Origin: a virus | Reading direction: 5' to 3' (one strand) | DNA: 52,084 nucleotides | Virus record (IMG/VR): IMGVR_UViG_3300025890_000038 | Span: 1-52,084 of that record | In this document: piece after piece, positions 1 to 52,084 of the stretch | Position numbering within the stretch: the first letter of the stretch is position 1 | Layout: each line of letters begins with the position of its first letter | The notes under the pieces: model-generated | Told to the model about the DNA's origin: nothing | The model's database searches: none | What the model saw: the letters and a program-made list of their open reading frames with translations, nothing else | Translations under genes and position numbers: made by a program

Positions 1-1
1 A

Positions 2-2962
2 CCGGGAACAGGCAGTGAGTATCTGATTCGAATCACTCGGACGAAGAACTCACTGACGACCACGCCGATCGCGGACCTTGTGAAGATCGCTGCGACGACT
101 GAGTACAAGTGGGACAAGAATGGCGACGTGTCAATCAATGAACTGACATTGAATGGAGGCTACCTGATATTTAAGGACCAGGCATCAGATGCTGGTTCTC
201 CAGGTGCCGGAAACCATGAAGTCTGGGTCAGTGATGGAACCGGCAGCGGGTTCGACGGCGACCTGATGCTGAAGACCGACACCAACAAGGTCTGGAATCT
301 GTTAAAGCACGGCAGCGGGACAGCCAGCTTCCTGGGCATGGATGGCGGTGCTTATGCCAACACCTCGACGGCGATCTACTCCGTGGTGGTTGGCGGACGT
401 GAGAACGACGCCCTGGCGGAAGCGTCGTTTGTCGGCGGTGGTCGACTTAACGTCGCCAATACCGCCAATTCCGTGGTCGTCGGCGGCCAGTCCAACGTTA
501 TCAGCACCAACATCCGGGCATTCATCGGCGGCGGCTTCGGCAATACTTGTGACGCTCAGGACGGCGTCCTGGTCGGTGGCGAAACCAACACGGTGGGAAT
601 CGGGGCAGGCTGTTTCATCGGCGGTGGTAAGAACAACTCCACCGGAACGTTGGGCTACAGCGTCGTCGTTGGTGGTAACAACAACGACCTGACCGGCCAA
701 TACTGCTTCATGGGCGGCGGCCTGTCGAATCAGATGACCGCTACGTCGTACGCCACCCTGGTGGGCGGGACCGCTTGCTCCGTTGCCACAGACTACAGCT
801 TCGTGGGCGGCGGGAATGCCAACACCATTACGGCGGGCAATAGTTCTGTCATCGTCGGCGGCTCGACCAACACCAGCTCCGGGGCCAATACGTTCATTGG
901 CGGCGGTCTTTCAAACGACGCCACGTCCGACTACGACGTGATCTGCGGCGGCGACAACGGAAACATCAACGGCACCTACGGATTCATTGGGACCGGTCAC
1001 GACAACACGATCAACTCAACCAGCACCTACAACACAATCGTCAACGGCAACTCTTGCACGATCGACAGCAACGCATATAACTTCATTGGCAGCGGCTTCA
1101 ACCTGCACATCACTGCCACGAACTCCTACAACTGCATCGTCAGCGGCGAGACCAACACGATCAGCGGCACCCAGGAACACGGATTCATTGGCGGCGGTAC
1201 ACTCAACGAAATTGCCACCGGTCGGGCAGGTGTGATCTGCGGCGGTAACAACAACGACCTGTCCACCGGCAGCTACATCTTCATGGGCGGTGGGGCGAAC
1301 AACGACGCCAGCGGGACGTACTCTGTTTGCTGTGGTGGTGACAACAACTCCGTCACTGGTGGCGACTCCGTGATCTGTGGCGGGGAAGACAACGTTGTCA
1401 GTACCACCAACTCATTCATCGGCGGCGGCTTCAACAACGAAGTCAACACCGATAACTACGGAACCATCGTGGGTGGAAACGGCAACACGGTCTCCGCGTT
1501 GTACGGGTTCATTGGAGCGGGAGCCATCAACAGCGTTACCGGTGACTACAGTGTAATTGCCGGAGGTGACACGAACTCCATCACGTCAGCCTATTCGTTT
1601 ATCGGCTCCGGCGACTTGAACGTCGTTGGTGGGTCCAGGGGATTCATTGGTGCCGGAATCCGCAATTCAATGGTCGCGGGGTCAGACGACTCCGTGATCT
1701 GCGGGGGTGAAGACAACACGATCACGACCAACCCCTCGGACCAGTGCTTCATTGGTGGCGGCACAACCAACTCGATCACCGCAGGACTCTACAACGTCAT
1801 TGTTGGTGGGAATGGGAACCTGTCAGACAACGGCTCCGGGTGTTTCATCGGCGGCGGATACACAAACAACACTTCATCCAACTGGAGCTGCGTTCTCGGG
1901 GGTCAGAATAACGACGCGACCAGCAACCACGCATCAGTGGGCGGTGGTGAACTCAACGTCGCCAGTGGTGACGGAAGTCACATCGGCGGCGGCCACTCCA
2001 ACCTGGCCAGTGCTACTGACTCCACGGTGGGCGGTGGACTCAGCAACCAGGCCACTGACCTCTACACGGTTGTCTGTGGCGGTTCGACCAACGTGGCGTC
2101 AACAGACCACGCTTCAATCTGCGGTGGCGAAGGTAACACCGCAACGGGTGACGGATCGCATGTCGGCGGCGGCCACACCAACGCGGTCAAGGGCGTCGAC
2201 AGCTTCATTGGTGCCGGACTCACGAACACGATGGCCGGTGGTAATAATTATTCGGTCATCGCTGGCGGTGAGCTTAACAATATCGGCTTACTGGGGTTGT
2301 ACGTCACCATCGGCGGCGGTAACAACAACAGCACCTCGGCCAGTGCGGACTATGTCACCATTGCCGGTGGACGGGACAATGTCGGCGGCACGACATCGTC
2401 TCACTTCTATGCGACAGTCGGTGGTGGGTACAACAACTCGGTAGAAGCCAGGTCCGCCACAATTCCTGGCGGTGAGGACAACACGGCTGGTGGCGATTAC
2501 TCGATGGTTTCCGGCTATGGTGGAATCTCCACCCAGAAGTCCGAGCTGGTCATGGGCCGGACACCGCGAGCGGCCAACGGTGACTGCCAGACGAGAATCC
2601 TAACCCTGGGCATCACGACCACCAGTGCCACTTCAGCCAACCTGTCAGACGACGGGGCAACGGACACTGGCGGTTCCATCTATGTTCCACTCAACACCAC
2701 CATGAGTGTTAAAGGTCATGTCATCGCCAGGAAGTCAGATGGCACGGTCTCCGCTCGCTGGTCGGTGGATGCCCTGGCACATCGGGGAGCAAGTGGCAAC
2801 GCAATCATCGACGGACAGACAGTCACTGAAGACTTCGGCCTGACGTCCGGCTACTCTGTCGCCTTCACTGCCGGTTCTGGCGGGTTCAAGCTGACCGCTA
2901 CAGGTGCGGCCAGTACAACCCTTTATTGGGGTTCCACGTTATCAATCATCGAAGTTGCTTAG
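2..2962 (+). CDS. Beta-roll repeat tail-fibre/adhesin protein, 5' end outside window
   Basis: The reading frame is open from the first bases, so the gene begins upstream of the window; the GTG at position 80 is only the first possible internal start. About 850 visible residues consist of several dozen repeats of roughly 20-23 residues with alternating cores of the type (V/I)VGG..N and FIGGG..N separated by Ser/Thr/Gly/Asn-rich turns. Such repeats resemble the head repeats of trimeric adhesins and phage fibres and should form a left-handed beta-roll. The last 130 residues are non-repetitive and end in a compact domain (TATGAAST is its landmark), probably a trimerisation or receptor-binding tip. 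No membrane segment or signal is visible. It is followed by a second fibre gene, so host recognition is the likely role; an exported adhesin is the alternative. Confidence 0.8.
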   Translation, partial: PGTGSEYLIRITRTKNSLTTTPIADLVKIAATTEYKWDKNGDVSINELTLNGGYLIFKDQASDAGSPGAGNHEVWVSDGTGSGFDGDLMLKTDTNKVWNLLKHGSGTASFLGMDGGAYANTSTAIYSVVVGGRENDALAEASFVGGGRLNVANTANSVVVGGQSNVISTNIRAFIGGGFGNTCDAQDGVLVGGETNTVGIGAGCFIGGGKNNSTGTLGYSVVVGGNNNDLTGQYCFMGGGLSNQMTATSYATLVGGTACSVATDYSFVGGGNANTITAGNSSVIVGGSTNTSSGANTFIGGGLSNDATSDYDVICGGDNGNINGTYGFIGTGHDNTINSTSTYNTIVNGNSCTIDSNAYNFIGSGFNLHITATNSYNCIVSGETNTISGTQEHGFIGGGTLNEIATGRAGVICGGNNNDLSTGSYIFMGGGANNDASGTYSVCCGGDNNSVTGGDSVICGGEDNVVSTTNSFIGGGFNNEVNTDNYGTIVGGNGNTVSALYGFIGAGAINSVTGDYSVIAGGDTNSITSAYSFIGSGDLNVVGGSRGFIGAGIRNSMVAGSDDSVICGGEDNTITTNPSDQCFIGGGTTNSITAGLYNVIVGGNGNLSDNGSGCFIGGGYTNNTSSNWSCVLGGQNNDATSNHASVGGGELNVASGDGSHIGGGHSNLASATDSTVGGGLSNQATDLYTVVCGGSTNVASTDHASICGGEGNTATGDGSHVGGGHTNAVKGVDSFIGAGLTNTMAGGNNYSVIAGGELNNIGLLGLYVTIGGGNNNSTSASADYVTIAGGRDNVGGTTSSHFYATVGGGYNNSVEARSATIPGGEDNTAGGDYSMVSGYGGISTQKSELVMGRTPRAANGDCQTRILTLGITTTSATSANLSDDGATDTGGSIYVPLNTTMSVKGHVIARKSDGTVSARWSVDALAHRGASGNAIIDGQTVTEDFGLTSGYSVAFTAGSGGFKLTATGAASTTLYWGSTLSIIEVA

Positions 2963-3021
2963 AAAGTAGTACATGAAATCACTAGTCTGACCCAGAGGGT
3001 GGTTGTGTGTGGGCAGGCGGC

Positions 3022-3069
3022 TCAGGGGGAGCTAAACTGAATGTGACTGGAGCAGCCTCAACAACAATC
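3022..3069 (+). pseudogene. Remnant of a duplicated fibre C-terminus
   Basis: Translated in the frame of the next gene, this stretch reads SGGAKLNVTGAASTT, nearly matching SGGFKLTATGAASTT near the end of the preceding fibre protein. It lies between that gene's stop and the next gene's ribosome binding site. It therefore looks like the stump of a second, deleted copy of the fibre tip, left by duplication or by recombination between fibre genes. It could be translated only from a GTG at 3007 that lacks a convincing ribosome binding site. Confidence 0.6.
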
Positions 3070-3084
3070 AAAAGGAACACACAG

Positions 3085-3363
3085 GTGTCTAAGAAACTCA
3101 CACTGGAACACGCCGACGACGAATTCTTTGCCAAAGCAATGTCGGCACTCGCCTCACAGACTGGCGTTGCTGCCGACGCCTCTGACGAAGACAAGCAGGC
3201 TGCGGCGGAAGTTCAGATTCGAGGCTTCCTTCGTGAAGCCGTGAAGCAGGATGAGATGAGAAAGTTCGAAGCAGCTAAGCGTGTCGAGCGCAAAGAGCTT
3301 TCCAAAACTCTCGACACGACACTTGACGAACAGGCTGCTCTTTTGACGGTCACTATTGAGTAA
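3085..3363 (+). CDS. Small charged protein between two fibre genes
   Basis: 92 residues, starting at GTG 3085 behind AAAGGAAC at 3071. I rejected the in-frame GTG at 3007 because the extra N-terminus only encodes the fibre-tip remnant. The protein is highly charged and predicted to be helical, with a Lys/Glu/Arg-rich second half (residues 45-80) and no signal peptide or membrane segment. Its place between two fibre genes, 11 bp before the second, suggests a fibre assembly factor, connector or chaperone, but I recognise no family. Confidence 0.6.
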   Translation: MSKKLTLEHADDEFFAKAMSALASQTGVAADASDEDKQAAAEVQIRGFLREAVKQDEMRKFEAAKRVERKELSKTLDTTLDEQAALLTVTIE

Positions 3364-3374
3364 GGATTCGGACA

Positions 3375-5462
3375 ATGGTTCAGACATGGGTCGAGACAGA
3401 CGAAACGGCTGAAGGCGATACCGTTAAGACGGGACTCATCAACACCGAGGACAAGCATGACACTCAACAGTCCTGCTGGTCAGGCTCTACTGCGCCGTCA
3501 GACTCTTTGACAGTCATCGGTCAATTGTGGGCAGACACTTCCAGCACTCCAGTACTAAAGTTCCTGGAGTCAAAGTCTCCGGACGTCTGGAAGATTGTCG
3601 TGACACAGGGTGACGCACAAGTCAATCCTGCAACTCTTGCCACCGATGCTGTCGAGACAGCGAAGATCGATGACCTTGCAGTCACCACAGCAAAGATCGC
3701 GCTGCTGGGAGTCGACACGGCTCAGCTTGCTGCTGACGCTGTCGAGACGGCGAAGATCGATGACCTTGCAGTCACCACGGCAAAGATCGCACTGCTGGGC
3801 GTTGACACAGCTCAGCTTGCGGCCTCTGCAGTTGAAGCTGCGAAGATCGCCACCAGTGCCGTCGAGACCGATAAGATTAACGCTCTCGCTGTCACCGAGG
3901 CGAAGATTGGAGCAGCCGCCGTCACCGAAGCCAAGCTCGGCACAGACGCTGTCACGACGGCTAAGATTGCTGACCAAAATGTGACGGCAGCGAAGATGAA
4001 GGCTACAGGTTCAGATCCCTTTGTCTTCGGCAAGCGGAGTACAGACTCGGTTCCTGTTGAAGTGCCGTTGTCGGAAGTGCAGGGAGATGCCGGTCGTTAT
4101 GTGACGGCTCTTCCGAACAGCATCTCCAAAGGTGCTCACACGATGGCGGTACTGACGATCGACGATGAAATCTGGACCATCGGATCATGCACGCACGGCT
4201 CACCTCAAATCGCTTCTGGGCGAGCGGACAACTACAACTGGACTCCGGTCATCTTCGATGCTCCGCGAGGCACGATTGACAAGTTCTACCTGAGTTCTCA
4301 CTCAGGCTTCGCCATCGACTCCAACGGAGATGTCTGGGCATGGGGCGGCAACGCTAATGGTCAGCTCGGACTCGGCGACCTGGTGCGAAGAAACGTCGCG
4401 ACTCAGATCACTGCTTTGAGTGGAGTCAATGTCGACGAAGTGATTGTTGCTGACTTTGGGCACGGTGATCAGGACAGCACCTTCTTCATCACTGACACAG
4501 GAGCAGTCTGGTGCTGCGGCTACAATCTCTATGGTCAGCTCGGAATGGGAGACACTACTCAACGCAGCACAGCTACCCTCAACACGTCACTGACCAGCAT
4601 CGAGCAAATCTCTTACAGCAACTCGGGACGAGGGCACTGCATCTCGCGAGACACTTCAGGAGCAGTCAAGACCTGGGGGTACAACGGTCACGGTCAGCTT
4701 GGAGACGGCACCACGACTAACCAGGACACTCCTACCACAGTAGGAGCGCTGACCGGCGTGGATTTCGTCAAGGCAATTGCTCAGGAATGGTCGACGGGTT
4801 CCCGCACACATGCTGTGGACGGAGCCACAATGGACAGTGCAGGCTACAACGCCCACGGCTGCCTGGGCGACACGACCACGACACAGCGCACCACCTTTGT
4901 GGCTGCAACGATCGGAGGAAGTCCTGCAGACATCGTGGACATTCAGGGTAGTGAAGGATTTCAGAACGGAATCCTTCGAGACAGTGCAGGAGACCTGTAT
5001 TCCGCAGGGCACAACACCCACGGAACACTTGGACTGGGAGACACTGCAGTGCATTCAGCTTCCGGGTACGAAGCTGTCACAATGCCTTCCACGACTGCAG
5101 TAAAGCACTTCATCTACAACGGCATCAGCGGAAATGCAACTGCCATGTTCCTCGGAGCAGACGGCGAACTGTACGCTACAGGATACAACCTCGATGGCTC
5201 CCTGGGACAAGGAACCGTGACCGCGCTGTCCAGCTTTACACAGGTTATTCGATTTGGTTCTGAGACTTTGACGGACCTCATCATTGCAGGCGGACACCCA
5301 ACTCTCGGAGCAGGCAGCGAGTCGGCAGCCTTCGCGATCGACGCCAGCGGCACCTTGTATGCGGTCGGAAATCTCGGCGACCTGGGCATCGGATTGCCCA
5401 TTAGCGACCTGGGCAATCCTGACCGATCTCACTGGTTTATGGTCCCTGTTCCTGTGATTTAA
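3375..5462 (+). CDS. Tail-fibre protein with RCC1-type beta-propeller
   Basis: 695 residues. The ATG follows AAGGA by 9 bp. Residues about 1-70 form an N-terminal, probably virion-attaching part. Residues 75-215 are a regular series of 11-12-residue repeats of the type AVxTAKIxxLAVTTAKI, a fibrous pattern common in phage tail shafts. Residues about 240-690 contain RCC1 propeller repeats with signatures such as WAWGGNANGQLGLGD, WCCGYNLYGQLGMGD and TWGYNGHGQLGDGT. RCC1 propellers usually bind proteins or lipids, so as the distal domain of a fibre this is a plausible receptor-binding head. Two nearly identical 75-bp DNA blocks within 3640-3830 are a likely site of repeat expansion. The gene ends just before the fibre-operon terminator. 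Confidence 0.85.
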   Translation: MVQTWVETDETAEGDTVKTGLINTEDKHDTQQSCWSGSTAPSDSLTVIGQLWADTSSTPVLKFLESKSPDVWKIVVTQGDAQVNPATLATDAVETAKIDDLAVTTAKIALLGVDTAQLAADAVETAKIDDLAVTTAKIALLGVDTAQLAASAVEAAKIATSAVETDKINALAVTEAKIGAAAVTEAKLGTDAVTTAKIADQNVTAAKMKATGSDPFVFGKRSTDSVPVEVPLSEVQGDAGRYVTALPNSISKGAHTMAVLTIDDEIWTIGSCTHGSPQIASGRADNYNWTPVIFDAPRGTIDKFYLSSHSGFAIDSNGDVWAWGGNANGQLGLGDLVRRNVATQITALSGVNVDEVIVADFGHGDQDSTFFITDTGAVWCCGYNLYGQLGMGDTTQRSTATLNTSLTSIEQISYSNSGRGHCISRDTSGAVKTWGYNGHGQLGDGTTTNQDTPTTVGALTGVDFVKAIAQEWSTGSRTHAVDGATMDSAGYNAHGCLGDTTTTQRTTFVAATIGGSPADIVDIQGSEGFQNGILRDSAGDLYSAGHNTHGTLGLGDTAVHSASGYEAVTMPSTTAVKHFIYNGISGNATAMFLGADGELYATGYNLDGSLGQGTVTALSSFTQVIRFGSETLTDLIIAGGHPTLGAGSESAAFAIDASGTLYAVGNLGDLGIGLPISDLGNPDRSHWFMVPVPVI

Positions 5463-5588
5463 TGGTGGTTACCCACATTTCACAAACTTGTGACACTGAA
5501 CTTTTATATTGTGCTCGGTACTCAGAAGCCCTGTGACTGAAAGAAGTTGCGTCAGAATGAGGGATGTGGCGGAAACCCGACGTAGACG

Positions 5589-5624
5589 CGCAAGCCCAGA
5601 AGGGTGAGGGGCTTGCGTTTTTTT
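5589..5624 (+). terminator. Rho-independent terminator of the fibre operon
   Basis: Perfect 9-bp stem (CGCAAGCCC with GGGCTTGCG), an 11-nt loop and seven T residues, about 125 bp after the RCC1 fibre gene. The sequence just before it (5530-5588) encodes nothing and could be the body of a small RNA that uses the same terminator, but I see no convincing promoter for one. Confidence 0.9.
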
Positions 5625-5639
5625 CTGCAGCAAATGACT

Positions 5640-5881
5640 GTTTTCCAAGTCGCTGCATAATATGCGTTTTTTGACTTGCATTTTTCTTTATTCTCTATTC
5701 TTTAATATAAGGTAGTTCATTTACTCTAACCCTTAGGGCCAGAAGAGGTTACAGGGACCGCTACGATATGATTGAACAGGGGATGTACCGACCTGTAAAA
5801 ATGAACATCTAAAAGCCGTGGTTGAGTATAGGGCCACGGATCAGTAAGGTGTCCGGCAACCCTCACAAAAGGAACAGCCAG
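5640..5881 (+). promoter_or_regulatory. Early promoter/leader region before the helicase operon
   Basis: An AT-rich segment (5665-5715) contains TTGACT at 5669 and several TAAT/TATT hexamers, so a sigma70-like promoter is likely although I cannot fix the -10. It is followed by the operator TAGGGCCAGA (5734-5743), a GGGACCGCTACGAT element (5754-5767) that recurs at 50232, a 14-codon open frame (5768-5812) that could be a leader peptide, a hairpin CCGTGG/CCACGG enclosing a second operator (5829-5838), and the recurrent TCAGTAAGGTG (5841-5851). This dense leader suggests regulated early transcription. Confidence 0.55.
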
Positions 5882-7462
5882 ATGCCCAGAGAAGAATTCC
5901 GTTTCGCTACTGATCCGCTGTCGCACCAGGAGTCGTACTTCGGTCGCATCCGCAGCAGAGAGTTGTTTGAGAACAACTGGGAGCAGGGACTTGGAAAGTC
6001 GAAAGCCTGCATCGACGAAGCGGCATGGCTCTACAGCAAAGGGGAGATTGACGGCATCCTGGTTCTCGCGCCCAACGGCGTTCATGCGAACTGGATCGAC
6101 GATGAGTTCCCGAAGCATCTGCACGAGTCGGTGGAACATACGACTCACACCTACTACTCGCAGAAGGCGAAAACGCAGAAGGCGAAGAAGGCGTTGCAAG
6201 CCTGCATTGATGCTAAGGGACTCGCTGTACTGGTCATGTCTTATGACGGAATAATGACTGACGGCGGACACAAGGCAGCGAAGGCATTTCTGACGAAGCG
6301 GCATGCGTACTACGTCTGTGATGAGATCACACGCATCAAGAATCCCACTGCTCAGAGAACCAAGAGGGTACTGGCATCCGCGAAGTACGCTCCTGTTCGA
6401 CGAGGCTTGACCGGCACACCGGTCGCCAATGGTCCGTTCGATGTATACAGTCAGTTCAAGTTCATCGACCCTGACTTCTGGAAGAAGAATGGATCGTTCA
6501 ACTCCTTCGGAGAGTTCAAGAACTGCTTCGGTATCTTCAGAGACTCGACCAACCCATCAACCGGCAGACTCTTCAAGCAGGTTGTCGGATACCGATCGTT
6601 GCCTTACCTGCGATCGCTGATCAAGGGTGACATGGAGAGGCTCCTGAAGAAGGATGTGCTCGACCTGCCGGACAAGATTTATCAACGTCGCTATTACGAA
6701 ATGACTCCTACGCAGAAGCGTCTCTACGATGAGCTGGAGACAACCGCAGTTGCAGTGCATGGCGAAGACCTGATCGACGGCTCGCTGCCGATCGTTCGAT
6801 TGATTCGTCAGTACCAGGTCTTGTGTGGATACCTGCCTACTGAAGACGACAGTGGAGATAACTTCAAGCTGATCGGCGAGAAGAATCCGAGACTTGATTG
6901 TTTGTTCGACGCAATCCCTGACTACGTGGGCAAGAAGATCGTCTGGTGTAAGTGGACCAAGGACGTTGACCTGGTCATGGAGCGGGCGAAGAAGCTGAAG
7001 ATCAAAGCGGTTCGTTACGACGGCGAAGTCGAAACCTTCGATCGCAAACAGAACTTGAATGACTTCCGCAACGATGAGTCGATCGAGTTGTTTGTCACGA
7101 AGCAGTCTGTTGCTGGAGAAGGGCTGACGATCGTCGAAGCCAAGACGAACTTCTACTACACGAACGACTGGCCTTTAGGGCCACGACAACAGTCAGAAGA
7201 CCGCAGTCATCGCATCGGACAATTCGATCCAGTGACCTACGTCGACATCGTCTGCCTGAAGACGAAAGACATCGACATCGTCGAAGCATTGCAGAAGAAG
7301 ATCGAAATCAGCGACGTGATCCTGGGCGATGAATCGAAGCGATGGATAGGCAACAAGTACCTCATAGGTCAGCCTGACGAGTCGTCTCCCTTGGAAGATG
7401 CTGTGCTGACTCCAGAAGACGATGCTGAGGCGTATGCGAAATTTTTCAGGACAGATACTTGA
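5882..7462 (+). CDS. SNF2-family DEAD/DEAH-type helicase
   Basis: 526 residues from ATG 5882, chosen because AAAAGGAA sits 10 bp upstream; an upstream TTG would only add leader-encoded residues. Superfamily-2 motifs are clear: motif I as EQGLGKSK (about residue 35; SNF2 proteins usually have DEMGLGKT), motif II as CDEITRIKN (about 147; consensus DEAHRIKN), LTGTPVAN (motif III), and motif VI as EDRSHRIGQ (about 441). ATP-dependent DNA translocation in phage replication or recombination is the expected role, as in other phages carrying SNF2-like helicases beside a family-A polymerase. An operator-like TAGGGCCACG lies inside the gene at 7176. Confidence 0.9.
   Translation: MPREEFRFATDPLSHQESYFGRIRSRELFENNWEQGLGKSKACIDEAAWLYSKGEIDGILVLAPNGVHANWIDDEFPKHLHESVEHTTHTYYSQKAKTQKAKKALQACIDAKGLAVLVMSYDGIMTDGGHKAAKAFLTKRHAYYVCDEITRIKNPTAQRTKRVLASAKYAPVRRGLTGTPVANGPFDVYSQFKFIDPDFWKKNGSFNSFGEFKNCFGIFRDSTNPSTGRLFKQVVGYRSLPYLRSLIKGDMERLLKKDVLDLPDKIYQRRYYEMTPTQKRLYDELETTAVAVHGEDLIDGSLPIVRLIRQYQVLCGYLPTEDDSGDNFKLIGEKNPRLDCLFDAIPDYVGKKIVWCKWTKDVDLVMERAKKLKIKAVRYDGEVETFDRKQNLNDFRNDESIELFVTKQSVAGEGLTIVEAKTNFYYTNDWPLGPRQQSEDRSHRIGQFDPVTYVDIVCLKTKDIDIVEALQKKIEISDVILGDESKRWIGNKYLIGQPDESSPLEDAVLTPEDDAEAYAKFFRTDT
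7176..7185 (-). promoter_or_regulatory. Intragenic operator-like site
   Basis: TAGGGCCACG inside the helicase gene, reversed relative to the promoter-associated copies (which read GGCCCTA along +). It shares the invariant TAGGGCC core; the last three bases differ from the AGA consensus. Confidence 0.4.
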
Positions 7463-7487
7463 CTTCCGGCCCTATGCTTGTCACACT
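7459..7487 (+). promoter_or_regulatory. Possible promoter with operator before the coiled-coil gene
   Basis: TTGACT (7459-7464) overlaps the helicase stop and is followed by TCCGGCCCTA (7467-7476), the operator with one change. The -10 at the correct spacing, CACACT, is poor, so the call rests on similarity to the other promoter/operator units and on the 50-bp distance to the next start codon. Confidence 0.4.
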
Positions 7488-7536
7488 CCGACCTTCGAGC
7501 ACAGCCAGCAGTTTCCACACACAGGAGTTCCCACTC

Positions 7537-8142
7537 ATGCCAGAGACCGTAATCCCGAATTACGATGACTTCATTGAAGCACCTGCTCCGCTTCCTGAAG
7601 ATAAAGCGTCTCGCGTCAACGCGCTGGTTCAGCGACAGTTGATGCTGGAGAGAAAACATGCCGAAGCAGAAGAGCTGCTGAAGAAGGTCAAAAAAGAATT
7701 GGAGTCTGTATCAGACCAGGCCCTACCTGATCTGATGGACGACCTCGGCATTTCTGAATTGAAGTTGACCGGAGGATCGGTGATCAAGATTGACACCACG
7801 ATTCGCGCCAGCCTTGGTCGAACGAAAGACCCAGAGAAGGCTGAGCAGGCGATTGCCTGGATCATGAATAACGATCATCCGCATTTGATCAAACACACCT
7901 TGTCAATCCCTCTGACTGCAGGACAGTCGGAACTCGGAGACAAGGTGGTAGAAGAACTCGATCTGTTGAACGAGAAGCTTGCCGAAGAGAATGAAGCGTG
8001 GAGCATTTCGGTCGAGGATAAGACCGATGTGAATGCCAACACGCTGGCAGCTTTTGTCCGAGGTGAGCTGAAGGAAGGTCGGCCAGTTCCCGAAGACCTG
8101 TTCAACGTTCATAGGGCCAGAAAGGCTAAGATTAAAGTATAG
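7537..8142 (+). CDS. Conserved phage coiled-coil protein of the replication region
   Basis: 201 residues from ATG 7537 behind ACAGGAG. A leader GGAGTTCCCAC very like this one precedes the gene at 9612. Residues 30-60 are a heptad-rich helix (LVQRQLMLERKHAEAEELLKK), followed by a mixed alpha/beta region and a conserved-looking basic C-terminus (HRARKAKIKV). It resembles uncharacterised phage proteins often found beside SNF2 helicases and PolA, but I cannot assign a function. TAGGGCCAGA occurs in the last codons (8112-8121), so the operator sequence also encodes part of the C-terminus. Confidence 0.75.
   Translation: MPETVIPNYDDFIEAPAPLPEDKASRVNALVQRQLMLERKHAEAEELLKKVKKELESVSDQALPDLMDDLGISELKLTGGSVIKIDTTIRASLGRTKDPEKAEQAIAWIMNNDHPHLIKHTLSIPLTAGQSELGDKVVEELDLLNEKLAEENEAWSISVEDKTDVNANTLAAFVRGELKEGRPVPEDLFNVHRARKAKIKV
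8112..8121 (-). promoter_or_regulatory. Full-consensus operator in a gene's 3' end
   Basis: Exact TAGGGCCAGA within the last codons of the coiled-coil gene, with no recognisable promoter around it and the opposite orientation to promoter copies: a stoperator-like placement. Confidence 0.5.
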
Positions 8143-8149
8143 AGGCGAT

Positions 8150-8245
8150 CTCCCATCGTTGGGGTGATTCCCATGTGTGTCAGTAAGGTGCGGAACTCTT
8201 CCTACGACACATCTTCATGTTCCAACGAGAAGCGATGAGGGAAGA
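8150..8245 (+). ncRNA. Possible structured leader containing TCAGTAAGGTG
   Basis: Non-coding stretch between a stop codon and a terminator. Segments can pair across it: CGTTGG with CCAACG, and a GTGTGTC/GACACAT helix. The 11-mer TCAGTAAGGTG at 8180-8190 also occurs at 5841 and 19349. Suggestive only; the fold is not unique. Confidence 0.25.
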
Positions 8246-8247
8246 CA

Positions 8248-8312
8248 CAACACCAGTCAGCCAGTGGATTGATCTGGCCCGACATGAATCTGGCTGGCTG
8301 GTGTTGATTTTT
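8248..8312 (+). terminator. Long-stem terminator
   Basis: A 17-bp stem (8248-8264 with 8290-8306, one G-T pair) is followed by ATTTTT. It separates the first replication transcript from the tRNA-like element and the gene at 8638. Confidence 0.8.
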
Positions 8313-8448
8313 ATAAAGGAGAATCCTGCAGTCCGACTGAGATATCATGGAAGGGCGATGGGTAAACACAATTGAGACTTCCGTGAACGTCGTACTGTAG
8401 GACCGGTAGCTTTGCTTCCCGATACTTGTGCGACAAAGTGCGGATGGA

Positions 8449-8522
8449 AATCGTAGCTGACATTGATCAAGTCAGTAGGTAGGTCGGTCCACCGACTGAG
8501 GGTTCAAATCCCTCTGCGATTA
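8449..8522 (+). ncRNA. tRNA-like cloverleaf with abnormal anticodon arm
   Basis: Exactly 74 nt. The 7-bp acceptor pairs AATCGTA (8449-8455) with TGCGATT (8515-8521; one G-T). The T arm is canonical, GAGGG-TTCAAAT-CCCTC (8498-8514). The D-arm position holds CTGAC/GTCAG closing a loop that lacks the usual GG. The anticodon position folds as GTCGG-TCCA-CCGAC, a 5-bp stem with a four-base loop, so no normal seven-base anticodon loop exists. No CCA is encoded. It may be a decayed tRNA, a tRNA mimic or a processing signal for the mRNA of the gene at 8638. The surrounding 300 bp hold nothing else I can support apart from short hairpins. Confidence 0.5.
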
Positions 8523-8637
8523 TTTGGCGTCACCTGCCCTGTGGTGAGTTTAGCGAGGCTTCGCGTTCCCAAGGTCCAACGTCGTGAGCCAGGGAAAGTA
8601 AAATCACGACACCAATTTCTTTCGGAGAGTTAGAGTT

Positions 8638-9498
8638 ATGGCTAAGAAGCAAACGGCAGCAGAGAAGAAGGAACTCATCAAGTCCGAAGAGTCCGCATTG
8701 GCTCTTGCAGGTGGCTACGGTGAGTACGCAAACGATGGGTTCGACAACGTCGACTCGTCAGACTTGAGTATCCCTTTCTTGACTGTGATGCAGTCAAACT
8801 CTCCGGAAATCAAACCTGAAGCAAAGGGCGGTCTCGGCTTGGAGATCGGACAGTTGCTCAACACGGTTACGCAGGAAGCGTTTGCAGGAGACACTGGTGT
8901 CGGAATCATTCCGACACTGACGAAGCACGAGTGGGTTGAGTGGGCGAAGCGTGAGAGCGGAGAAGGCTTCGTTGCTCGCTACGACTGCGACGATCCTTTG
9001 ATCCTTGAAGCACAGGCGACTCAGAAGTTCGGCGAGTACACTCACGGCGACAACAACCTCGTCGAAACGTACTACATCTACGGCGTCCTGTACGACGTGG
9101 AAACAGGCGAGTCCCTGGGTGCTGCGGTCATCTCCTTCAGCAAGACAAAGATCAAGCGATACCGTCGCCTGATGTCTGCCTTGCGAGCCTTCCAGTTGAA
9201 GGTGCCTGGCGAAAACGGCGAGCCTCGCCGAATCACTCCGCCACTTTACGCTCACTCTCTTGTCGTCTGCTCCTGCGACGACAAGAACAACAAGGGCGAG
9301 TTCCAGAACTTCAACATCGTTCCAAGCCAGGGCGATCTGCGCAAGTCTCTGATCGATTCAGAAGACGCTCGGTTCCAGGAAGCTGTCATGCTCAAGAAGA
9401 GTCTCGATGACGGCAGTGCCAAAGCGGCATACAACTCGGCGGCTTCAAGCGAAGCTGGAGACCTGCCGCAAGATGAAAACGGCGAACCTGCTTTCTAA
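8638..9498 (+). CDS. Phage replication protein, possible ssDNA-binding protein
   Basis: 286 residues, with CGGAGAG 9 bp before the ATG. A charged N-terminus precedes DLSIPFLTVMQSNSPEI (residues about 41-57), a motif typical of a phage family found in early regions and often considered DNA-binding or ssDNA-binding. The middle is beta-rich, with FSKTKIKRYRRL basic residues suitable for nucleic acid. The C-terminus is acidic and disordered (DLPQDENGEPAF), as in many SSB proteins. Its position between two helicase genes supports a replication role, but no OB-fold motif can be read by eye. A terminator follows directly, so it may be made at high level from its own transcript. Confidence 0.65.
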   Translation: MAKKQTAAEKKELIKSEESALALAGGYGEYANDGFDNVDSSDLSIPFLTVMQSNSPEIKPEAKGGLGLEIGQLLNTVTQEAFAGDTGVGIIPTLTKHEWVEWAKRESGEGFVARYDCDDPLILEAQATQKFGEYTHGDNNLVETYYIYGVLYDVETGESLGAAVISFSKTKIKRYRRLMSALRAFQLKVPGENGEPRRITPPLYAHSLVVCSCDDKNNKGEFQNFNIVPSQGDLRKSLIDSEDARFQEAVMLKKSLDDGSAKAAYNSAASSEAGDLPQDENGEPAF

Positions 9499-9538
9499 GC
9501 ACTCCCTCCTAAGTTGTGTGAGTTAATCAGGCGTCGTT

Positions 9539-9581
9539 AGACCGGGAGTTGCTGTGGGAACTGGCACTCCCGGTCTTTTTT
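9539..9581 (+). terminator. Rho-independent terminator after the possible SSB gene
   Basis: AGACCGGGAGT pairs with ACTCCCGGTCT (11 bp) around a 16-nt loop, followed by six T residues. Confidence 0.92.
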
Positions 9582-9611
9582 ATTGTTTCGTTCCCACATG
9601 GAGTTCCCACC

Positions 9612-9914
9612 ATGAGTCCGATCAATGTCATTCTGAAGAAGAAAGTCATTTACGAAGTCTTCCCTGTAGACAATCGAACAGAAGAGCCTGCTGAAAAACC
9701 AATCGGAGAGTTCGTCAAAGAGTCCGATTGGAAAGGCATGTCCTGTCTGAAACTGGTTGGGACAGAGACCGGAGAACTTGTCATTAGTACTCCCGAGTCA
9801 ACCTTCGGTGATTTCTTCGATAGCGTATTCAACAAGTCTGAGTCTGAACTGATTCCTGTCGTCACCGCATCTCCTTCTCTGGTCAACTCTCTTCGACACA
9901 AGGAGAGCGTTTGA
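9612..9914 (+). CDS. Hypothetical small acidic protein
   Basis: 100 residues from ATG 9612, chosen because GGAG lies 9 bp upstream in a leader (GGAGTTCCCAC) nearly duplicated from that of the gene at 7537. Mixed composition, acidic, with no membrane segment or recognised motif. Its stop overlaps the start of the Dda-like helicase (TGATG), so the two are probably translationally coupled and may work together. Confidence 0.65.
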   Translation: MSPINVILKKKVIYEVFPVDNRTEEPAEKPIGEFVKESDWKGMSCLKLVGTETGELVISTPESTFGDFFDSVFNKSESELIPVVTASPSLVNSLRHKESV

Positions 9915-11161
9915 TGGATTGGGGAGCACAGCAGGACCAGGCACTGAAAAAAGTTAACGCCTGGCTGAAGAATCCTGGCGACAAGCAAATCTTCCGACTA
10001 TTCGGCTACGCAGGTACTGGCAAGACGACTCTTGCCAAGCACTTTGCTGAGGGCATTAGCCGAGTAGCTTTCGGAGCGTACACTGGCAAGGCGGCTCTGG
10101 TCCTACGTCAGAAAGGTTGTGCGAATGCATCCACGTTGCATTCAATGATCTACCTGCCGTCACCAAAGTCTGAAGCCGACATTGCAGAGATGCGAGAACA
10201 GCTCTTCTCGCTGAAGATGAACCTGCAGGAGCCCACTGGGCTGATGCTTACTGACGAAGAAGTGGAAGCCAATCAACGAGTCAAGTTTCTGCAGGCGCAG
10301 ATCGAAGACGAGAATGAGCGGCTGCAGCAGCCTCGATTCACTTTGAATCATAACTCGGACGTGAAGTCATGCGACTTAATCATCGTGGACGAAGTGACGA
10401 TGGTCGACCAGCGAATGGGCGAAGACCTTTGCTCATTTGGTGTCCCAATCCTGGTACTGGGAGACCCTGGGCAACTTCCCCCTGTTGGGGGCAGCGGCTA
10501 CTTCACCAAGCAGCAGCCAGACATTCTGCTGACGGAGATTCATCGTCAGGCCCAGGACAATCCGATCCTTCGGCTGGCGACGATGGCGAGACAGAAGGAG
10601 CCTTTGCCCCTGGGCAAATATGGGCGGTCGGAAGTTATATCGATGGCGGAGTTGAAGGAGCGGACGGATCAAGTCAGGGATCTGGATATGATCCTCTGCG
10701 GAAGGAATAAGACTCGCCGCGCTACGAACCAGCGACTCCGTGAACTGGCAGGCATCGAAGACCTTTACCCGGTTGTAGGTGAGCGGCTGGTCTGCTTGAA
10801 GAACAATGCCCAGGAAGGGCTGTTGAATGGTGGACTGTGGGAAGTTGGGACCGTCCAAGAATACTCCGATGACCTGCGACGGCACATGCAGATCAACAGT
10901 GTGGATGAGGCTGCTAAGGCGGACGTGGAAGCCCTGTCGATGATCTTCCGAGGCGAAGATACGAACAAGGTGGACTACTTTACGATCGCCTCTGCCGCAT
11001 GGTTTGACTACGGTAGCTGCCTGACCGTCCATAAGTCACAAGGCAGTCAGTTTGAAACTGGTCTGCTGATTGACGAGTCAGAGTGCTTCCGAGGATTCGA
11101 AGCCAACCACCTCTACACAGGGCTCACCAGGTTCTCAGAGGAAGTTCTAATTGCCATTTGA
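9914..11161 (+). CDS. SF1B helicase, Dda/RecD2-like
   Basis: 415 residues. Start ATG 9914 overlaps the upstream stop and has AAGGAGAG before it. Motifs in order: Walker A GYAGTGKTT (residues 31-39), TGKAALVLRQKG (motif Ia), Walker B VDEVTMVD, motif III LGDPGQLPPVGG, motif IV region LTEIHRQ, and the C-terminal SF1 signature TVHKSQGSQF with LYTGLTR. This is the arrangement of T4 Dda and RecD2/Pif1 relatives, 5'-3' helicases that help initiate replication or recombination. A stretch of about 60 residues rich in Glu and Gln (residues 80-140) between motif Ia and Walker B looks like an inserted coiled coil. Confidence 0.92.
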   Translation: MDWGAQQDQALKKVNAWLKNPGDKQIFRLFGYAGTGKTTLAKHFAEGISRVAFGAYTGKAALVLRQKGCANASTLHSMIYLPSPKSEADIAEMREQLFSLKMNLQEPTGLMLTDEEVEANQRVKFLQAQIEDENERLQQPRFTLNHNSDVKSCDLIIVDEVTMVDQRMGEDLCSFGVPILVLGDPGQLPPVGGSGYFTKQQPDILLTEIHRQAQDNPILRLATMARQKEPLPLGKYGRSEVISMAELKERTDQVRDLDMILCGRNKTRRATNQRLRELAGIEDLYPVVGERLVCLKNNAQEGLLNGGLWEVGTVQEYSDDLRRHMQINSVDEAAKADVEALSMIFRGEDTNKVDYFTIASAAWFDYGSCLTVHKSQGSQFETGLLIDESECFRGFEANHLYTGLTRFSEEVLIAI

Positions 11162-11171
11162 TAGGGCCGGA
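11162..11171 (-). promoter_or_regulatory. Operator-like site overlapping a ribosome binding site
   Basis: TAGGGCCGGA directly follows the helicase stop and runs into GGAGG, the ribosome binding region of the next gene, so a protein bound here, or the sequence as RNA, could affect both transcription and translation. Confidence 0.4.
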
Positions 11172-11181
11172 GGATAGACTG

Positions 11182-11433
11182 ATGAAACGCAGAACATTTT
11201 TCAAAGCTGCACTTGCTGCCTTAGCGGCTCCTGCAGTGCCTCTGCCGAAGACTCCTGCGGCTGTTCTCGGGGGCGGATACGACAACTTTGTGGGCGGGAG
11301 TCAGTACAACACGATTCGCGGTCACGGACACCTTCGACCCTGTGCTGATGCCCAATACTCCTTTGTTGGAGGCGGCTTCAACAACACAGCCTTAGATGCA
11401 AATGGCAACTCATGCGAGAAACTCTTTACCTGA
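11182..11433 (+). CDS. Small Tat-exported beta-roll protein
   Basis: 83 residues. The N-terminus MKRRTFFKAALAALAAPAVP is a twin-arginine-type signal (RR.FFK followed by an Ala/Leu-rich core). After it come only two or three copies of the same repeat as the big fibre (AVLGGGYDNFVGG, SFVGGGFNNTA). Ribosome binding GGAGG sits 9 bp upstream. The combination suggests a surface or periplasmic protein made of a fragment of the fibre fold. It could be a host-derived or fibre-derived moron that alters receptors, or a truncated gene; the stop is not preceded by any obvious frameshift. Confidence 0.7.
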   Translation: MKRRTFFKAALAALAAPAVPLPKTPAAVLGGGYDNFVGGSQYNTIRGHGHLRPCADAQYSFVGGGFNNTALDANGNSCEKLFT

Positions 11434-11473
11434 TCTGGTCCATCGAACACAAAGCTTGTAGAAGAGTCTGAAT

Positions 11474-11935
11474 ATGAATGATCGTCAACGAGTCTGCGTG
11501 ATCCTGGCAATTTTCTTTTCAGGCTTCTCTCTTGGAGCTTTCATGGAAAAGAATTACAGCCACTACGTCTTCGCGGGCGAGCCTCCTGCGCGAGGCATCA
11601 GTACTACGGCAGTCATCGATTCGTGGTATGACGGCGACACTGCTAAGGCAACTATCTCTCTGAAGGCTCGCTTACGCACGATCGATTGTTGGGCTCCGGA
11701 AGTGAAAGGCAAGCAAAGGCCAGAGGGCATCATTTCCAGAGAACATGTCAAGCAGCTCGTCCCTGAGGGCAGTGAGGTCAGGATATTCATACCGACTACG
11801 GGACGGCTGCAAGACTCTCTCACGTTCGGAAGACCACTGGCACACATCTGGTACGAGAAGGACGGCAAGTGGATCAACGTCGGAGAGGTGATGGTTGAGG
11901 ATGGCTTCGCCACAAAAGAGAAGGTCCGCAGATGA
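11474..11935 (+). CDS. Membrane-anchored SNase-like nuclease
   Basis: 153 residues. An N-terminal hydrophobic segment (residues about 6-23, VCVILAIFFSGFSLGAF) is a signal anchor or uncleaved signal. The remainder matches the staphylococcal nuclease (TNase) fold: YDGDTAKATI, then RLRTIDCWAPEVKG (the Arg and Glu expected for catalysis), and FGRPLAHIW with the second Arg, ending in VGEVMVEDGFA. A secreted or periplasm-facing nuclease could degrade incoming DNA of competing phages or provide nucleotides. The gene ends in an ATGA overlap with the protease gene. Confidence 0.82.
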   Translation: MNDRQRVCVILAIFFSGFSLGAFMEKNYSHYVFAGEPPARGISTTAVIDSWYDGDTAKATISLKARLRTIDCWAPEVKGKQRPEGIISREHVKQLVPEGSEVRIFIPTTGRLQDSLTFGRPLAHIWYEKDGKWINVGEVMVEDGFATKEKVRR

Positions 11936-13356
11936 AGATTCATCCTATGATCAAAGAGGTGCTGTGGCTGACGCTGCTGTTCCTCATCTGTGCTTTCAGT
12001 GCATGCGTCAAGGCAGAAGGCGGACTGGTCAAAGTCGTTGCCGACATGACGATCTGCACCAACCCGATGTTCTGCCAGCAGCAGACGTCGTATGGAAGCG
12101 GAGTGGTCGTAGGAACGTTCAACAATCAATCAATCGTCTTAACTGCAGGACATGTCTTTCAGGGACACGACCGACAAGGGCTGCCCGTTGATGCTCAGCT
12201 CCGACGACTTCGGATCAACGGACACAAGGCAAAGAAGGTCGCTTCCTGGGTAACTTCCGACCCACCTTGTGACTTTGCCATCGTGCTTGTGGAGCACAAC
12301 TTCGGAGAAGTCACTCCGTTGAGTGACGTGCCGCCGAAAGAGGGAGACAAGGTCTGCATCTCTGGCTTCGATTTCGCTGCCCGCGACACTCCGAAACTGA
12401 TTGTCAATGAAGGCACGATCACCAGCGTGAAGAAGGGCGAGTTCACCGAGGTCGATGTGAGTTCTGCATCAGGCATCTCTGGAGGTCCGGTCGTCGACAA
12501 GGCAGGCAACGTGAAAGGTCTGCTGGTTCACACGGCAGGCATCATGCCGAACTTCGACTTCCGTAAGTCGATCCTTCACTACATGCGCGATGCGAACCTG
12601 CCACCACCTAATCCGATTCGCTTTGAGCGAAGGGTGCCACCGCCGAAGCCTGATACTCAGTTCTCGGAAGTAGACTCGGCCAGGCTTCGCGAAGCGGAGA
12701 AGAAGCAGCGAGAACTTGAAGCAGAGCTGGCGGCACTCGAAAAGCAGAAGAAGCAGTGGAAGGCGACTGAGCAGGAAGTGGCTCCACTGCCGCCTGAAGA
12801 GAAGCCTGAAGAGGAAGAGAATCCGAGTCTCAGGGATCGAGTCAAGGCAGGAGCTGGAAAGACGCTGGATGCCGCTGAGGTGGGGCTCAGCTTCGCGGAC
12901 AGAGCCTTGTCCAACCCTCTTGTCATCGCAGCATTGTCAGCCACAGGGCTCGGCACAGGACTTGTGGGAGCAAAGGCAGGCGTCTCCCTGGGCAATGCAG
13001 CATTTGCCTGGTGGAGACGTCGAAAGAAAAAGAAGGGAGGTTCGGAGCCTGCGCCCGAAACGTTTCCCGAAGAGCCAAAAAGGCAACTGCATAAAAGAGA
13101 TACGAGAGAAGCAGAGGAACTCGTACGACTTGGGAGACTGGAAGGACGTGACCCTTTACTCGACAGTTTTATGGGAATCACTTTCCAGGACGTCCTTAAA
13201 GGAGACCTCGAAGGAAGCCAGGAATTGACTCCTGAACTGGAGAAATACGCTCGATCCTTGTGGGATCGAGTTACTGCGCGTGTAGAATCTGCGGCACCTT
13301 TAAGCACAGGTTCAGAATACTCAGACGATTGGAGAAAGAACGATGAACCCAGGTAA
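11932..13356 (+). CDS. Trypsin-like serine protease with C-terminal membrane segment
   Basis: 474 residues. A signal sequence (hydrophobic residues 10-24, ending AFSAC, possibly a lipobox) is followed by a chymotrypsin-fold domain with a complete triad: His74 in TAGHVF, Asp114 in CDFAIV and Ser183 in GISGGPV. Residues 245-275 form a Glu/Lys/Gln-rich coiled coil, 285-300 are Pro/Glu-rich, and residues about 325-365 (NPLVIAALSATGLGTGLVGA) are a glycine-rich membrane or hairpin segment followed by WWRRRKKKK, a strong stop-transfer. The charged tail would then be cytoplasmic. Export and envelope proteolysis is the inferred role; it is coupled to the nuclease gene by a 4-bp overlap. Confidence 0.85.
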   Translation: MKIHPMIKEVLWLTLLFLICAFSACVKAEGGLVKVVADMTICTNPMFCQQQTSYGSGVVVGTFNNQSIVLTAGHVFQGHDRQGLPVDAQLRRLRINGHKAKKVASWVTSDPPCDFAIVLVEHNFGEVTPLSDVPPKEGDKVCISGFDFAARDTPKLIVNEGTITSVKKGEFTEVDVSSASGISGGPVVDKAGNVKGLLVHTAGIMPNFDFRKSILHYMRDANLPPPNPIRFERRVPPPKPDTQFSEVDSARLREAEKKQRELEAELAALEKQKKQWKATEQEVAPLPPEEKPEEEENPSLRDRVKAGAGKTLDAAEVGLSFADRALSNPLVIAALSATGLGTGLVGAKAGVSLGNAAFAWWRRRKKKKGGSEPAPETFPEEPKRQLHKRDTREAEELVRLGRLEGRDPLLDSFMGITFQDVLKGDLEGSQELTPELEKYARSLWDRVTARVESAAPLSTGSEYSDDWRKNDEPR

Positions 13357-14020
13357 GGAACAGTTTCGACGCGCCATTACGGAGTTTCGAAACTTACACA
13401 TCATCGCGGCACTGCGTCCGTTGATGACCATGCGAGCAGAGTTGATCGTCAATGACGAATTCTCTGACCGTGGCGGCACGGACAACCCGACTCGCCATCA
13501 CCTGAAGCAACTGCTTCTGGATTGTGACAAGGTCCGACGTCACGTCACACACAATCCGGACAACGCTGATCTGGGAGTCTTGATTGCAGAAGCAATCGAT
13601 CCTGACGGAGAAGCTGAGATCGGTGAAAAGCCATTTGGCGGAGACGACATTCAAGGAGCCTCTGGCGGACTGATTGATTTGATTTGGGAACTCGACGGGA
13701 GTGATCCTGACATCCCTCTGATGAGTCAACTCAACAGCAAGTTCCGGGGATCAACTGGCGGCATCCTGCTCGGTGCAATTGACCGAGCAATTGTGAACTG
13801 GACTCGACTCAACAGTCGCGACCGAACCAAGTTCATTACTCGGTTCGACTCGATGCGAGTCTACGGCGGATACCAGGAAATTCTGGGATTCATCAACATG
13901 TACCTCGGCGATGAAAACCGAGTTGATGTGGCAGGCACGCTGCCATCAGACGAACCCCTGGGTCCAACCGACTCCCCTAACATTCTGGGCGAGGATACAG
14001 GTTCAGCTCCGAATCCGTAA
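13343..14020 (+). CDS. Hypothetical protein coupled to the protease gene
   Basis: 225 residues; its ATG lies 14 bp inside the protease gene behind GGAGAAAG, a clear coupling. The protein has an alpha-helical N-terminal half, a Gly/Asp-rich centre and a Pro/Asp/Gly-rich tail. No signal, membrane segment or known motif is visible. It could be an inhibitor or partner of the protease. A terminator follows 44 bp after the stop. Confidence 0.7.
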   Translation: MNPGKEQFRRAITEFRNLHIIAALRPLMTMRAELIVNDEFSDRGGTDNPTRHHLKQLLLDCDKVRRHVTHNPDNADLGVLIAEAIDPDGEAEIGEKPFGGDDIQGASGGLIDLIWELDGSDPDIPLMSQLNSKFRGSTGGILLGAIDRAIVNWTRLNSRDRTKFITRFDSMRVYGGYQEILGFINMYLGDENRVDVAGTLPSDEPLGPTDSPNILGEDTGSAPNP

Positions 14021-14064
14021 ACTGCGACCGTGCCAGGCCAGTCTCTGCGTTTAGGATGTTGTGA

Positions 14065-14100
14065 GACGCCGCATGCCGTTAAGGTGTGCGGCGTCTTTTT
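14065..14100 (+). terminator. Rho-independent terminator
   Basis: GACGCCGCA pairs with TGCGGCGTC (9 bp) around a 13-nt loop, then five T residues, ending the exported-hydrolase operon. Confidence 0.92.
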
Positions 14101-14114
14101 CATTGGAGTCTGCC

Positions 14115-14927
14115 ATGTTTACGTCGAGCAAAACGTTCTCAAAGAAAGCTGCCTTGTCTGCGATCCAGGGAAGCATTCTTGCCTACGCGGACGAGATGAC
14201 GATCAAAGAGTCCTGCGAGCCTGCAGGCTGGAAGATTCATTTCATCCGCAGCGCCGAAGACTCTGGTGTCGACGTCCAATGCTTCATTGCAGAAGGTCCG
14301 GATGACTTCCATGTCTTCTTCCGAGGCACGGAAGGCATCGATAAGAAAGCACCGTTCTGGAACATCAAGGCTGCCGTACTCGACTGGTGGCAGAACTTCA
14401 AAATGTCTCGCGTGGCATGGGCTCCAGCTAACGATCGACTTGGACAGGCACATAAAGGATTTGTTGAGGAGTTCGATGCAGTGCAAGGAAAGTTGATTGA
14501 CGTTTTGAGTCGTGACATAGAAGCAATCGAGAAGCCAGTTACCGCAGCAGGTCACAGCAAAGGTGCCGCACTGGCAACCCTGCTTGCAGATTATCTCGAC
14601 CAGCAGTTTCATGAAGTGACTTCCGTCTACACCTTTGGCTCGCCTCGCGTCTTCGATCGTGAGGCTGCGAATACCTACAAAAATAACCTTGGAGCAATCA
14701 CCTACCGATTCTTCAAGTCGAACGACATCGTGCCAAGAACACCTCTAGGATTTCGCTTCAAGCATGTCGGCATTCCGATCTACGTGAGGCAGTACGCTGG
14801 CTACATCTTTGAGGTGAATGCCTGGCTGGCTACGGCGGCTCGTGTTGTCAGCTATAGCCCAGGAGACTTTGGCGGTGATCACGACGCGCATGGGTATCAC
14901 ACGTCAATTATGAAGCACCGGGACTAA
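14115..14927 (+). CDS. Class-3 lipase
   Basis: 270 residues from ATG 14115, behind TTGGAG. Alpha/beta-hydrolase features of lipase class 3: VFFRGTEG (oxyanion region, residues 68-74), nucleophile elbow AAGHSKGAALA with Ser148, VYTFGSPRVFD, acid Asp204 in SNDIVPRTP, and a C-terminal His in HDAHGYHTSI (residues 257-262). It has no signal peptide, so it acts inside the cell, at membranes, or during lysis. Lipases are uncommon in phages; lysis support, membrane remodelling or toxin-like defence are all possible. It follows a terminator and precedes the C5-methyltransferase promoter, so it forms a separate unit. Confidence 0.85.
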   Translation: MFTSSKTFSKKAALSAIQGSILAYADEMTIKESCEPAGWKIHFIRSAEDSGVDVQCFIAEGPDDFHVFFRGTEGIDKKAPFWNIKAAVLDWWQNFKMSRVAWAPANDRLGQAHKGFVEEFDAVQGKLIDVLSRDIEAIEKPVTAAGHSKGAALATLLADYLDQQFHEVTSVYTFGSPRVFDREAANTYKNNLGAITYRFFKSNDIVPRTPLGFRFKHVGIPIYVRQYAGYIFEVNAWLATAARVVSYSPGDFGGDHDAHGYHTSIMKHRD

Positions 14928-14933
14928 AGCTTG

Positions 14934-14992
14934 TTGACGTCGAGCATAGGGCCGGATACTCTCTCCTGACCTTTAACAGCCAGGAGAGTTTG
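14934..14992 (+). promoter_or_regulatory. Promoter/operator and RBS-hiding hairpin of the C5 methyltransferase
   Basis: TTGACG (14934-14939), a 17-bp spacer holding the operator TAGGGCCGGA (14947-14956), and TACTCT (14957-14962). The transcript would begin near the hairpin CTCTCCTG (14961-14968) / CAGGAGAG (14981-14988), whose 3' arm is the ribosome binding site of the next gene. Both transcription and translation of the methyltransferase thus look regulated. Confidence 0.75.
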
Positions 14993-15751
14993 ATGATTGT
15001 TGTGAGCCTGTTTGATTTCTCGACGTACGCTCTGAAACCCTGGTCTGAGGCAGGACACAAGTGTCTTGCAGTTGACACGCTACATGACAGCGAGGCAGGA
15101 AAGCCTTTTCTGCCTGCAGTCAACTGGTCGTATCGAAACTTCAACTGGGACTTGACGAAGCCCGAAACTTTTCATTGGGTACACTCATTAGGGCCGGACA
15201 TAATCCTGGCCTTCCCGCCCTGCACTGACCTCGCGGTGTCTGGTGCAAAGCACTTCGCGAAGAAGGCAGCCATCGATCCGGACTTTCAGAAGAAAGCTGT
15301 TGATCTGTGCCGACTCGCTGAGCAGCTCGGCAATGCTTGCGGCTGCCCTTGGATGGTGGAGAATCCTGTCGGCAAGCTGTCCACCATGTGGAGAAAACCG
15401 GATTGGGTTTTCCAGCCGTGGCAATACGCAGGATTCATTCCTCGCGCCGAAGCGGAACATCCCGACTGGCCTGAGTTCGTCCCTGCTTACGACTGGTATC
15501 CCAAGCGTACCGGCATCTGGTGCGGCAACGGATTCAACATGCCGGAAGCCTGCGAACGACGTCGAATGTTCGACGGCAAGCGGTTGTCATTCGAAGAGTG
15601 GCAGCGAGAAGACTGGGAAGAAAGGCAGTACTCGCCACAGTTCAAGAAGCTTGGCGGGAGTTCACTTAAAACTAAACTGATCCGAAGTCTGACACCGCGT
15701 GGATTCGCGGCGGCAGTGCATGCTGTTAATGATCCTTCGTACGGAGAATAG
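14993..15751 (+). CDS. C5-cytosine DNA methyltransferase-like protein
   Basis: 252 residues. Start ATG 14993 is 4 bp after AGGAGAG. The N-terminus VVSLFDFSTYALKPWSEAGHKCLAVD resembles motif I of phage-type C5 methylases (SLFSG...G), PPCTDLAVSG (residues 75-84) is the catalytic PPC motif IV, and ENPVGKL (123-129) is motif VI. The target-recognition part is short, as in several phage enzymes. It would protect phage DNA or control gene expression. Its own operator contains GGCC, a common C5-methylase target, which makes self-regulation conceivable but unproven. An intragenic TAGGGCCGGA lies at 15189. Confidence 0.8.
   Translation: MIVVSLFDFSTYALKPWSEAGHKCLAVDTLHDSEAGKPFLPAVNWSYRNFNWDLTKPETFHWVHSLGPDIILAFPPCTDLAVSGAKHFAKKAAIDPDFQKKAVDLCRLAEQLGNACGCPWMVENPVGKLSTMWRKPDWVFQPWQYAGFIPRAEAEHPDWPEFVPAYDWYPKRTGIWCGNGFNMPEACERRRMFDGKRLSFEEWQREDWEERQYSPQFKKLGGSSLKTKLIRSLTPRGFAAAVHAVNDPSYGE
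15189..15198 (-). promoter_or_regulatory. Intragenic operator-like site in the methyltransferase gene
   Basis: TAGGGCCGGA inside the coding region, the same variant as at this gene's promoter, 240 bp downstream of it; a pair suited to looping or roadblocking. Confidence 0.4.
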
Positions 15752-15752
15752 T

Positions 15753-15935
15753 GTGGCTGACAAATGGTGCGAGCGATGCGACAAACACCGAGTTCAGAAA
15801 GGCTTTCGATACTGCCGTGTATGCAAGGTGCAGGTCGAGAAAGAGATGGAGCAGGATGACTTCCTGCAGAAGACAGAGTTTCCAAAAATACATAGGTCCA
15901 GAGGTTCCCGCGAGGGATCAGAAAGAGAAGAGTAA
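15753..15935 (+). CDS. Small zinc-finger protein
   Basis: 60 residues. GTG 15753 lies 7 bp after CGGAGA and 2 bp after the previous stop. CERC at residues 6-9 and CRVC near residues 20-23 form a probable four-cysteine zinc knuckle; the rest is charged and basic. Its stop overlaps the following ATG (TAATG). Likely a nucleic-acid or protein-binding adaptor; the target is unknown. Confidence 0.6.
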   Translation: MADKWCERCDKHRVQKGFRYCRVCKVQVEKEMEQDDFLQKTEFPKIHRSRGSREGSEREE

Positions 15936-16885
15936 TGCGACACTACACTGGAAGGCACATTGAGTACTTATGGCAGCAGGTCTGCGGACATCACTTGGAG
16001 TACTCTGAACATGTCATGGACTCGGACATTGCCAAAGCAGGTCCGTGCTGTTTGACGATCACTGAGCCCTGGAGACGTGTTCCAAGTCGAGCCACGAATC
16101 CCTTCATTCCGTTCTGGCTTTCTGTTCTGGCAATGACTTCTGAAGACCAGCAGCCTGAACTCATCAAGAAGTACGTGCCTGAAGTCTCCGAGTTCCTGGA
16201 TAACTTCGGTAGATTCTCGCTGAGTTTGGGATGGAGACTGCGAGAGGCTCAGTCTTACGACCAGTTCAACCTGATCCACGAAAGACTCCGTTTGGGCATG
16301 CAGGTCTTACCGGTTCAGATTTTCGATCCTGTGAACGACCATGCGATTCAGCATCGACCTTCAAGTCTGTCGGTCGTGTTCTCACTGTATAGCGGGAAGC
16401 TTGAAGCATTGGTCACCGTGGACAGCCTGCTGCTTCATGACGTCCCGTTTCACTCCGAGCTGTCCGCCATCTCAATGTGGCAGGAGATGCTGTGCGCGTA
16501 CCTCGGCAAGCCTGTCGGCCCAATGAACGTTGTCTGTGGAGCCACTGCTGCCATGCAGTCTGACAACGAAACGTTCAAGAAGCTGGTCGAGGGCATGCCG
16601 ACTCCGGAGCATCAGAGCCTGCCGATCATGGGTAACGAGTCTGACCCTGAAATTCTCATGTCAGACTTCAAGACCTGGCCTTTGGTAGGTGTCGGTCGCG
16701 GATATCAATCGGACTTCTTCAAGCACACCGTCATTCCTATGGCGATGACGACGAAGGAGTTGGCGAAGAAGAGTCACAGTCCTGCTCAAAAGCGGGAAGA
16801 CGCTTGCCAGGCAGCTAGTCGCATCAATGACATTGGCTGGAGAACTCACGTCACGAATTGGATTCAACACGACTTCCAGGAATAG
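15935..16885 (+). CDS. Thymidylate-synthase-like protein lacking the catalytic cysteine
   Basis: 316 residues. The order of landmarks follows the phage thymidylate synthase/dCMP hydroxymethylase family: an N-terminal NPFIPFWLSVLAM segment, a GRFSLSLGWRLR segment, a VQIFDPVND strand, and SELSAISMWQEMLCAYLGKPVGPM with the downstream G-rich segment. At the position where the family has its nucleophilic Cys (PCN/PCH) this protein reads HRPSS, and the following Arg-Ser-Asn-Asp signature is also lost. It is therefore probably not a normal thymidylate synthase. A structural, sensing or altered-chemistry role is possible. It lies beside the C5 methylase and DNA polymerase genes. Confidence 0.6.
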   Translation: MRHYTGRHIEYLWQQVCGHHLEYSEHVMDSDIAKAGPCCLTITEPWRRVPSRATNPFIPFWLSVLAMTSEDQQPELIKKYVPEVSEFLDNFGRFSLSLGWRLREAQSYDQFNLIHERLRLGMQVLPVQIFDPVNDHAIQHRPSSLSVVFSLYSGKLEALVTVDSLLLHDVPFHSELSAISMWQEMLCAYLGKPVGPMNVVCGATAAMQSDNETFKKLVEGMPTPEHQSLPIMGNESDPEILMSDFKTWPLVGVGRGYQSDFFKHTVIPMAMTTKELAKKSHSPAQKREDACQAASRINDIGWRTHVTNWIQHDFQE

Positions 16886-16888
16886 GCT

Positions 16889-17239
16889 ATGGGAAGACTC
16901 AGTCACGAAGAGAGAAGGCTACGTCGACAACGTTTGGCAGAAGCGGCTCAGCAAGGGCTGTACCTGCAACAGATCATGGCGTTGTTCGACGTGTCTGCCA
17001 CAACTGTAAAGACAGCCTGCCGTGTGGCAGGAGTTCCTCTGAATAAATCAGGACTGAGTGTCGAAGAGCAATGCTTTCGATTCCTGAGGCTGATTCAGAA
17101 CGGAGCGTCTCCGGAAGCTGCGGCAGCAACCTTAGGCATCAACGAATACATGCAGGGCAGAATTGTATCTGCCGCAAAGGTCGCAGGTTTTATCAAAGGT
17201 TCCCAGGATGCAGCCAACACTCTTTCCACCGGAGACTGA
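16889..17239 (+). CDS. Helix-turn-helix DNA-binding protein
   Basis: 116 residues. A basic N-terminus (RRLRRQRLAEAAQQG) leads into a helix-turn-helix of the form YLQQIMALFDVSATTVKTACRVAG (residues about 25-48); a second similar element (SPEAAAATLGINEYMQGRIVSAAKVAGF) follows at residues 75-103. Two tandem HTH units would suit an asymmetric operator such as TCTGGCCCTA, which makes this one candidate for the regulator of the operator network, but nothing in the sequence proves it. Its 3' end overlaps the start chosen for DNA polymerase. Confidence 0.7.
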   Translation: MGRLSHEERRLRRQRLAEAAQQGLYLQQIMALFDVSATTVKTACRVAGVPLNKSGLSVEEQCFRFLRLIQNGASPEAAAATLGINEYMQGRIVSAAKVAGFIKGSQDAANTLSTGD

Positions 17240-19229
17240 CTGGAAGCTTCCCACGATGGAAGAACTCCCATCGTGGAACAATTTTTCGCGCGTGGGCTAC
17301 GACGTAGAGACAAGAGACCCATCCCTGGGCAAAAAGCTTGGACCAGGCACTCGGCGTGACGGATACATTGCAGGCTTCTGCCTGCACTTCGAAGACTTCC
17401 GTTCGTTCTACCTTCCAATTCGTCACGGCAACGGCAGGAACATGTCGCTCGACCCTGTCCTGAACTACGTTCGTGACAACGTCAAGCACTTCCAAGGATC
17501 GATAGTCGGCGCGAATCTGTCGTATGACCTTGACTACACCTGCGAAGAATTTGGCTCGGAACTTGGTGACCAGGTCTTCCCTGAAGTCAAGGCGTTCCTG
17601 GATACACAGATTGCGGAGCCTCTGATTGATGAGAACCAGTACAAGTTTGGACTGGATGCCGTAGCAGGTCGGCACGGTCTTCCCGAGAAGCAGGAAGACC
17701 TTCTTCGCTCAGTTGGCATCGAGTTCGGAACACACAACGGGAAACGTGGCAAGCCTCAGGGCAAGCGTAAGCCGTTGAACGCCAAAGCTGATCTCTGGAA
17801 GGTGCCGCCGGAGTACGTTGCCGAGTACGGCGAGTGGGACGCTGAGCTGCCTTGCCGCATCATGCGAAAGCAGGAAAAGATCATTGACGAAAATGATCTC
17901 TGGCAGATTTTCAATCTGGAGACTCGCTGCCTACCTGCTCTGTTAGCCATGACTCGTCGAGGCGTCCGGATCGACTTCGACAAGATGCTGAAGATTGAGG
18001 AATGGATCATTGCCCAGGAGAAGGTGGCGTTGGACCTGGTCCAGAAGAAGACCGGCATCAAGCTCAGCGCGGAAGACCTGTCTCAGCCGAACGCGGTGGC
18101 AGAGCCTCTGAAATTCATCGGAGCAAAGCTGAAGCTCAACGCGAAGAACAAGCAGTACAACATCGACGCTAAGGTGCTGCGACGGCTGAAGCATCCAGTG
18201 GCTGACGCACTGCTGACCGCGAGGAAGGTGAACAAGGTTCGGCGGGACTTCATTCACGGCATCCGCGAGCACGCGATTGGCGACCGGCTGCACTGCTCCT
18301 TCCATCAATTGAAGGGAGCGAAGGCAGGCGGTGGGAAGGAGCTGCAGGGAGCTGCCACAGGACGCCTCAGTTCGTCCCACGTCAACATCCAGCAGCAACC
18401 TTCGCCAAAAGACACAGATCCGGAGACGATGCTCGTAGAGGACCATCTGAGTCTCATCTGGAGACAGGTCTACATTCCTGACGAAGGTGGAGAGTGGGCA
18501 TGTCTCGACTACTCGCAGCAGGAGCCTCGCATCCTGCACCACTACGCTGAGATTTGCGGCTGCCCCGGAGCCCGAGCGGCTGCCCAGAAATACCGTGACG
18601 ATCCGAAGTGTGACAACCATCAGATGATGGCTGACCTGACCGGCCTGAAGCGGAAGATCGCAAAGGTGATCTACCTGGGCAAATGCTACCGGATGGGCGG
18701 AGCTAAATTCGCACGGTCCCTGGGCTTGCCGACTGTCGTCAAAGAGTATGACTTCGGTGAGAAGATCGGACAGAAATATGAGACCGCAGGACCAGAAGCT
18801 GCGGCGATTCTGAAAGCGTTTAAGAAGGGTGCGCCGTACGTCGACAAGTTAGCGGAGATTGCCGAAGAGCAGGGCATGATCAAGGGACACATCAAGACGC
18901 TGCTTGGCAGGCACTGTCACTTCCCGAAGGAGATGAAAGATAACCCTGAAGGAGGTCCGCAGATTTGGACCGGCAACTATCTTGACGGTTACAAGGCACT
19001 GAATAAATTGATTCAAGGTTCGGCTGCGGACCAAACGAAAATGGCATTGGTCGAAGCGCATGAAGCGGGAATCAAGGTCGGAATTCAGGTCCACGATGAA
19101 CTCGACCTGACCATCTATAAACGCAAAGAGGCAGACGAGTTAGCGGAAATCATGCGAGAGTGTGTGCCGTTGAGAGTGCCGTCTGCAGTGGACATCGAGA
19201 TCGGCCCGAACTGGGGCGAGATAAAATAA
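17208..19229 (+). CDS. polA: DNA polymerase I family (family A) with 3'-5' exonuclease
   Basis: About 673 residues. ATG 17208 is chosen (CCCAGG immediately before it); ATG 17256 is an alternative. Exonuclease motifs: YDVETRD (Exo I), GANLSYDLDY (Exo II) and YGEWDAEL (Exo III). Polymerase motifs: A as DYSQQEPRI, B as RKIAKVIYLGKCYRMGG, C as VHDE. In motif B the residue equivalent to E. coli Phe762 is Leu (codon 18675-18677), a state associated with temperate viruses, and the usual Gly after the conserved Tyr is Arg. No 5' nuclease domain, as in other phage enzymes. This is the replicative polymerase of the phage. Confidence 0.95.
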   Translation: MQPTLFPPETDWKLPTMEELPSWNNFSRVGYDVETRDPSLGKKLGPGTRRDGYIAGFCLHFEDFRSFYLPIRHGNGRNMSLDPVLNYVRDNVKHFQGSIVGANLSYDLDYTCEEFGSELGDQVFPEVKAFLDTQIAEPLIDENQYKFGLDAVAGRHGLPEKQEDLLRSVGIEFGTHNGKRGKPQGKRKPLNAKADLWKVPPEYVAEYGEWDAELPCRIMRKQEKIIDENDLWQIFNLETRCLPALLAMTRRGVRIDFDKMLKIEEWIIAQEKVALDLVQKKTGIKLSAEDLSQPNAVAEPLKFIGAKLKLNAKNKQYNIDAKVLRRLKHPVADALLTARKVNKVRRDFIHGIREHAIGDRLHCSFHQLKGAKAGGGKELQGAATGRLSSSHVNIQQQPSPKDTDPETMLVEDHLSLIWRQVYIPDEGGEWACLDYSQQEPRILHHYAEICGCPGARAAAQKYRDDPKCDNHQMMADLTGLKRKIAKVIYLGKCYRMGGAKFARSLGLPTVVKEYDFGEKIGQKYETAGPEAAAILKAFKKGAPYVDKLAEIAEEQGMIKGHIKTLLGRHCHFPKEMKDNPEGGPQIWTGNYLDGYKALNKLIQGSAADQTKMALVEAHEAGIKVGIQVHDELDLTIYKRKEADELAEIMRECVPLRVPSAVDIEIGPNWGEIK

Positions 19230-19242
19230 TTTGGGAATTCAG

Positions 19243-19271
19243 TTGACGGGAGAATCTTCTGGCCCTACCAT
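19243..19271 (+). promoter_or_regulatory. Sigma70 promoter with operator
   Basis: TTGACG, 17-bp spacer ending in TCTGGCCC, TACCAT. The operator TCTGGCCCTA (19258-19267) overlaps the first bases of the -10. Confidence 0.8.
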
Positions 19272-19277
19272 GGACTC

Positions 19278-19442
19278 AGCAAAAGTTGCTTCCGACATGA
19301 CAGCCCGTATTTGAAAAACTGAGGTTGGCACCTGTGTCAGCAGGAAGATCAGTAAGGTGCTCGTTCTGACAGACGAGTGGCGGACTGATGGATATCGGAA
19401 GCTTCTTTATTTTCGACTTACCTTTGACCCAGGAGAAGAGCG
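19278..19442 (+). ncRNA. Structured 5' leader of the secreted-protein mRNA
   Basis: About 165 nt between the promoter and the next start. GCTTCCGA (19288-19295) pairs with TCGGAAGC (19395-19402), enclosing a region with the recurrent TCAGTAAGGTG (19349-19359) and a hairpin CTCGT/ACGAG. It could be a regulatory leader. Apart from this I see nothing coding in it. Confidence 0.4.
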
Positions 19443-19715
19443 ATGAGAGTTTTGATGCTGCTGCTTGCTGTGACACTTTGTCCGTTTGTCTGTGAAGCTG
19501 GAAGCTATGGGAGCAGCCGTTACTCCGGCAATCGCTACCCAAGCTCGTCTTATAGCCGGTACTCTTCGAGCCGAACGCAGGCTCACAATCGCACCGACTA
19601 CGCTCAGGGTGTGAATCGCTACTCGCGGAACTCTTACGGCTACGGCTACACCAATCTGAATCGCTACGGCAGCATTTTCAGTTGGGGTGCTCGTCGCAGC
19701 CGTTACTCAAGATAA
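19443..19715 (+). CDS. Secreted Ser/Tyr/Arg-rich protein
   Basis: 90 residues, with AGGAGA 8 bp before the ATG. A Sec signal peptide (MRVLMLLLAVTLCPFVCEA) is followed by a low-complexity mature part made mostly of Ser, Tyr, Arg, Gly and Asn (YSRYSSSRT and similar). Such sequence is typical of exported, surface-sticking or cell-wall proteins. It has its own promoter with an operator and a long leader, so it is probably expressed under the same repressor. Function unknown; superinfection exclusion or host surface modification are guesses. Confidence 0.7.
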   Translation: MRVLMLLLAVTLCPFVCEAGSYGSSRYSGNRYPSSSYSRYSSSRTQAHNRTDYAQGVNRYSRNSYGYGYTNLNRYGSIFSWGARRSRYSR

Positions 19716-19978
19716 ACGCTTCTGCGGACTTTTTCGGCCAGTCGGGCATGACGTCCCAATGCGAAGAGGAAGCGACACCCAAGGGGAACCGAATAACCTT
19801 GGGGCATTTGAAGCAAGCTTCGGACCTCTCGAATGAAAAAGCTTTGTCTGTCGCAGGTCCGACACCGGCAGACTCGCAGCTACGGCGAACTTGGGAAGCT
19901 CGTGACCCTCTGAGGAAACCCGAGCACGTAGTAAGGCTTCAGCTCGGTGTAAGCTTGGCTGTTGCAATGAGGGCATCA
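19716..19978 (+). other. Non-coding stretch before tRNA-Leu
   Basis: 263 bp without a credible gene; the open frame crossing it continues into the tRNA. Several short hairpins are possible (CCAAGG/CCTTGG near 19780; TCGGACC/GGTCCGA enclosing 19830-19850). It is probably the 5' part of the tRNA precursor or another structured RNA. Confidence 0.35.
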
Positions 19979-20125
19979 GGTCTCGTGGTGGAATTGGTAG
20001 ACACAGGAGCCTAAAGCTCTGGCAAAAGGTAGCCTCGACAAGCGTGCAAGGAAAGTTGTTCTGTACAAGCAACTTTCTGGAGAGGAGTGCTGAGTAGCGT
20101 GGGGGTTCGAATCCCTCCAGGACCA
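19979..20125 (+). tRNA. tRNA-Leu(UAA) with an oversized variable region
   Basis: The 5' half is typical of tRNA-Leu: acceptor GGTCTCG (19979-19985), TGGTGGAATTGGTAGACAC D arm, and anticodon loop CCTAAAG (20010-20016), which reads UAA but has C instead of U at position 33. The 3' half has the T arm GGGGG-TTCGAAT-CCCTC (20101-20117) and CAGGACC (20118-20124), pairing with the 5' acceptor apart from one G-T and one C-A. The total is 147 nt, about 60 more than a normal tRNA-Leu. The excess lies between anticodon and T arms and contains a strong hairpin GAAAGTTG/CAACTTTC (20051-20077). CCCGTC/GACGGG hairpin follows the 3' end. Confidence 0.75.
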
Positions 20126-20207
20126 CTCCCGTCTTTGGTTGGACGGGAAATCCAAGAGTTATGTGTTAGCCAGTCCGAAAGGGTGTGGGTAGCCGAGTCT
20201 TGGGCGT

Positions 20208-20275
20208 TTAGGGCCAGCCTGCGGAATCAGGTTTGTAGTGACTCCGGGGTGACGCAGGCTGGCTTACTTTTGTTT
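20208..20275 (+). terminator. Terminator-like hairpin with embedded operator half
   Basis: GCCAGCCTGCG (20213-20223) pairs perfectly with CGCAGGCTGGC (20253-20263) across 29 nt, followed by a T-rich tail. The 5' arm contains TAGGGCCAGC, an operator-like sequence. Confidence 0.65.
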
Positions 20276-20295
20276 TTGAACACACGGAGGTTGAG

Positions 20296-20481
20296 ATGCT
20301 GGTACTGTCACGACTCAAAGACGAATCGATCATCCTCAATGAGAACATCGTAATTACAATCGTAGACATCCGAGGCGACAAGGTTCGCCTCGGCATTGAA
20401 GCACCGAAAGAAATTCCTGTACATCGGCAGGAAGTTCACGAAGCAATTCAACGAGAGAGGGAATTGAGCGAGCAGCAGTAG
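20296..20481 (+). CDS. csrA: CsrA/RsmA-family RNA-binding translational regulator
   Basis: 61 residues, the normal CsrA length, with CGGAGG 8 bp before the ATG. MLVLSRLKDESIIL, ITIVDIRGDKVRLGIEAPKEIPVHRQEV follows the family from end to end; the RNA-contacting Leu4, Arg6 and the VHR arginine are present. CsrA dimers bind GGA motifs in RNA loops, often covering ribosome binding sites. Here it may control phage operons, whose leaders repeatedly carry GGAGTCACTACG, or reprogram host carbon and biofilm regulation. It is a single-gene unit between two strong terminators. Confidence 0.93.
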   Translation: MLVLSRLKDESIILNENIVITIVDIRGDKVRLGIEAPKEIPVHRQEVHEAIQRERELSEQQ

Positions 20482-20502
20482 GGGTTTGGTCACCCATTGG
20501 TG

Positions 20503-20536
20503 AAGGGCCAGAGCAGAAATGCTCTGGCCCTTTTTT
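20503..20536 (+). terminator. Terminator built from two inverted operators
   Basis: AAGGGCCAGAGCA pairs perfectly with TGCTCTGGCCCTT (13 bp) around GAAA, then a T run. Each arm carries the operator core AGGGCCAGA, so the site is both a transcription terminator and a palindromic pair of binding sites. Confidence 0.92.
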
Positions 20537-20565
20537 GTCCGGTCTTTTCTCTGAGATATATTTCA

Positions 20566-21414
20566 ATGGCAATCCTCAAGTGGCACGGCGGCAAGCATTA
20601 TCTTCGCAAGAAAATCTGGGAACTGTCGCCTTCCAACTATGTGACGCGAATCATTCCTTACGCTGGAGCGATCAACGAATACTGGGACTGGCCTTGCCCT
20701 GAATGTGGCGTCGTCCCACCAGACCATGCAGAGACCTGTAAGAACGGGGTTGCCGAAGTCATCAACGACATCGACGAAGACCTCATGAATTTCTACAAGG
20801 TTCTCAGATCAGCTCAGAAGCATGAGCTGATGGAGCAGTTGCGTCTGACTCCGTTTCACGAGTCGGACTTCAACTACGCACTGTCAGGCGGACCTGGCAC
20901 CCACGGCAGAGTCGGACGTGCCTGGGCATTCTTTGTGAAGTATCGAATGAGTCGGCAGGCGCTCGGCGAAGACTTTGCCACTCCGACCTGCACCAGGACT
21001 CGACGCAAAGGAAACGAGCAGACGTCTGCCTGGATGTCTGCGGTCGATGGGCTCGAAGAGTGTGTCCATCGAATGAGCAGGACCATGGTCTACTGCAGCC
21101 CTGCTCTGCGAGTTCTGAAGGCGTTTAACAAGGCATCTGCCTTCGCCTATCTCGATCCACCTTATCATCCAAGCACTCGTGTAGCAGGCGACTACGAGCA
21201 CGAGATGACGGATGCGGATCACCGTGCTTTGCTGAAGTTCCTGGAGAAGTTCAAAGGCAAGTTCCTGCTGTCCGGATATCGTTGTGAACTGTACGACGAG
21301 TTTGCCAGCAGGAATGACTGGGAACGAATCGACGTCAAGAAATCAGCTTCTTCCAGCTCGGCAAAGAAGAAACCTGTTCGTGTTGAAAGCTTCTGGAGAA
21401 ATTACAGTGGGTAG
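20566..21414 (+). CDS. D12-class (Dam-like) N6-adenine DNA methyltransferase
   Basis: 282 residues. ATG 20566 fits the conserved N-terminus; no good ribosome binding site is visible. KWHGGKHYL (residues 5-13) and PYAGAINEYW replace the FxGxG motif I area, NDIDEDLMNFYKVL is motif II-like and DPPY (197-200) is motif IV. An extra CPECGVVPPDHAETC (residues 44-58) just after motif I looks like a zinc-knuckle insertion, unusual for this family. Likely role: protection against restriction, or regulation. The gene overlaps the next by 8 bp. Confidence 0.88.
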   Translation: MAILKWHGGKHYLRKKIWELSPSNYVTRIIPYAGAINEYWDWPCPECGVVPPDHAETCKNGVAEVINDIDEDLMNFYKVLRSAQKHELMEQLRLTPFHESDFNYALSGGPGTHGRVGRAWAFFVKYRMSRQALGEDFATPTCTRTRRKGNEQTSAWMSAVDGLEECVHRMSRTMVYCSPALRVLKAFNKASAFAYLDPPYHPSTRVAGDYEHEMTDADHRALLKFLEKFKGKFLLSGYRCELYDEFASRNDWERIDVKKSASSSSAKKKPVRVESFWRNYSG

Positions 21415-21625
21415 CGAAACCATGGTGTTCAATCATCGTCAAGGAGTTGTTCTTGACGACATTGCCAGGTTCTGGAAGGCGGACAAGCCTGCCGGAACTG
21501 AGCCTATTCCATGCATATTTTTTGTGGACTCCCGAGGGGATAGTTTTCACGTCACCTATTCAAGAAGTGACAAGGGAGTCGCCCTGCGCGACTCTGAGTT
21601 CTCTGAACTTGTGAGGCGACTCTGA
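21407..21625 (+). CDS. Hypothetical 72-residue protein
   Basis: GTG 21407 is chosen because GGAGA lies 8 bp upstream; it overlaps the methylase end. The protein is mixed alpha/beta (PCIFFVDSRGDSFHVTYSRSD) with no recognised motif. Its stop overlaps the next ATG (TGATG). A companion of the nuclease that follows is possible. Confidence 0.55.
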   Translation: MGSETMVFNHRQGVVLDDIARFWKADKPAGTEPIPCIFFVDSRGDSFHVTYSRSDKGVALRDSEFSELVRRL

Positions 21626-22068
21626 TGAGAAGAAGTTCGTCCGAAGCCAGGGATCGCAGCAAGGTGGTCCGCGCGTTGAGGTCTCTGCATGCATTTGCAG
21701 TGGAGAACTCGGTCTACCCAGGCACGCCGGACGTTGCCTACATCGGTGGCTGGATAGAGATGAAGAAGCTGGATGAATGGCCGAAGCGATCGAACACAAA
21801 GGTCCGACTGCCTCACTACACCAAAGAGCAGCGAGCCTGGGCCAAAGTACATCATCACAAAGGGGGCAAGTCGTTCTGGCTGCTCCGTGTTCAACGCGAA
21901 TGGCTACTGCTGCATGGTGCCATCGCGGCTGAACTGGTGGGAACGTTGACACGAGAAGAGCTGATTGAAGTCTCTTCTCTTTATTTAGATAACGGGTTTG
22001 ACGGTGACCGACTCTTGAGAACGTTAAAGGAATTGACGAATGAAGGGCGACACGCAGGCAGCCCTTGA
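21625..22068 (+). CDS. PD-(D/E)xK endonuclease of phage type
   Basis: 147 residues. ENSVYPGTPDVAYIGGWIEMKK carries the PD...E-x-K catalytic motif (about residues 27-48), followed by TKVRLPHYTKEQRAW and SFWLLRV...WLLL, as in small VRR-NUC or Holliday-resolvase-like phage nucleases. It would process branched DNA or ends during replication and packaging. The start overlaps the preceding stop (TGATG), and the 3' end overlaps the primase-helicase gene by 29 bp. Confidence 0.8.
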   Translation: MRRSSSEARDRSKVVRALRSLHAFAVENSVYPGTPDVAYIGGWIEMKKLDEWPKRSNTKVRLPHYTKEQRAWAKVHHHKGGKSFWLLRVQREWLLLHGAIAAELVGTLTREELIEVSSLYLDNGFDGDRLLRTLKELTNEGRHAGSP

Positions 22069-24454
22069 CTTTCTGCAGAAGTGGGAAGTCGTAGGGCCAT
22101 GGGTTCTAACAGCCATCTCTACTGACAAGAAATCTATTCTGACAAAGGCATTCAAAGAAGATGACCTGGAGCAGATGGGCGCATGGATTGATCAGTACAA
22201 CGGCAGAAGAAATATCTACTTCAATGTAAATCCATCACGAATTCTGATGGACAAGAAAAGTGAGAGAGCCAATGTTGAAGCATTGTCCTGGCTGCACGTA
22301 GACATCGACCCGAGAGTTGGGGAAGACCATGAAAAAGAACGAGTCCGAGCACTTGGTTTGCTGCAAGCCCCTCCAAAGGGAATTCCTGAACCGACCGTCA
22401 TCATTGATTCTGGCGGGGGGTATCAGGGGTTCTGGGCACTGTCACAGCCTTTTCCAATTAGCGGCAAGCCTGAGCAATACGAAGAAGCAGCGAGATACAA
22501 CAAGCAGCTCGAAATAATCTTTCATGCTGACAACTGCCACAACGTTGATCGCATCATGCGATTGCCAGGAACTGTCAACGTACCGGACAAACGGAAGGCA
22601 GAGAAAGGTCGAGTCAAAGCTCTTGCCAAGCTGGTCTCTTTTAATGACGAAGCTGTCTATCCGCTGACAGACTTCAAGCAATGCGCGGCGGCAACACAGA
22701 TCACTGGTGGTGGATCACTTGCGTCTGCACCTCGAAACAACGTGGAGCTGAAGACAACCGTTCCTCGACTGGACACCGTTGACGATCTGAACGAGTGGAA
22801 TGTTCCTGATCGCATCAAGGTCATCGTGGTCAACGGTCGTGACCCAGACAATCTGAAGACGAAAGATGACAGCCGGTCAGCGTGGCTCTTTGACTGCCTG
22901 TGTGGCCTGGCTCGGGCAAAGGTTCCTGATGAAACCATCATGGCAATCCTGCTTGACCCTGACTTCAAGATCAGCGAGTCCGTACTCGACAAAGGAGCTG
23001 AGGCTGAGAACTATGCTGTCCGTCAGCTCGGACGAGCTAAGGAGAATGCTGACGAGCCTCTGCTGCAGGAACTGAACGACAAGCATGCCGTTGTCGAATC
23101 CATGGCCGGAAAGTGTGTCACGATCGAAGAAGTGCAGGAGCCCATTGCAGAAGGCAAGTGGAGATCGAGACTGATTGTTCAATCGTTCGCCGACTTCAAG
23201 AATCGGTACATGAATCGGCTCGTTCAGGTTGGTGTGAAGGGGAAAGAGAATACTCCTGTCTTCGAAGCTGCAGGATCATGGTGGCTGAAGCATGCTCATC
23301 GCAGACAGTACCGAGGCATGACCTTCGCACCAGGCAGAGACGTCGAAGGCTTCTACAACTTGTGGCGTGGCTTCGCAGTGCAGGCAATCCCTGGCGACTG
23401 CAGCATGTACCTGACGCACCTGCGAGACGTCATCTGTCGCGGCAATGCGGAGCACTTCAATTATCTGATCGGCTGGATGGCGCGAGCAGTACAGAAGCCA
23501 GACTCTCCTGGGCAAGTCGCTGTCGTCCTGCGTGGAGCCCAGGGAACCGGGAAGAGTTTCTTCGCCAAAGTCTTCGGGCAGTTGTTCGGTCGTCACTTCC
23601 TGCAGGTCAGTGATCCGAAGCACCTGGTCGGATCATTCAACGCACATCTTCGCGACTGCGTCATCCTGTTTGGTGACGAAGCGTTCTTCGCTGGAGACAA
23701 GAGTCACGAGTCTGTACTGAAGACGATGATTACCGAAGAAGAGATGCAGATTGAACGCAAAGGTTTCGACGTCGAGCAGAGTCCGAACTACACGCATTTA
23801 ATCATGGCATCGAATAGCCAGTGGGTGGTTCCTGCCGGAGCCAACGAGCGCCGGTTCTTCTGCCTTGATGTCGGCACACAGTTTCGACAGAACAGCGAAC
23901 ACTTTGCAGAGATCGCAAAGCAGATGGACAACGGCGGCAGGGAAGCGTTGCTCGACTTTCTGATGAACCATGACATCAGTGAGTTTGAAGTTCGAGTCGT
24001 GCCTCACACCGAGGCTCTTCGCGAGCAGAAGCACATCACCATGGATGCACTTGAAGCATGGTGGTTCAGCAAGCTGCTTGACGGTCATCAGATGACAGAC
24101 TCTCCGCTATGGATGAAGGACATCATCTGCGAAGACCTGACGAAAGATTTTGTACGGTGGACCCAGGAGTTTGGTGTCAAGCATCGAATCGTACCTGCCC
24201 AGGTGGGGCAGTTTATGAAGAAGATGTGTCCTGGATTGTCTCGCAAACAGAAGTCTGTCGTCGTCCAAGGTCAGAACATTTATCAGAAGGACGTGGACCG
24301 TCACGTCAAGAAAGGTGTCTACACTTTCCCATCGCTGACCATCTGCAGGAACGCATGGAATCTCAACATCGGTGAAGAGTCGTGGCCGGACGAGTCGACC
24401 CAGGCACTGCCGATTAACCCTTACGAAAATGACTCTATTGAGGACGTACTTTGA
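22040..24454 (+). CDS. Primase-helicase (RepB-like primase plus SF3-type helicase)
   Basis: 804 residues. N-terminal half: NIYFNVNP, LSWLHVDIDPR and VIIDSGGGYQGFWAL followed by NVDRIMRLPGTVN are landmarks of archaeo-eukaryotic-type (RepB/PrimPol-like) primase domains. Middle: a linker rich in charged residues. C-terminal half: Walker A GAQGTGKSF (about residue 500), Walker B VILFGDEAFF (about 542), sensor-like MASNSQWVVPAGANERRFF, the DUF5906/D5-like helicase signature. It would prime and unwind at the phage origin. An operator-like TAGGGCCATG lies near its start (22092). The stop overlaps the next start. Confidence 0.9.
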   Translation: MKGDTQAALDFLQKWEVVGPWVLTAISTDKKSILTKAFKEDDLEQMGAWIDQYNGRRNIYFNVNPSRILMDKKSERANVEALSWLHVDIDPRVGEDHEKERVRALGLLQAPPKGIPEPTVIIDSGGGYQGFWALSQPFPISGKPEQYEEAARYNKQLEIIFHADNCHNVDRIMRLPGTVNVPDKRKAEKGRVKALAKLVSFNDEAVYPLTDFKQCAAATQITGGGSLASAPRNNVELKTTVPRLDTVDDLNEWNVPDRIKVIVVNGRDPDNLKTKDDSRSAWLFDCLCGLARAKVPDETIMAILLDPDFKISESVLDKGAEAENYAVRQLGRAKENADEPLLQELNDKHAVVESMAGKCVTIEEVQEPIAEGKWRSRLIVQSFADFKNRYMNRLVQVGVKGKENTPVFEAAGSWWLKHAHRRQYRGMTFAPGRDVEGFYNLWRGFAVQAIPGDCSMYLTHLRDVICRGNAEHFNYLIGWMARAVQKPDSPGQVAVVLRGAQGTGKSFFAKVFGQLFGRHFLQVSDPKHLVGSFNAHLRDCVILFGDEAFFAGDKSHESVLKTMITEEEMQIERKGFDVEQSPNYTHLIMASNSQWVVPAGANERRFFCLDVGTQFRQNSEHFAEIAKQMDNGGREALLDFLMNHDISEFEVRVVPHTEALREQKHITMDALEAWWFSKLLDGHQMTDSPLWMKDIICEDLTKDFVRWTQEFGVKHRIVPAQVGQFMKKMCPGLSRKQKSVVVQGQNIYQKDVDRHVKKGVYTFPSLTICRNAWNLNIGEESWPDESTQALPINPYENDSIEDVL
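22092..22101 (-). promoter_or_regulatory. Intragenic operator-like site
   Basis: TAGGGCCATG, 50 bp inside the primase-helicase gene, in the orientation used by the other intragenic copies. Confidence 0.35.
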
Positions 24455-24891
24455 TGCCAACTTCTCTTGTTGCTAAACGTGTTGTTGAGTTGGGAATCAC
24501 TCTCGAAGATTTCATCTCGATGTTTGCTGACCAGCGTGACCCCGAAGTTCATACCGGCATGCTCTCAGGTCTGATGCAGACGATCGTCAGTTGGGAGCAC
24601 GATGACTTCGACTGGCCGAAGCATGTCGACAAGGTGATCGGCAATCTCGACGGCGGAGACTACGACATCTTCGTAACGTTCGTGACCTGCCTGCAGGAAG
24701 CCAACTGCAGCTACCGAAACTTCAAGTCCGATGAGCATGCTACCAGTCAGAAAAAGATTGCTGCTCTGAAAATCGCATTGGCAGATGCTGTTCGCAGACC
24801 GATGGGCGTACTGCCTGCGTCTGCGGAAGGTCTGATCTCTGAGGCAGACATGGAAGCCGCAGAGTTGCGTCGAGAAGCATCCAGAATTTAG
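24454..24891 (+). CDS. Hypothetical protein after primase-helicase
   Basis: 145 residues from ATG 24454 (TGATG overlap with the primase stop). Mostly helical and acidic (LTLEDFISMFADQRDPEV-like N-terminus; residues 95-140 helical). No motif recognised. Being coupled to the primase suggests a loader or accessory function. Confidence 0.65.
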   Translation: MPTSLVAKRVVELGITLEDFISMFADQRDPEVHTGMLSGLMQTIVSWEHDDFDWPKHVDKVIGNLDGGDYDIFVTFVTCLQEANCSYRNFKSDEHATSQKKIAALKIALADAVRRPMGVLPASAEGLISEADMEAAELRREASRI

Positions 24892-24892
24892 T

Positions 24893-24928
24893 TTGACATT
24901 GTCTGGCCCTAAGACTACTCTGGCCCTA
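24893..24928 (+). promoter_or_regulatory. Promoter with two operators
   Basis: TTGACA, 17-bp spacer with TCTGGCCCTA (24902-24911), TACTCT (24916-24921); a second exact operator (24919-24928) covers the -10 and the expected start of transcription. Confidence 0.85.
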
Positions 24929-24950
24929 ACTTTGTCACGCAGGAGAAGAG

Positions 24951-25190
24951 ATGGCACCTACCAAGTTTATTCCGTACGGTCGACGGCAATACAAAACCAA
25001 AGAACATCCGCTGTACAAGACCTGGCGAAACATTCGATACACGTATCCCTGTGAAAAGATTTGGGATGACTTCAAGCTGTTCTGCGAGACCGTTGGTCAA
25101 CGACCATTCAAGACTGACCTGCGTCGGCCAGACCCTGAGTTGCCGTACGGTCCTGACAACTGGCACTGGAAGAAAAGGGTAGGCTGCTGA
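24951..25190 (+). CDS. HNH-associated small DNA-binding protein
   Basis: 79 residues, with CAGGAGA 8 bp upstream. EHPLYKTWRNIRYTYPCEKIWDDFKLFCETVG...GPDNWHW follows the conserved pattern seen at the start of many HNH/AP2-type homing-endonuclease-like phage proteins (HPLYKTW, W.dF..F, P.NC.W), but the His-Asn-His catalytic core is absent. It is therefore probably a DNA-binding domain only. It overlaps the next gene (TGATG). Confidence 0.6.
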   Translation: MAPTKFIPYGRRQYKTKEHPLYKTWRNIRYTYPCEKIWDDFKLFCETVGQRPFKTDLRRPDPELPYGPDNWHWKKRVGC

Positions 25191-25798
25191 TGTCTTTCCT
25201 CGACGTTGAAAACTATCCTGAATTCAAACTGCTTCAAGACAATTGCGAGATCCTTTGCATTGGTCTGAAGCAGGCTAAGACATGGCTTGAATGGTACAGC
25301 GACACTTGGGATGCCGAAGGCAACTGTGTCTTCCTGAAGGGAGACTGGACAGTCTCCCCTGTTTACTTCGGCAACACTTCTCCGGAAGAAGTGCTTACGT
25401 TGAAGAGCAATTCTCGATCCGAGTGGACTCACTTGTTCGGACTGCTGCCGGGCATCTATCCAGAGATGCATGCTTTGCTGCGGCAGATTCCTTCAATCAA
25501 CTACGCAGGCTTCAGCAAGCTAGGGCCACGAACACAGTTGGCCACACACCAGCACAAAAATCCTGACTCTCTGATCGCTCACGTCGGCCTGCAGATTCCG
25601 AGGCACTGCAGCCTCACGGTTGGTGACGTCGAGCATGTCTGGAGACGCCAGGGGGAGATAGTCATCTTCGATGACACCCAGCCTCACAGCGCATCGAACT
25701 TCTCGAACGGCGAGAGAATTGTTTTCTATGTTGATTTCAAAAAACCACAGGAAGAAAAAATTTCCCCTTCCCAACCTATTACACAAATGAACAGGTAG
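25190..25798 (+). CDS. 2OG-Fe(II) oxygenase, aspartyl/asparaginyl beta-hydroxylase-like
   Basis: 202 residues. LATHQHKNPDSLIAHVGLQIP, then VGDVEHVWRRQGEIVIFDDTQPHSASNFSNGERIVFYVDF match the AspH fold: the metal-binding His pair (in THQH and QPHSASN) and the arginines of the Rx.H-like and RIV segments that bind 2-oxoglutarate. It could hydroxylate a protein or a nucleotide; its location next to MazG, ThyX and Nmad1 genes favours DNA-precursor modification, but AspH relatives usually act on proteins. An operator-like TAGGGCCACG occurs inside at 25521. Confidence 0.8.
   Translation: MSFLDVENYPEFKLLQDNCEILCIGLKQAKTWLEWYSDTWDAEGNCVFLKGDWTVSPVYFGNTSPEEVLTLKSNSRSEWTHLFGLLPGIYPEMHALLRQIPSINYAGFSKLGPRTQLATHQHKNPDSLIAHVGLQIPRHCSLTVGDVEHVWRRQGEIVIFDDTQPHSASNFSNGERIVFYVDFKKPQEEKISPSQPITQMNR
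25521..25530 (-). promoter_or_regulatory. Intragenic operator-like site
   Basis: TAGGGCCACG inside the oxygenase gene, identical to the intragenic copy at 7176. Confidence 0.35.
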
Positions 25799-25805
25799 TT
25801 TCAGG

Positions 25806-26339
25806 ATGTCACGATTTAAGAATCTCAATGAGTACCAGGCCGATCAGTGGGAATGGACTCAGCGAAACTTCGGAGCTGTCCCAGGGTGGGTACAGGCTCT
25901 CGCGCCGTTGTCCGGAGCTGCAGAAGAGTTCGGTGAACTTGTCACGGCTCGCGGCAAGGAAGACGTCACAGAGCAGCAGGACGCGGTTGCCGACATGGCA
26001 ATCTACCTGACCGACGTCTGCAATCGCATCGAGCTGCCGTTGCTCGACCTGCGGTTCTCTCAGAAGAAGCCTTATCCGCCTGGCAACTTCTGCATCATGA
26101 TGATCAAGTCGTTCGGCAAGTTGAACCACCACATCCTGAAACAAGGCCAATCAATTCGGATGGAAGAGAACCATCCACTGAACGCGAAGATTCGAATGTC
26201 CGAATGCTTCGACCATCTGGAGTTCTACTGCGTCGAGAACTGGCAGATGAGTTTGTTTGACGACGTGGTCTATCCGGTGTGGGAAAAGGTCCGACAGCGG
26301 GACTGGACGAAGGAACGAGCGGAACATGGAACGACTTGA
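25806..26339 (+). CDS. MazG-like nucleotide pyrophosphohydrolase
   Basis: 177 residues. AAEEFGELVTA (residues about 37-47) and DAVADMAIYLTDVCNR (59-74) form the EExxE...ExxD-type metal site of the MazG/dUTPase-like all-alpha NTP pyrophosphatase fold. The second half is an uncharacterised helical extension. It would hydrolyse NTPs, (d)NTPs or alarmones such as ppGpp. It is followed with a 14-bp overlap by a small gene and then thyX. Confidence 0.78.
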   Translation: MSRFKNLNEYQADQWEWTQRNFGAVPGWVQALAPLSGAAEEFGELVTARGKEDVTEQQDAVADMAIYLTDVCNRIELPLLDLRFSQKKPYPPGNFCIMMIKSFGKLNHHILKQGQSIRMEENHPLNAKIRMSECFDHLEFYCVENWQMSLFDDVVYPVWEKVRQRDWTKERAEHGTT

Positions 26340-26529
26340 AGAACTCGAACGATCCATGCTTCGTCAGAAGCCGCCTGTCGAGCTGAGCAAGAAGCAGGAA
26401 CGGCTGCTGGACGTTGCGAAGTCACGATCAAAGAAAGGCGGTTGCGTGGAGCGCCGTCATCCTGCCGTGTTCGACTCGTTGGTTGAACTCGGTCACCTTA
26501 CTGAAGATGGAAAGTACATTGAGCAATGA
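26326..26529 (+). CDS. Small charged protein
   Basis: 67 residues from ATG 26326, inside the end of the MazG-like gene; AAGGAA lies about 11 bp upstream. Highly charged (SKKQERLLDVAKSRSKKGG) with a C-terminal half ERRHPAVFDSLVELGHLTEDGKYIEQ that resembles a small winged-helix-like or hydrolase-tail segment. No function assigned. Its stop overlaps the ThyX start. Confidence 0.6.
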   Translation: MERLEELERSMLRQKPPVELSKKQERLLDVAKSRSKKGGCVERRHPAVFDSLVELGHLTEDGKYIEQ

Positions 26530-27737
26530 TGAATCCAAATGCTGTTGTTGATGACCTTCGCTGGAAGAAGTTCCTTGTGGGCTCTGATGGTTTCGTGTGC
26601 CTGGTCGACGTCATGGGAGACGATGCTGCGGTGACGCAGGCGGCTCGCGTGTCGTATGGAAATGACCTGCGTAAGCTCAATTCCTCTGACTGCGATCAGT
26701 GTGGCGGAGCAGGCTTCACCGAGAAGCAGGGAGAAGACATCGTTCCTTGTACGTCCTGCGAAAAGGAAAAAGAGAAGGCACTCAAAGACGACCGAAACTT
26801 AATCCGCTACCTCATGCGACACCGGCACACCACACCGTTCGAGATGGCTGAAGTCAAGCTGCTCGTTCGTGTGCCGATGGATGCGTGGAGGCAGTGGATC
26901 AGACATCGTACGGCGAACGTCAACGAGTACTCGACGCGGTATCAGCCAGCCATCGATTCGATGGCGGTCACTGATCCTGATGAGTGGCGACTGCAGGCGA
27001 CGAACAACAAGCAGGGGTCTTCGGGGATTCTTGAAGAGTGGCCTGAAGGGTGGGACTGCGAGGCAACTCCAAGTCCCAGCAACTCTCTGCCGGAACATGT
27101 GATTTACTGGTACAGCAATGGAAGGGATGCGGAGCCTGTAATTTGGAGATTCTCAAGTGAGGATTTTCCAGGGTATCAAGGCACTCTGACACCGGGAATG
27201 TTTCTGTCCTGGTGGGAAGAGAAGAACCAGTCGTCGATGCAGTACGACTACAACGTCCGACTTGAACTCGGAGTCGCTCGGGAAGTCGCCCGCAAAGACC
27301 TGCCTCTGTCGACGTACACCGAGGCGTACTGGAAGTGCGACTTGCACAACATCCTGCACTTCCTGGGCCTCCGCATGGACTCTCATGCCCAGAAAGAGAT
27401 TCGTGACTACGCTTCGATCATCGGTGAGCGGATCATCGCACCGTTGTTCCCTGAAGTGTGGGCAGCGTTCTCTGATTATCGGCTCGACGGCATGTTCTTG
27501 ACGGGGGTCGACAAGCGAGCGATGCGGGAAGTCGTAGAGTTCTGGTGTGGGGAGAAGCCAACCAGAAGTGAAGCCGCTAAGCACTTTGTCAAAATCACCA
27601 CGGAAGGTGCGGTGCTTGATGAAAATGGTCCTGTCAAATGCCACGGAGGAATTCCTTCCGATTGGAACAACGAAAGATGCCGTGAACGTGACGAGTTCCT
27701 TGGAAAGATGCAGGCTCTTGGACTCATCGTCGATTAG
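26529..27737 (+). CDS. thyX: FAD-dependent thymidylate synthase with insertions
   Basis: 402 residues, against about 220-250 for most ThyX. ATG 26529 is used because it forms the TGATG overlap typical here; an ATG one codon earlier is also possible. QAARVSYGND, RHRHTTPFEMAEVKLLVRVP and the diagnostic RHRTANVNEYSTRY motif identify it; CDLHNILHFLGLRMDSHAQKEIRDYA is the C-terminal dUMP/FAD-binding part. Two insertions are obvious: a zinc-knuckle (CDQCGGAGF...CTSC, residues about 56-80) and about 65 residues before MQYDYNVRLELGVARE. Methylates dUMP to dTMP using FAD and folate. The zinc insert may bind DNA or partners. Confidence 0.9.
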   Translation: MNPNAVVDDLRWKKFLVGSDGFVCLVDVMGDDAAVTQAARVSYGNDLRKLNSSDCDQCGGAGFTEKQGEDIVPCTSCEKEKEKALKDDRNLIRYLMRHRHTTPFEMAEVKLLVRVPMDAWRQWIRHRTANVNEYSTRYQPAIDSMAVTDPDEWRLQATNNKQGSSGILEEWPEGWDCEATPSPSNSLPEHVIYWYSNGRDAEPVIWRFSSEDFPGYQGTLTPGMFLSWWEEKNQSSMQYDYNVRLELGVAREVARKDLPLSTYTEAYWKCDLHNILHFLGLRMDSHAQKEIRDYASIIGERIIAPLFPEVWAAFSDYRLDGMFLTGVDKRAMREVVEFWCGEKPTRSEAAKHFVKITTEGAVLDENGPVKCHGGIPSDWNNERCRERDEFLGKMQALGLIVD

Positions 27738-27740
27738 CAG

Positions 27741-27770
27741 TTGTTTTCTGGCCCTTTGCAGTGGTATGGT
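27741..27770 (+). promoter_or_regulatory. Promoter with operator variant
   Basis: TTGTTT, 18-bp spacer with TCTGGCCCTT (27747-27756), TATGGT. The leader contains CTATGGT and ACCATAG as an inverted repeat. Confidence 0.6.
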
Positions 27771-27800
27771 CCTATGGTACTCAAACCATAGGAGCCTACC

Positions 27801-28133
27801 ATGGCCAAAAAGAAAGTAGCCTCTAAAAAGGCACGACCGATTTCGAAGAAAAAACGACAGCCTCTGAAGAAGAAAACGGCGGCTGCCCAGAAAGCTGATA
27901 AGCGGCTGAGTCGTCGGATGCGTTCTGGTCTCCACCGTTACGATCAAACGCTGTCGAAGGAACTGCACGACGAGCTGAAGATTCTGGCGTCACAGTCAGA
28001 CATGGACTTCAGAGTGTTCGTCGAGAAGTGTTTGCGAAACTCTCCGGAGGTCAAGAAGCACCTGAAGGAGAACGACCTTGTCCTGCCGGATCGACCTGCA
28101 AGAGGCAATCCGGCCACGATCAAAAAGAAGTAG
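27801..28133 (+). CDS. Histone-like basic protein with possible ribbon-helix-helix domain
   Basis: 110 residues, with AGGAG 9 bp before the ATG. Residues 1-40 are almost only Lys, Arg, Ala and Ser, like bacterial H1-type tails. Residues 43-85 (LHRYDQTLSKELHDELKILASQSDMDFRVFVEKCLRNS) fit the strand-helix-helix pattern of ribbon-helix-helix repressors. It could compact DNA or act as a repressor with non-specific tail; it is a second candidate for binding the common operator. Confidence 0.65.
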   Translation: MAKKKVASKKARPISKKKRQPLKKKTAAAQKADKRLSRRMRSGLHRYDQTLSKELHDELKILASQSDMDFRVFVEKCLRNSPEVKKHLKENDLVLPDRPARGNPATIKKK

Positions 28134-28136
28134 CTT

Positions 28137-28631
28137 ATGTCGGATGCTAAGACTGTCGAAGAGAATCTAAAGCTTATCACGGATGCCCTGGCGGGCAGCA
28201 ATCAGGACCAGCGAGAGATCGCTTTTCTTGGACTGCAGACGATCGCCATCATGGTGAAGAAGAATCAGGACTACGGCTCCAGTGTGTTTAACATCGGAGC
28301 CCTTTCTCCTGACATCACTCCCGAACAGGGAATCCGTGTTCGACTGGGCGACAAGTTGTCGCGCATCAATAACCTGGTCGCTCAGCCTGATGCTCAGCGA
28401 GTCAGTGAGTCCATCACAGACACAGGTCACGACGCCTCAGCCTACCTGCTGCTTTGGGTTATTTCCCGAATGCGAGCAGGTAAGGTTGAGGTGTGTGGTC
28501 AGACTCCAATCTGTCTGGAGATGAACTCGAACGAGCCCAAGGTGAATTGGGACGCCCTGATTCAGTCCAAGCATTTGACTGACGATGAAGAAGCGGAATA
28601 CATCGAAGGAGATAAGAAGCGTGTCCGTTAA
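28137..28631 (+). CDS. Nmad1 (DUF1599)-like nucleotide-modification-associated protein
   Basis: 164 residues. KKNQDYGSSVFN (residues 40-51), GIRVRLGDKLSRINNLV (66-82) and SESITDTGHDASAYLLLW (91-108) match the DUF1599 family, now called nucleotide modification associated domain 1, common in phages with modified DNA. The exact reaction is not settled for the family. The start ATG is 4 bp after the previous stop with only a weak ribosome binding site; translation may be coupled. Confidence 0.75.
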   Translation: MSDAKTVEENLKLITDALAGSNQDQREIAFLGLQTIAIMVKKNQDYGSSVFNIGALSPDITPEQGIRVRLGDKLSRINNLVAQPDAQRVSESITDTGHDASAYLLLWVISRMRAGKVEVCGQTPICLEMNSNEPKVNWDALIQSKHLTDDEEAEYIEGDKKRVR

Positions 28632-29124
28632 CAAGCCTCTGGTAACCTTAGGCATGAAGCGAACAACGAAGCAGCCGCCGGGCTCTGGTCTTTGCCTGGC
28701 GGCTGCTGTCGCTACCTTGCTCGGTGAGAATCGTGCAGCGTTCAACGCATGGTCTTTGTCAGGCTACATCAAAAAAATGCCGGACGACCTTTCACCTGAT
28801 TTGAAAGGCGATCGTCGTTATATGGAATGGTCCGACGCAACCATCGTGTTGGCGCTGAGAGGTCTGCGACTTGGCAGTTGGTGGAACAGCGGTGACGATC
28901 TGGAAGTCAAGTTCGACGCCGTTGCCGACTACTCCGTCAGACATCAACTCGACGAGTCTCCTGCACTGGTCACCGTTCGAGGTGACGACGACTCTCCGGA
29001 CACACATGCTGTTGTCTATGACAACGAGCTGCAGATGATCCGTGACCCTTCCTCGACTGTCGAAGACCTGTGTCCGTTGTCGGACTACTTCGTGGTCGAC
29101 TGGTTCCCTGTAGACAGGTTCTAA
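28621..29124 (+). CDS. C39/papain-like cysteine peptidase-fold protein
   Basis: 167 residues. GTG 28621 is chosen over ATG 28585 because GAAGGAG lies 9 bp upstream. GSGLCLAAAVATLLGE supplies the N-terminal helix with the nucleophile Cys, DTHAVVYDNELQMIRDPSS supplies His and Asp in the C39-like arrangement. It lacks a signal peptide. Phage peptidases of this fold may process host or phage proteins or act as defence/anti-defence; the catalytic triad is only inferred from spacing. Confidence 0.6.
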   Translation: MSVNKPLVTLGMKRTTKQPPGSGLCLAAAVATLLGENRAAFNAWSLSGYIKKMPDDLSPDLKGDRRYMEWSDATIVLALRGLRLGSWWNSGDDLEVKFDAVADYSVRHQLDESPALVTVRGDDDSPDTHAVVYDNELQMIRDPSSTVEDLCPLSDYFVVDWFPVDRF

Positions 29125-29126
29125 AA

Positions 29127-29390
29127 ATGGCTGAGCCGATCGTCGGGAAGACAGTGGAAATCTCCGCATGCTTCATCCTCGTGTCGCTGTGCATGACGCT
29201 GTGTAAAATCCACGGCTACATAGATTTTCCAGAGTGGATGATCTGGAGTGTCTTTGGAATCGTCGCACTCTTCTGGGCAGCCGCAATTGTTCTGGCATTC
29301 ATTGCAGGAGTGGTCTGCATCATCATGCGGGAAATTCAAAAAAATTCCCGCCAAGACAATCTGAACAAAGGTACAGAAGAAGACTGGTAG
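29127..29390 (+). CDS. Small two-helix membrane protein, possible holin
   Basis: 87 residues. Two hydrophobic segments (EISACFILVSLCMTL, residues 11-25, and IWSVFGIVALFWAAAIVLAFIAGVV, 39-63) followed by a charged cytoplasmic-type tail (REIQKNSRQDN). Size and topology would suit a class II holin, but no endolysin lies nearby, so an inner-membrane exclusion protein is equally likely. No clear ribosome binding site; it starts 2 bp after the previous stop. Confidence 0.6.
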   Translation: MAEPIVGKTVEISACFILVSLCMTLCKIHGYIDFPEWMIWSVFGIVALFWAAAIVLAFIAGVVCIIMREIQKNSRQDNLNKGTEEDW

Positions 29391-29410
29391 ACTCAGACGT
29401 CGTTTCTCGG

Positions 29411-29527
29411 TGAGCCGTGTTGAGCGGATTTAGCATTTGGTCTGCTCATTAAGTGCCGTGCCTGGCCCTGACCTACGGGGATATATCGCTCGTTACGCTG
29501 CATGCGAGTAGGGCGAACCACGGAGCA
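29411..29527 (+). ncRNA. Possible structured RNA
   Basis: In a 350-bp gene-free stretch (29391-29744). CCGTG near 29415 can pair with CACGG near 29519, and GAGCGGA (29422-29428) with TCTGCTC (29441-29447). Weak evidence compared with the RNA at 29935. Downstream of it lie a GAAAACTTTTC palindrome and an operator pair. Confidence 0.25.
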
Positions 29528-29551
29528 GCAATTTTGGAAAACTTTTCAGAA

Positions 29552-29580
29552 TAGGGCCAGATGGGTTGCATCTGGCCCTA
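29552..29580 (+). promoter_or_regulatory. Perfect inverted pair of operators
   Basis: TAGGGCCAGATG and CATCTGGCCCTA separated by GGTTG: a 12-bp perfect inverted repeat with a full-consensus operator in each arm. It is preceded by GAAAACTTTTC. The second half lies in the spacer of a possible promoter (TTGCAT 29566, TACGAT 29588, spacing 16) for the gene at 29745. As RNA the repeat would also form a strong hairpin. Confidence 0.7.
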
Positions 29581-29744
29581 TGCTTTGTACGATACCATTA
29601 TTGAAGACGTCACAACAAACATCAACACGAAAGCGGTGACCATCATGATTGGCTGAAAGGGGCAGGCGAAAAGCCAGCAAAGATTCCTAAGACCCCTCGG
29701 ATGTGACTTTTCTTTTTCGCGGCAACTAACCCAAGGGAGATGTG

Positions 29745-29933
29745 ATGAAGAACGCGACCTGTCCTGACTGCGGAAAGCATCACCAGATCGACCAGAAGAC
29801 TTTCGACCAGTTTGGTGTGGACTGCTACTGCCTGCCGTGTGTCGACTGGGCACATGTCAAATTCATGCAGAACAACAAAGCAGGAATCAAGACCTGCGTC
29901 AAAGGCTGCCGATGCGGTTTCGGTGGCAAGTGA
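29745..29933 (+). CDS. Small cysteine-rich zinc-binding protein
   Basis: 62 residues. ATG 29745 follows AAGGGAG. Cysteines occur as CPDCG (residues 6-10), CYCLPC (about 27-32) and C...CRCG near the C-terminus: enough for two zinc sites. The long leader (29600-29744) has no other gene. Its stop codon directly precedes the 21-bp helix of the RNA at 29935. Confidence 0.65.
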   Translation: MKNATCPDCGKHHQIDQKTFDQFGVDCYCLPCVDWAHVKFMQNNKAGIKTCVKGCRCGFGGK

Positions 29934-29934
29934 A

Positions 29935-30113
29935 GGAAAGGGTGAGCAGGGAACTGGCCGGTTTGGCACCGGACATTCACCCTGGCTGTCGAGAGCTATA
30001 CCGAGTCGTACGCAAGGTGGTTCTCTACTTCGTGAGATATCCTCGAAGTAAACCGGCAGCAAAGAGTTCGGCAAACCTGGTTCGAAACCAGGAGTTCCCT
30101 GCTCGCCCTTTCC
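29935..30113 (+). ncRNA. Large structured RNA closed by a 21-bp helix with tRNA-like T arm
   Basis: Positions 29935-29955 pair with 30093-30113 over 21 bp (20 Watson-Crick and one G-T). The inner 7 bp (GGGAACT/AGTTCCC) sit directly next to CCTGG-TTCGAAA-CCAGG (30076-30092), a perfect T arm, exactly as an acceptor stem does in tRNA. A D-arm-like hairpin CCGG-TTTGGCA-CCGG follows the 5' strand (29958-29972). Where an anticodon arm would be there are about 100 nt with a 7-bp hairpin TACTTCG/CGAAGTA (30027-30051). It starts 1 bp after a stop codon. It may be a tmRNA- or tRNA-derived RNA, or a processing element for the downstream mRNA. Confidence 0.7.
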
Positions 30114-30151
30114 GATTTTCAGCCCATTCAACTAACCCAGGAGTCACTACG

Positions 30152-30610
30152 ATGCCCCGAGTCACCTACGTTAAAAAAGCCCGCAAAGACAATCCTGTCG
30201 CCAAAAAAGGCGAGCCGTACTACTGGTGGCAATTTGCCTACAGCTCAAAGAGCTACAGCAGGACTCGGCCACGAGCCAGTCAACTGACGCGATCAGAATT
30301 TCTTTCCACGATCTATTCAGTCTGTGAAGAAATCGAAGACGCTGGAGAAGATGATTTCGAAGAGACTGACGATGTGGTCAGTTTCATTGATGACCTGGTG
30401 AGTCAGGTTGAAGAGCTGAAAGACAACTGCGAGTGCAACAAAGACGCAATGCCTGAATCGCTGCAGGACTCTCCTACCGCAGAGCTGCTTGAAGGTCGTG
30501 TTGAAAGCTGCGATGTAATGATCGATCAGCTTGAGTCGGCCAAAGATCAGGACGAGAGTGTTACGACGATGGTGGAAGAGCTGCAGGCAGTCTCTTACGA
30601 CGGAGAATGA
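30152..30610 (+). CDS. Conserved phage hypothetical protein
   Basis: 152 residues from ATG 30152 behind the common leader GGAGTCACTACG. The N-terminus (GEPYYWWQFAYSSKSYSRTRPRASQLTRSEF, residues 20-50) is a pattern I recognise from many uncharacterised phage proteins; the remainder is acidic and coiled-coil-like (EEIEDAGEDDFEET). Basic head plus acidic tail may indicate nucleic-acid mimicry or binding. Function unknown. Confidence 0.72.
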   Translation: MPRVTYVKKARKDNPVAKKGEPYYWWQFAYSSKSYSRTRPRASQLTRSEFLSTIYSVCEEIEDAGEDDFEETDDVVSFIDDLVSQVEELKDNCECNKDAMPESLQDSPTAELLEGRVESCDVMIDQLESAKDQDESVTTMVEELQAVSYDGE

Positions 30611-30612
30611 AA

Positions 30613-30888
30613 ATGGGACGTCCACGGAAGCCCGCCTCTGAAATTGCTGACTCGTTCTTACTTCGAAAAGAACTTGGACCTTCGGTCGGCATGGCTCTGC
30701 ATAAGGGCAAGAAAGTTTACTACGCCTACGGCGGATGGCAGGCGGAGCGAGTCATTCTAATGAATGACGAAATTGAGTGGCGACTGTTCTGGAAAGGTCA
30801 CCATGTTGTGCAGCGACTCGGCGAGATGACGCCTGAAGAGATGCGCGACTGGCTGATCACTGAAATTGATGAACTTTTTGATGAGTGA
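30613..30888 (+). CDS. Hypothetical protein with AT-hook-like start
   Basis: 91 residues. ATG 30613 has GGAG 8 bp upstream; ATG 30607, overlapping the previous stop, is the alternative. The protein begins MGRPRKPA, an AT-hook-type GRP core, then a beta-rich domain (GKKVYYAYGGWQAERVILMNDEIEWRLFWKGHH) and an acidic helix. Function unknown, minor-groove DNA binding is possible. Confidence 0.6.
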   Translation: MGRPRKPASEIADSFLLRKELGPSVGMALHKGKKVYYAYGGWQAERVILMNDEIEWRLFWKGHHVVQRLGEMTPEEMRDWLITEIDELFDE

Positions 30889-30897
30889 GGTGTGCAG

Positions 30898-31161
30898 ATG
30901 CTGTTATCTGAAGACGAGCTGTTGAACTTGAAACGTAGCATCCTGAAGAGCATGGCAGAACATGCTCCATTGGAGTGCAGTGAAGACGCGATCGTGAAGG
31001 CTGCGTTGGTGGCGTACGAGCATATTCTCGAAGGCTTGCAGACTGCTCTCAGCAGTGGAAAGTTTGCGGATGAAGTTTGTCCGACCTGCGGTGAGAGCGG
31101 AGCCGTGACTGACGGCGAGCTTCTAACCTGCCTGTCGTGTGATAAAAGGTGGAAGCCATGA
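30898..31161 (+). CDS. Small protein with C-terminal zinc ribbon
   Basis: 87 residues. Helical first 55 residues, then CPTCGESGAVTDGELLTCLSC, a canonical four-Cys zinc ribbon. GAGG lies about 10 bp before ATG 30898. The stop overlaps the next start. Function unknown. Confidence 0.65.
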   Translation: MLLSEDELLNLKRSILKSMAEHAPLECSEDAIVKAALVAYEHILEGLQTALSSGKFADEVCPTCGESGAVTDGELLTCLSCDKRWKP

Positions 31162-31421
31162 TCAGCTTACGAATTCAAGTCAAAGACACCAAAGACCCAG
31201 ACGGCAGCCTCTGCAGTGAGGTCGACGTAACTTTCTCCGACCCAACCGGGGAAACGGGGCACTCTCTGGGCGGTCTGATTGGCTACGCAATCATTGCGGC
31301 AGAGCCGTGCCTGCTGTCTGCCCAAGAGACACTTGAGGGGGTCAAGGACGTTCTCACGGAGCATGTGGCAGGCATTAAACATTCAAGTTACGAAGAGTTC
31401 ATGAAAGGACTGGAGTCTTGA
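31158..31421 (+). CDS. Hypothetical protein
   Basis: 87 residues from ATG 31158 (ATGA overlap with the zinc-ribbon gene). Beta-rich N-terminus with DPDGSLCSEVDVTFSDPTG, a Gly-rich GHSLGGLIGYAII helix, then a helical tail. No motif recognised. The last 10 bp form the 5' strand of the closing helix of the RNA at 31412, so gene and RNA overlap. Confidence 0.6.
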   Translation: MISLRIQVKDTKDPDGSLCSEVDVTFSDPTGETGHSLGGLIGYAIIAAEPCLLSAQETLEGVKDVLTEHVAGIKHSSYEEFMKGLES

Positions 31422-31630
31422 GAGTGCCGTAGTTTAACCAGGGGTGTGACCCTGGCTCGTGGCGAGATCGTTCTGCAGGTCGCGAACTGTACGACGAGTG
31501 CTGGTGGCGACGGTCATCAGAGTTGCATACGCGAGATAAAACAGCCGGTGAACAGCCGGAAGATTCCCCAGCGAAGACCGTCGAAGTCGTTTAGGCTGTC
31601 GGTAACCTGGGGCGGTTCTCTCAGGACTCC
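31412..31630 (+). ncRNA. Second large structured RNA between genes
   Basis: 31412-31429 pairs with 31613-31630: 13 contiguous pairs with one G-T, then CCG/CGG after a short mismatch. Inside are CCAGGG/CCCTGG (loop GTGTGA), CCGG-TGAACAG-CCGG and a distant GACGGTC/GACCGTC helix whose arrangement with GCTGG/CCAGC suggests a pseudoknot. The 215 bp between flanking genes carry no credible open frame. Unlike the RNA at 29935 it has no T arm. Confidence 0.5.
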
Positions 31631-31643
31631 TTAAGGAAAGAAG

Positions 31644-31898
31644 ATGGCACAGGGACCAACAGTCGACATTCCTGATCTGATCGAACTGACCTTCGACGGA
31701 CTGTTCGTCGATAAGCGAGCACCTGTGCTCGACCTGAATCCAGCGGAAGCATGCCAAGGCTACCTGGGCTTTTGCGGCGGCTGCAACACCTGCCAGTTCA
31801 TGCAGGCAAGTCATGCAGGCTACCAGTCTGCAGAACTTGGACTACTGACAATTCAATTCAACTCGTGGGAGATAAGCTGTGAAGAAGTTAAAGCTTAA
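31644..31898 (+). CDS. Cysteine-rich small protein
   Basis: 84 residues with AAGGAAAG before the ATG. CQGYLGFCGGCNTCQF (residues about 37-52) holds four cysteines suitable for a zinc or iron-sulphur site. It overlaps the next gene by 20 bp. No family recognised. Confidence 0.6.
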   Translation: MAQGPTVDIPDLIELTFDGLFVDKRAPVLDLNPAEACQGYLGFCGGCNTCQFMQASHAGYQSAELGLLTIQFNSWEISCEEVKA

Positions 31899-32241
31899 AG
31901 GACGTCGATTCGGGAAGCTGAAAGTACTTGGCGAAGCGCCTGCAGAGACCGAGTCAGACTCCAGATTCTCGCACTGGGAGTGCCAGTGCGACTGTGGCAA
32001 CAAGGCTCGTGTTCGCGGCGTCTCTCTTAAGGGTGGCAACACGACGTCCTGTGGCTGCTCACGGCAGGAAGAAGGCTTCAACGCACGAACGCTGCTCACG
32101 CACAAAGGCAAGACACAGTCCATCACCGCCTGGGCAAAAGCCCAGGGACTTGGACGTTCTTTGCTGAGTACTCGCCTGCATCGCGGATGGTCGGTGGAAG
32201 AAGCATTGACGACGCCAAAAGGTGGTCGTCGAAAAGTTTGA
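31879..32241 (+). CDS. Zinc-ribbon DNA-binding protein of homing-endonuclease/AP2 type
   Basis: 120 residues from GTG 31879, preceded by GGGAGATAAGCT. FGKLKVLGEAP...HWECQCDCGNKARVRGVSLKGGNTTSCGC is the well-known zinc-binding N-terminal module of phage AP2/HNH-like proteins; the C-terminal SITAWAKAQGLGRSLLSTRLHRGWSVEEALTTP is a helix-turn-helix module with the usual GW..EEAL. No nuclease motif remains, so a DNA-binding regulator is likely; a third candidate for the operator-binding protein. Confidence 0.72.
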   Translation: MKKLKLKGRRFGKLKVLGEAPAETESDSRFSHWECQCDCGNKARVRGVSLKGGNTTSCGCSRQEEGFNARTLLTHKGKTQSITAWAKAQGLGRSLLSTRLHRGWSVEEALTTPKGGRRKV

Positions 32242-32255
32242 GAAAACTTTCCAGA

Positions 32256-32301
32256 TAGGGCCAGAAAGTTAATTGATTTGCGGCTGACGGACGATTACTA
32301 T
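32256..32301 (+). promoter_or_regulatory. Promoter downstream of an operator
   Basis: TAGGGCCAGA (32256-32265), then TTGATT (32273-32278), 17 bp, TACTAT (32296-32301). Here the operator lies just upstream of the -35, inverted relative to most promoters, and again follows a GAAAACTTTCC element. Confidence 0.7.
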
Positions 32302-32342
32302 CACTGAAGACGTTACAAGCAACTAACACAGGAGTCACTCAC

Positions 32343-32699
32343 ATGTCTTACGCTTTCTCAGTGCTGCCTAATTATTACGAAGCTCATGGTGAAGATGGCG
32401 TTTATGAGGCTGTGAATTATTTCGTCGAGTGCCGTGATCTGGCCGGGCATACTTGGGTTCATTTCAAGTCTTTTGATTCTGCTGAAGCTGCTGGTCAACT
32501 GGCCGATCGGGTTGAGGATCATCGGCCTGCCGATTGGACACCGGAGAATGAGCATTGGACTCGTGGTCGTCTGGTTTATGGCTCACAGGCTTATGAGTTT
32601 GAGGGCGGAGCCCACGAGCAGCAGAAGATTGATGTTGAGGCTGAGTTCGGTCCTGGTAGTTATCAGCCAGAGCATCCTGGTTTTCTTCATAATGCTTAA
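32343..32699 (+). CDS. Conserved phage hypothetical with deviant codon use
   Basis: 118 residues; leader CAGGAGTCACTCACATG. Rich in aromatic and acidic residues (WTPENEHWTRGRLVYGSQAYEFEGG). Codons here strongly prefer T in the third position (GAT, TAT, CAT, GTT, CTT), unlike neighbouring genes that use C or G, suggesting separate origin. No motif recognised. Confidence 0.65.
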   Translation: MSYAFSVLPNYYEAHGEDGVYEAVNYFVECRDLAGHTWVHFKSFDSAEAAGQLADRVEDHRPADWTPENEHWTRGRLVYGSQAYEFEGGAHEQQKIDVEAEFGPGSYQPEHPGFLHNA

Positions 32700-32755
32700 A
32701 AGAATGTGCGGAAATCGATAAAAGACCTCTTCCAGAAATTATTCAAGAGTGACGC

Positions 32756-32791
32756 TTGACATACTTCTGGCCCTATGCTTAAATGGCCCTA
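32756..32791 (+). promoter_or_regulatory. Promoter with two operators
   Basis: TTGACA, spacer containing TCTGGCCCTA (32766-32775), TTAAAT (32779-32784) and a second site TGGCCCTA (32784-32791) just after the -10. Confidence 0.85.
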
Positions 32792-32827
32792 CCAAGTGTG
32801 ACCAACACCTTCTACCGGAGATTTGAG

Positions 32828-33226
32828 ATGACTGTTGCCGAAACGAATCAGCGAGCAAACGTCAGAAACTTCCTGCTTACTGCTGACAAGAAACAGGTTC
32901 GCCAGGAGCTGTTGCTCAGCCTCGATCGTGAAGACATCTTTCGAGCGAAGTGCTGCCTGGAAGTGCTCATCGAAATGATGGAGCTGTCTCGCAACGGCGG
33001 AACGTTGCATGACCTGGTCAAGCTGCATGACTGGTCTGTCGTCGGTGGCGACGTCGTTACCGTGCATGCTTTCCACGTTGACATGTTCAACGTGACCGAC
33101 TTCGTGGTTGTCGAATCGGACAGCCAGTGGACGAAGTTGATGCCAGACCCTAACACCGAGATCACCTGCTGCGAGCAGTGTGGCATCCTCGGTTGCCAGT
33201 CAGGGTGTCCTGACTATGCCTCTTAG
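32828..33226 (+). CDS. Hypothetical protein with C-terminal cysteine cluster
   Basis: 132 residues, with CCGGAG 9 bp before the ATG. Helical N-terminal half, beta-rich middle, and CCEQCGILGCQSGC near the end, a cluster of five Cys likely to bind zinc. First gene of the operon under the promoter at 32756. Function unknown. Confidence 0.65.
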   Translation: MTVAETNQRANVRNFLLTADKKQVRQELLLSLDREDIFRAKCCLEVLIEMMELSRNGGTLHDLVKLHDWSVVGGDVVTVHAFHVDMFNVTDFVVVESDSQWTKLMPDPNTEITCCEQCGILGCQSGCPDYAS

Positions 33227-33446
33227 AAAACTTAAATCTCGGTTGGCATACTGCAAGTACCTGCACAACAGAGGGCATCTTTTTGTTCTGCTGTGTGCAG
33301 CAAAGCCGAGTCCGAAACCGACACTACTTCACACAAGAAATCAAGGCTTACGAACCTGTTCTCAGACGTTGCTTCGATGGGGGGCGATCAACGAGAAATT
33401 CAACTTGACTTACTTTGGCCAGCAGTTGTTGAAGGAGATTCGATAA
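33216..33446 (+). CDS. Possible winged-helix-like small protein
   Basis: 76 residues from ATG 33216, overlapping the previous gene by 11 bp. Basic (Arg/Lys-rich N-terminus); the C-terminus LLRWGAINEKFNLTYFGQQLLKEI resembles the last part of a winged helix. No strong evidence beyond the tight packing between two genes; ends in a TAATG overlap. Confidence 0.5.
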   Translation: MPLRKLKSRLAYCKYLHNRGHLFVLLCAAKPSPKPTLLHTRNQGLRTCSQTLLRWGAINEKFNLTYFGQQLLKEIR

Positions 33447-33601
33447 TGGAAGCATTCATCTTTTACGGAGCCTGCCTGGCAGGTGTCGCATTCTTCCTGT
33501 TCATTGTTGGAACGATCGTCAACGCGATCGATGACAACAATGCTGCAAATGCTGAACGTGCAAAACTGATTGAACGAAATTCTCGACGAACGTTTCGTTG
33601 A
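33446..33601 (+). CDS. Small single-pass membrane protein
   Basis: 51 residues with AAGGAG upstream. One hydrophobic helix (AFIFYGACLAGVAFFLFIVGTIV) and a charged C-terminus (ERAKLIERNSRR). Could be an exclusion or lysis-related peptide; function unknown. Confidence 0.6.
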   Translation: MEAFIFYGACLAGVAFFLFIVGTIVNAIDDNNAANAERAKLIERNSRRTFR

Positions 33602-33636
33602 GTGACTTGGCTTGTTGTTTTTGAAAGGCTGAACTG

Positions 33637-34221
33637 ATGAAGGAGTTGAAAGTACGACTTACTGGAGCATCCCCTCTTCTGATGCATTCCGACCGTGGAG
33701 CAAATCCACTTGACCCGGACGTCATCAAGCACAAGGAACTCACCAGTAAGCGAAAGAAGACTGACGACGATCACCGAGCGATCGCCAAATCCGAGTGGCT
33801 GCTGGCCCTGTATTGGGACAAGAAGAACGGCCCTTACATTCCCTCAATGAATGTTCGCGCATCGTTGATTGGCGGAGCCAAGTTCAACAAGCTTGGAACG
33901 CATGTCAAACGTTCCACGCTGCTGGAAATTGAACGCATCCCTTTGGAGTATGACGGTCCAAGAAACATCAAAGGACTGTTCGACTCGGGCAACTTCATCG
34001 ACACTCGATCGGTGGTTGTCATGAGCAAGCGACTGATGCGAAACCGTCCGGTGTTTCAGAACTGGTCATTGGTTTTCGAAATGTCTTACGACGAAAAGCA
34101 GCTTGAAGAGCGTGACTTAATGACCGCCTTCAAGGAAGCTGGCAAGCTGATCGGAATCGGCGACTTCCGCCCAGAGAAGGGTGGGCTGTTCGGTCGGTAC
34201 TCGGTCAAGAAAGAGAAGTAA
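33637..34221 (+). CDS. RAMP-like conserved phage protein
   Basis: 194 residues, with AAAGG upstream. MKELKVRLTGASPLLMHS at the start and GKLIGIGDFRPEKGGLFGRYSV at the end parallel the beta-strand start and Gly-rich loop of RAMP/Cas5-Cas7-type RNA-binding folds; the central part has KRKKTDDDHRAIAKSEW and PYIPSMNVRASLIGGAK. I recognise the same arrangement in unannotated phage proteins not linked to CRISPR. It directly precedes the GGCAAGG repeat blocks. RNA binding is an inference. Confidence 0.65.
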   Translation: MKELKVRLTGASPLLMHSDRGANPLDPDVIKHKELTSKRKKTDDDHRAIAKSEWLLALYWDKKNGPYIPSMNVRASLIGGAKFNKLGTHVKRSTLLEIERIPLEYDGPRNIKGLFDSGNFIDTRSVVVMSKRLMRNRPVFQNWSLVFEMSYDEKQLEERDLMTAFKEAGKLIGIGDFRPEKGGLFGRYSVKKEK

Positions 34222-34504
34222 CTCGCGGCGCGGCCGGTCGTTGCGTTGCGTTGCGATGAGCGGCTCGGACTGGCAAGGCTATGCAAGGTTTTTGACTCTG
34301 CTGGCTGATCGTGATTTTTGGTAAGGAGTTGCGGTCAGCCTTCTTTAATACAACGTGGCCTGGCAAGGACCGGCACGGCTGTGCACGGCGCGTCAGGGAG
34401 GGGCTTGGCAAGGAATTTAATACATTCAGTTCACGGCATGGCGGAGCATGGTCCGGTGGGGAGTGGCAACGCGGTGTTGGGCAAGGCAAGGCAAGGAATT
34501 TCCA
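34222..34504 (+). repeat. GGCAAGG-type repeat blocks, non-coding
   Basis: 283 bp made of variants of GGCAAGG, GGCACGG, GGCATGG and GTTGC. Three blocks end in CAAGGTTTTT, CAAGGAATTTAA and CAAGGAATTTCC, the last followed directly by the start codon of the next gene, so the repeat supplies its ribosome binding site. The open frames crossing it are low-complexity artefacts. A hairpin GGCTGA/TCAGCC lies between the first two blocks. Similar sequence recurs at 35006-35143 and just before the gene at 49478. Confidence 0.75.
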
Positions 34505-35005
34505 ATGACTGAAAAACTGAAAAGTCCTTCACAGTTTGTGAAGAGCAACGACACAGCGATACTGGAGCAGAAGCTGAGAGAAGCTCCGGAAGGCTCGCTG
34601 GTGACTTATGAGGAACTGTCGCGAGCGATTGGTCGCAACGTTCGAAAGCATGGTGTCGGGTGTCTGTACTCGGCTCGTAGAATCCTGGAAGCAGAAGGCA
34701 TTCATACCGGCTGCATTGCGAAGGAAGGCATCACCAGGCTGACTCCCTCCGAGAGTGTCGGGAAGGCAAGGAGTCATGTCACACGTTCAAAACGATCGGC
34801 ACGTCGTGGACGAAACACGGTAGCCACCACTGACCTTTCAAAGCTGAGTGTTGAAGAGAAGCAGTCAGCTTTGGCGATCGCTGCTCAGTCTGCAGCGATC
34901 GAATTGTTTAGCGGAAAGAAGGCGGAGAAGACACTGACGGAAGCGGCGACCAACACATCGGGAGCATTGCCTCTGGGCACTACGCTTTCGTTGTTCACAG
35001 ACTGA
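34505..35005 (+). CDS. Basic protein lying between repeat blocks
   Basis: 166 residues. ATG 34505 follows AAGGAATTTCCA. The first 80 residues form a winged-helix-like region (GSLVTYEELSRAIGRNVRKHGVGCLYSARRILEAEG); residues 85-110 are Arg/Lys/Ser-rich (RSHVTRSKRSARRGRN), then Ala-rich helices. DNA binding is likely. Flanked on both sides by GGCAAGG repeats, which it may recognise; a candidate regulator. Confidence 0.65.
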   Translation: MTEKLKSPSQFVKSNDTAILEQKLREAPEGSLVTYEELSRAIGRNVRKHGVGCLYSARRILEAEGIHTGCIAKEGITRLTPSESVGKARSHVTRSKRSARRGRNTVATTDLSKLSVEEKQSALAIAAQSAAIELFSGKKAEKTLTEAATNTSGALPLGTTLSLFTD

Positions 35006-35143
35006 TTCCCGGCAGAGCGGAGCGCTGCTCGGTGGGGCTTGGTCCGGCACGGCAAGGCAAGGATTTCAAAACAACTTTCACGGTCTGGCGATGCGAGGCC
35101 GGGTCCGGCATGGCTTGGCGAGACAAGGCAAGGAATTTTATTG
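35006..35143 (+). repeat. GGCAAGG-type repeat blocks, non-coding
   Basis: Same family as 34222-34504: GGCACGGCAAGGCAAGG followed by ATTTC, then GGCATGGCTTGGCGAGAC and AAGGCAAGGAATTTT immediately before the next start codon. Two blocks, the second providing the ribosome binding site. Confidence 0.75.
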
Positions 35144-35638
35144 ATGGGCGTTTTCGACAAAGCACAGAAGCGGAAGAAGCGGAAGATTAAAAAGCGAGTC
35201 AATCAGGAACGCGCGGCGAAGGCGGAGTTGAATCGAAAGATGGAACTCCAGCGTCACCTGCTCGCGATCCTGATCATGCAGGACGAGATGTTCTTCACGC
35301 CGGAACGTTACTGGAATCTCCTGCACGAACTCTCTGGGGAAACCGAGATTCCCGAGTTCGAATTTGATTCCACCGAGTACTGGGTGGTGGTCTCCGAGCT
35401 GCGGAAGCTGCCGACCAGTTGGATCAACTACATGGACGAGAAGGGGCGGCAGTGGCAGTTCAACACTGACTACGCACTGCGTGTCCGCAAACAAGTCGCC
35501 AATGGCGAAATCCCTGTTGTCAGCATGTGGCTCGAAGCGGCTGCGGCTGAAGAGACTGTTGTTACTCCCACCGGAAAGGTGCTGGGCGATGCTGTCGATG
35601 ACGTTCAACGAGATACTGATCCTGCTGAAGAAGGCTGA
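35144..35638 (+). CDS. Hypothetical protein with basic helical N-terminus
   Basis: 164 residues from ATG 35144 behind AAGGAATTTTATTG. MGVFDKAQKRKKRKIKKRVNQERAAKAELNRKM (residues 1-33) is a long, strongly basic helix; the remainder is mixed, with several Trp and an acidic tail. Nucleic-acid binding is likely, the function is not known. Confidence 0.62.
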   Translation: MGVFDKAQKRKKRKIKKRVNQERAAKAELNRKMELQRHLLAILIMQDEMFFTPERYWNLLHELSGETEIPEFEFDSTEYWVVVSELRKLPTSWINYMDEKGRQWQFNTDYALRVRKQVANGEIPVVSMWLEAAAAEETVVTPTGKVLGDAVDDVQRDTDPAEEG

Positions 35639-35945
35639 TCACTTCATGGTGACGTCGCGAGACATCGACATCTTCGTTGATGATTACGACAACGACCTGC
35701 GGATCGTCTACCGAGTGCGGTACGACCTGATGCGTGTCGACATCGCCAGACTCAACAACTACGACAAAGAGAAGCACTGCTGGCAGGATTACTTGAGTCG
35801 CTCGGAGAAAGAGATTCCGAACAAACGCGGCATGAAGAAGCTGCTGGAGTGGATCAAAGAACTCAACCTTAAGTACTACGGCTATCCGAATCCGAGGATG
35901 GCTTCCTATTACCTCAAAGACGGCAAGCGAACGCATGTCGCATAG
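35598..35945 (+). CDS. Hypothetical protein overlapping the preceding gene
   Basis: 115 residues if started at ATG 35598; ATG 35589 and ATG 35646 (with AAGAAGG upstream) are alternatives. The frame after 35646 has normal amino-acid composition (IFVDDYDNDLRIVYRVRYDLMRVDIARL) and no competing gene after 35638. No motif recognised. Confidence 0.55.
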   Translation: MTFNEILILLKKADHFMVTSRDIDIFVDDYDNDLRIVYRVRYDLMRVDIARLNNYDKEKHCWQDYLSRSEKEIPNKRGMKKLLEWIKELNLKYYGYPNPRMASYYLKDGKRTHVA

Positions 35946-35955
35946 GACCATTGAT

Positions 35956-36675
35956 ATGATCACTAAAGAGACATTTGCAGGCATGAGTATTGATCCTTGC
36001 ATTCGTGAAGCCATTGACGAGAGTCGTCTTCAAGGTGACCAGGTGCAGTTCGAATTCAATGGAGTCATCGTCATCGTCAGCGAAAAGTCTGACCCTGATG
36101 CGATTCAGTTTCAGTGGGATCGTTGCCTGATGGGATACCTCGGACCTTCTGGTCGAGTGTTGCCTTTTGCCTCGAAGTATCTGACTCCGAAGCAGATCAA
36201 AAGTGATGCTCGACATGCGGCGGCTCGACATGCTCGACAGGAAAAGTACCGACTGGAGTTGGAGCGACGTGACGCAGAGAAGCGAAGCATCCTGCAGGTC
36301 GAGATGCATGGGCAGGAGTTCCAGGTCCATGCGGAGCTGCTCGAAGAATGGGAAGAGTGTGTGGAAAAGAACTCTGCAGAGGGCTACAGCGCTCGCTGCG
36401 TCTCCTATGCCCAGGAGTGGGCTAAGATTATGCAGAATCGAATGCAGCATGGTCAGACGCTCGTCGAGATGGCAGATGAGACATCTCACATGGCCGACTA
36501 CGACGGCATCACAGGCTTCATGTACGGAGCTGCTGTGTCAATGCTGAGTAAGTTCTGGATTCACGGTGAGTCGCTGCGTCGTTGGCACAACAAAGAGACT
36601 CAGCTCGATGATGAAGGTGACCGTGCCAACGAGAGTGGCGGAGTTCTTAACCCTGCGGTCTTAATTATTGGATAA
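35956..36675 (+). CDS. Conserved phage hypothetical protein
   Basis: 239 residues. ATG 35956 has AGGA 11 bp upstream; ATG 35935 is possible. Residues 85-150 are a charged coiled coil (RHAAARHARQEKYRLELERRDAEKRS). The C-terminal part (GITGFMYGAAVSMLSKFWIHGESLRRWHN) is a pattern I have seen in other phage early proteins. Function unknown. Confidence 0.65.
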   Translation: MITKETFAGMSIDPCIREAIDESRLQGDQVQFEFNGVIVIVSEKSDPDAIQFQWDRCLMGYLGPSGRVLPFASKYLTPKQIKSDARHAAARHARQEKYRLELERRDAEKRSILQVEMHGQEFQVHAELLEEWEECVEKNSAEGYSARCVSYAQEWAKIMQNRMQHGQTLVEMADETSHMADYDGITGFMYGAAVSMLSKFWIHGESLRRWHNKETQLDDEGDRANESGGVLNPAVLIIG

Positions 36676-36682
36676 TGAGTTC

Positions 36683-37126
36683 ATGACTGAACAAGTACCT
36701 GGATTTGTAAGCTTCTCTTTCGACGAAGATGCTCTCCGTAAGATCGTGCAGCATGAGATCGAAACGTTCGTCAGCGGCAAGCTGCAGCGAGGTCAGACCG
36801 ACTCCGAGACGATCAGGCTGCAGTCAGAACGCATCCGCGACCAGGTAGCTTTGATCGGCAAGCTGGAAGTGCAGTTGGACGAAGAGAGGCAGAAAGAATC
36901 CAACCTCGCAAAGGATGCTTTCTGCCTGGCGAATTGGATGAGGCACAACAAATGCCAGATCGAATTTGAGTGGCAGTATCCGGACAGCAACTGCGACAAA
37001 GGCTGCATGACGATTACCGTCTTCAATGAAAAGACAGCCTACAAAATGCTGATCCCTCGCAAGGACACAGAAGACTCTCTGGGAACGATGTTCGAAAAAG
37101 CGGTGAGAAATCTCAAACAAGCATGA
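36683..37126 (+). CDS. Hypothetical coiled-coil protein
   Basis: 147 residues from ATG 36683; TTG 36668 is an alternative overlapping the upstream stop. A heptad-rich central helix (residues 40-75, ERIRDQVALIGKLEVQLDEERQ) and a beta-rich C-terminal part with CQIEFEWQYPDSNC. ATGA overlap with the next gene. Unknown function. Confidence 0.6.
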   Translation: MTEQVPGFVSFSFDEDALRKIVQHEIETFVSGKLQRGQTDSETIRLQSERIRDQVALIGKLEVQLDEERQKESNLAKDAFCLANWMRHNKCQIEFEWQYPDSNCDKGCMTITVFNEKTAYKMLIPRKDTEDSLGTMFEKAVRNLKQA

Positions 37127-37680
37127 TCAACGAGAACGTCGCATCACTGACCTCTGACCAGCTTCAGCGGATGCCCGAGTACGACTGGCTTCGTCGTGTC
37201 TGGGTGCCGTTGGACTGGAAGCGTGACGGCGCGGAGACATTGGAGTGGGTGCTGGATGAGCATTCTGAAAAGCGAAAGCTGATCGACTGGCTGGTCAGAG
37301 TGGGTGATGATTTCATCGACAAGGAACGAGCTGCAAGGAAGAAAGCTGAGCAGGAGAAGCAGAAGATGGAAAACGAGCAGCCACTTTTCACACTGCAGCA
37401 TCTGGCTGACGGTCAGTGCCGGGTGGCGTACCGATGGAATCCAGACAAATGCACCAAGGATCAGCGATACATTCAACTCAATCATGAGGATATTGGAAGT
37501 AAGACAATTCACTGCGCTGGCTATGGAAGCTGCTGTGTGAAGTCAGAGAAGGAAGCGAAGGCCTGGTTGGACAGGCACACTGTTGTTGAAGACCCAGGGA
37601 CGACGTACAAGAAGGCGGCTGCCTGGGCTCGGAAGTGGAAGCTTGTTGTTCGAATCATTAACAGGATGAGGTGGGTTTAA
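37123..37680 (+). CDS. Hypothetical protein
   Basis: 185 residues, overlapping the previous stop by 4 bp. Trp-rich N-terminus, a Lys/Glu coiled-coil (RAARKKAEQEKQKMENEQ, residues 68-85) and a basic C-terminus. Cysteines in the CAGYGSCC segment may be structural. No family recognised. Confidence 0.6.
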   Translation: MINENVASLTSDQLQRMPEYDWLRRVWVPLDWKRDGAETLEWVLDEHSEKRKLIDWLVRVGDDFIDKERAARKKAEQEKQKMENEQPLFTLQHLADGQCRVAYRWNPDKCTKDQRYIQLNHEDIGSKTIHCAGYGSCCVKSEKEAKAWLDRHTVVEDPGTTYKKAAAWARKWKLVVRIINRMRWV

Positions 37681-37742
37681 GACCACATCGTTTTCATCTG
37701 CCTGTGACTTTGCAGGCAAAGTCAAAGACACATGAGGAAATA

Positions 37743-38288
37743 ATGGGATACTTCATCGGAGTGAAAGCAGCGGACGACCTGGACCGTATCGTCGAGTCGT
37801 TGCGAGGTGCGATTCCTGGCTGCACCCAGGAAGCGTTGGTGGGGCTGCGCGGTCAGGCTCACATCACCGTCGCCCACCTGGGCAGACAGATGCCTGACAT
37901 TTCTACCTTCGAGCAGATCAGTCAGACGTGCGTGCCGTTTGAGATTTCTTTTGAAGGTGTCTCGATCTTCCGTAACCAGCGGACGACTCACCTGGTGCTG
38001 CCTGTTGCTATGGGCAATGCCGAAATGAAGCTGATGTATGCGAAGCTTCGGAAGACCGGCAAAAGTCCTGACCGTGTCTTCAATGCTCACATGACAGTCG
38101 CCACGGTGCCGACTGATGCTGCAGGTGAGTCTGTTGCGTATCGAAAGATGCTTGGCTTCCGCGAGAAGTTCAAGTCGCAGAAGTGGGGCAACATGGTTGT
38201 CGATTCTTTCAAACTCTTCACGTCGACCAAAGGTATTGTCAAGGTCACGGACTCGTGGAGACTCTCTGGCACAGAAGAGGTGATGTGA
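37743..38288 (+). CDS. 2H phosphoesterase (LigT/Acb1-like)
   Basis: 181 residues, with TGAGGAAA upstream of the ATG. Two H-x-T motifs define the 2H superfamily: AHITVAHLG (His40, Thr42) and AHMTVATV (His116, Thr118), with strands IFRNQRTTHLVLPV between them. Enzymes of this fold open 2',3'-cyclic phosphates in RNA or degrade cyclic (oligo)nucleotides; T4 Acb1, an anti-CBASS protein, belongs to it. An anti-defence or tRNA-repair role is a reasonable inference. Ends in a TGATG overlap. Confidence 0.82.
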   Translation: MGYFIGVKAADDLDRIVESLRGAIPGCTQEALVGLRGQAHITVAHLGRQMPDISTFEQISQTCVPFEISFEGVSIFRNQRTTHLVLPVAMGNAEMKLMYAKLRKTGKSPDRVFNAHMTVATVPTDAAGESVAYRKMLGFREKFKSQKWGNMVVDSFKLFTSTKGIVKVTDSWRLSGTEEVM

Positions 38289-39946
38289 TGGGGCTAATGA
38301 AATTCTTAGGCATGGAAGCAACTGGTGAGGAAGGGGCTGTCCCGGAGACTGTGACGATTCCTCTGCTGAAAGGCGAAGAGATCAGGCCGCGCAGAGACTT
38401 CGTTGCTGAAGCAATGGCGGAACCGATTCGTCGGATGGCGGAAGAACTCGACGAGAAGATTCTGAAGCCGCCCAAAGATTCACCGGCACGAACTTCAGAG
38501 AAGTCTGCACCGGTGAAGATACCTGGTAACTTCAAGCCTGACCTGGTCAAGATCGTGCTTGGCGGTCGAGGCAAACTCTTCAAGCCTCTCAATGAGATGT
38601 TCAACTGGGGCGACACTCCCCAAGGGCAGGCTCACTGGCAGTCGCTCGCGTCGAACTACACTGGCAGGACGCACTGTCACGGAAATGAGTGGAAGGTTCC
38701 TGAGAAGGATCGTGAGTACCTGCAGTCGCTGCTCGATGCTTACGAGGATACTCAACGTTTCAAATTGACACCGAAGCCTGACCCTGTCGCGGCTGCGGAC
38801 AAAATTGTTGCTGATGCTGAGAAGGAGAAAGCCGTGAGTGGTCAAGACAATTCCGTACGAGACGAAGTACTGACTCCGACAAAACTTCCTGAGTCTTACA
38901 AGCCCCTTGACGTTGAGAAGCTGATAAAGAACACCTACATCCATCATGAAGACCTGTGGAACGCTTTCGCCTGGGCTGCGACTCCGCAGGGGCAGACTCA
39001 CTGGCAGCAACTTTATTCGAAAGCCTCGACGGGCAACTGCAGGCTATCGCCGAACGACATCGTCTACCTGCAAGGTCTGCAGAGACTGCATGAGAACAAG
39101 CTGGTCAAGGTGCAGTGCAGGAAGGAGATGGAAAAGCTGAAAGCTGAGGCAGCCAGGCTGAGCGAAGAGGTCGAAGCTGAACTGCCAAAGATTCCGGCAG
39201 GCTTCGACCTGTTCGAGACGGAGTGTGTGCTCGGTCTGACCTGTGGGCTTACAGGCTGCACTGGTCCTTCCCAGGCAAAGCATCTCGGTAAAGCTTTCGA
39301 CTGGAAGACTACTCCCCAGGATGCTGGGATCTGGAAGAAGCTGCACTGGCAAATGATGCAGAGCGATAATGCGATCGACCTGAAGAAGCATCGCCACCTG
39401 ATCTACGACTACCTGCTGGGTGTCGTTGCGATGCATGGTCAGCAGCAGAATGGAAAATCGCAGAAGTTGGAGCTGAAGGTCAAGATTACCGAGCCAAAGA
39501 AAGTGACGCTGGTCGAACATCTTGCGAAGCAGAACAAAGATTACTTGCGGCTGTTGCTGGTCGAGGTCAACTATGATTACGAGGCTGCGGTACTGAAGTT
39601 GATGGGAGACTGCCTGCAACTCGACGAGGCAGAGACTCGGAAGAGTCTCAAAGGACGCCTGCTGGAGCTGCTTGAGACTCTGCGTGACGAGGTTGCTTCG
39701 TGTTTCAATGGAAGCGGTCGTCTGCTCGGCACAGGGCCGGAGACTGTCGACTGCTTCCTCTCATGCAACAGTCAATTCATCTGGTATCTCTCCGAGCGAG
39801 ATTCGACGAACGGAGCCTTGCGGGAGCAGACTCCGATTGCATCTGCATTCGCCCATCACCTCATTCAGGCCACGGACATGGGACTGACAATCGAGCAGGA
39901 TGCGAAGGTGCGGTGTCTGCATAATCTGATGCTGCTGCGGTGGTAG
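38288..39946 (+). CDS. Triple-repeat protein of unknown function
   Basis: 552 residues from ATG 38288. Three copies of a module of about 80 residues begin with KIPGNFKPD, KLPESYKPLD and KIPAGFDLFE (about residues 77, 195 and 300) and share F.W..TPQG..HW..L and a following helix with (E/R)(Y/V)YLQ.L. Between them lie Lys/Glu-rich linkers. The C-terminal 170 residues are helical with an LLELLETLRDEV region. No catalytic motif; a scaffolding or binding protein is likely. A double terminator follows. Confidence 0.7.
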   Translation: MGLMKFLGMEATGEEGAVPETVTIPLLKGEEIRPRRDFVAEAMAEPIRRMAEELDEKILKPPKDSPARTSEKSAPVKIPGNFKPDLVKIVLGGRGKLFKPLNEMFNWGDTPQGQAHWQSLASNYTGRTHCHGNEWKVPEKDREYLQSLLDAYEDTQRFKLTPKPDPVAAADKIVADAEKEKAVSGQDNSVRDEVLTPTKLPESYKPLDVEKLIKNTYIHHEDLWNAFAWAATPQGQTHWQQLYSKASTGNCRLSPNDIVYLQGLQRLHENKLVKVQCRKEMEKLKAEAARLSEEVEAELPKIPAGFDLFETECVLGLTCGLTGCTGPSQAKHLGKAFDWKTTPQDAGIWKKLHWQMMQSDNAIDLKKHRHLIYDYLLGVVAMHGQQQNGKSQKLELKVKITEPKKVTLVEHLAKQNKDYLRLLLVEVNYDYEAAVLKLMGDCLQLDEAETRKSLKGRLLELLETLRDEVASCFNGSGRLLGTGPETVDCFLSCNSQFIWYLSERDSTNGALREQTPIASAFAHHLIQATDMGLTIEQDAKVRCLHNLMLLRW

Positions 39947-40007
39947 CCGGCAGGACTTTTCTCGAAAAGTCTCGCCGGAAGGGGAATTCTAAAAAATTCC
40001 CCTTTTT
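39947..40007 (+). terminator. Two terminators in tandem
   Basis: First: CCGGC/GCCGG plus GACTTTT/AAAAGTC around CTCG (39947-39978). Second: GGGGAATT-CTAAAA-AATTCCCC and a T run (39981-40007). Confidence 0.88.
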
Positions 40008-40042
40008 CTTTAAGTGTGACTACCAATTAAGTCGTTACATGG

Positions 40043-40072
40043 TAGTATGGCCCTATCACGACAACTGGCCCT
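40043..40072 (+). promoter_or_regulatory. Operator pair and probable -10 before a small gene
   Basis: TAGTAT (40043-40048) aligns with the -10 of the promoter at 47794 and is followed by TATGGCCCTA and ACTGGCCCTA (40063-40072). No good -35 at the expected distance; TTACAT lies too close. Confidence 0.5.
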
Positions 40073-40088
40073 AAGGGAGACGAGAGCG

Positions 40089-40226
40089 ATGATTTACAAA
40101 ACCAACAGCCTGCAGGACGCACACAAAGTCGCTCAGTTCTGCCGACGATTCGGAAAGAACGCCGAAGTGATTGTCAACACTGGCTCTGAGTTTTCTCAGT
40201 GGATGTTTACTGTCACTGTTTCCTGA
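40089..40226 (+). CDS. 45-residue protein
   Basis: ATG 40089 with GGGAGA 10 bp upstream, right after the operator pair; stop TGA 40224-40226. Composition is normal (HKVAQFCRRFGKNAEVIVNTG...QWMFTVTV) and probably alpha/beta. A perfect terminator follows 10 bp after the stop, so it is transcribed alone. A regulator or small anti-defence protein is conceivable. Confidence 0.6.
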   Translation: MIYKTNSLQDAHKVAQFCRRFGKNAEVIVNTGSEFSQWMFTVTVS

Positions 40227-40235
40227 ATGCTCTTT

Positions 40236-40261
40236 CCCACTCCCTTCGGGGAGTGGGTTTT
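40236..40261 (+). terminator. Terminator after the 45-residue gene
   Basis: CCCACTCCC pairs with GGGAGTGGG around a TTCG-type loop, followed by four T residues. Confidence 0.88.
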
Positions 40262-40311
40262 CCGACCGCTGTCAAATTTGTTCCAAATTCACCACCTGCC
40301 GGAGTAAAGTC

Positions 40312-40617
40312 ATGCACCAGTCATTTATCACTCGCGACGACAACCTGCACGTTCCTACGCTGGACTCGATCGGCTGCGACCGGGACGATTGTTCTGACAC
40401 TGGACTTTGCCGTCAGTGTTGGGGGCAGCAGTTGTTGCGACTTGACGGTTTGCGGGACGCCACGGAACGCAAGCGAGTCAACAAACTCAACCTTCGTCAG
40501 GTCAACCTGATCTCGCTGAAGACTATCCTTGACCCGATCTTCCACGGCGGACACAAAGACGCAGCGGTTGCGATCTTCGACGCCTTCCTGCACGGCATGT
40601 ACCGGGACGCTGAATAA
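40312..40617 (+). CDS. Hypothetical protein with cysteines near the N-terminus
   Basis: 101 residues from ATG 40312, CCGGAG 10 bp upstream. CDRDDCSDTGLCRQCW (residues 22-37) may bind zinc; then a helical region (RLDGLRDATERKRVNKLNLRQ). First gene of a three-gene block with TAATG and ATGA overlaps. Function unknown. Confidence 0.6.
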   Translation: MHQSFITRDDNLHVPTLDSIGCDRDDCSDTGLCRQCWGQQLLRLDGLRDATERKRVNKLNLRQVNLISLKTILDPIFHGGHKDAAVAIFDAFLHGMYRDAE

Positions 40618-40832
40618 TGATCTACCTCTCCTGCACCGAATGTGGCGTGGAAGCTCGCCTGCCTGACGGCAACAAAATTCTCATCGAGAGCTTCAACGAT
40701 TTTCTGGATACCCTCGATGAGTGGAACACCACTCAGTTTCAAGTTGCTTCCTCGATGGACTTCCCTGAAGAGTACACCGACAACAAGCACATCATTTCTC
40801 TGGTCAATCAAATTGTGGAAGAGATGTCATGA
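40617..40832 (+). CDS. Hypothetical 71-residue protein
   Basis: TAATG overlap with the preceding gene. CTECG at the N-terminus, acidic remainder. No motif recognised. Confidence 0.55.
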   Translation: MIYLSCTECGVEARLPDGNKILIESFNDFLDTLDEWNTTQFQVASSMDFPEEYTDNKHIISLVNQIVEEMS

Positions 40833-41071
40833 GACTCTACTTTACAAGCAGCTCAAGTGATAATTGGATCGGCTATCTAGCCAGCCGTGGCCAGACCGTC
40901 ACCGTGGGAACGATCGAAAGATTTGGTCCCAATAATGCCACGAACTTTATCCACTACATGGCAATCGTCGGCGACCAGTTCACCGGCAAAAAGCACCGCA
41001 CCCTGGGTGGAGCGAAGCTGGACATTGAATCCAAACTTCTGGAAATTGTCAAAAGTGGCTTGACGGAATAA
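40829..41071 (+). CDS. Hypothetical 80-residue protein
   Basis: ATGA overlap with the gene before. Beta-rich with a helical C-terminus (GGAKLDIESKLLEIVKSG). No motif recognised. The next promoter begins inside its last codons. Confidence 0.55.
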   Translation: MRLYFTSSSSDNWIGYLASRGQTVTVGTIERFGPNNATNFIHYMAIVGDQFTGKKHRTLGGAKLDIESKLLEIVKSGLTE

Positions 41072-41136
41072 AGCTCTGGCCCTAAGCTGTCGATGTAACA
41101 AGTTAAACGGTAATCCCCTGCACTGGAGTCACTACG
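41060..41136 (+). promoter_or_regulatory. Promoter/operator/leader cassette
   Basis: TTGACG, 17 bp, TAAGCT (41083-41088) with TCTGGCCCTA at 41075-41084. The leader TAACAAGTTAAACGGTAATC and GGAGTCACTACG recur almost identically before the gene at 42829. Confidence 0.85.
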
Positions 41137-42756
41137 ATGTCAACTGCCTCAACACTCGCCGAACTGAAGTCAACTGCCCAGGATTTCGAGTGGTATCCGA
41201 CCACGGACGAAATCATCAAGACCGTCTGCCGTGACATGGACGACGAAGAGTCACAGTGGCACCGGTTCGAGTCCATGCTGGACGTCGGAGCTGGTGACGG
41301 TCGTGTCTTGACCGCCATCAACGCGATTCGCACCGAGCACGATCAGCTCGACCTGTTCGCTATCGAGAAGGCTGTGCCTCACCTGTCGGCAATGCCGAAG
41401 GAGATCACGGTCGTCGGCACCGATCTGCTGGAGCAGAGCCTGCTCGACAAAGACGTGTCAGTCACGTTCTGCAATCCCCCATACTCGGAATACAATCCGT
41501 GGATGCGGAAGATCATCCGCGAGTCGCAGTCTTCACTCGTCTACTTCGTTGTGCCGCAGCGGTGGCGCGACCAGCAGGCTATCGAGTGCCTGATTGAAGA
41601 CCGTGACGCAGAAGTCGAGTCCCTGGGCAAATTCGACTTCGCTGATGCTGACCGTCAGGCTCGCTGCAAAGTCGAGCTGATCAGAATCAGCTTCGGACAT
41701 CGTGGCCAGTCACCTTTCGACTCGGTCGTTGAAGAGATGCTGCCGGAACTCGATCAGTTCACTGCAGACGCAGAGCTGGAAACACCGGTCGAAGCCCAGA
41801 ACGAAGTCGCCGAAGGCAGTGACAACATCGTCGAGCGACTTGTCAAGGCGTACGATGCAGAACTCGGTCAGATGATCTCTGACTACCGATCTGCCTGCAG
41901 CATCAAGCAGTCTGTCCTGAAGCAGTTGGGAATCGAGAAGTCAACGATCGTGGACGGCATCCGTGACGCGGTCAAGACCATGAAGAATCGCTACTGGTCC
42001 GTGCTGTTTGAGAACATGCATGCGGTGACCTCGCGACTCGCGACGAAGCAGCGTGCTGCCTTCCTGCAGTCGATCAAAGAAAAGGTCACCGTCGACTTCA
42101 CCGAGTCGAACTGCTACGCATTCCTCATCTGGGTGTCGAAGTGGTCGAACGACTATTACGACGAACAGTTGATCAACCTGTTCCACACGCTGTCCAACGA
42201 CAGCAACGCGGTGAAGTACAAGAGCAATGACCGTGTCTGGACGAAGGGTGATTGGCGTTACCATCGCGAAGAGACTCTGCAGTCGCACTACCGTCTGGAG
42301 TACCGCATGGTGATCACTCACGGCGGCATCAACACGTCGGAATGGGACTTCGAGCGGACCCGTCACCACGGACTGCAGGAGCATGCCTTCAACCTGCTGG
42401 CGGACATCGTGACCGTCGCCAACAACCTTGGCTTCGCTTCTGAGGCATCGCCTGCTGACTTCGAATGGAAGTCCAACAAGCAGAACAAACTCATGCTGAA
42501 GGATGGCACCGTGCTGTGTGCAGTGCGAGCCTTCAAGAATGGCAACATGCACCTGCACTTCTCACCGAAGGTTGCCCTGGCAATCAACGTGGAAGCAGGC
42601 CGACTCCTGGGCTGGTTGCGGACACCTGCTCAGGCTGCTGATGAGTTTGAAGCGACTGCTGCTGAGACTGCGGAAATCGACAACATCTTTGGCTCGTCAT
42701 ACCGTCTCGGAATGGACGCTGGGCTGAAATTGGGATTTTCTGAAGAAGTGGCTTGA
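41137..42756 (+). CDS. SAM-dependent N6-type DNA methyltransferase with DUF4942 domain
   Basis: 539 residues. LDVGAGDGRVL (residues 48-58) binds SAM and CNPPY (112-116) is the catalytic NPPY of adenine methyltransferases. The C-terminal half (residues about 290-500: RYWSVLFENMHAVTSRLATKQR, AFLIWVSKWSNDYYDEQL, ITHGGINTSEWDF) corresponds to DUF4942, common in phage and mobile-element methylases. Third predicted DNA methyltransferase of this genome. Anti-restriction is the most likely role. Confidence 0.88.
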   Translation: MSTASTLAELKSTAQDFEWYPTTDEIIKTVCRDMDDEESQWHRFESMLDVGAGDGRVLTAINAIRTEHDQLDLFAIEKAVPHLSAMPKEITVVGTDLLEQSLLDKDVSVTFCNPPYSEYNPWMRKIIRESQSSLVYFVVPQRWRDQQAIECLIEDRDAEVESLGKFDFADADRQARCKVELIRISFGHRGQSPFDSVVEEMLPELDQFTADAELETPVEAQNEVAEGSDNIVERLVKAYDAELGQMISDYRSACSIKQSVLKQLGIEKSTIVDGIRDAVKTMKNRYWSVLFENMHAVTSRLATKQRAAFLQSIKEKVTVDFTESNCYAFLIWVSKWSNDYYDEQLINLFHTLSNDSNAVKYKSNDRVWTKGDWRYHREETLQSHYRLEYRMVITHGGINTSEWDFERTRHHGLQEHAFNLLADIVTVANNLGFASEASPADFEWKSNKQNKLMLKDGTVLCAVRAFKNGNMHLHFSPKVALAINVEAGRLLGWLRTPAQAADEFEATAAETAEIDNIFGSSYRLGMDAGLKLGFSEEVA

Positions 42757-42828
42757 CGTACTAAAGTTCTGGCCCTAAGGTGTCCGAAGAAGTAACAAGT
42801 TCAACGGTAATCTTTTGGAGTCACTACG
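42753..42828 (+). promoter_or_regulatory. Promoter/operator/leader cassette
   Basis: TTGACG, 17 bp, TAAGGT with TCTGGCCCTA at 42768-42777; leader TAACAAGTTCAACGGTAATC and GGAGTCACTACG, a near copy of the cassette at 41060. The -35 overlaps the methyltransferase stop. Confidence 0.85.
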
Positions 42829-43233
42829 ATGAAAGCTGCATCACTCGGACAAGTTGGAACGGGCCGCATCTACTTCAGCCGTGACGGCGTTGAGCTGGTC
42901 GACCATCCAGCCAACGGCATGTCCTTTACGGGCAACGGCTGCAGTGTCGCGATGCTGGGTAAAATCCGGTGTCATCGCTGCGTGTTTGTCTCGGGACGAG
43001 ACAGTCGTGGCGACGTCCACTCGTTTGTCCTCAACGAAGAGGACTTCGGCGGACCTGTCATGGTCAAGACCTGGTTCCCGGTTCGCGAATACAACGAAGT
43101 GTTCGCGCTCTGCGATCCAGCAACTGCCGTGGCTCGCGGTGGTGTCCTGACCGGCCACGATGATTCGCACATCGGTCGCGATGGTCGCGGTGTGGATTTC
43201 CAGGGGCATGCCCCTTTCAGCGAAATCGCATAA
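42829..43233 (+). CDS. Hypothetical protein
   Basis: 134 residues. Beta-rich with many Gly, Asp and His (CHRCVFVSGRDSRGDVHSF; ARGGVLTGHDDSHIGRDGRG). No family recognised. It stands alone between two promoter cassettes. Confidence 0.6.
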   Translation: MKAASLGQVGTGRIYFSRDGVELVDHPANGMSFTGNGCSVAMLGKIRCHRCVFVSGRDSRGDVHSFVLNEEDFGGPVMVKTWFPVREYNEVFALCDPATAVARGGVLTGHDDSHIGRDGRGVDFQGHAPFSEIA

Positions 43234-43248
43234 TTTTTTGAAACGGGC

Positions 43249-43277
43249 TTGACGGTAGTTCTGTCTGGCCCTAAGCT
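43249..43277 (+). promoter_or_regulatory. Promoter with operator
   Basis: TTGACG, 17 bp, TAAGCT; TCTGGCCCTA at 43264-43273 overlaps the -10. Confidence 0.82.
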
Positions 43278-43326
43278 ACACCCTGTTGATGACTGACCTG
43301 TTGTTTTTGATTTGGAGACCTTCGAG

Positions 43327-43905
43327 ATGACTACCTCAACTGTTGCAAGTGCTGTTCCCCGTGTTGTTGTTACTCCCCAGGAGCTGGCCGAGCGTGTTGC
43401 CCAGGTCAAGGCTTCGACGATCGTGGGCGTGACCACTCTGACCTCCGTCAAGATGCTCAAGAAGCATCGTGACACGAAGGAGCCTTGCCCGTACGGCGAG
43501 ATCACAAAAAGAACCGTGATGAACGTCATGTTCGGCACGGACTACGCCAAAGGCGTCGACAACCGCCGTGTGAAGGAAGGCAAGGCGGCTGACTTCGTCG
43601 TGGCTCCGCATCAGTGGGCTGACCATGTCGACGGCAAGCCTGCAATCGTCGTGAACAAGGCAGGCGACCAGAGCTACGCGAACTGCCGTGTGCTGGGTGT
43701 GCAGAGCGTTGAGTACCTGCAGGACGGCGTGGTGGTCGACAAGGATGACCTGGACCTCGCGGGCTACGGGCCGAAGAAGTCGAAGGAAGGGGCTCGTCAG
43801 AATGTTGAAGACGCTGTGATCTGGCGGACTGTGAAGCTGGCTCCGCTGTGTTCTTTTGAAGCTGTCCGTGCGAACGGACAGGAACTTGTTGTTGCTGCTG
43901 GTTAG
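43327..43905 (+). CDS. Conserved phage hypothetical protein
   Basis: 192 residues from ATG 43327, with GGAG about 12 bp upstream. Basic-acidic mix with TSVKMLKKHRDTKEPCPYGEITKRTVMNVMFGTDYAKGVDNRR and FVVAPHQWADHVDGKPAIVVNK; an arrangement I associate with uncharacterised early proteins of several phages. Own promoter, no coupling. Function unknown. Confidence 0.65.
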   Translation: MTTSTVASAVPRVVVTPQELAERVAQVKASTIVGVTTLTSVKMLKKHRDTKEPCPYGEITKRTVMNVMFGTDYAKGVDNRRVKEGKAADFVVAPHQWADHVDGKPAIVVNKAGDQSYANCRVLGVQSVEYLQDGVVVDKDDLDLAGYGPKKSKEGARQNVEDAVIWRTVKLAPLCSFEAVRANGQELVVAAG

Positions 43906-43986
43906 TCAGTTGTTCTCTCCGCGCCCCGGTTGGATGCCGGGACTCGGTCGTGAACCCCTCACTTTCTTTCAATTGGAGTCACTACG

Positions 43987-44229
43987 ATGGCGAAACTCAA
44001 CGAAACCGAGAAGGCTGCCAAGCTGGATGCCCTGATGGACATCTACGGCTACGACGATCTGCAGGACATGCTCGAAGTGATGCAGTTTGAAGGCTCCGTG
44101 GCGGCGATCTGCACCGAGGAAGATTGCAATGCGACGTTTGACTGGGAGCCTGACTGCGAGAACGGGCAGTGCGAAGAGTGTGGCTGTGAGAGCGTTGACT
44201 CGTGCATGATTCTGGCAGGGGTGATTTAG
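43987..44229 (+). CDS. Small acidic cysteine-rich protein
   Basis: 80 residues behind GGAGTCACTACG. Helical acidic N-terminus, then seven cysteines (CTEEDC, CENGQCEECGC, SC) in the second half, likely zinc-binding. Acidity suggests DNA mimicry or protein binding. Confidence 0.62.
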   Translation: MAKLNETEKAAKLDALMDIYGYDDLQDMLEVMQFEGSVAAICTEEDCNATFDWEPDCENGQCEECGCESVDSCMILAGVI

Positions 44230-44248
44230 AAAACTTTCAAAAAGACTG

Positions 44249-44277
44249 TTGACGTCTGGCCCTATGGACGATACTAT
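44249..44277 (+). promoter_or_regulatory. Promoter with operator next to the -35
   Basis: TTGACG directly followed by TCTGGCCCTA (44255-44264), spacer 17, TACTAT. Preceded by a GAAAACTTTC element, as at 29540 and 32240. Confidence 0.85.
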
Positions 44278-44323
44278 CTTCATCATAGAGCACGTCACAA
44301 CACCTTGTTTTGGAGTCACTACG

Positions 44324-44524
44324 ATGAAGACCACACCAACGGAAGTCAAAGACGATCGCGGAGTCACAATCGGCTGGATCAAGCCTCGTGGCTGGAAGTA
44401 TCAGGGCGAAGTGTCCTACGAGTACCACTGCACGGCGTACCGTCGAGACATCACTCAGACTCGGACGTTCGCAACGTTCAACAGTGCGAAGAACTTCATT
44501 GAGACTGGAAAGACGACGCGATGA
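44324..44524 (+). CDS. Hypothetical 66-residue basic protein
   Basis: Leader GGAGTCACTACG before the ATG. Beta-rich and basic, with several Tyr and Trp (GWIKPRGWKYQGEVSYEYHC). ATGA overlap with the next gene. Unknown function. Confidence 0.58.
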   Translation: MKTTPTEVKDDRGVTIGWIKPRGWKYQGEVSYEYHCTAYRRDITQTRTFATFNSAKNFIETGKTTR

Positions 44525-44787
44525 AACTACGACAGATGACGCTCAACGGCGGGGCAGGAATTCTTGTCCACGCCGTTGACCGGGAGCAGAAGACCTGCAG
44601 AGCCTTCCCGAAGAAAGAGGCTCTGTGTGGCCGAGTGCCAGGTGGTGGCAAGACTCGCATGGGTGCGAGTCGGAGTCGTTGGCGGCAGGTTGGCATCTGT
44701 GCCAGTGACACTAACAGGATCAACTGCGAGAAGTGCCTGAAGAAACTGGAAGAGCTGAACATCGACCCGGAAAGTGTTGAACGCTAA
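44521..44787 (+). CDS. Hypothetical basic protein with cysteine pairs
   Basis: 88 residues. GGGKTRMGASRSRWRQVGICASD is basic and Gly-rich, and C...CEKC near the end may bind zinc. Followed by the structured RNA at 44791. Confidence 0.58.
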   Translation: MKLRQMTLNGGAGILVHAVDREQKTCRAFPKKEALCGRVPGGGKTRMGASRSRWRQVGICASDTNRINCEKCLKKLEELNIDPESVER

Positions 44788-44790
44788 CTG

Positions 44791-44911
44791 CTGCCACCCT
44801 TGACCCTCATCGACGATACCGACGTTGAAGTGAGGGATTGACGCCACATGGTATCTGTGGTGTGCATTACGAGTTTTGCCGGGGTGGCAGTTTCGACTGC
44901 TGTCAATTTTT
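44791..44911 (+). ncRNA. Three-way-junction RNA with overlapping terminator (riboswitch-like)
   Basis: P1 is CTGCCACCC (44791-44799) with GGGTGGCAG (44882-44890), 9 perfect pairs. P2 is a long hairpin CCCTCA-TCGACG with CGTTGA-AG-TGAGGG (44804-44836). P3 is ACGCCACA/TGTGGTGT (44841-44863). Directly after P1 comes GCAGT-TTCG-ACTGC and a T run (44887-44911), a small terminator that uses bases of the P1 3' strand, so the two cannot form together. That is the layout of a transcription-attenuating riboswitch before the five-gene or larger operon starting at 44944. No known class recognised. Confidence 0.5.
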
Positions 44912-44943
44912 AAAGAAAAATCACCAACAATCGAAGGAATACC

Positions 44944-45438
44944 ATGGACCCTCAAGCAACTCTTTACAACCTGCTCGACAACATTCATCGCAACGATCGT
45001 CAGGCAGTCGACGAGTGCCTGACGGCTCTCACTGAGTGGAATCGCAACGGCGGCTTCCTGCCGACCGTAGACCGTCCCAATGGGCAGCACGTTGCTCATT
45101 ACCTGGTTCGCAATCGCGTGCCGGAGACTGACGTCGGACCTGCCGACGCGCCGCCGGAGACTGGTGCTGAAGAGCCTGTTGAAGGGCTGAGCCCAGGGCA
45201 GCATCTGCTGCTGCCGGTGGGCTGGAGGAAGGGCGACTTCACCTCCCATGAGATGGAAGTGTGCGTCTTCCTGCGGTGGAGTTCGCTCAACCCAGAGCGG
45301 GCTGTATGCGTCCCGTTGAACATTACCTCTGTGCCGCTCAACGTTGGCAAGGCGTACGCTGTGATGGGACGTACGGCGTGGCTGAACGAGAACTCTGTGA
45401 TGGGCTCGGCGATGGGCTCAGTGGATGAGGAATCATGA
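44944..45438 (+). CDS. Hypothetical protein, first of an operon
   Basis: 164 residues, with GAAGGAA upstream. Helical N-terminal region, a Pro/Glu-rich linker (ADAPPETGAEEPVEG, residues 70-85) and a beta-rich C-terminal part with SSLNPERAVCVPLNI. Starts a run of tightly overlapping genes to 47758. Function unknown. Confidence 0.62.
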   Translation: MDPQATLYNLLDNIHRNDRQAVDECLTALTEWNRNGGFLPTVDRPNGQHVAHYLVRNRVPETDVGPADAPPETGAEEPVEGLSPGQHLLLPVGWRKGDFTSHEMEVCVFLRWSSLNPERAVCVPLNITSVPLNVGKAYAVMGRTAWLNENSVMGSAMGSVDEES

Positions 45439-45857
45439 GCATTAAATGGGAAACGCAGAACGATGACGAGTGGCTCGGTCAGTGTGGCGACGTCGTCGTG
45501 CATCTGACTCGGGACAAGCAGCTCGGGACGTGGACAGATTACGTGGACGGGAACTTCCTGGACTGCTGGTTCGACACTCCCGAGCTGGCTCTCATCGACG
45601 CAGAGAAGCACCTGGGCATCTACGTGCCGAAGGATGCTGCGGAGATCGAAGCTGCGTTCCGTGCGGAGCTGAAGGCGTTGCTGGCGAAGTACGGTGCGGA
45701 GATCGAAGCTGAAGACCACTACCCAGGCTATGCCGAATGTGGTGAGGATATTCGCATGACGGTGACTGTGGCTTCAGTGTATGACGATGCGGGGGAGCGG
45801 ACGCGGGAAGGCTGCGACATTGATCTCGGCGATTGTTTTGACGGGAAAGAATCATGA
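45435..45857 (+). CDS. Hypothetical protein, distant relative of the product at 47169
   Basis: 140 residues. The first half (IKWETQNDDEWLGQCGDVVVHL...GTWTDYVDGNFLDCWFDTPELALIDAEKHLG) parallels the product of 47169-47537 in the order of W, DD, VDG and EAAL-type positions, so the two may be duplicates. C-terminal half helical and acidic. Confidence 0.58.
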   Translation: MSIKWETQNDDEWLGQCGDVVVHLTRDKQLGTWTDYVDGNFLDCWFDTPELALIDAEKHLGIYVPKDAAEIEAAFRAELKALLAKYGAEIEAEDHYPGYAECGEDIRMTVTVASVYDDAGERTREGCDIDLGDCFDGKES

Positions 45858-46201
45858 GCTACTGGGCAGTCACTGATCAGTTTGTGGTGATCGAATTCGA
45901 AGTGATCAATCAGGAACGGGAAGGCGGAGTCAACTTCTGCACGACTCGCCTGACCAGTCACTCAACGGACAAGGGGAGCCATGCTCGCGCGTGGTGGAAG
46001 AAGCACTTCCAGGATACCTACAGGGAGCGGCTGACTGACCGCAGTGACGTCTGGAACTCAGAGGTTGGTGCTGTGGCGTATGCCATCGAGAAGCTGCGAG
46101 AGAAGAAGGCTGAAGTCATGGAGCAGGCGAAGAAGCTGAGTCGCCTGGACTGTGATCTGACGCAACGGTTGTCAGATGCTTTTGGAAAGGAAGTTGATTG
46201 A
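45854..46201 (+). CDS. Hypothetical protein
   Basis: 115 residues, ATGA overlap. Mixed N-terminus and a helical C-terminus (EKLREKKAEVMEQAKKLSRL). No motif recognised. Confidence 0.6.
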   Translation: MSYWAVTDQFVVIEFEVINQEREGGVNFCTTRLTSHSTDKGSHARAWWKKHFQDTYRERLTDRSDVWNSEVGAVAYAIEKLREKKAEVMEQAKKLSRLDCDLTQRLSDAFGKEVD

Positions 46202-46202
46202 G

Positions 46203-46589
46203 ATGATCAAAGTCATCGGTAAACGATATCGCGTTGAGAAGTGGCACGATGAGTGGCAGGTCGTTGAGTACGACCTGCTCGACCGGGACGGAGCGTTTGT
46301 TGTAGACCGTTGGCTGGCGATGCCTCTGGAGATTATTCAGGTGCATGCTCCGGACTTCGACGACAGCGTGTACGTCGTGCTGAAACGTCCCGAGAAGGTG
46401 ATGTTCCTGGCACATGTCAAGGACTACTCAGAGACGCCTGACGAAGCCATTGCACATGCTGTCAAACTTCTTTCCGATGGACTGGTCAGGCTGCGAGAAG
46501 TGGCTGCAGATGCCCAGGCTGCTGTTTGTGTTGCGTTGGAGGATCGTGCGTGGGTGAAGATGTTGAGGAAGGATGCCGACAATGAGTGA
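46203..46589 (+). CDS. Hypothetical protein
   Basis: 128 residues; start 1 bp after the previous stop. Beta-rich first half, helical second half with ALEDRAWVKML. No motif recognised. Confidence 0.58.
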   Translation: MIKVIGKRYRVEKWHDEWQVVEYDLLDRDGAFVVDRWLAMPLEIIQVHAPDFDDSVYVVLKRPEKVMFLAHVKDYSETPDEAIAHAVKLLSDGLVRLREVAADAQAAVCVALEDRAWVKMLRKDADNE

Positions 46590-46935
46590 CATCGCAGCAA
46601 CCGATCGATGCAAGCACTGCTTCGCGGAATTCGCGGAGCATGATTACGTGCCTGACTCGATTGATCGATACCGTTGTCCGTATCCAAAGCAGGAGACCGG
46701 CTATGGAGCCTTCAAGGGCGGTGATCCGAACAACTTCTTCCCTGATGCAGAGTGCTGCACGGAAGAAGAGCGGAAGAATCATCGACGTGCCTGCCTCGAA
46801 TGGGACGGAGAAGACGAGCCGTTTCCTGGGTGTGGCAAGTCGCCGTACGGCATCGGCACTTATGTGACCGAGTGGTTTGAGGAATTTGAGTTGCTGGAAA
46901 GGGATGACGACGATGGGAATGCCGACGACGAATAA
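46582..46935 (+). CDS. Hypothetical acidic cysteine-containing protein
   Basis: 117 residues from ATG 46582, chosen over 46573 because AGGAAGG is well placed for it. CKHCFAEF at the N-terminus plus further Cys at about 32, 55-56 and 68 suggest a zinc site; the C-terminus is very acidic (ERDDDDGNADDE). Overlaps the next gene by 23 bp. Confidence 0.58.
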   Translation: MSDIAATDRCKHCFAEFAEHDYVPDSIDRYRCPYPKQETGYGAFKGGDPNNFFPDAECCTEEERKNHRRACLEWDGEDEPFPGCGKSPYGIGTYVTEWFEEFELLERDDDDGNADDE

Positions 46936-47176
46936 AGAACCGATGCGGTTCACCGATGCAGAGATGCACATCATCCGTTGTGCCGTGGCGGACTTCTCGG
47001 CGACGAACCGTGGCAGCCTCAATGTGGAGCTGCTGTTGAAGAAGCTGCAGTCAGGTGCTGAGGATTGCTACTACTGTGGCGGAGAAGGTCAGATCAAGTG
47101 GGAAAGTGCTGCCCGACTTGGGTATCGGAAATGTGGCAACTGTCAAGGTACAGGAAAGGTTTTTCCGAATGAGTGA
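46913..47176 (+). CDS. Small DnaJ-type zinc-finger protein
   Basis: 87 residues. CYYCGGEG and CGNCQGTGK (residues about 50-80) are two CxxCxGxG repeats as in the DnaJ zinc finger. The helical N-terminus may be a partner-binding part. Could be a chaperone-like adaptor. Confidence 0.62.
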   Translation: MGMPTTNKEPMRFTDAEMHIIRCAVADFSATNRGSLNVELLLKKLQSGAEDCYYCGGEGQIKWESAARLGYRKCGNCQGTGKVFPNE

Positions 47177-47537
47177 CACGATTGATATTGAGTGGAGCGA
47201 GTCGCCTGACGATGAACGTGGAACGTGGGCGGGTACGTTTCACGGCATCGAGGTGAGGCTGCGAATCTGCAATGACACTGACACCTGGTCTGGGATGGTG
47301 GACGGTGCGACCGTCGACAATTTCTATGCGACTCGTGAGGCAGCGTTGCTGCGAGTTGTCAAGCATCTCGCGGAGCGGATTTGCGAGTGGACTCTTCAGA
47401 AAGTCAAGTTCCACGACGACCCTCACCTGTTCCCTGGGTGTACGTTGAGCGACTCGATTTATGTGCCTGACGAGTACCCTGCAGGGTACTACAAGTTCTG
47501 TCCGTTTTGTGGAAAGTTTCTGGAGCAGAAAGCATGA
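47169..47537 (+). CDS. Hypothetical protein with C-terminal CPFCG
   Basis: 122 residues, 8-bp overlap with the gene before. First half similar in layout to the product at 45435 (IEWSESPDDERG...IEVRL...TWSGMVDG...EAALLRVVKHLAERI); ends FPGCTLSDSIYVPDEY...CPFCGK. Possible duplication. Function unknown. Confidence 0.6.
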   Translation: MSDTIDIEWSESPDDERGTWAGTFHGIEVRLRICNDTDTWSGMVDGATVDNFYATREAALLRVVKHLAERICEWTLQKVKFHDDPHLFPGCTLSDSIYVPDEYPAGYYKFCPFCGKFLEQKA

Positions 47538-47758
47538 GCGAAGACATCAAGACATATCACTTCTCCCTGGGGCAGGGGCATACGCACCGAGTCAACGGCG
47601 TAACGTTTGACTGTGACCTGCTTATCGAGATCGACGGCACGTATGCCTCGGCTCGCGACAGGATGTTTGAGATGTGTGGTACTGCGTGGTGCATGCAGTA
47701 CGAGAAAGGTGAAGTCGACCTGCGACACTTTCCTCGCGGTGTGCATCGCGTGGAGTAG
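47534..47758 (+). CDS. Hypothetical 74-residue protein
   Basis: ATGA overlap with the previous gene. Beta-rich with HTHRVNGVTFDCDLL and two Cys pairs. Last gene of the operon beginning at 44944; the next promoter follows. Confidence 0.58.
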   Translation: MSEDIKTYHFSLGQGHTHRVNGVTFDCDLLIEIDGTYASARDRMFEMCGTAWCMQYEKGEVDLRHFPRGVHRVE

Positions 47759-47770
47759 TGTGACTATCGC

Positions 47771-47823
47771 TTGACACGTCACATGTCTGGCCCTACTATG
47801 GTGCTTCACAACAACTGGCCCTA
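47771..47823 (+). promoter_or_regulatory. Strong promoter with two operators
   Basis: TTGACA, 17 bp, TACTAT (47794-47799). TCTGGCCCTA at 47786-47795 overlaps the -10, and CTGGCCCTA at 47815-47823 lies in the early transcribed region next to the ribosome binding site. Confidence 0.88.
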
Positions 47824-47837
47824 TGGGAGTCACTGAG

Positions 47838-48080
47838 ATGTCGAAACGAAAGCCTGCCTTCTGGATCATTCGCTGCAACCGCTTCGGTTCAACGCTGGGA
47901 CGCGACGGCAAGTTCTGGAACATGAAAGACCCTGGCGACTTCCAGACGTACAAGACGGAAGGCTGGGCGACACGTCGCCTGTGTCGGCTCGGTGACGGCT
48001 TCACGGCAGTTGCCGTGCATGCAGGAGATACTTTGGACTGCTGTGGCCGAGTGTTTAAGGCGAACGGAGGGGAGCGATGA
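47838..48080 (+). CDS. Hypothetical 80-residue basic protein
   Basis: ATG 47838 (leader GGGAGTCACTGAG). Basic with Trp and Cys; FWIIRCNRFGSTLGRDGKFW resembles a small nucleic-acid-binding beta-fold. Coupled to the next gene by an ATGA overlap. Confidence 0.58.
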   Translation: MSKRKPAFWIIRCNRFGSTLGRDGKFWNMKDPGDFQTYKTEGWATRRLCRLGDGFTAVAVHAGDTLDCCGRVFKANGGER

Positions 48081-48358
48081 AGACGCTATTCGATACTGCC
48101 CAGGCGAAGCCTGCTGTGCCTGTCGAGTTTCTCGACGACTCTCTGCTGAATAAGTACGGCGAGGAATGTGTGTCGGTGATCGTGAAGCCTCGCCGTGAAG
48201 GCGAGGTGCTTCGCTACCGATGCCTGGAAGACAAATGGAAGGCTGCCTTCGCAGCCTGGGAAGCGGCTCTTAAAACGGATCGCTGTGCCCCGCAGCCAAT
48301 GCCTTCCGGGCATTGCATGTTCGTGACACCTGAAGACTACGGCTCGCGGGCCTGGTGA
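48077..48358 (+). CDS. Hypothetical 93-residue protein
   Basis: GGAGGGGAG precedes the ATG. Central helix LRYRCLEDKWKAAFAAWEAAL. No motif recognised. Confidence 0.58.
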   Translation: MKTLFDTAQAKPAVPVEFLDDSLLNKYGEECVSVIVKPRREGEVLRYRCLEDKWKAAFAAWEAALKTDRCAPQPMPSGHCMFVTPEDYGSRAW

Positions 48359-48432
48359 GTTTTCAGTCCTGCGATGTTTCTTTCCGTTCGCAATTTTGCG
48401 AGCAAAATCACTAACGAAAAGAGGAAAAACGA

Positions 48433-49311
48433 ATGAGTCATTTCACTGTTGCTGTTATCACTGACGAAGAGCCGACCGAAGAATTTCTGGCGGCTACGCT
48501 GGCACCGTTTCACGAATTCGAATGCACCGGCATCGACGACCAGTACGTCGTTGACGTGGACCAGACTGAAGACCGGCGGAAGGAGTATGAAGACGCAGAC
48601 AAGGACAAGTATCCGACGTTCGTGGACTTCATGCGTGACTATTACGAATGGAAGATCGTTGATCACGGCGTCGATCCAAAGTCGCTCGGTGAAGAAACGA
48701 AGTGGAACTACGTCCTGCTCGATGCCCGGGGTGGCGTTGCGAAGTGCGTTGACCGGACGAACCCAAATAAGCAATGGGACTGGTACACGGTCGGTGGCAG
48801 GTGGAGCGGAGCCTTCCTGCTGGGCAACGGTACGGCGACTGACAGTGCGAAGATCAGTGACCTCGACTTCGATGCCATGAAGGAGAAGACTCGCCGAGAA
48901 GCGTTGCAGACGTGGGGCAAGGTGATCGTGGCTCTGAATGCTGCAGGTCTTCAACGTCCTGACTGCATCACATGGAAAGAGTTCCTCGATCGCGACAACC
49001 TGGACATCGAAGAGAAACGCAAGCAGTACCATGCTCAGCCGTTTGTCAAGGCACTGCGAAACTGCGATGCAACGAAGTGGATGAGTGCTGATCCGTTTGT
49101 CAAGGGCAAGGCTGCTTACGTTGAAGAGCAGATGAAGTACAGCTTCAGCTCCTACGCCTGCCTCGTCGACGGCAAGTGGAACGCGAAGGGCGAGATGGGA
49201 TGGTTCGGCTGCTCCTTCGATGAGAACGACGACTGGCAAGAGCAGTTTCTCAAGATCGTTGAGGCGAAGAAAGAATCGTCCTGGATCACGAATGTTGATT
49301 GCCATATCTAA
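48433..49311 (+). CDS. Conserved phage/bacterial hypothetical protein
   Basis: 292 residues, with AGAGGAAA upstream. MSHFTVAVITDEEPTEEFLAATLAPFHEFECTGIDDQYV is a characteristic N-terminus of a widespread uncharacterised family; QWDWYTVGGRWSGAFLL (residues about 114-130) is its second signature. Soluble, no catalytic motif evident. Frequently seen in phages and in bacterial genomes with mobile elements. Confidence 0.78.
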   Translation: MSHFTVAVITDEEPTEEFLAATLAPFHEFECTGIDDQYVVDVDQTEDRRKEYEDADKDKYPTFVDFMRDYYEWKIVDHGVDPKSLGEETKWNYVLLDARGGVAKCVDRTNPNKQWDWYTVGGRWSGAFLLGNGTATDSAKISDLDFDAMKEKTRREALQTWGKVIVALNAAGLQRPDCITWKEFLDRDNLDIEEKRKQYHAQPFVKALRNCDATKWMSADPFVKGKAAYVEEQMKYSFSSYACLVDGKWNAKGEMGWFGCSFDENDDWQEQFLKIVEAKKESSWITNVDCHI

Positions 49312-49319
49312 GGTGTGTT

Positions 49320-49400
49320 GCGGCGTCCGGTCATCTTCTCTTTAGAAATGGCCGGACGTCGTATTTCGTTTATGTGGTCTTCTGGCCCTACCATAGGGCC
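49320..49400 (+). promoter_or_regulatory. Hairpin and inverted operators before the last small gene
   Basis: CGTCCGG/CCGGACG hairpin (49323-49360), then TCTGGCCCTA (49381-49390) with TACCAT and the reverse copy TAGGGCC (49394-49400). A -35 is not evident. Confidence 0.5.
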
Positions 49401-49477
49401 ACACCATTTTCAAGTCTGACCCGGGGGCCACCTGAAAACTTTTTGTTCCAAAAACTTCCCAGATGTCAAGGCAAGGC

Positions 49478-49747
49478 ATGACCTACAAGCAACTCAACGC
49501 ATCGTACGCCGTACTCGCCAAAGCATGGTGCGATGTGCGTGGCACTGGCGATGCATCCAAGCATGAGAAGTACACTCGGCAGGTCGACGTCTTCACGTCG
49601 CAACTGAGGAAGATTCTCACCGACAAGAGAGCCCTCAAACACCTCACCAAACGGCAGACGTGGCAAGTCCTGGCGTGGTGCTCCGCGTACCGTCCGGAGC
49701 CTCAGAATGTCACGATTCGGACCTTCGGATCGCTGATTGACGAGTAA
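49478..49747 (+). CDS. Hypothetical basic helical protein
   Basis: 89 residues from ATG 49478, preceded by CAAGGCAAGGC, the GGCAAGG element used at 34505 and 35144; ATG 49463 is an alternative. Basic and helical (RKILTDKRALKHLTKRQTWQ). Nothing recognised. Last gene before the long non-coding region. Confidence 0.55.
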   Translation: MTYKQLNASYAVLAKAWCDVRGTGDASKHEKYTRQVDVFTSQLRKILTDKRALKHLTKRQTWQVLAWCSAYRPEPQNVTIRTFGSLIDE

Positions 49748-50240
49748 TTGGCTGCGTACGGATGTTGTTTTGGAGTTTTTGATGAGTCAAAACCGGGGTA
49801 CGCATGTTGTTTTTCGGCGAGATACTGCTGGAACAGTACTACGGTACAAGTGTCGAGAATAGTGTACAAGGTCGAGTTGGGTGTGGCGGGAAGTTCAAGT
49901 GGCACCGGGGGTTAGGTGTTTTGAGTACGATTGTTGCCTGATAATCCCGTACACTAGGTTGTACACTGCTCGGTCTCCACAAGTCCTTATCTGGGCTCGA
50001 CATAAATTGATTGGCATTATTGGAACGTTAGTGTAAACGGCGTTGCTCGGTACTCCCAAGTCCAAGTGGGGGTAGGGGTTAAGTGAATGTACACGTACGA
50101 AAAATCGAGAAAACGCGATTTTCAAATCGCTACACATTATACGGTTTTTTTCGTTTGTAATTTCTTAATATTACTATTTAAGTATATGGGGTATTGAAAA
50201 ACGATAAGAGGTTTGCCCCTCTGGGTTTAGCGGGACCGCT
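49748..50240 (+). other. Non-coding AT-rich region with GTACA motifs
   Basis: No credible gene. GTACA-containing words recur (at 49842, 49864, 49971, 50089 and neighbours), and two related segments (GGGGGTTAGGTG near 49908; GGGGGTAGGGGTT near 50068) are each followed by GTACGA or GTACACG. From 50097 to 50200 the sequence is very AT-rich with an AAAATCG/CGATTTT hairpin. Origin, promoter or attachment-site functions are all possible. Confidence 0.4.
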
Positions 50241-50243
50241 ACG

Positions 50244-50321
50244 ATGTGTGTGTTCAGGCAAACTGGACTTAAACTGGACTTCTGGGTCCAGTTTTCCAAT
50301 TTAGCGTCAAACGGTGAATGA
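50244..50321 (+). CDS. Possible 25-residue leader or micro-protein
   Basis: ATG 50244 directly follows GGGACCGCTACG, an element very similar to the leaders of several real genes here. The frame ends TGA at 50319-50321. Low complexity is absent, but its length gives no statistical support. Confidence 0.25.
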   Translation: MCVFRQTGLKLDFWVQFSNLASNGE

Positions 50322-50419
50322 GGTCTCCAACATCGCCACTCTCACCGCCTCCCGTACGGAGCCTCTGCGAGCCCTGTTTGGCCCTCTCGCAACGGTCGCC
50401 AAGCAACGAAACTCGACCA

Positions 50420-50840
50420 TCGTTCGGGGCTTCGAGGTCCGCAGATCGCAATGCAGTCGCAGCGAGGTCCGGAAGTCCTAAGGTCCGAGGTCCGCAATGA
50501 CCAATGGCGCGATGCGACGACCTCGAAGATGCTCTGCCGTCGATTTTCTGGCCCTACTTAACATAGTAAGCATTATCGGACGTTGAAAATTTTTCGGCGG
50601 CTCGCGGCATTGTCTGTTGAGCAGAGCTTCGTCAAAAAATTTTTTGAGGTCTGAGGTCCGCAATGACCAATGGCGAGATGCCGGACGTCGCTGCCCCCTG
50701 AAATTTGGTTTTCCAAATCTCGACCGGCAGATCTGAAATTTGGTTCGCCAAATTTGGTTCGCCAAATTCCGATTTTCTGGCCCTACTGTGGACACCGTAG
50801 GACGCCGGTTTCTGGCCCTACTGTGGACACCGTAGGACCA
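50420..50840 (+). repeat. Repeat-dense non-coding region, possible origin or control locus
   Basis: Contains a 23-bp direct repeat (50487-50509 and 50653-50675, beginning GAGGTCCGCAATG), further CGAGGTCCG words at 50434 and 50463, three palindromes ATTTGG-N4-CCAAAT (50702-50717, 50738-50753, 50752-50767), and a 30-bp perfect direct repeat (50774-50803 and 50809-50838) that contains TCTGGCCCTA. A third operator is at 50547. The open frame on the - strand is an artefact of the repeats. Confidence 0.7.
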
Positions 50841-50948
50841 GAATTCTCGACAATCTCGCGAGATTGTTAGTGGACTGTGTGACGACATAGACGGTACAAG
50901 CTTGTGGAGTTTACCGTTTCCCGTTTCCCGTTTTGGAGTCGCTACACT

Positions 50949-51890
50949 ATGTCGAACTATCAACCAACGTTCACTCGTCAGAATTGTCAGGATTTCGCAA
51001 CTAAGATTCTGAAGACGAAATCCTGGCGCAAACGTCTTAAGATTGTCGACGATACGTTGGCAAGCTTACCAGAAAACGATAGTTCGAAATCCTGGCAAGG
51101 ATACTTGCGGAAGTTTCGCAACTGGTGTGAAGCTGTCGCAAACGACAGCGCGGCGCTAGCGTATGTCCCGTTTTCTATTTTCATTCGTACCGGGAATGTG
51201 AAGCTTCCTTTTGTGTCGTTTTCTACGCTCCCTGGCTTTACGTGTCCTGGCGCGGGCGCTTGCCTCGACTATTGCTATTCTTATCGTGCCTGGCGATATC
51301 CTGCAGGATTCTTACGACAACTGCAGAATACGATTTTGATGCAAACTCGCCAGGGCAGAAATATCATTGCACACACTTTTCAGGCGCTTGAAACGTCCTG
51401 GAATGGCGAGCGATATTGCGTGACGATTCGCCTATATGTTGATGGCGACTTTGCCAGCGTAGGCGACTTTACATTCTGGATGCAATTGCTTGAAACTCGC
51501 CAGGACGATTGTGAAGCGTACGGTTATTCGAAATCCTGGCGCGAAATTCTGCAGGGAGTCCAATTCTTAAACGCCTCGCCATCAAACTACGTTTTGAACG
51601 TATCTGGTGGTAGTCTTCACGGTGACGATTTGCGGGAGCAAATCCTGGCGCTACCATTTACGCGCCAGGTTTTCGAAGCTGTCGAAATCGATGGCGAGGG
51701 ATTAGTCAAAGGATTCGCGAAATACGATTCTGCAGAATATCACAAACGAACTCGTGAAGCGTATCAATCGCAAACGGGAACCAAAGGATTTTCCTGCCCT
51801 GGCAAGTGTGGCGATTGTCGCGCGAGTTCGGGCAAGCATGCTTGCGGAGATTTGCAGTTTGACATTCCGATTGTTATCGGCATCCACTAA
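50949..51890 (+). CDS. Gp88-like protein
   Basis: 313 residues from ATG 50949, with GGAGTCGCTACACT as leader. FSTLPGFTCPGAGACLDYCYSYRAWRYPAGF (residues about 92-120) is the cysteine signature of the phage gene product 88 family; a C-terminal CPGKCGDCR adds a second metal site. These proteins occur in phages and plasmids and are sometimes proposed to be Fe-S or zinc enzymes or replication-associated. The gene has unusually many CCTGG/CCAGG pentamers (about 11 in 940 bp) and less C-ending codons than its neighbours, suggesting separate origin. Confidence 0.75.
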   Translation: MSNYQPTFTRQNCQDFATKILKTKSWRKRLKIVDDTLASLPENDSSKSWQGYLRKFRNWCEAVANDSAALAYVPFSIFIRTGNVKLPFVSFSTLPGFTCPGAGACLDYCYSYRAWRYPAGFLRQLQNTILMQTRQGRNIIAHTFQALETSWNGERYCVTIRLYVDGDFASVGDFTFWMQLLETRQDDCEAYGYSKSWREILQGVQFLNASPSNYVLNVSGGSLHGDDLREQILALPFTRQVFEAVEIDGEGLVKGFAKYDSAEYHKRTREAYQSQTGTKGFSCPGKCGDCRASSGKHACGDLQFDIPIVIGIH

Positions 51891-51910
51891 AAATCAGGGA
51901 TTCGATTATA

Positions 51911-51946
51911 CGAAAACCGTTTGCGATTGTTCGCAAACGGTTTTCG
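51911..51946 (+). terminator. Perfect 16-bp inverted repeat, terminator-like
   Basis: CGAAAACCGTTTGCGA and its perfect complement around TTGT. It lacks a long T run but its U-rich 3' arm (GGTTTTCG) and place 20 bp after a stop support a bidirectional terminator. Confidence 0.65.
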
Positions 51947-51985
51947 CATGCGCGAATCTATCGGCGCGGATTGTTCTTTGACAAT

Positions 51986-52084
51986 ATGGCGAGCAGGCTG
52001 GCCGTGTGGCCGTGTGCCTGCACGATGGCGAGCAGGCTGGCCGTGTGGCCGTGTGCCTGCACGATGGCGAGCAGGCTGGCCGTG
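51986..52084 (+). repeat. 39-bp tandem repeat running off the window
   Basis: Units start at 51986, 52025 and 52064 and are identical (ATGGCGAGCAGGCTGGCC...). The length, 13 codons, keeps every + frame open; one frame would encode repeats of MASRLAVWPCACT. Within the unit GGCCGTGT is itself duplicated. No spacers, so this is not a CRISPR array. Confidence 0.85.

Follow-up and report, generated by a model that had tools for sequence, protein, structure and literature searches.

The gap between two genes of a phage genome raises the question of whether the DNA there encodes a structured RNA and, if so, of what kind. The source record is a 52-kb siphophage-like virus whose main genes all lie on the + strand and whose primase shares about 50% identity with its counterparts in several Pseudomonas siphophages, including Epa5, PaMx11 and Ab18. 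The whole stretch analysed (52,084 nucleotides) is referred to as the window, and coordinates are those of the window unless another record is named. The element and its two neighbours are given below (L004 and L005 are related IMG/VR contigs).

29745..29933, + strand: upstream gene, coding for a 62-aa Cys-rich protein, zinc-ribbon-like (CxxC pattern), 92% identical in L005.
29935..30113, + strand: predicted structured RNA element, a tRNA-like domain with an extended closing helix (z = -7.5; 52/52 pairs kept in L004/L005).
30152..30610, + strand: downstream gene (152 aa), with distant homologues in many phages.

The element is intercistronic, lying between the upstream stop (TGA, 29931-29933) and the next start (ATG, 30152). 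It had been described as taking up the whole gap between the stop codon and the next leader, which holds to within one base: the element starts 1 nt past the stop, and the remainder is a 38-nt leader between its end and the next start. It is present in a single copy, none being found elsewhere in the 52-kb window, and its inverted repeat is unique there and also the best long-range one. Since neither a promoter-like site directly 5' nor a terminator-like site directly 3' of the element was seen on the + strand, the element is probably cut out of the operon mRNA. In several gaps (29548-29584, 24900-24930, 41070-41090 and others) we observed a recurrent CTGGCCCTA(AG) motif, one palindromic copy of which lies upstream of the 62-aa gene; the motif may serve the phage as a promoter or operator.

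The predicted fold has the following parts.

29935..29955, + strand: 5' strand of the closing helix, 21 bp (24 bp in L005), with three one-sided pair-preserving changes and zero breaking changes.
30093..30113, + strand: 3' strand of the closing helix, 21 bp, pairing with 29935..29955.
29949..29955, + strand: acceptor-stem equivalent, 7 bp, 5' half GGGAACT (partner 30093-30099), 2 nt from the D arm and 0 nt from the T arm.
29958..29972, + strand: D arm, CCGG-TTTGGCA-CCGG, the loop GG and terminal A standing as tRNA positions 18, 19 and 21.
30076..30092, + strand: T arm, CCTGG-TTCGAAA-CCAGG, with a U-A to G-C double change in L005 and an invariant loop.

The closing helix is uninterrupted over its 21 pairs, of which 20 are Watson-Crick and one is U-G. 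The T arm, a 5-bp stem with the loop UUCGAAA, abuts the 3' acceptor strand without any gap, so that the 21-bp helix stacked on a perfect T arm was found as first described. The D-arm-like hairpin noted on the 5' side also took shape, with a 4-bp stem and a 7-nt loop (UUUGGCA) placed 2 nt past the acceptor equivalent, which is the exact tRNA spacing. Between the D and T arms lie about 100 nt, with a branched domain where the anticodon arm would be. The minimum free energy was -89.8 kcal/mol (compare -57.5 +/- 4.3 in dinucleotide shuffles; z = -7.5), and 0 of 200 shuffles folded as well. A descriptor combining a T arm and a 7-bp acceptor matched twice in the window, against 0.07 matches per shuffled 52 kb.

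We then compared the element with its counterpart in L004 and L005, which are identical to each other here, so that the set comprises two independent sequences. Both contigs carry the element between the same two genes as the window. The alignment of the window with L005 spans 180 columns, with 24 substitutions and one 1-nt indel; identity is 86% within the element and 29% over the 17 nt immediately after it. On this sequence comparison the element is a discrete conserved unit. Although 14 of the 24 substitutions fall at paired sites, all 52 pairs are intact in both viruses, and random placement of equal substitutions gave a simulated P of ~5e-6, a somewhat optimistic value because the tested structure was derived using both sequences. 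Four double compensatory changes are found, every one in a different helix (D stem, T stem, and hairpins A and B described below), together with six one-sided changes that still pair. In the D stem, L005 shows a C-G to A-U double change as well as a G-C to G-U change. When the partners were slid by 1-3 columns, pairing fell from 100% to at most 55%; the shuffle control was weak (41/500), as expected with only two sequences. The fold energy of the relative gave z = -6.1, compared with -7.5 for the window. The original prediction had named the absence of compensatory changes in homologues as grounds for abandoning it; four double and six one-sided changes are present, and none of the 52 pairs is broken. 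The retention of all pairs despite 14 paired-site substitutions indicates, from the two sequences, that the element is a genuine structured RNA as a fold.

The D arm required separate consideration. Nearest-neighbour folding alone disfavours it, with a pair probability of about 0.01 in both viruses, each of which prefers other pairings for the D-arm strand. The alternative preferred in the window joins CCGGUUU to AAACCGG, and two of its pairs no longer form in L005. Because this competing helix is lost there while a double change keeps the D arm, we accepted the D arm as probably real, on comparison and tRNA geometry and against the energy.

RNAalifold, run on the two sequences, returned the closing helix, the D arm, the T arm and a branched domain made of one closing helix and two hairpins, which agrees with the roughly 100 nt said to replace the anticodon domain.

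29986..30059, + strand: branched domain in the anticodon-arm position, its closing helix (29986-29990/30055-30059) enclosing two hairpins (RNAalifold consensus, window and L005).
29991..30025, + strand: hairpin A of the branched domain, with one compensatory change, two one-sided changes and no broken pair.
29995..30020, + strand: 26-nt stretch GCTATACCGAGTCGTACGCAAGGTGG, identical in both viruses, apical loop with the palindrome CGTACG.
30026..30050, + strand: hairpin B of the branched domain, with a C-G to U-A double change.

The closing helix of this domain is invariant, so covariation cannot speak for it, and in L005 energy minimisation of that sequence by itself does not prefer hairpins A and B. 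The invariant 26-nt stretch includes a 13-nt loop carrying the palindrome (CGUACG in the RNA), and one may speculate that it binds a protein or pairs two RNAs. As an antisense to its own genome the 26-nt core was rejected, its longest complement (9 nt) being at chance level.

How widespread is this RNA? No Rfam family matched at the element up to E = 10 in gathering or permissive scans, nor did the group I intron and phi29 pRNA models up to the same value. Nucleotide searches of phages and plasmids gave nothing above chance, and the 26-nt core was not found in cellular genomes. Viral contigs were scanned with three pieces of the element (its exact 3' part, its 5' part and the 26-nt core), a gapped D-loop/T-loop pattern and three proteins; only L004/L005 emerged, other pattern matches being devoid of the fold. 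A covariance model (R1), run over loci of related phages totalling ~1.5 Mb and over 22 records in full, brought no additional member. As none of the sequence, pattern and covariance-model searches went beyond L004/L005, the RNA family appears to have two known members. The absence of an Rfam match and the compensatory changes in L005 support the view that this is a novel RNA, in which a tRNA-like domain carries an insert replacing the anticodon arm.

To which class does it belong? Several features of the body of a decoding tRNA are present, namely the 7-bp acceptor, the D and T arms and the standard spacing, and both the D and T stems covary. The 5-bp anticodon stem and the 7-nt loop with U33 and an anticodon are not present in the element, which has the branched domain instead. 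The 3' CCA is not encoded, T-GCT coming after the acceptor. ARAGORN at its default settings called no tRNA over the window, and with introns allowed it called only the Leu-like gene described below; the Rfam tRNA model did not match at the element. Given the absent anticodon arm, the blank default ARAGORN result and the poor forced intron readings (see below), the element is not a decoding tRNA.

The original prediction had found the element reminiscent of tmRNA, a likeness that did not withstand comparison. As in tmRNA (RF00023), an acceptor and a T arm are combined with a large domain replacing the anticodon arm. tmRNA, however, has no D stem, and the tmRNA covariance models did not match the element while detecting the controls in known genomes. 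As had been anticipated, there is no evident tag reading frame: no frame is conserved to a common stop in both viruses, and the only frame common to both ends differently, being broken by stops or by the 1-nt indel. The presence of a D stem and the absence of a common tag frame and of a model match thus argue that the element is not a tmRNA. Coding was rejected on both strands: in the sense direction reading is cut off by stops or frame breaks, and the antisense frame, in which 14 of the 24 changes fall at third positions (a count inflated because of paired sites), is interrupted in L005 by the 1-nt indel and a stop.

The clade contains other unusual tRNA-like genes.

Window 8449..8522, + strand: tRNA-like RNA in which a 4-nt hairpin loop takes the place of the anticodon loop.
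Window 19979..20125, + strand: tRNA-Leu-like, enlarged by ~70 nt and non-canonical in its anticodon loop (Rfam tRNA 30 bits; found by ARAGORN with an intron allowed only).
L005 7993-8062: tRNA-like, the anticodon stem capped by a loop of 5 nt.
L006 6585-6653: tRNA-like, the anticodon stem likewise capped by a loop of 5 nt.
L005 13435-13509: tRNA-like, with an odd loop lacking U33.
G004 54412-54491 (L128:14412-14490): tRNA-Gly-like, the anticodon loop replaced by the palindrome TTCCCATGGGAA, giving a continuous hairpin (tRNA model 59.5 bits).

There are thus at least five other tRNA-like genes, located in intergenic gaps, which retain the acceptor and T arm and in which the anticodon loop is missing or non-canonical; they do not have the long closing helix. 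More distant phages in the sample carry ordinary tRNAs. The whole set is without a normal anticodon loop, an observation made by reading the folds and with no statistic behind it, and this absence points away from translation. Just upstream of tRNA-like genes lies a noncoding foldable stretch, ~72% conserved (window 19811-19975; L006 6400-6551). At L006 4500-5700, adjoining the tRNA-like locus, several short genes are found between integron-attC-like repeats (AACGCC...GTTATGC); the region looks like captured gene cassettes in a phage genome, and a search of the genome collection for exact copies of the repeat found none.

What could such an RNA do? Its structure is well supported, and its function has to be inferred. 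The reading we put first, tentatively and at somewhat less than even chances, is that the element is a phage-encoded non-decoding tRNA mimic, cut from the operon mRNA and serving as a decoy for proteins that bind or cut tRNAs. RNase III requires about two turns of perfect helix, which makes the 21-24 bp helix a natural substrate, and the acceptor/T-arm stack is a recognition feature of RNase P. Release from the operon transcript would then involve RNase III acting on the long helix, and RNase P with 3' tRNA processing acting on the acceptor/T-arm stack, the leader/trailer helix lengthening the acceptor to 21-24 bp. Once freed, the anticodon-less body would tie up proteins that recognise tRNAs by their elbow and acceptor. 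The likeliest targets would be defence nucleases of the host directed at tRNAs, or factors that bind tRNAs, to which no anticodon loop would be offered for cutting, and the invariant 26-nt loop might provide a second, specific contact.

Precedents exist for several parts of this scheme. The tRNA-like domain of YrlA is not cut by a tRNA (anticodon) nuclease and has been proposed to be a competitive inhibitor of that nuclease (PMC7790460). The cutting of tRNAs is a common form of bacterial defence, to which phages respond with altered tRNAs (PMC10264068, PMC12851939), among them phage tRNAs carrying anticodon-loop changes that evade nucleases (PMC10264068). On the strength of the YrlA precedent, the frequency of such defences and the altered phage tRNAs, we ranked the decoy first, mRNA punctuation second, a leader regulator third and a Y-RNA-like scaffold fourth. 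Further support was counted from the other tRNA-like genes of the clade, whose anticodon loops are missing or odd, and from the Tad4 anti-Thoeris gene located 5.8 kb downstream of the element, which is too distant for strong guilt by association. In a broader and more doubtful version, the clade would carry anticodon-less tRNA mimics as RNA counter-defence; the element would be the most elaborate of them, released by RNase III and combining an elbow that captures tRNA-cutting or tRNA-sensing immune proteins with a recognition domain bearing the invariant loop.

Counted against the decoy are the small number of independent sequences (two), the poor standing of the D arm by energy alone, and the position of the element between a stop codon and a ribosome site, which suits a role in cis equally well. 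RNase III cutting of the 21-24 bp helix, perhaps with RNase P at the acceptor end, could separate and protect the flanking messages, the excised RNA having no job of its own. Such punctuation of the mRNA, which we regard as possible but doubtful, would account for an element placed 1 nt past the upstream stop and 38 nt ahead of the next start, for the lack of an own promoter or terminator, and for the roughly two turns of perfect helix, suited to RNase III. A simple hairpin would however suffice for this purpose, and the conserved elbow, the branched domain, the invariant 26-nt loop and the other tRNA-like genes, which have no long helix, are left unexplained.

The same location, directly upstream of the ribosome site of the 152-aa gene and with synteny retained in L004/L005, would also fit a 5' leader regulator of that gene, for instance one sensing a tRNA-binding protein. 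We consider this unlikely: no alternative pairing hiding the ribosome site was seen, and homologues of the downstream gene elsewhere are without the RNA. Slightly less likely again is a Y-RNA-like scaffold, in which a tRNA-mimic module and a long stem would tether a ring protein of the Ro60 type to another factor. The general plan is that of bacterial YrlA, a tRNA-mimic domain carried by a long stem that the RNA ends form by pairing, and phages are reportedly among the carriers of YrlA (Chen 2014, cited in PMC7790460 and PMC12282133). The YrlA model (RF02553) did not match the element, though, no Ro60 site is evident in its stem, which is a perfect helix, and no TROVE/Ro60 gene was found in five clade records, which are possibly incomplete; a host protein could serve.

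A real tRNA restored by splicing out an intron or insert is very improbable: ARAGORN at relaxed thresholds can force a tRNA-Ser(CGA) with a 62-nt intron, but the forced anticodon stem is poor, default thresholds call nothing, no group I intron matched, and the reading would break hairpins that covary inside the supposed intron/exon boundary, which disfavours it. Least credible is a DNA-level feature (a miniature transposon or an attachment site, the 21-bp arms being its terminal inverted repeats), suggested by the perfect inverted repeat with its 137 bp spacing and disfavoured by the covariation, since the internal compensatory changes are explicable only by an RNA fold, and by the single copy, found at the same place in both viruses with no flanking target-site duplication visible.

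Other genes of the window also deserve mention. A Tad4-type Thoeris inhibitor (PF25186, E = 4.8e-26) is encoded at 35935-36675 and a LigT-like 2'-5' RNA ligase/phosphoesterase at 37671-38288, which suggests that the 35935-38288 region is a counter-defence stretch. A phage-encoded CsrA (PF02599, E = 3.6e-23) is found at 20296-20481, and also in L005 and L006; it is preceded by a leader (20205-20275) with a strongly conserved hairpin, GCCAGCCTGCG...CGCAGGCTGGC, which could be an autoregulatory CsrA leader. In view of this gene a CsrA sponge was considered for the element and rejected, the GGA of the D stem not being retained in L005. Finally, one protein (3375-5462) has both tail-fibre-like and RCC1-repeat-like regions.

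To our knowledge, RNA-based phage counter-measures are barely known, although bacteria commonly use tRNA-cutting against viruses. A tRNA body kept while the anticodon arm is discarded, in a clade whose other tRNA-like genes are likewise non-canonical at the anticodon, makes the question of phage tRNA decoys directly testable, and RNAs such as this element are overlooked by default ARAGORN and Rfam annotation.

How does the element compare with known RNAs? The stable RNAs C and D of phage T4 are small, are made with tRNAs and have no established function; they are encoded in a tRNA cluster, unlike the element. The packaging RNA of phi29 is of similar size and likewise has a 5'/3' helix, a three-way junction and a loop capable of self-pairing (CGUACG in the element), whereas the element has a tRNA elbow, no Rfam match and a phage of another type. 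With phage tRNAs bearing altered anticodon loops it shares a phage tRNA body, a changed anticodon region and a possible counter-defence role, but those tRNAs decode and the element has lost the anticodon arm entirely (PMC10264068). Its overall plan is closest to that of YrlA, a tRNA-mimic module on a long helix of the RNA ends without decoding function, from which it differs by its greater length, its three-way domain, its perfect 21-24 bp stem and the lack of both a model match and a Ro60 gene in the records, so that it is not a member by model or partner gene. The kind already known is thus that of the tRNA-mimicking noncoding RNAs, of which the element appears, from its sequence and predicted fold, to be a variant not previously in Rfam.
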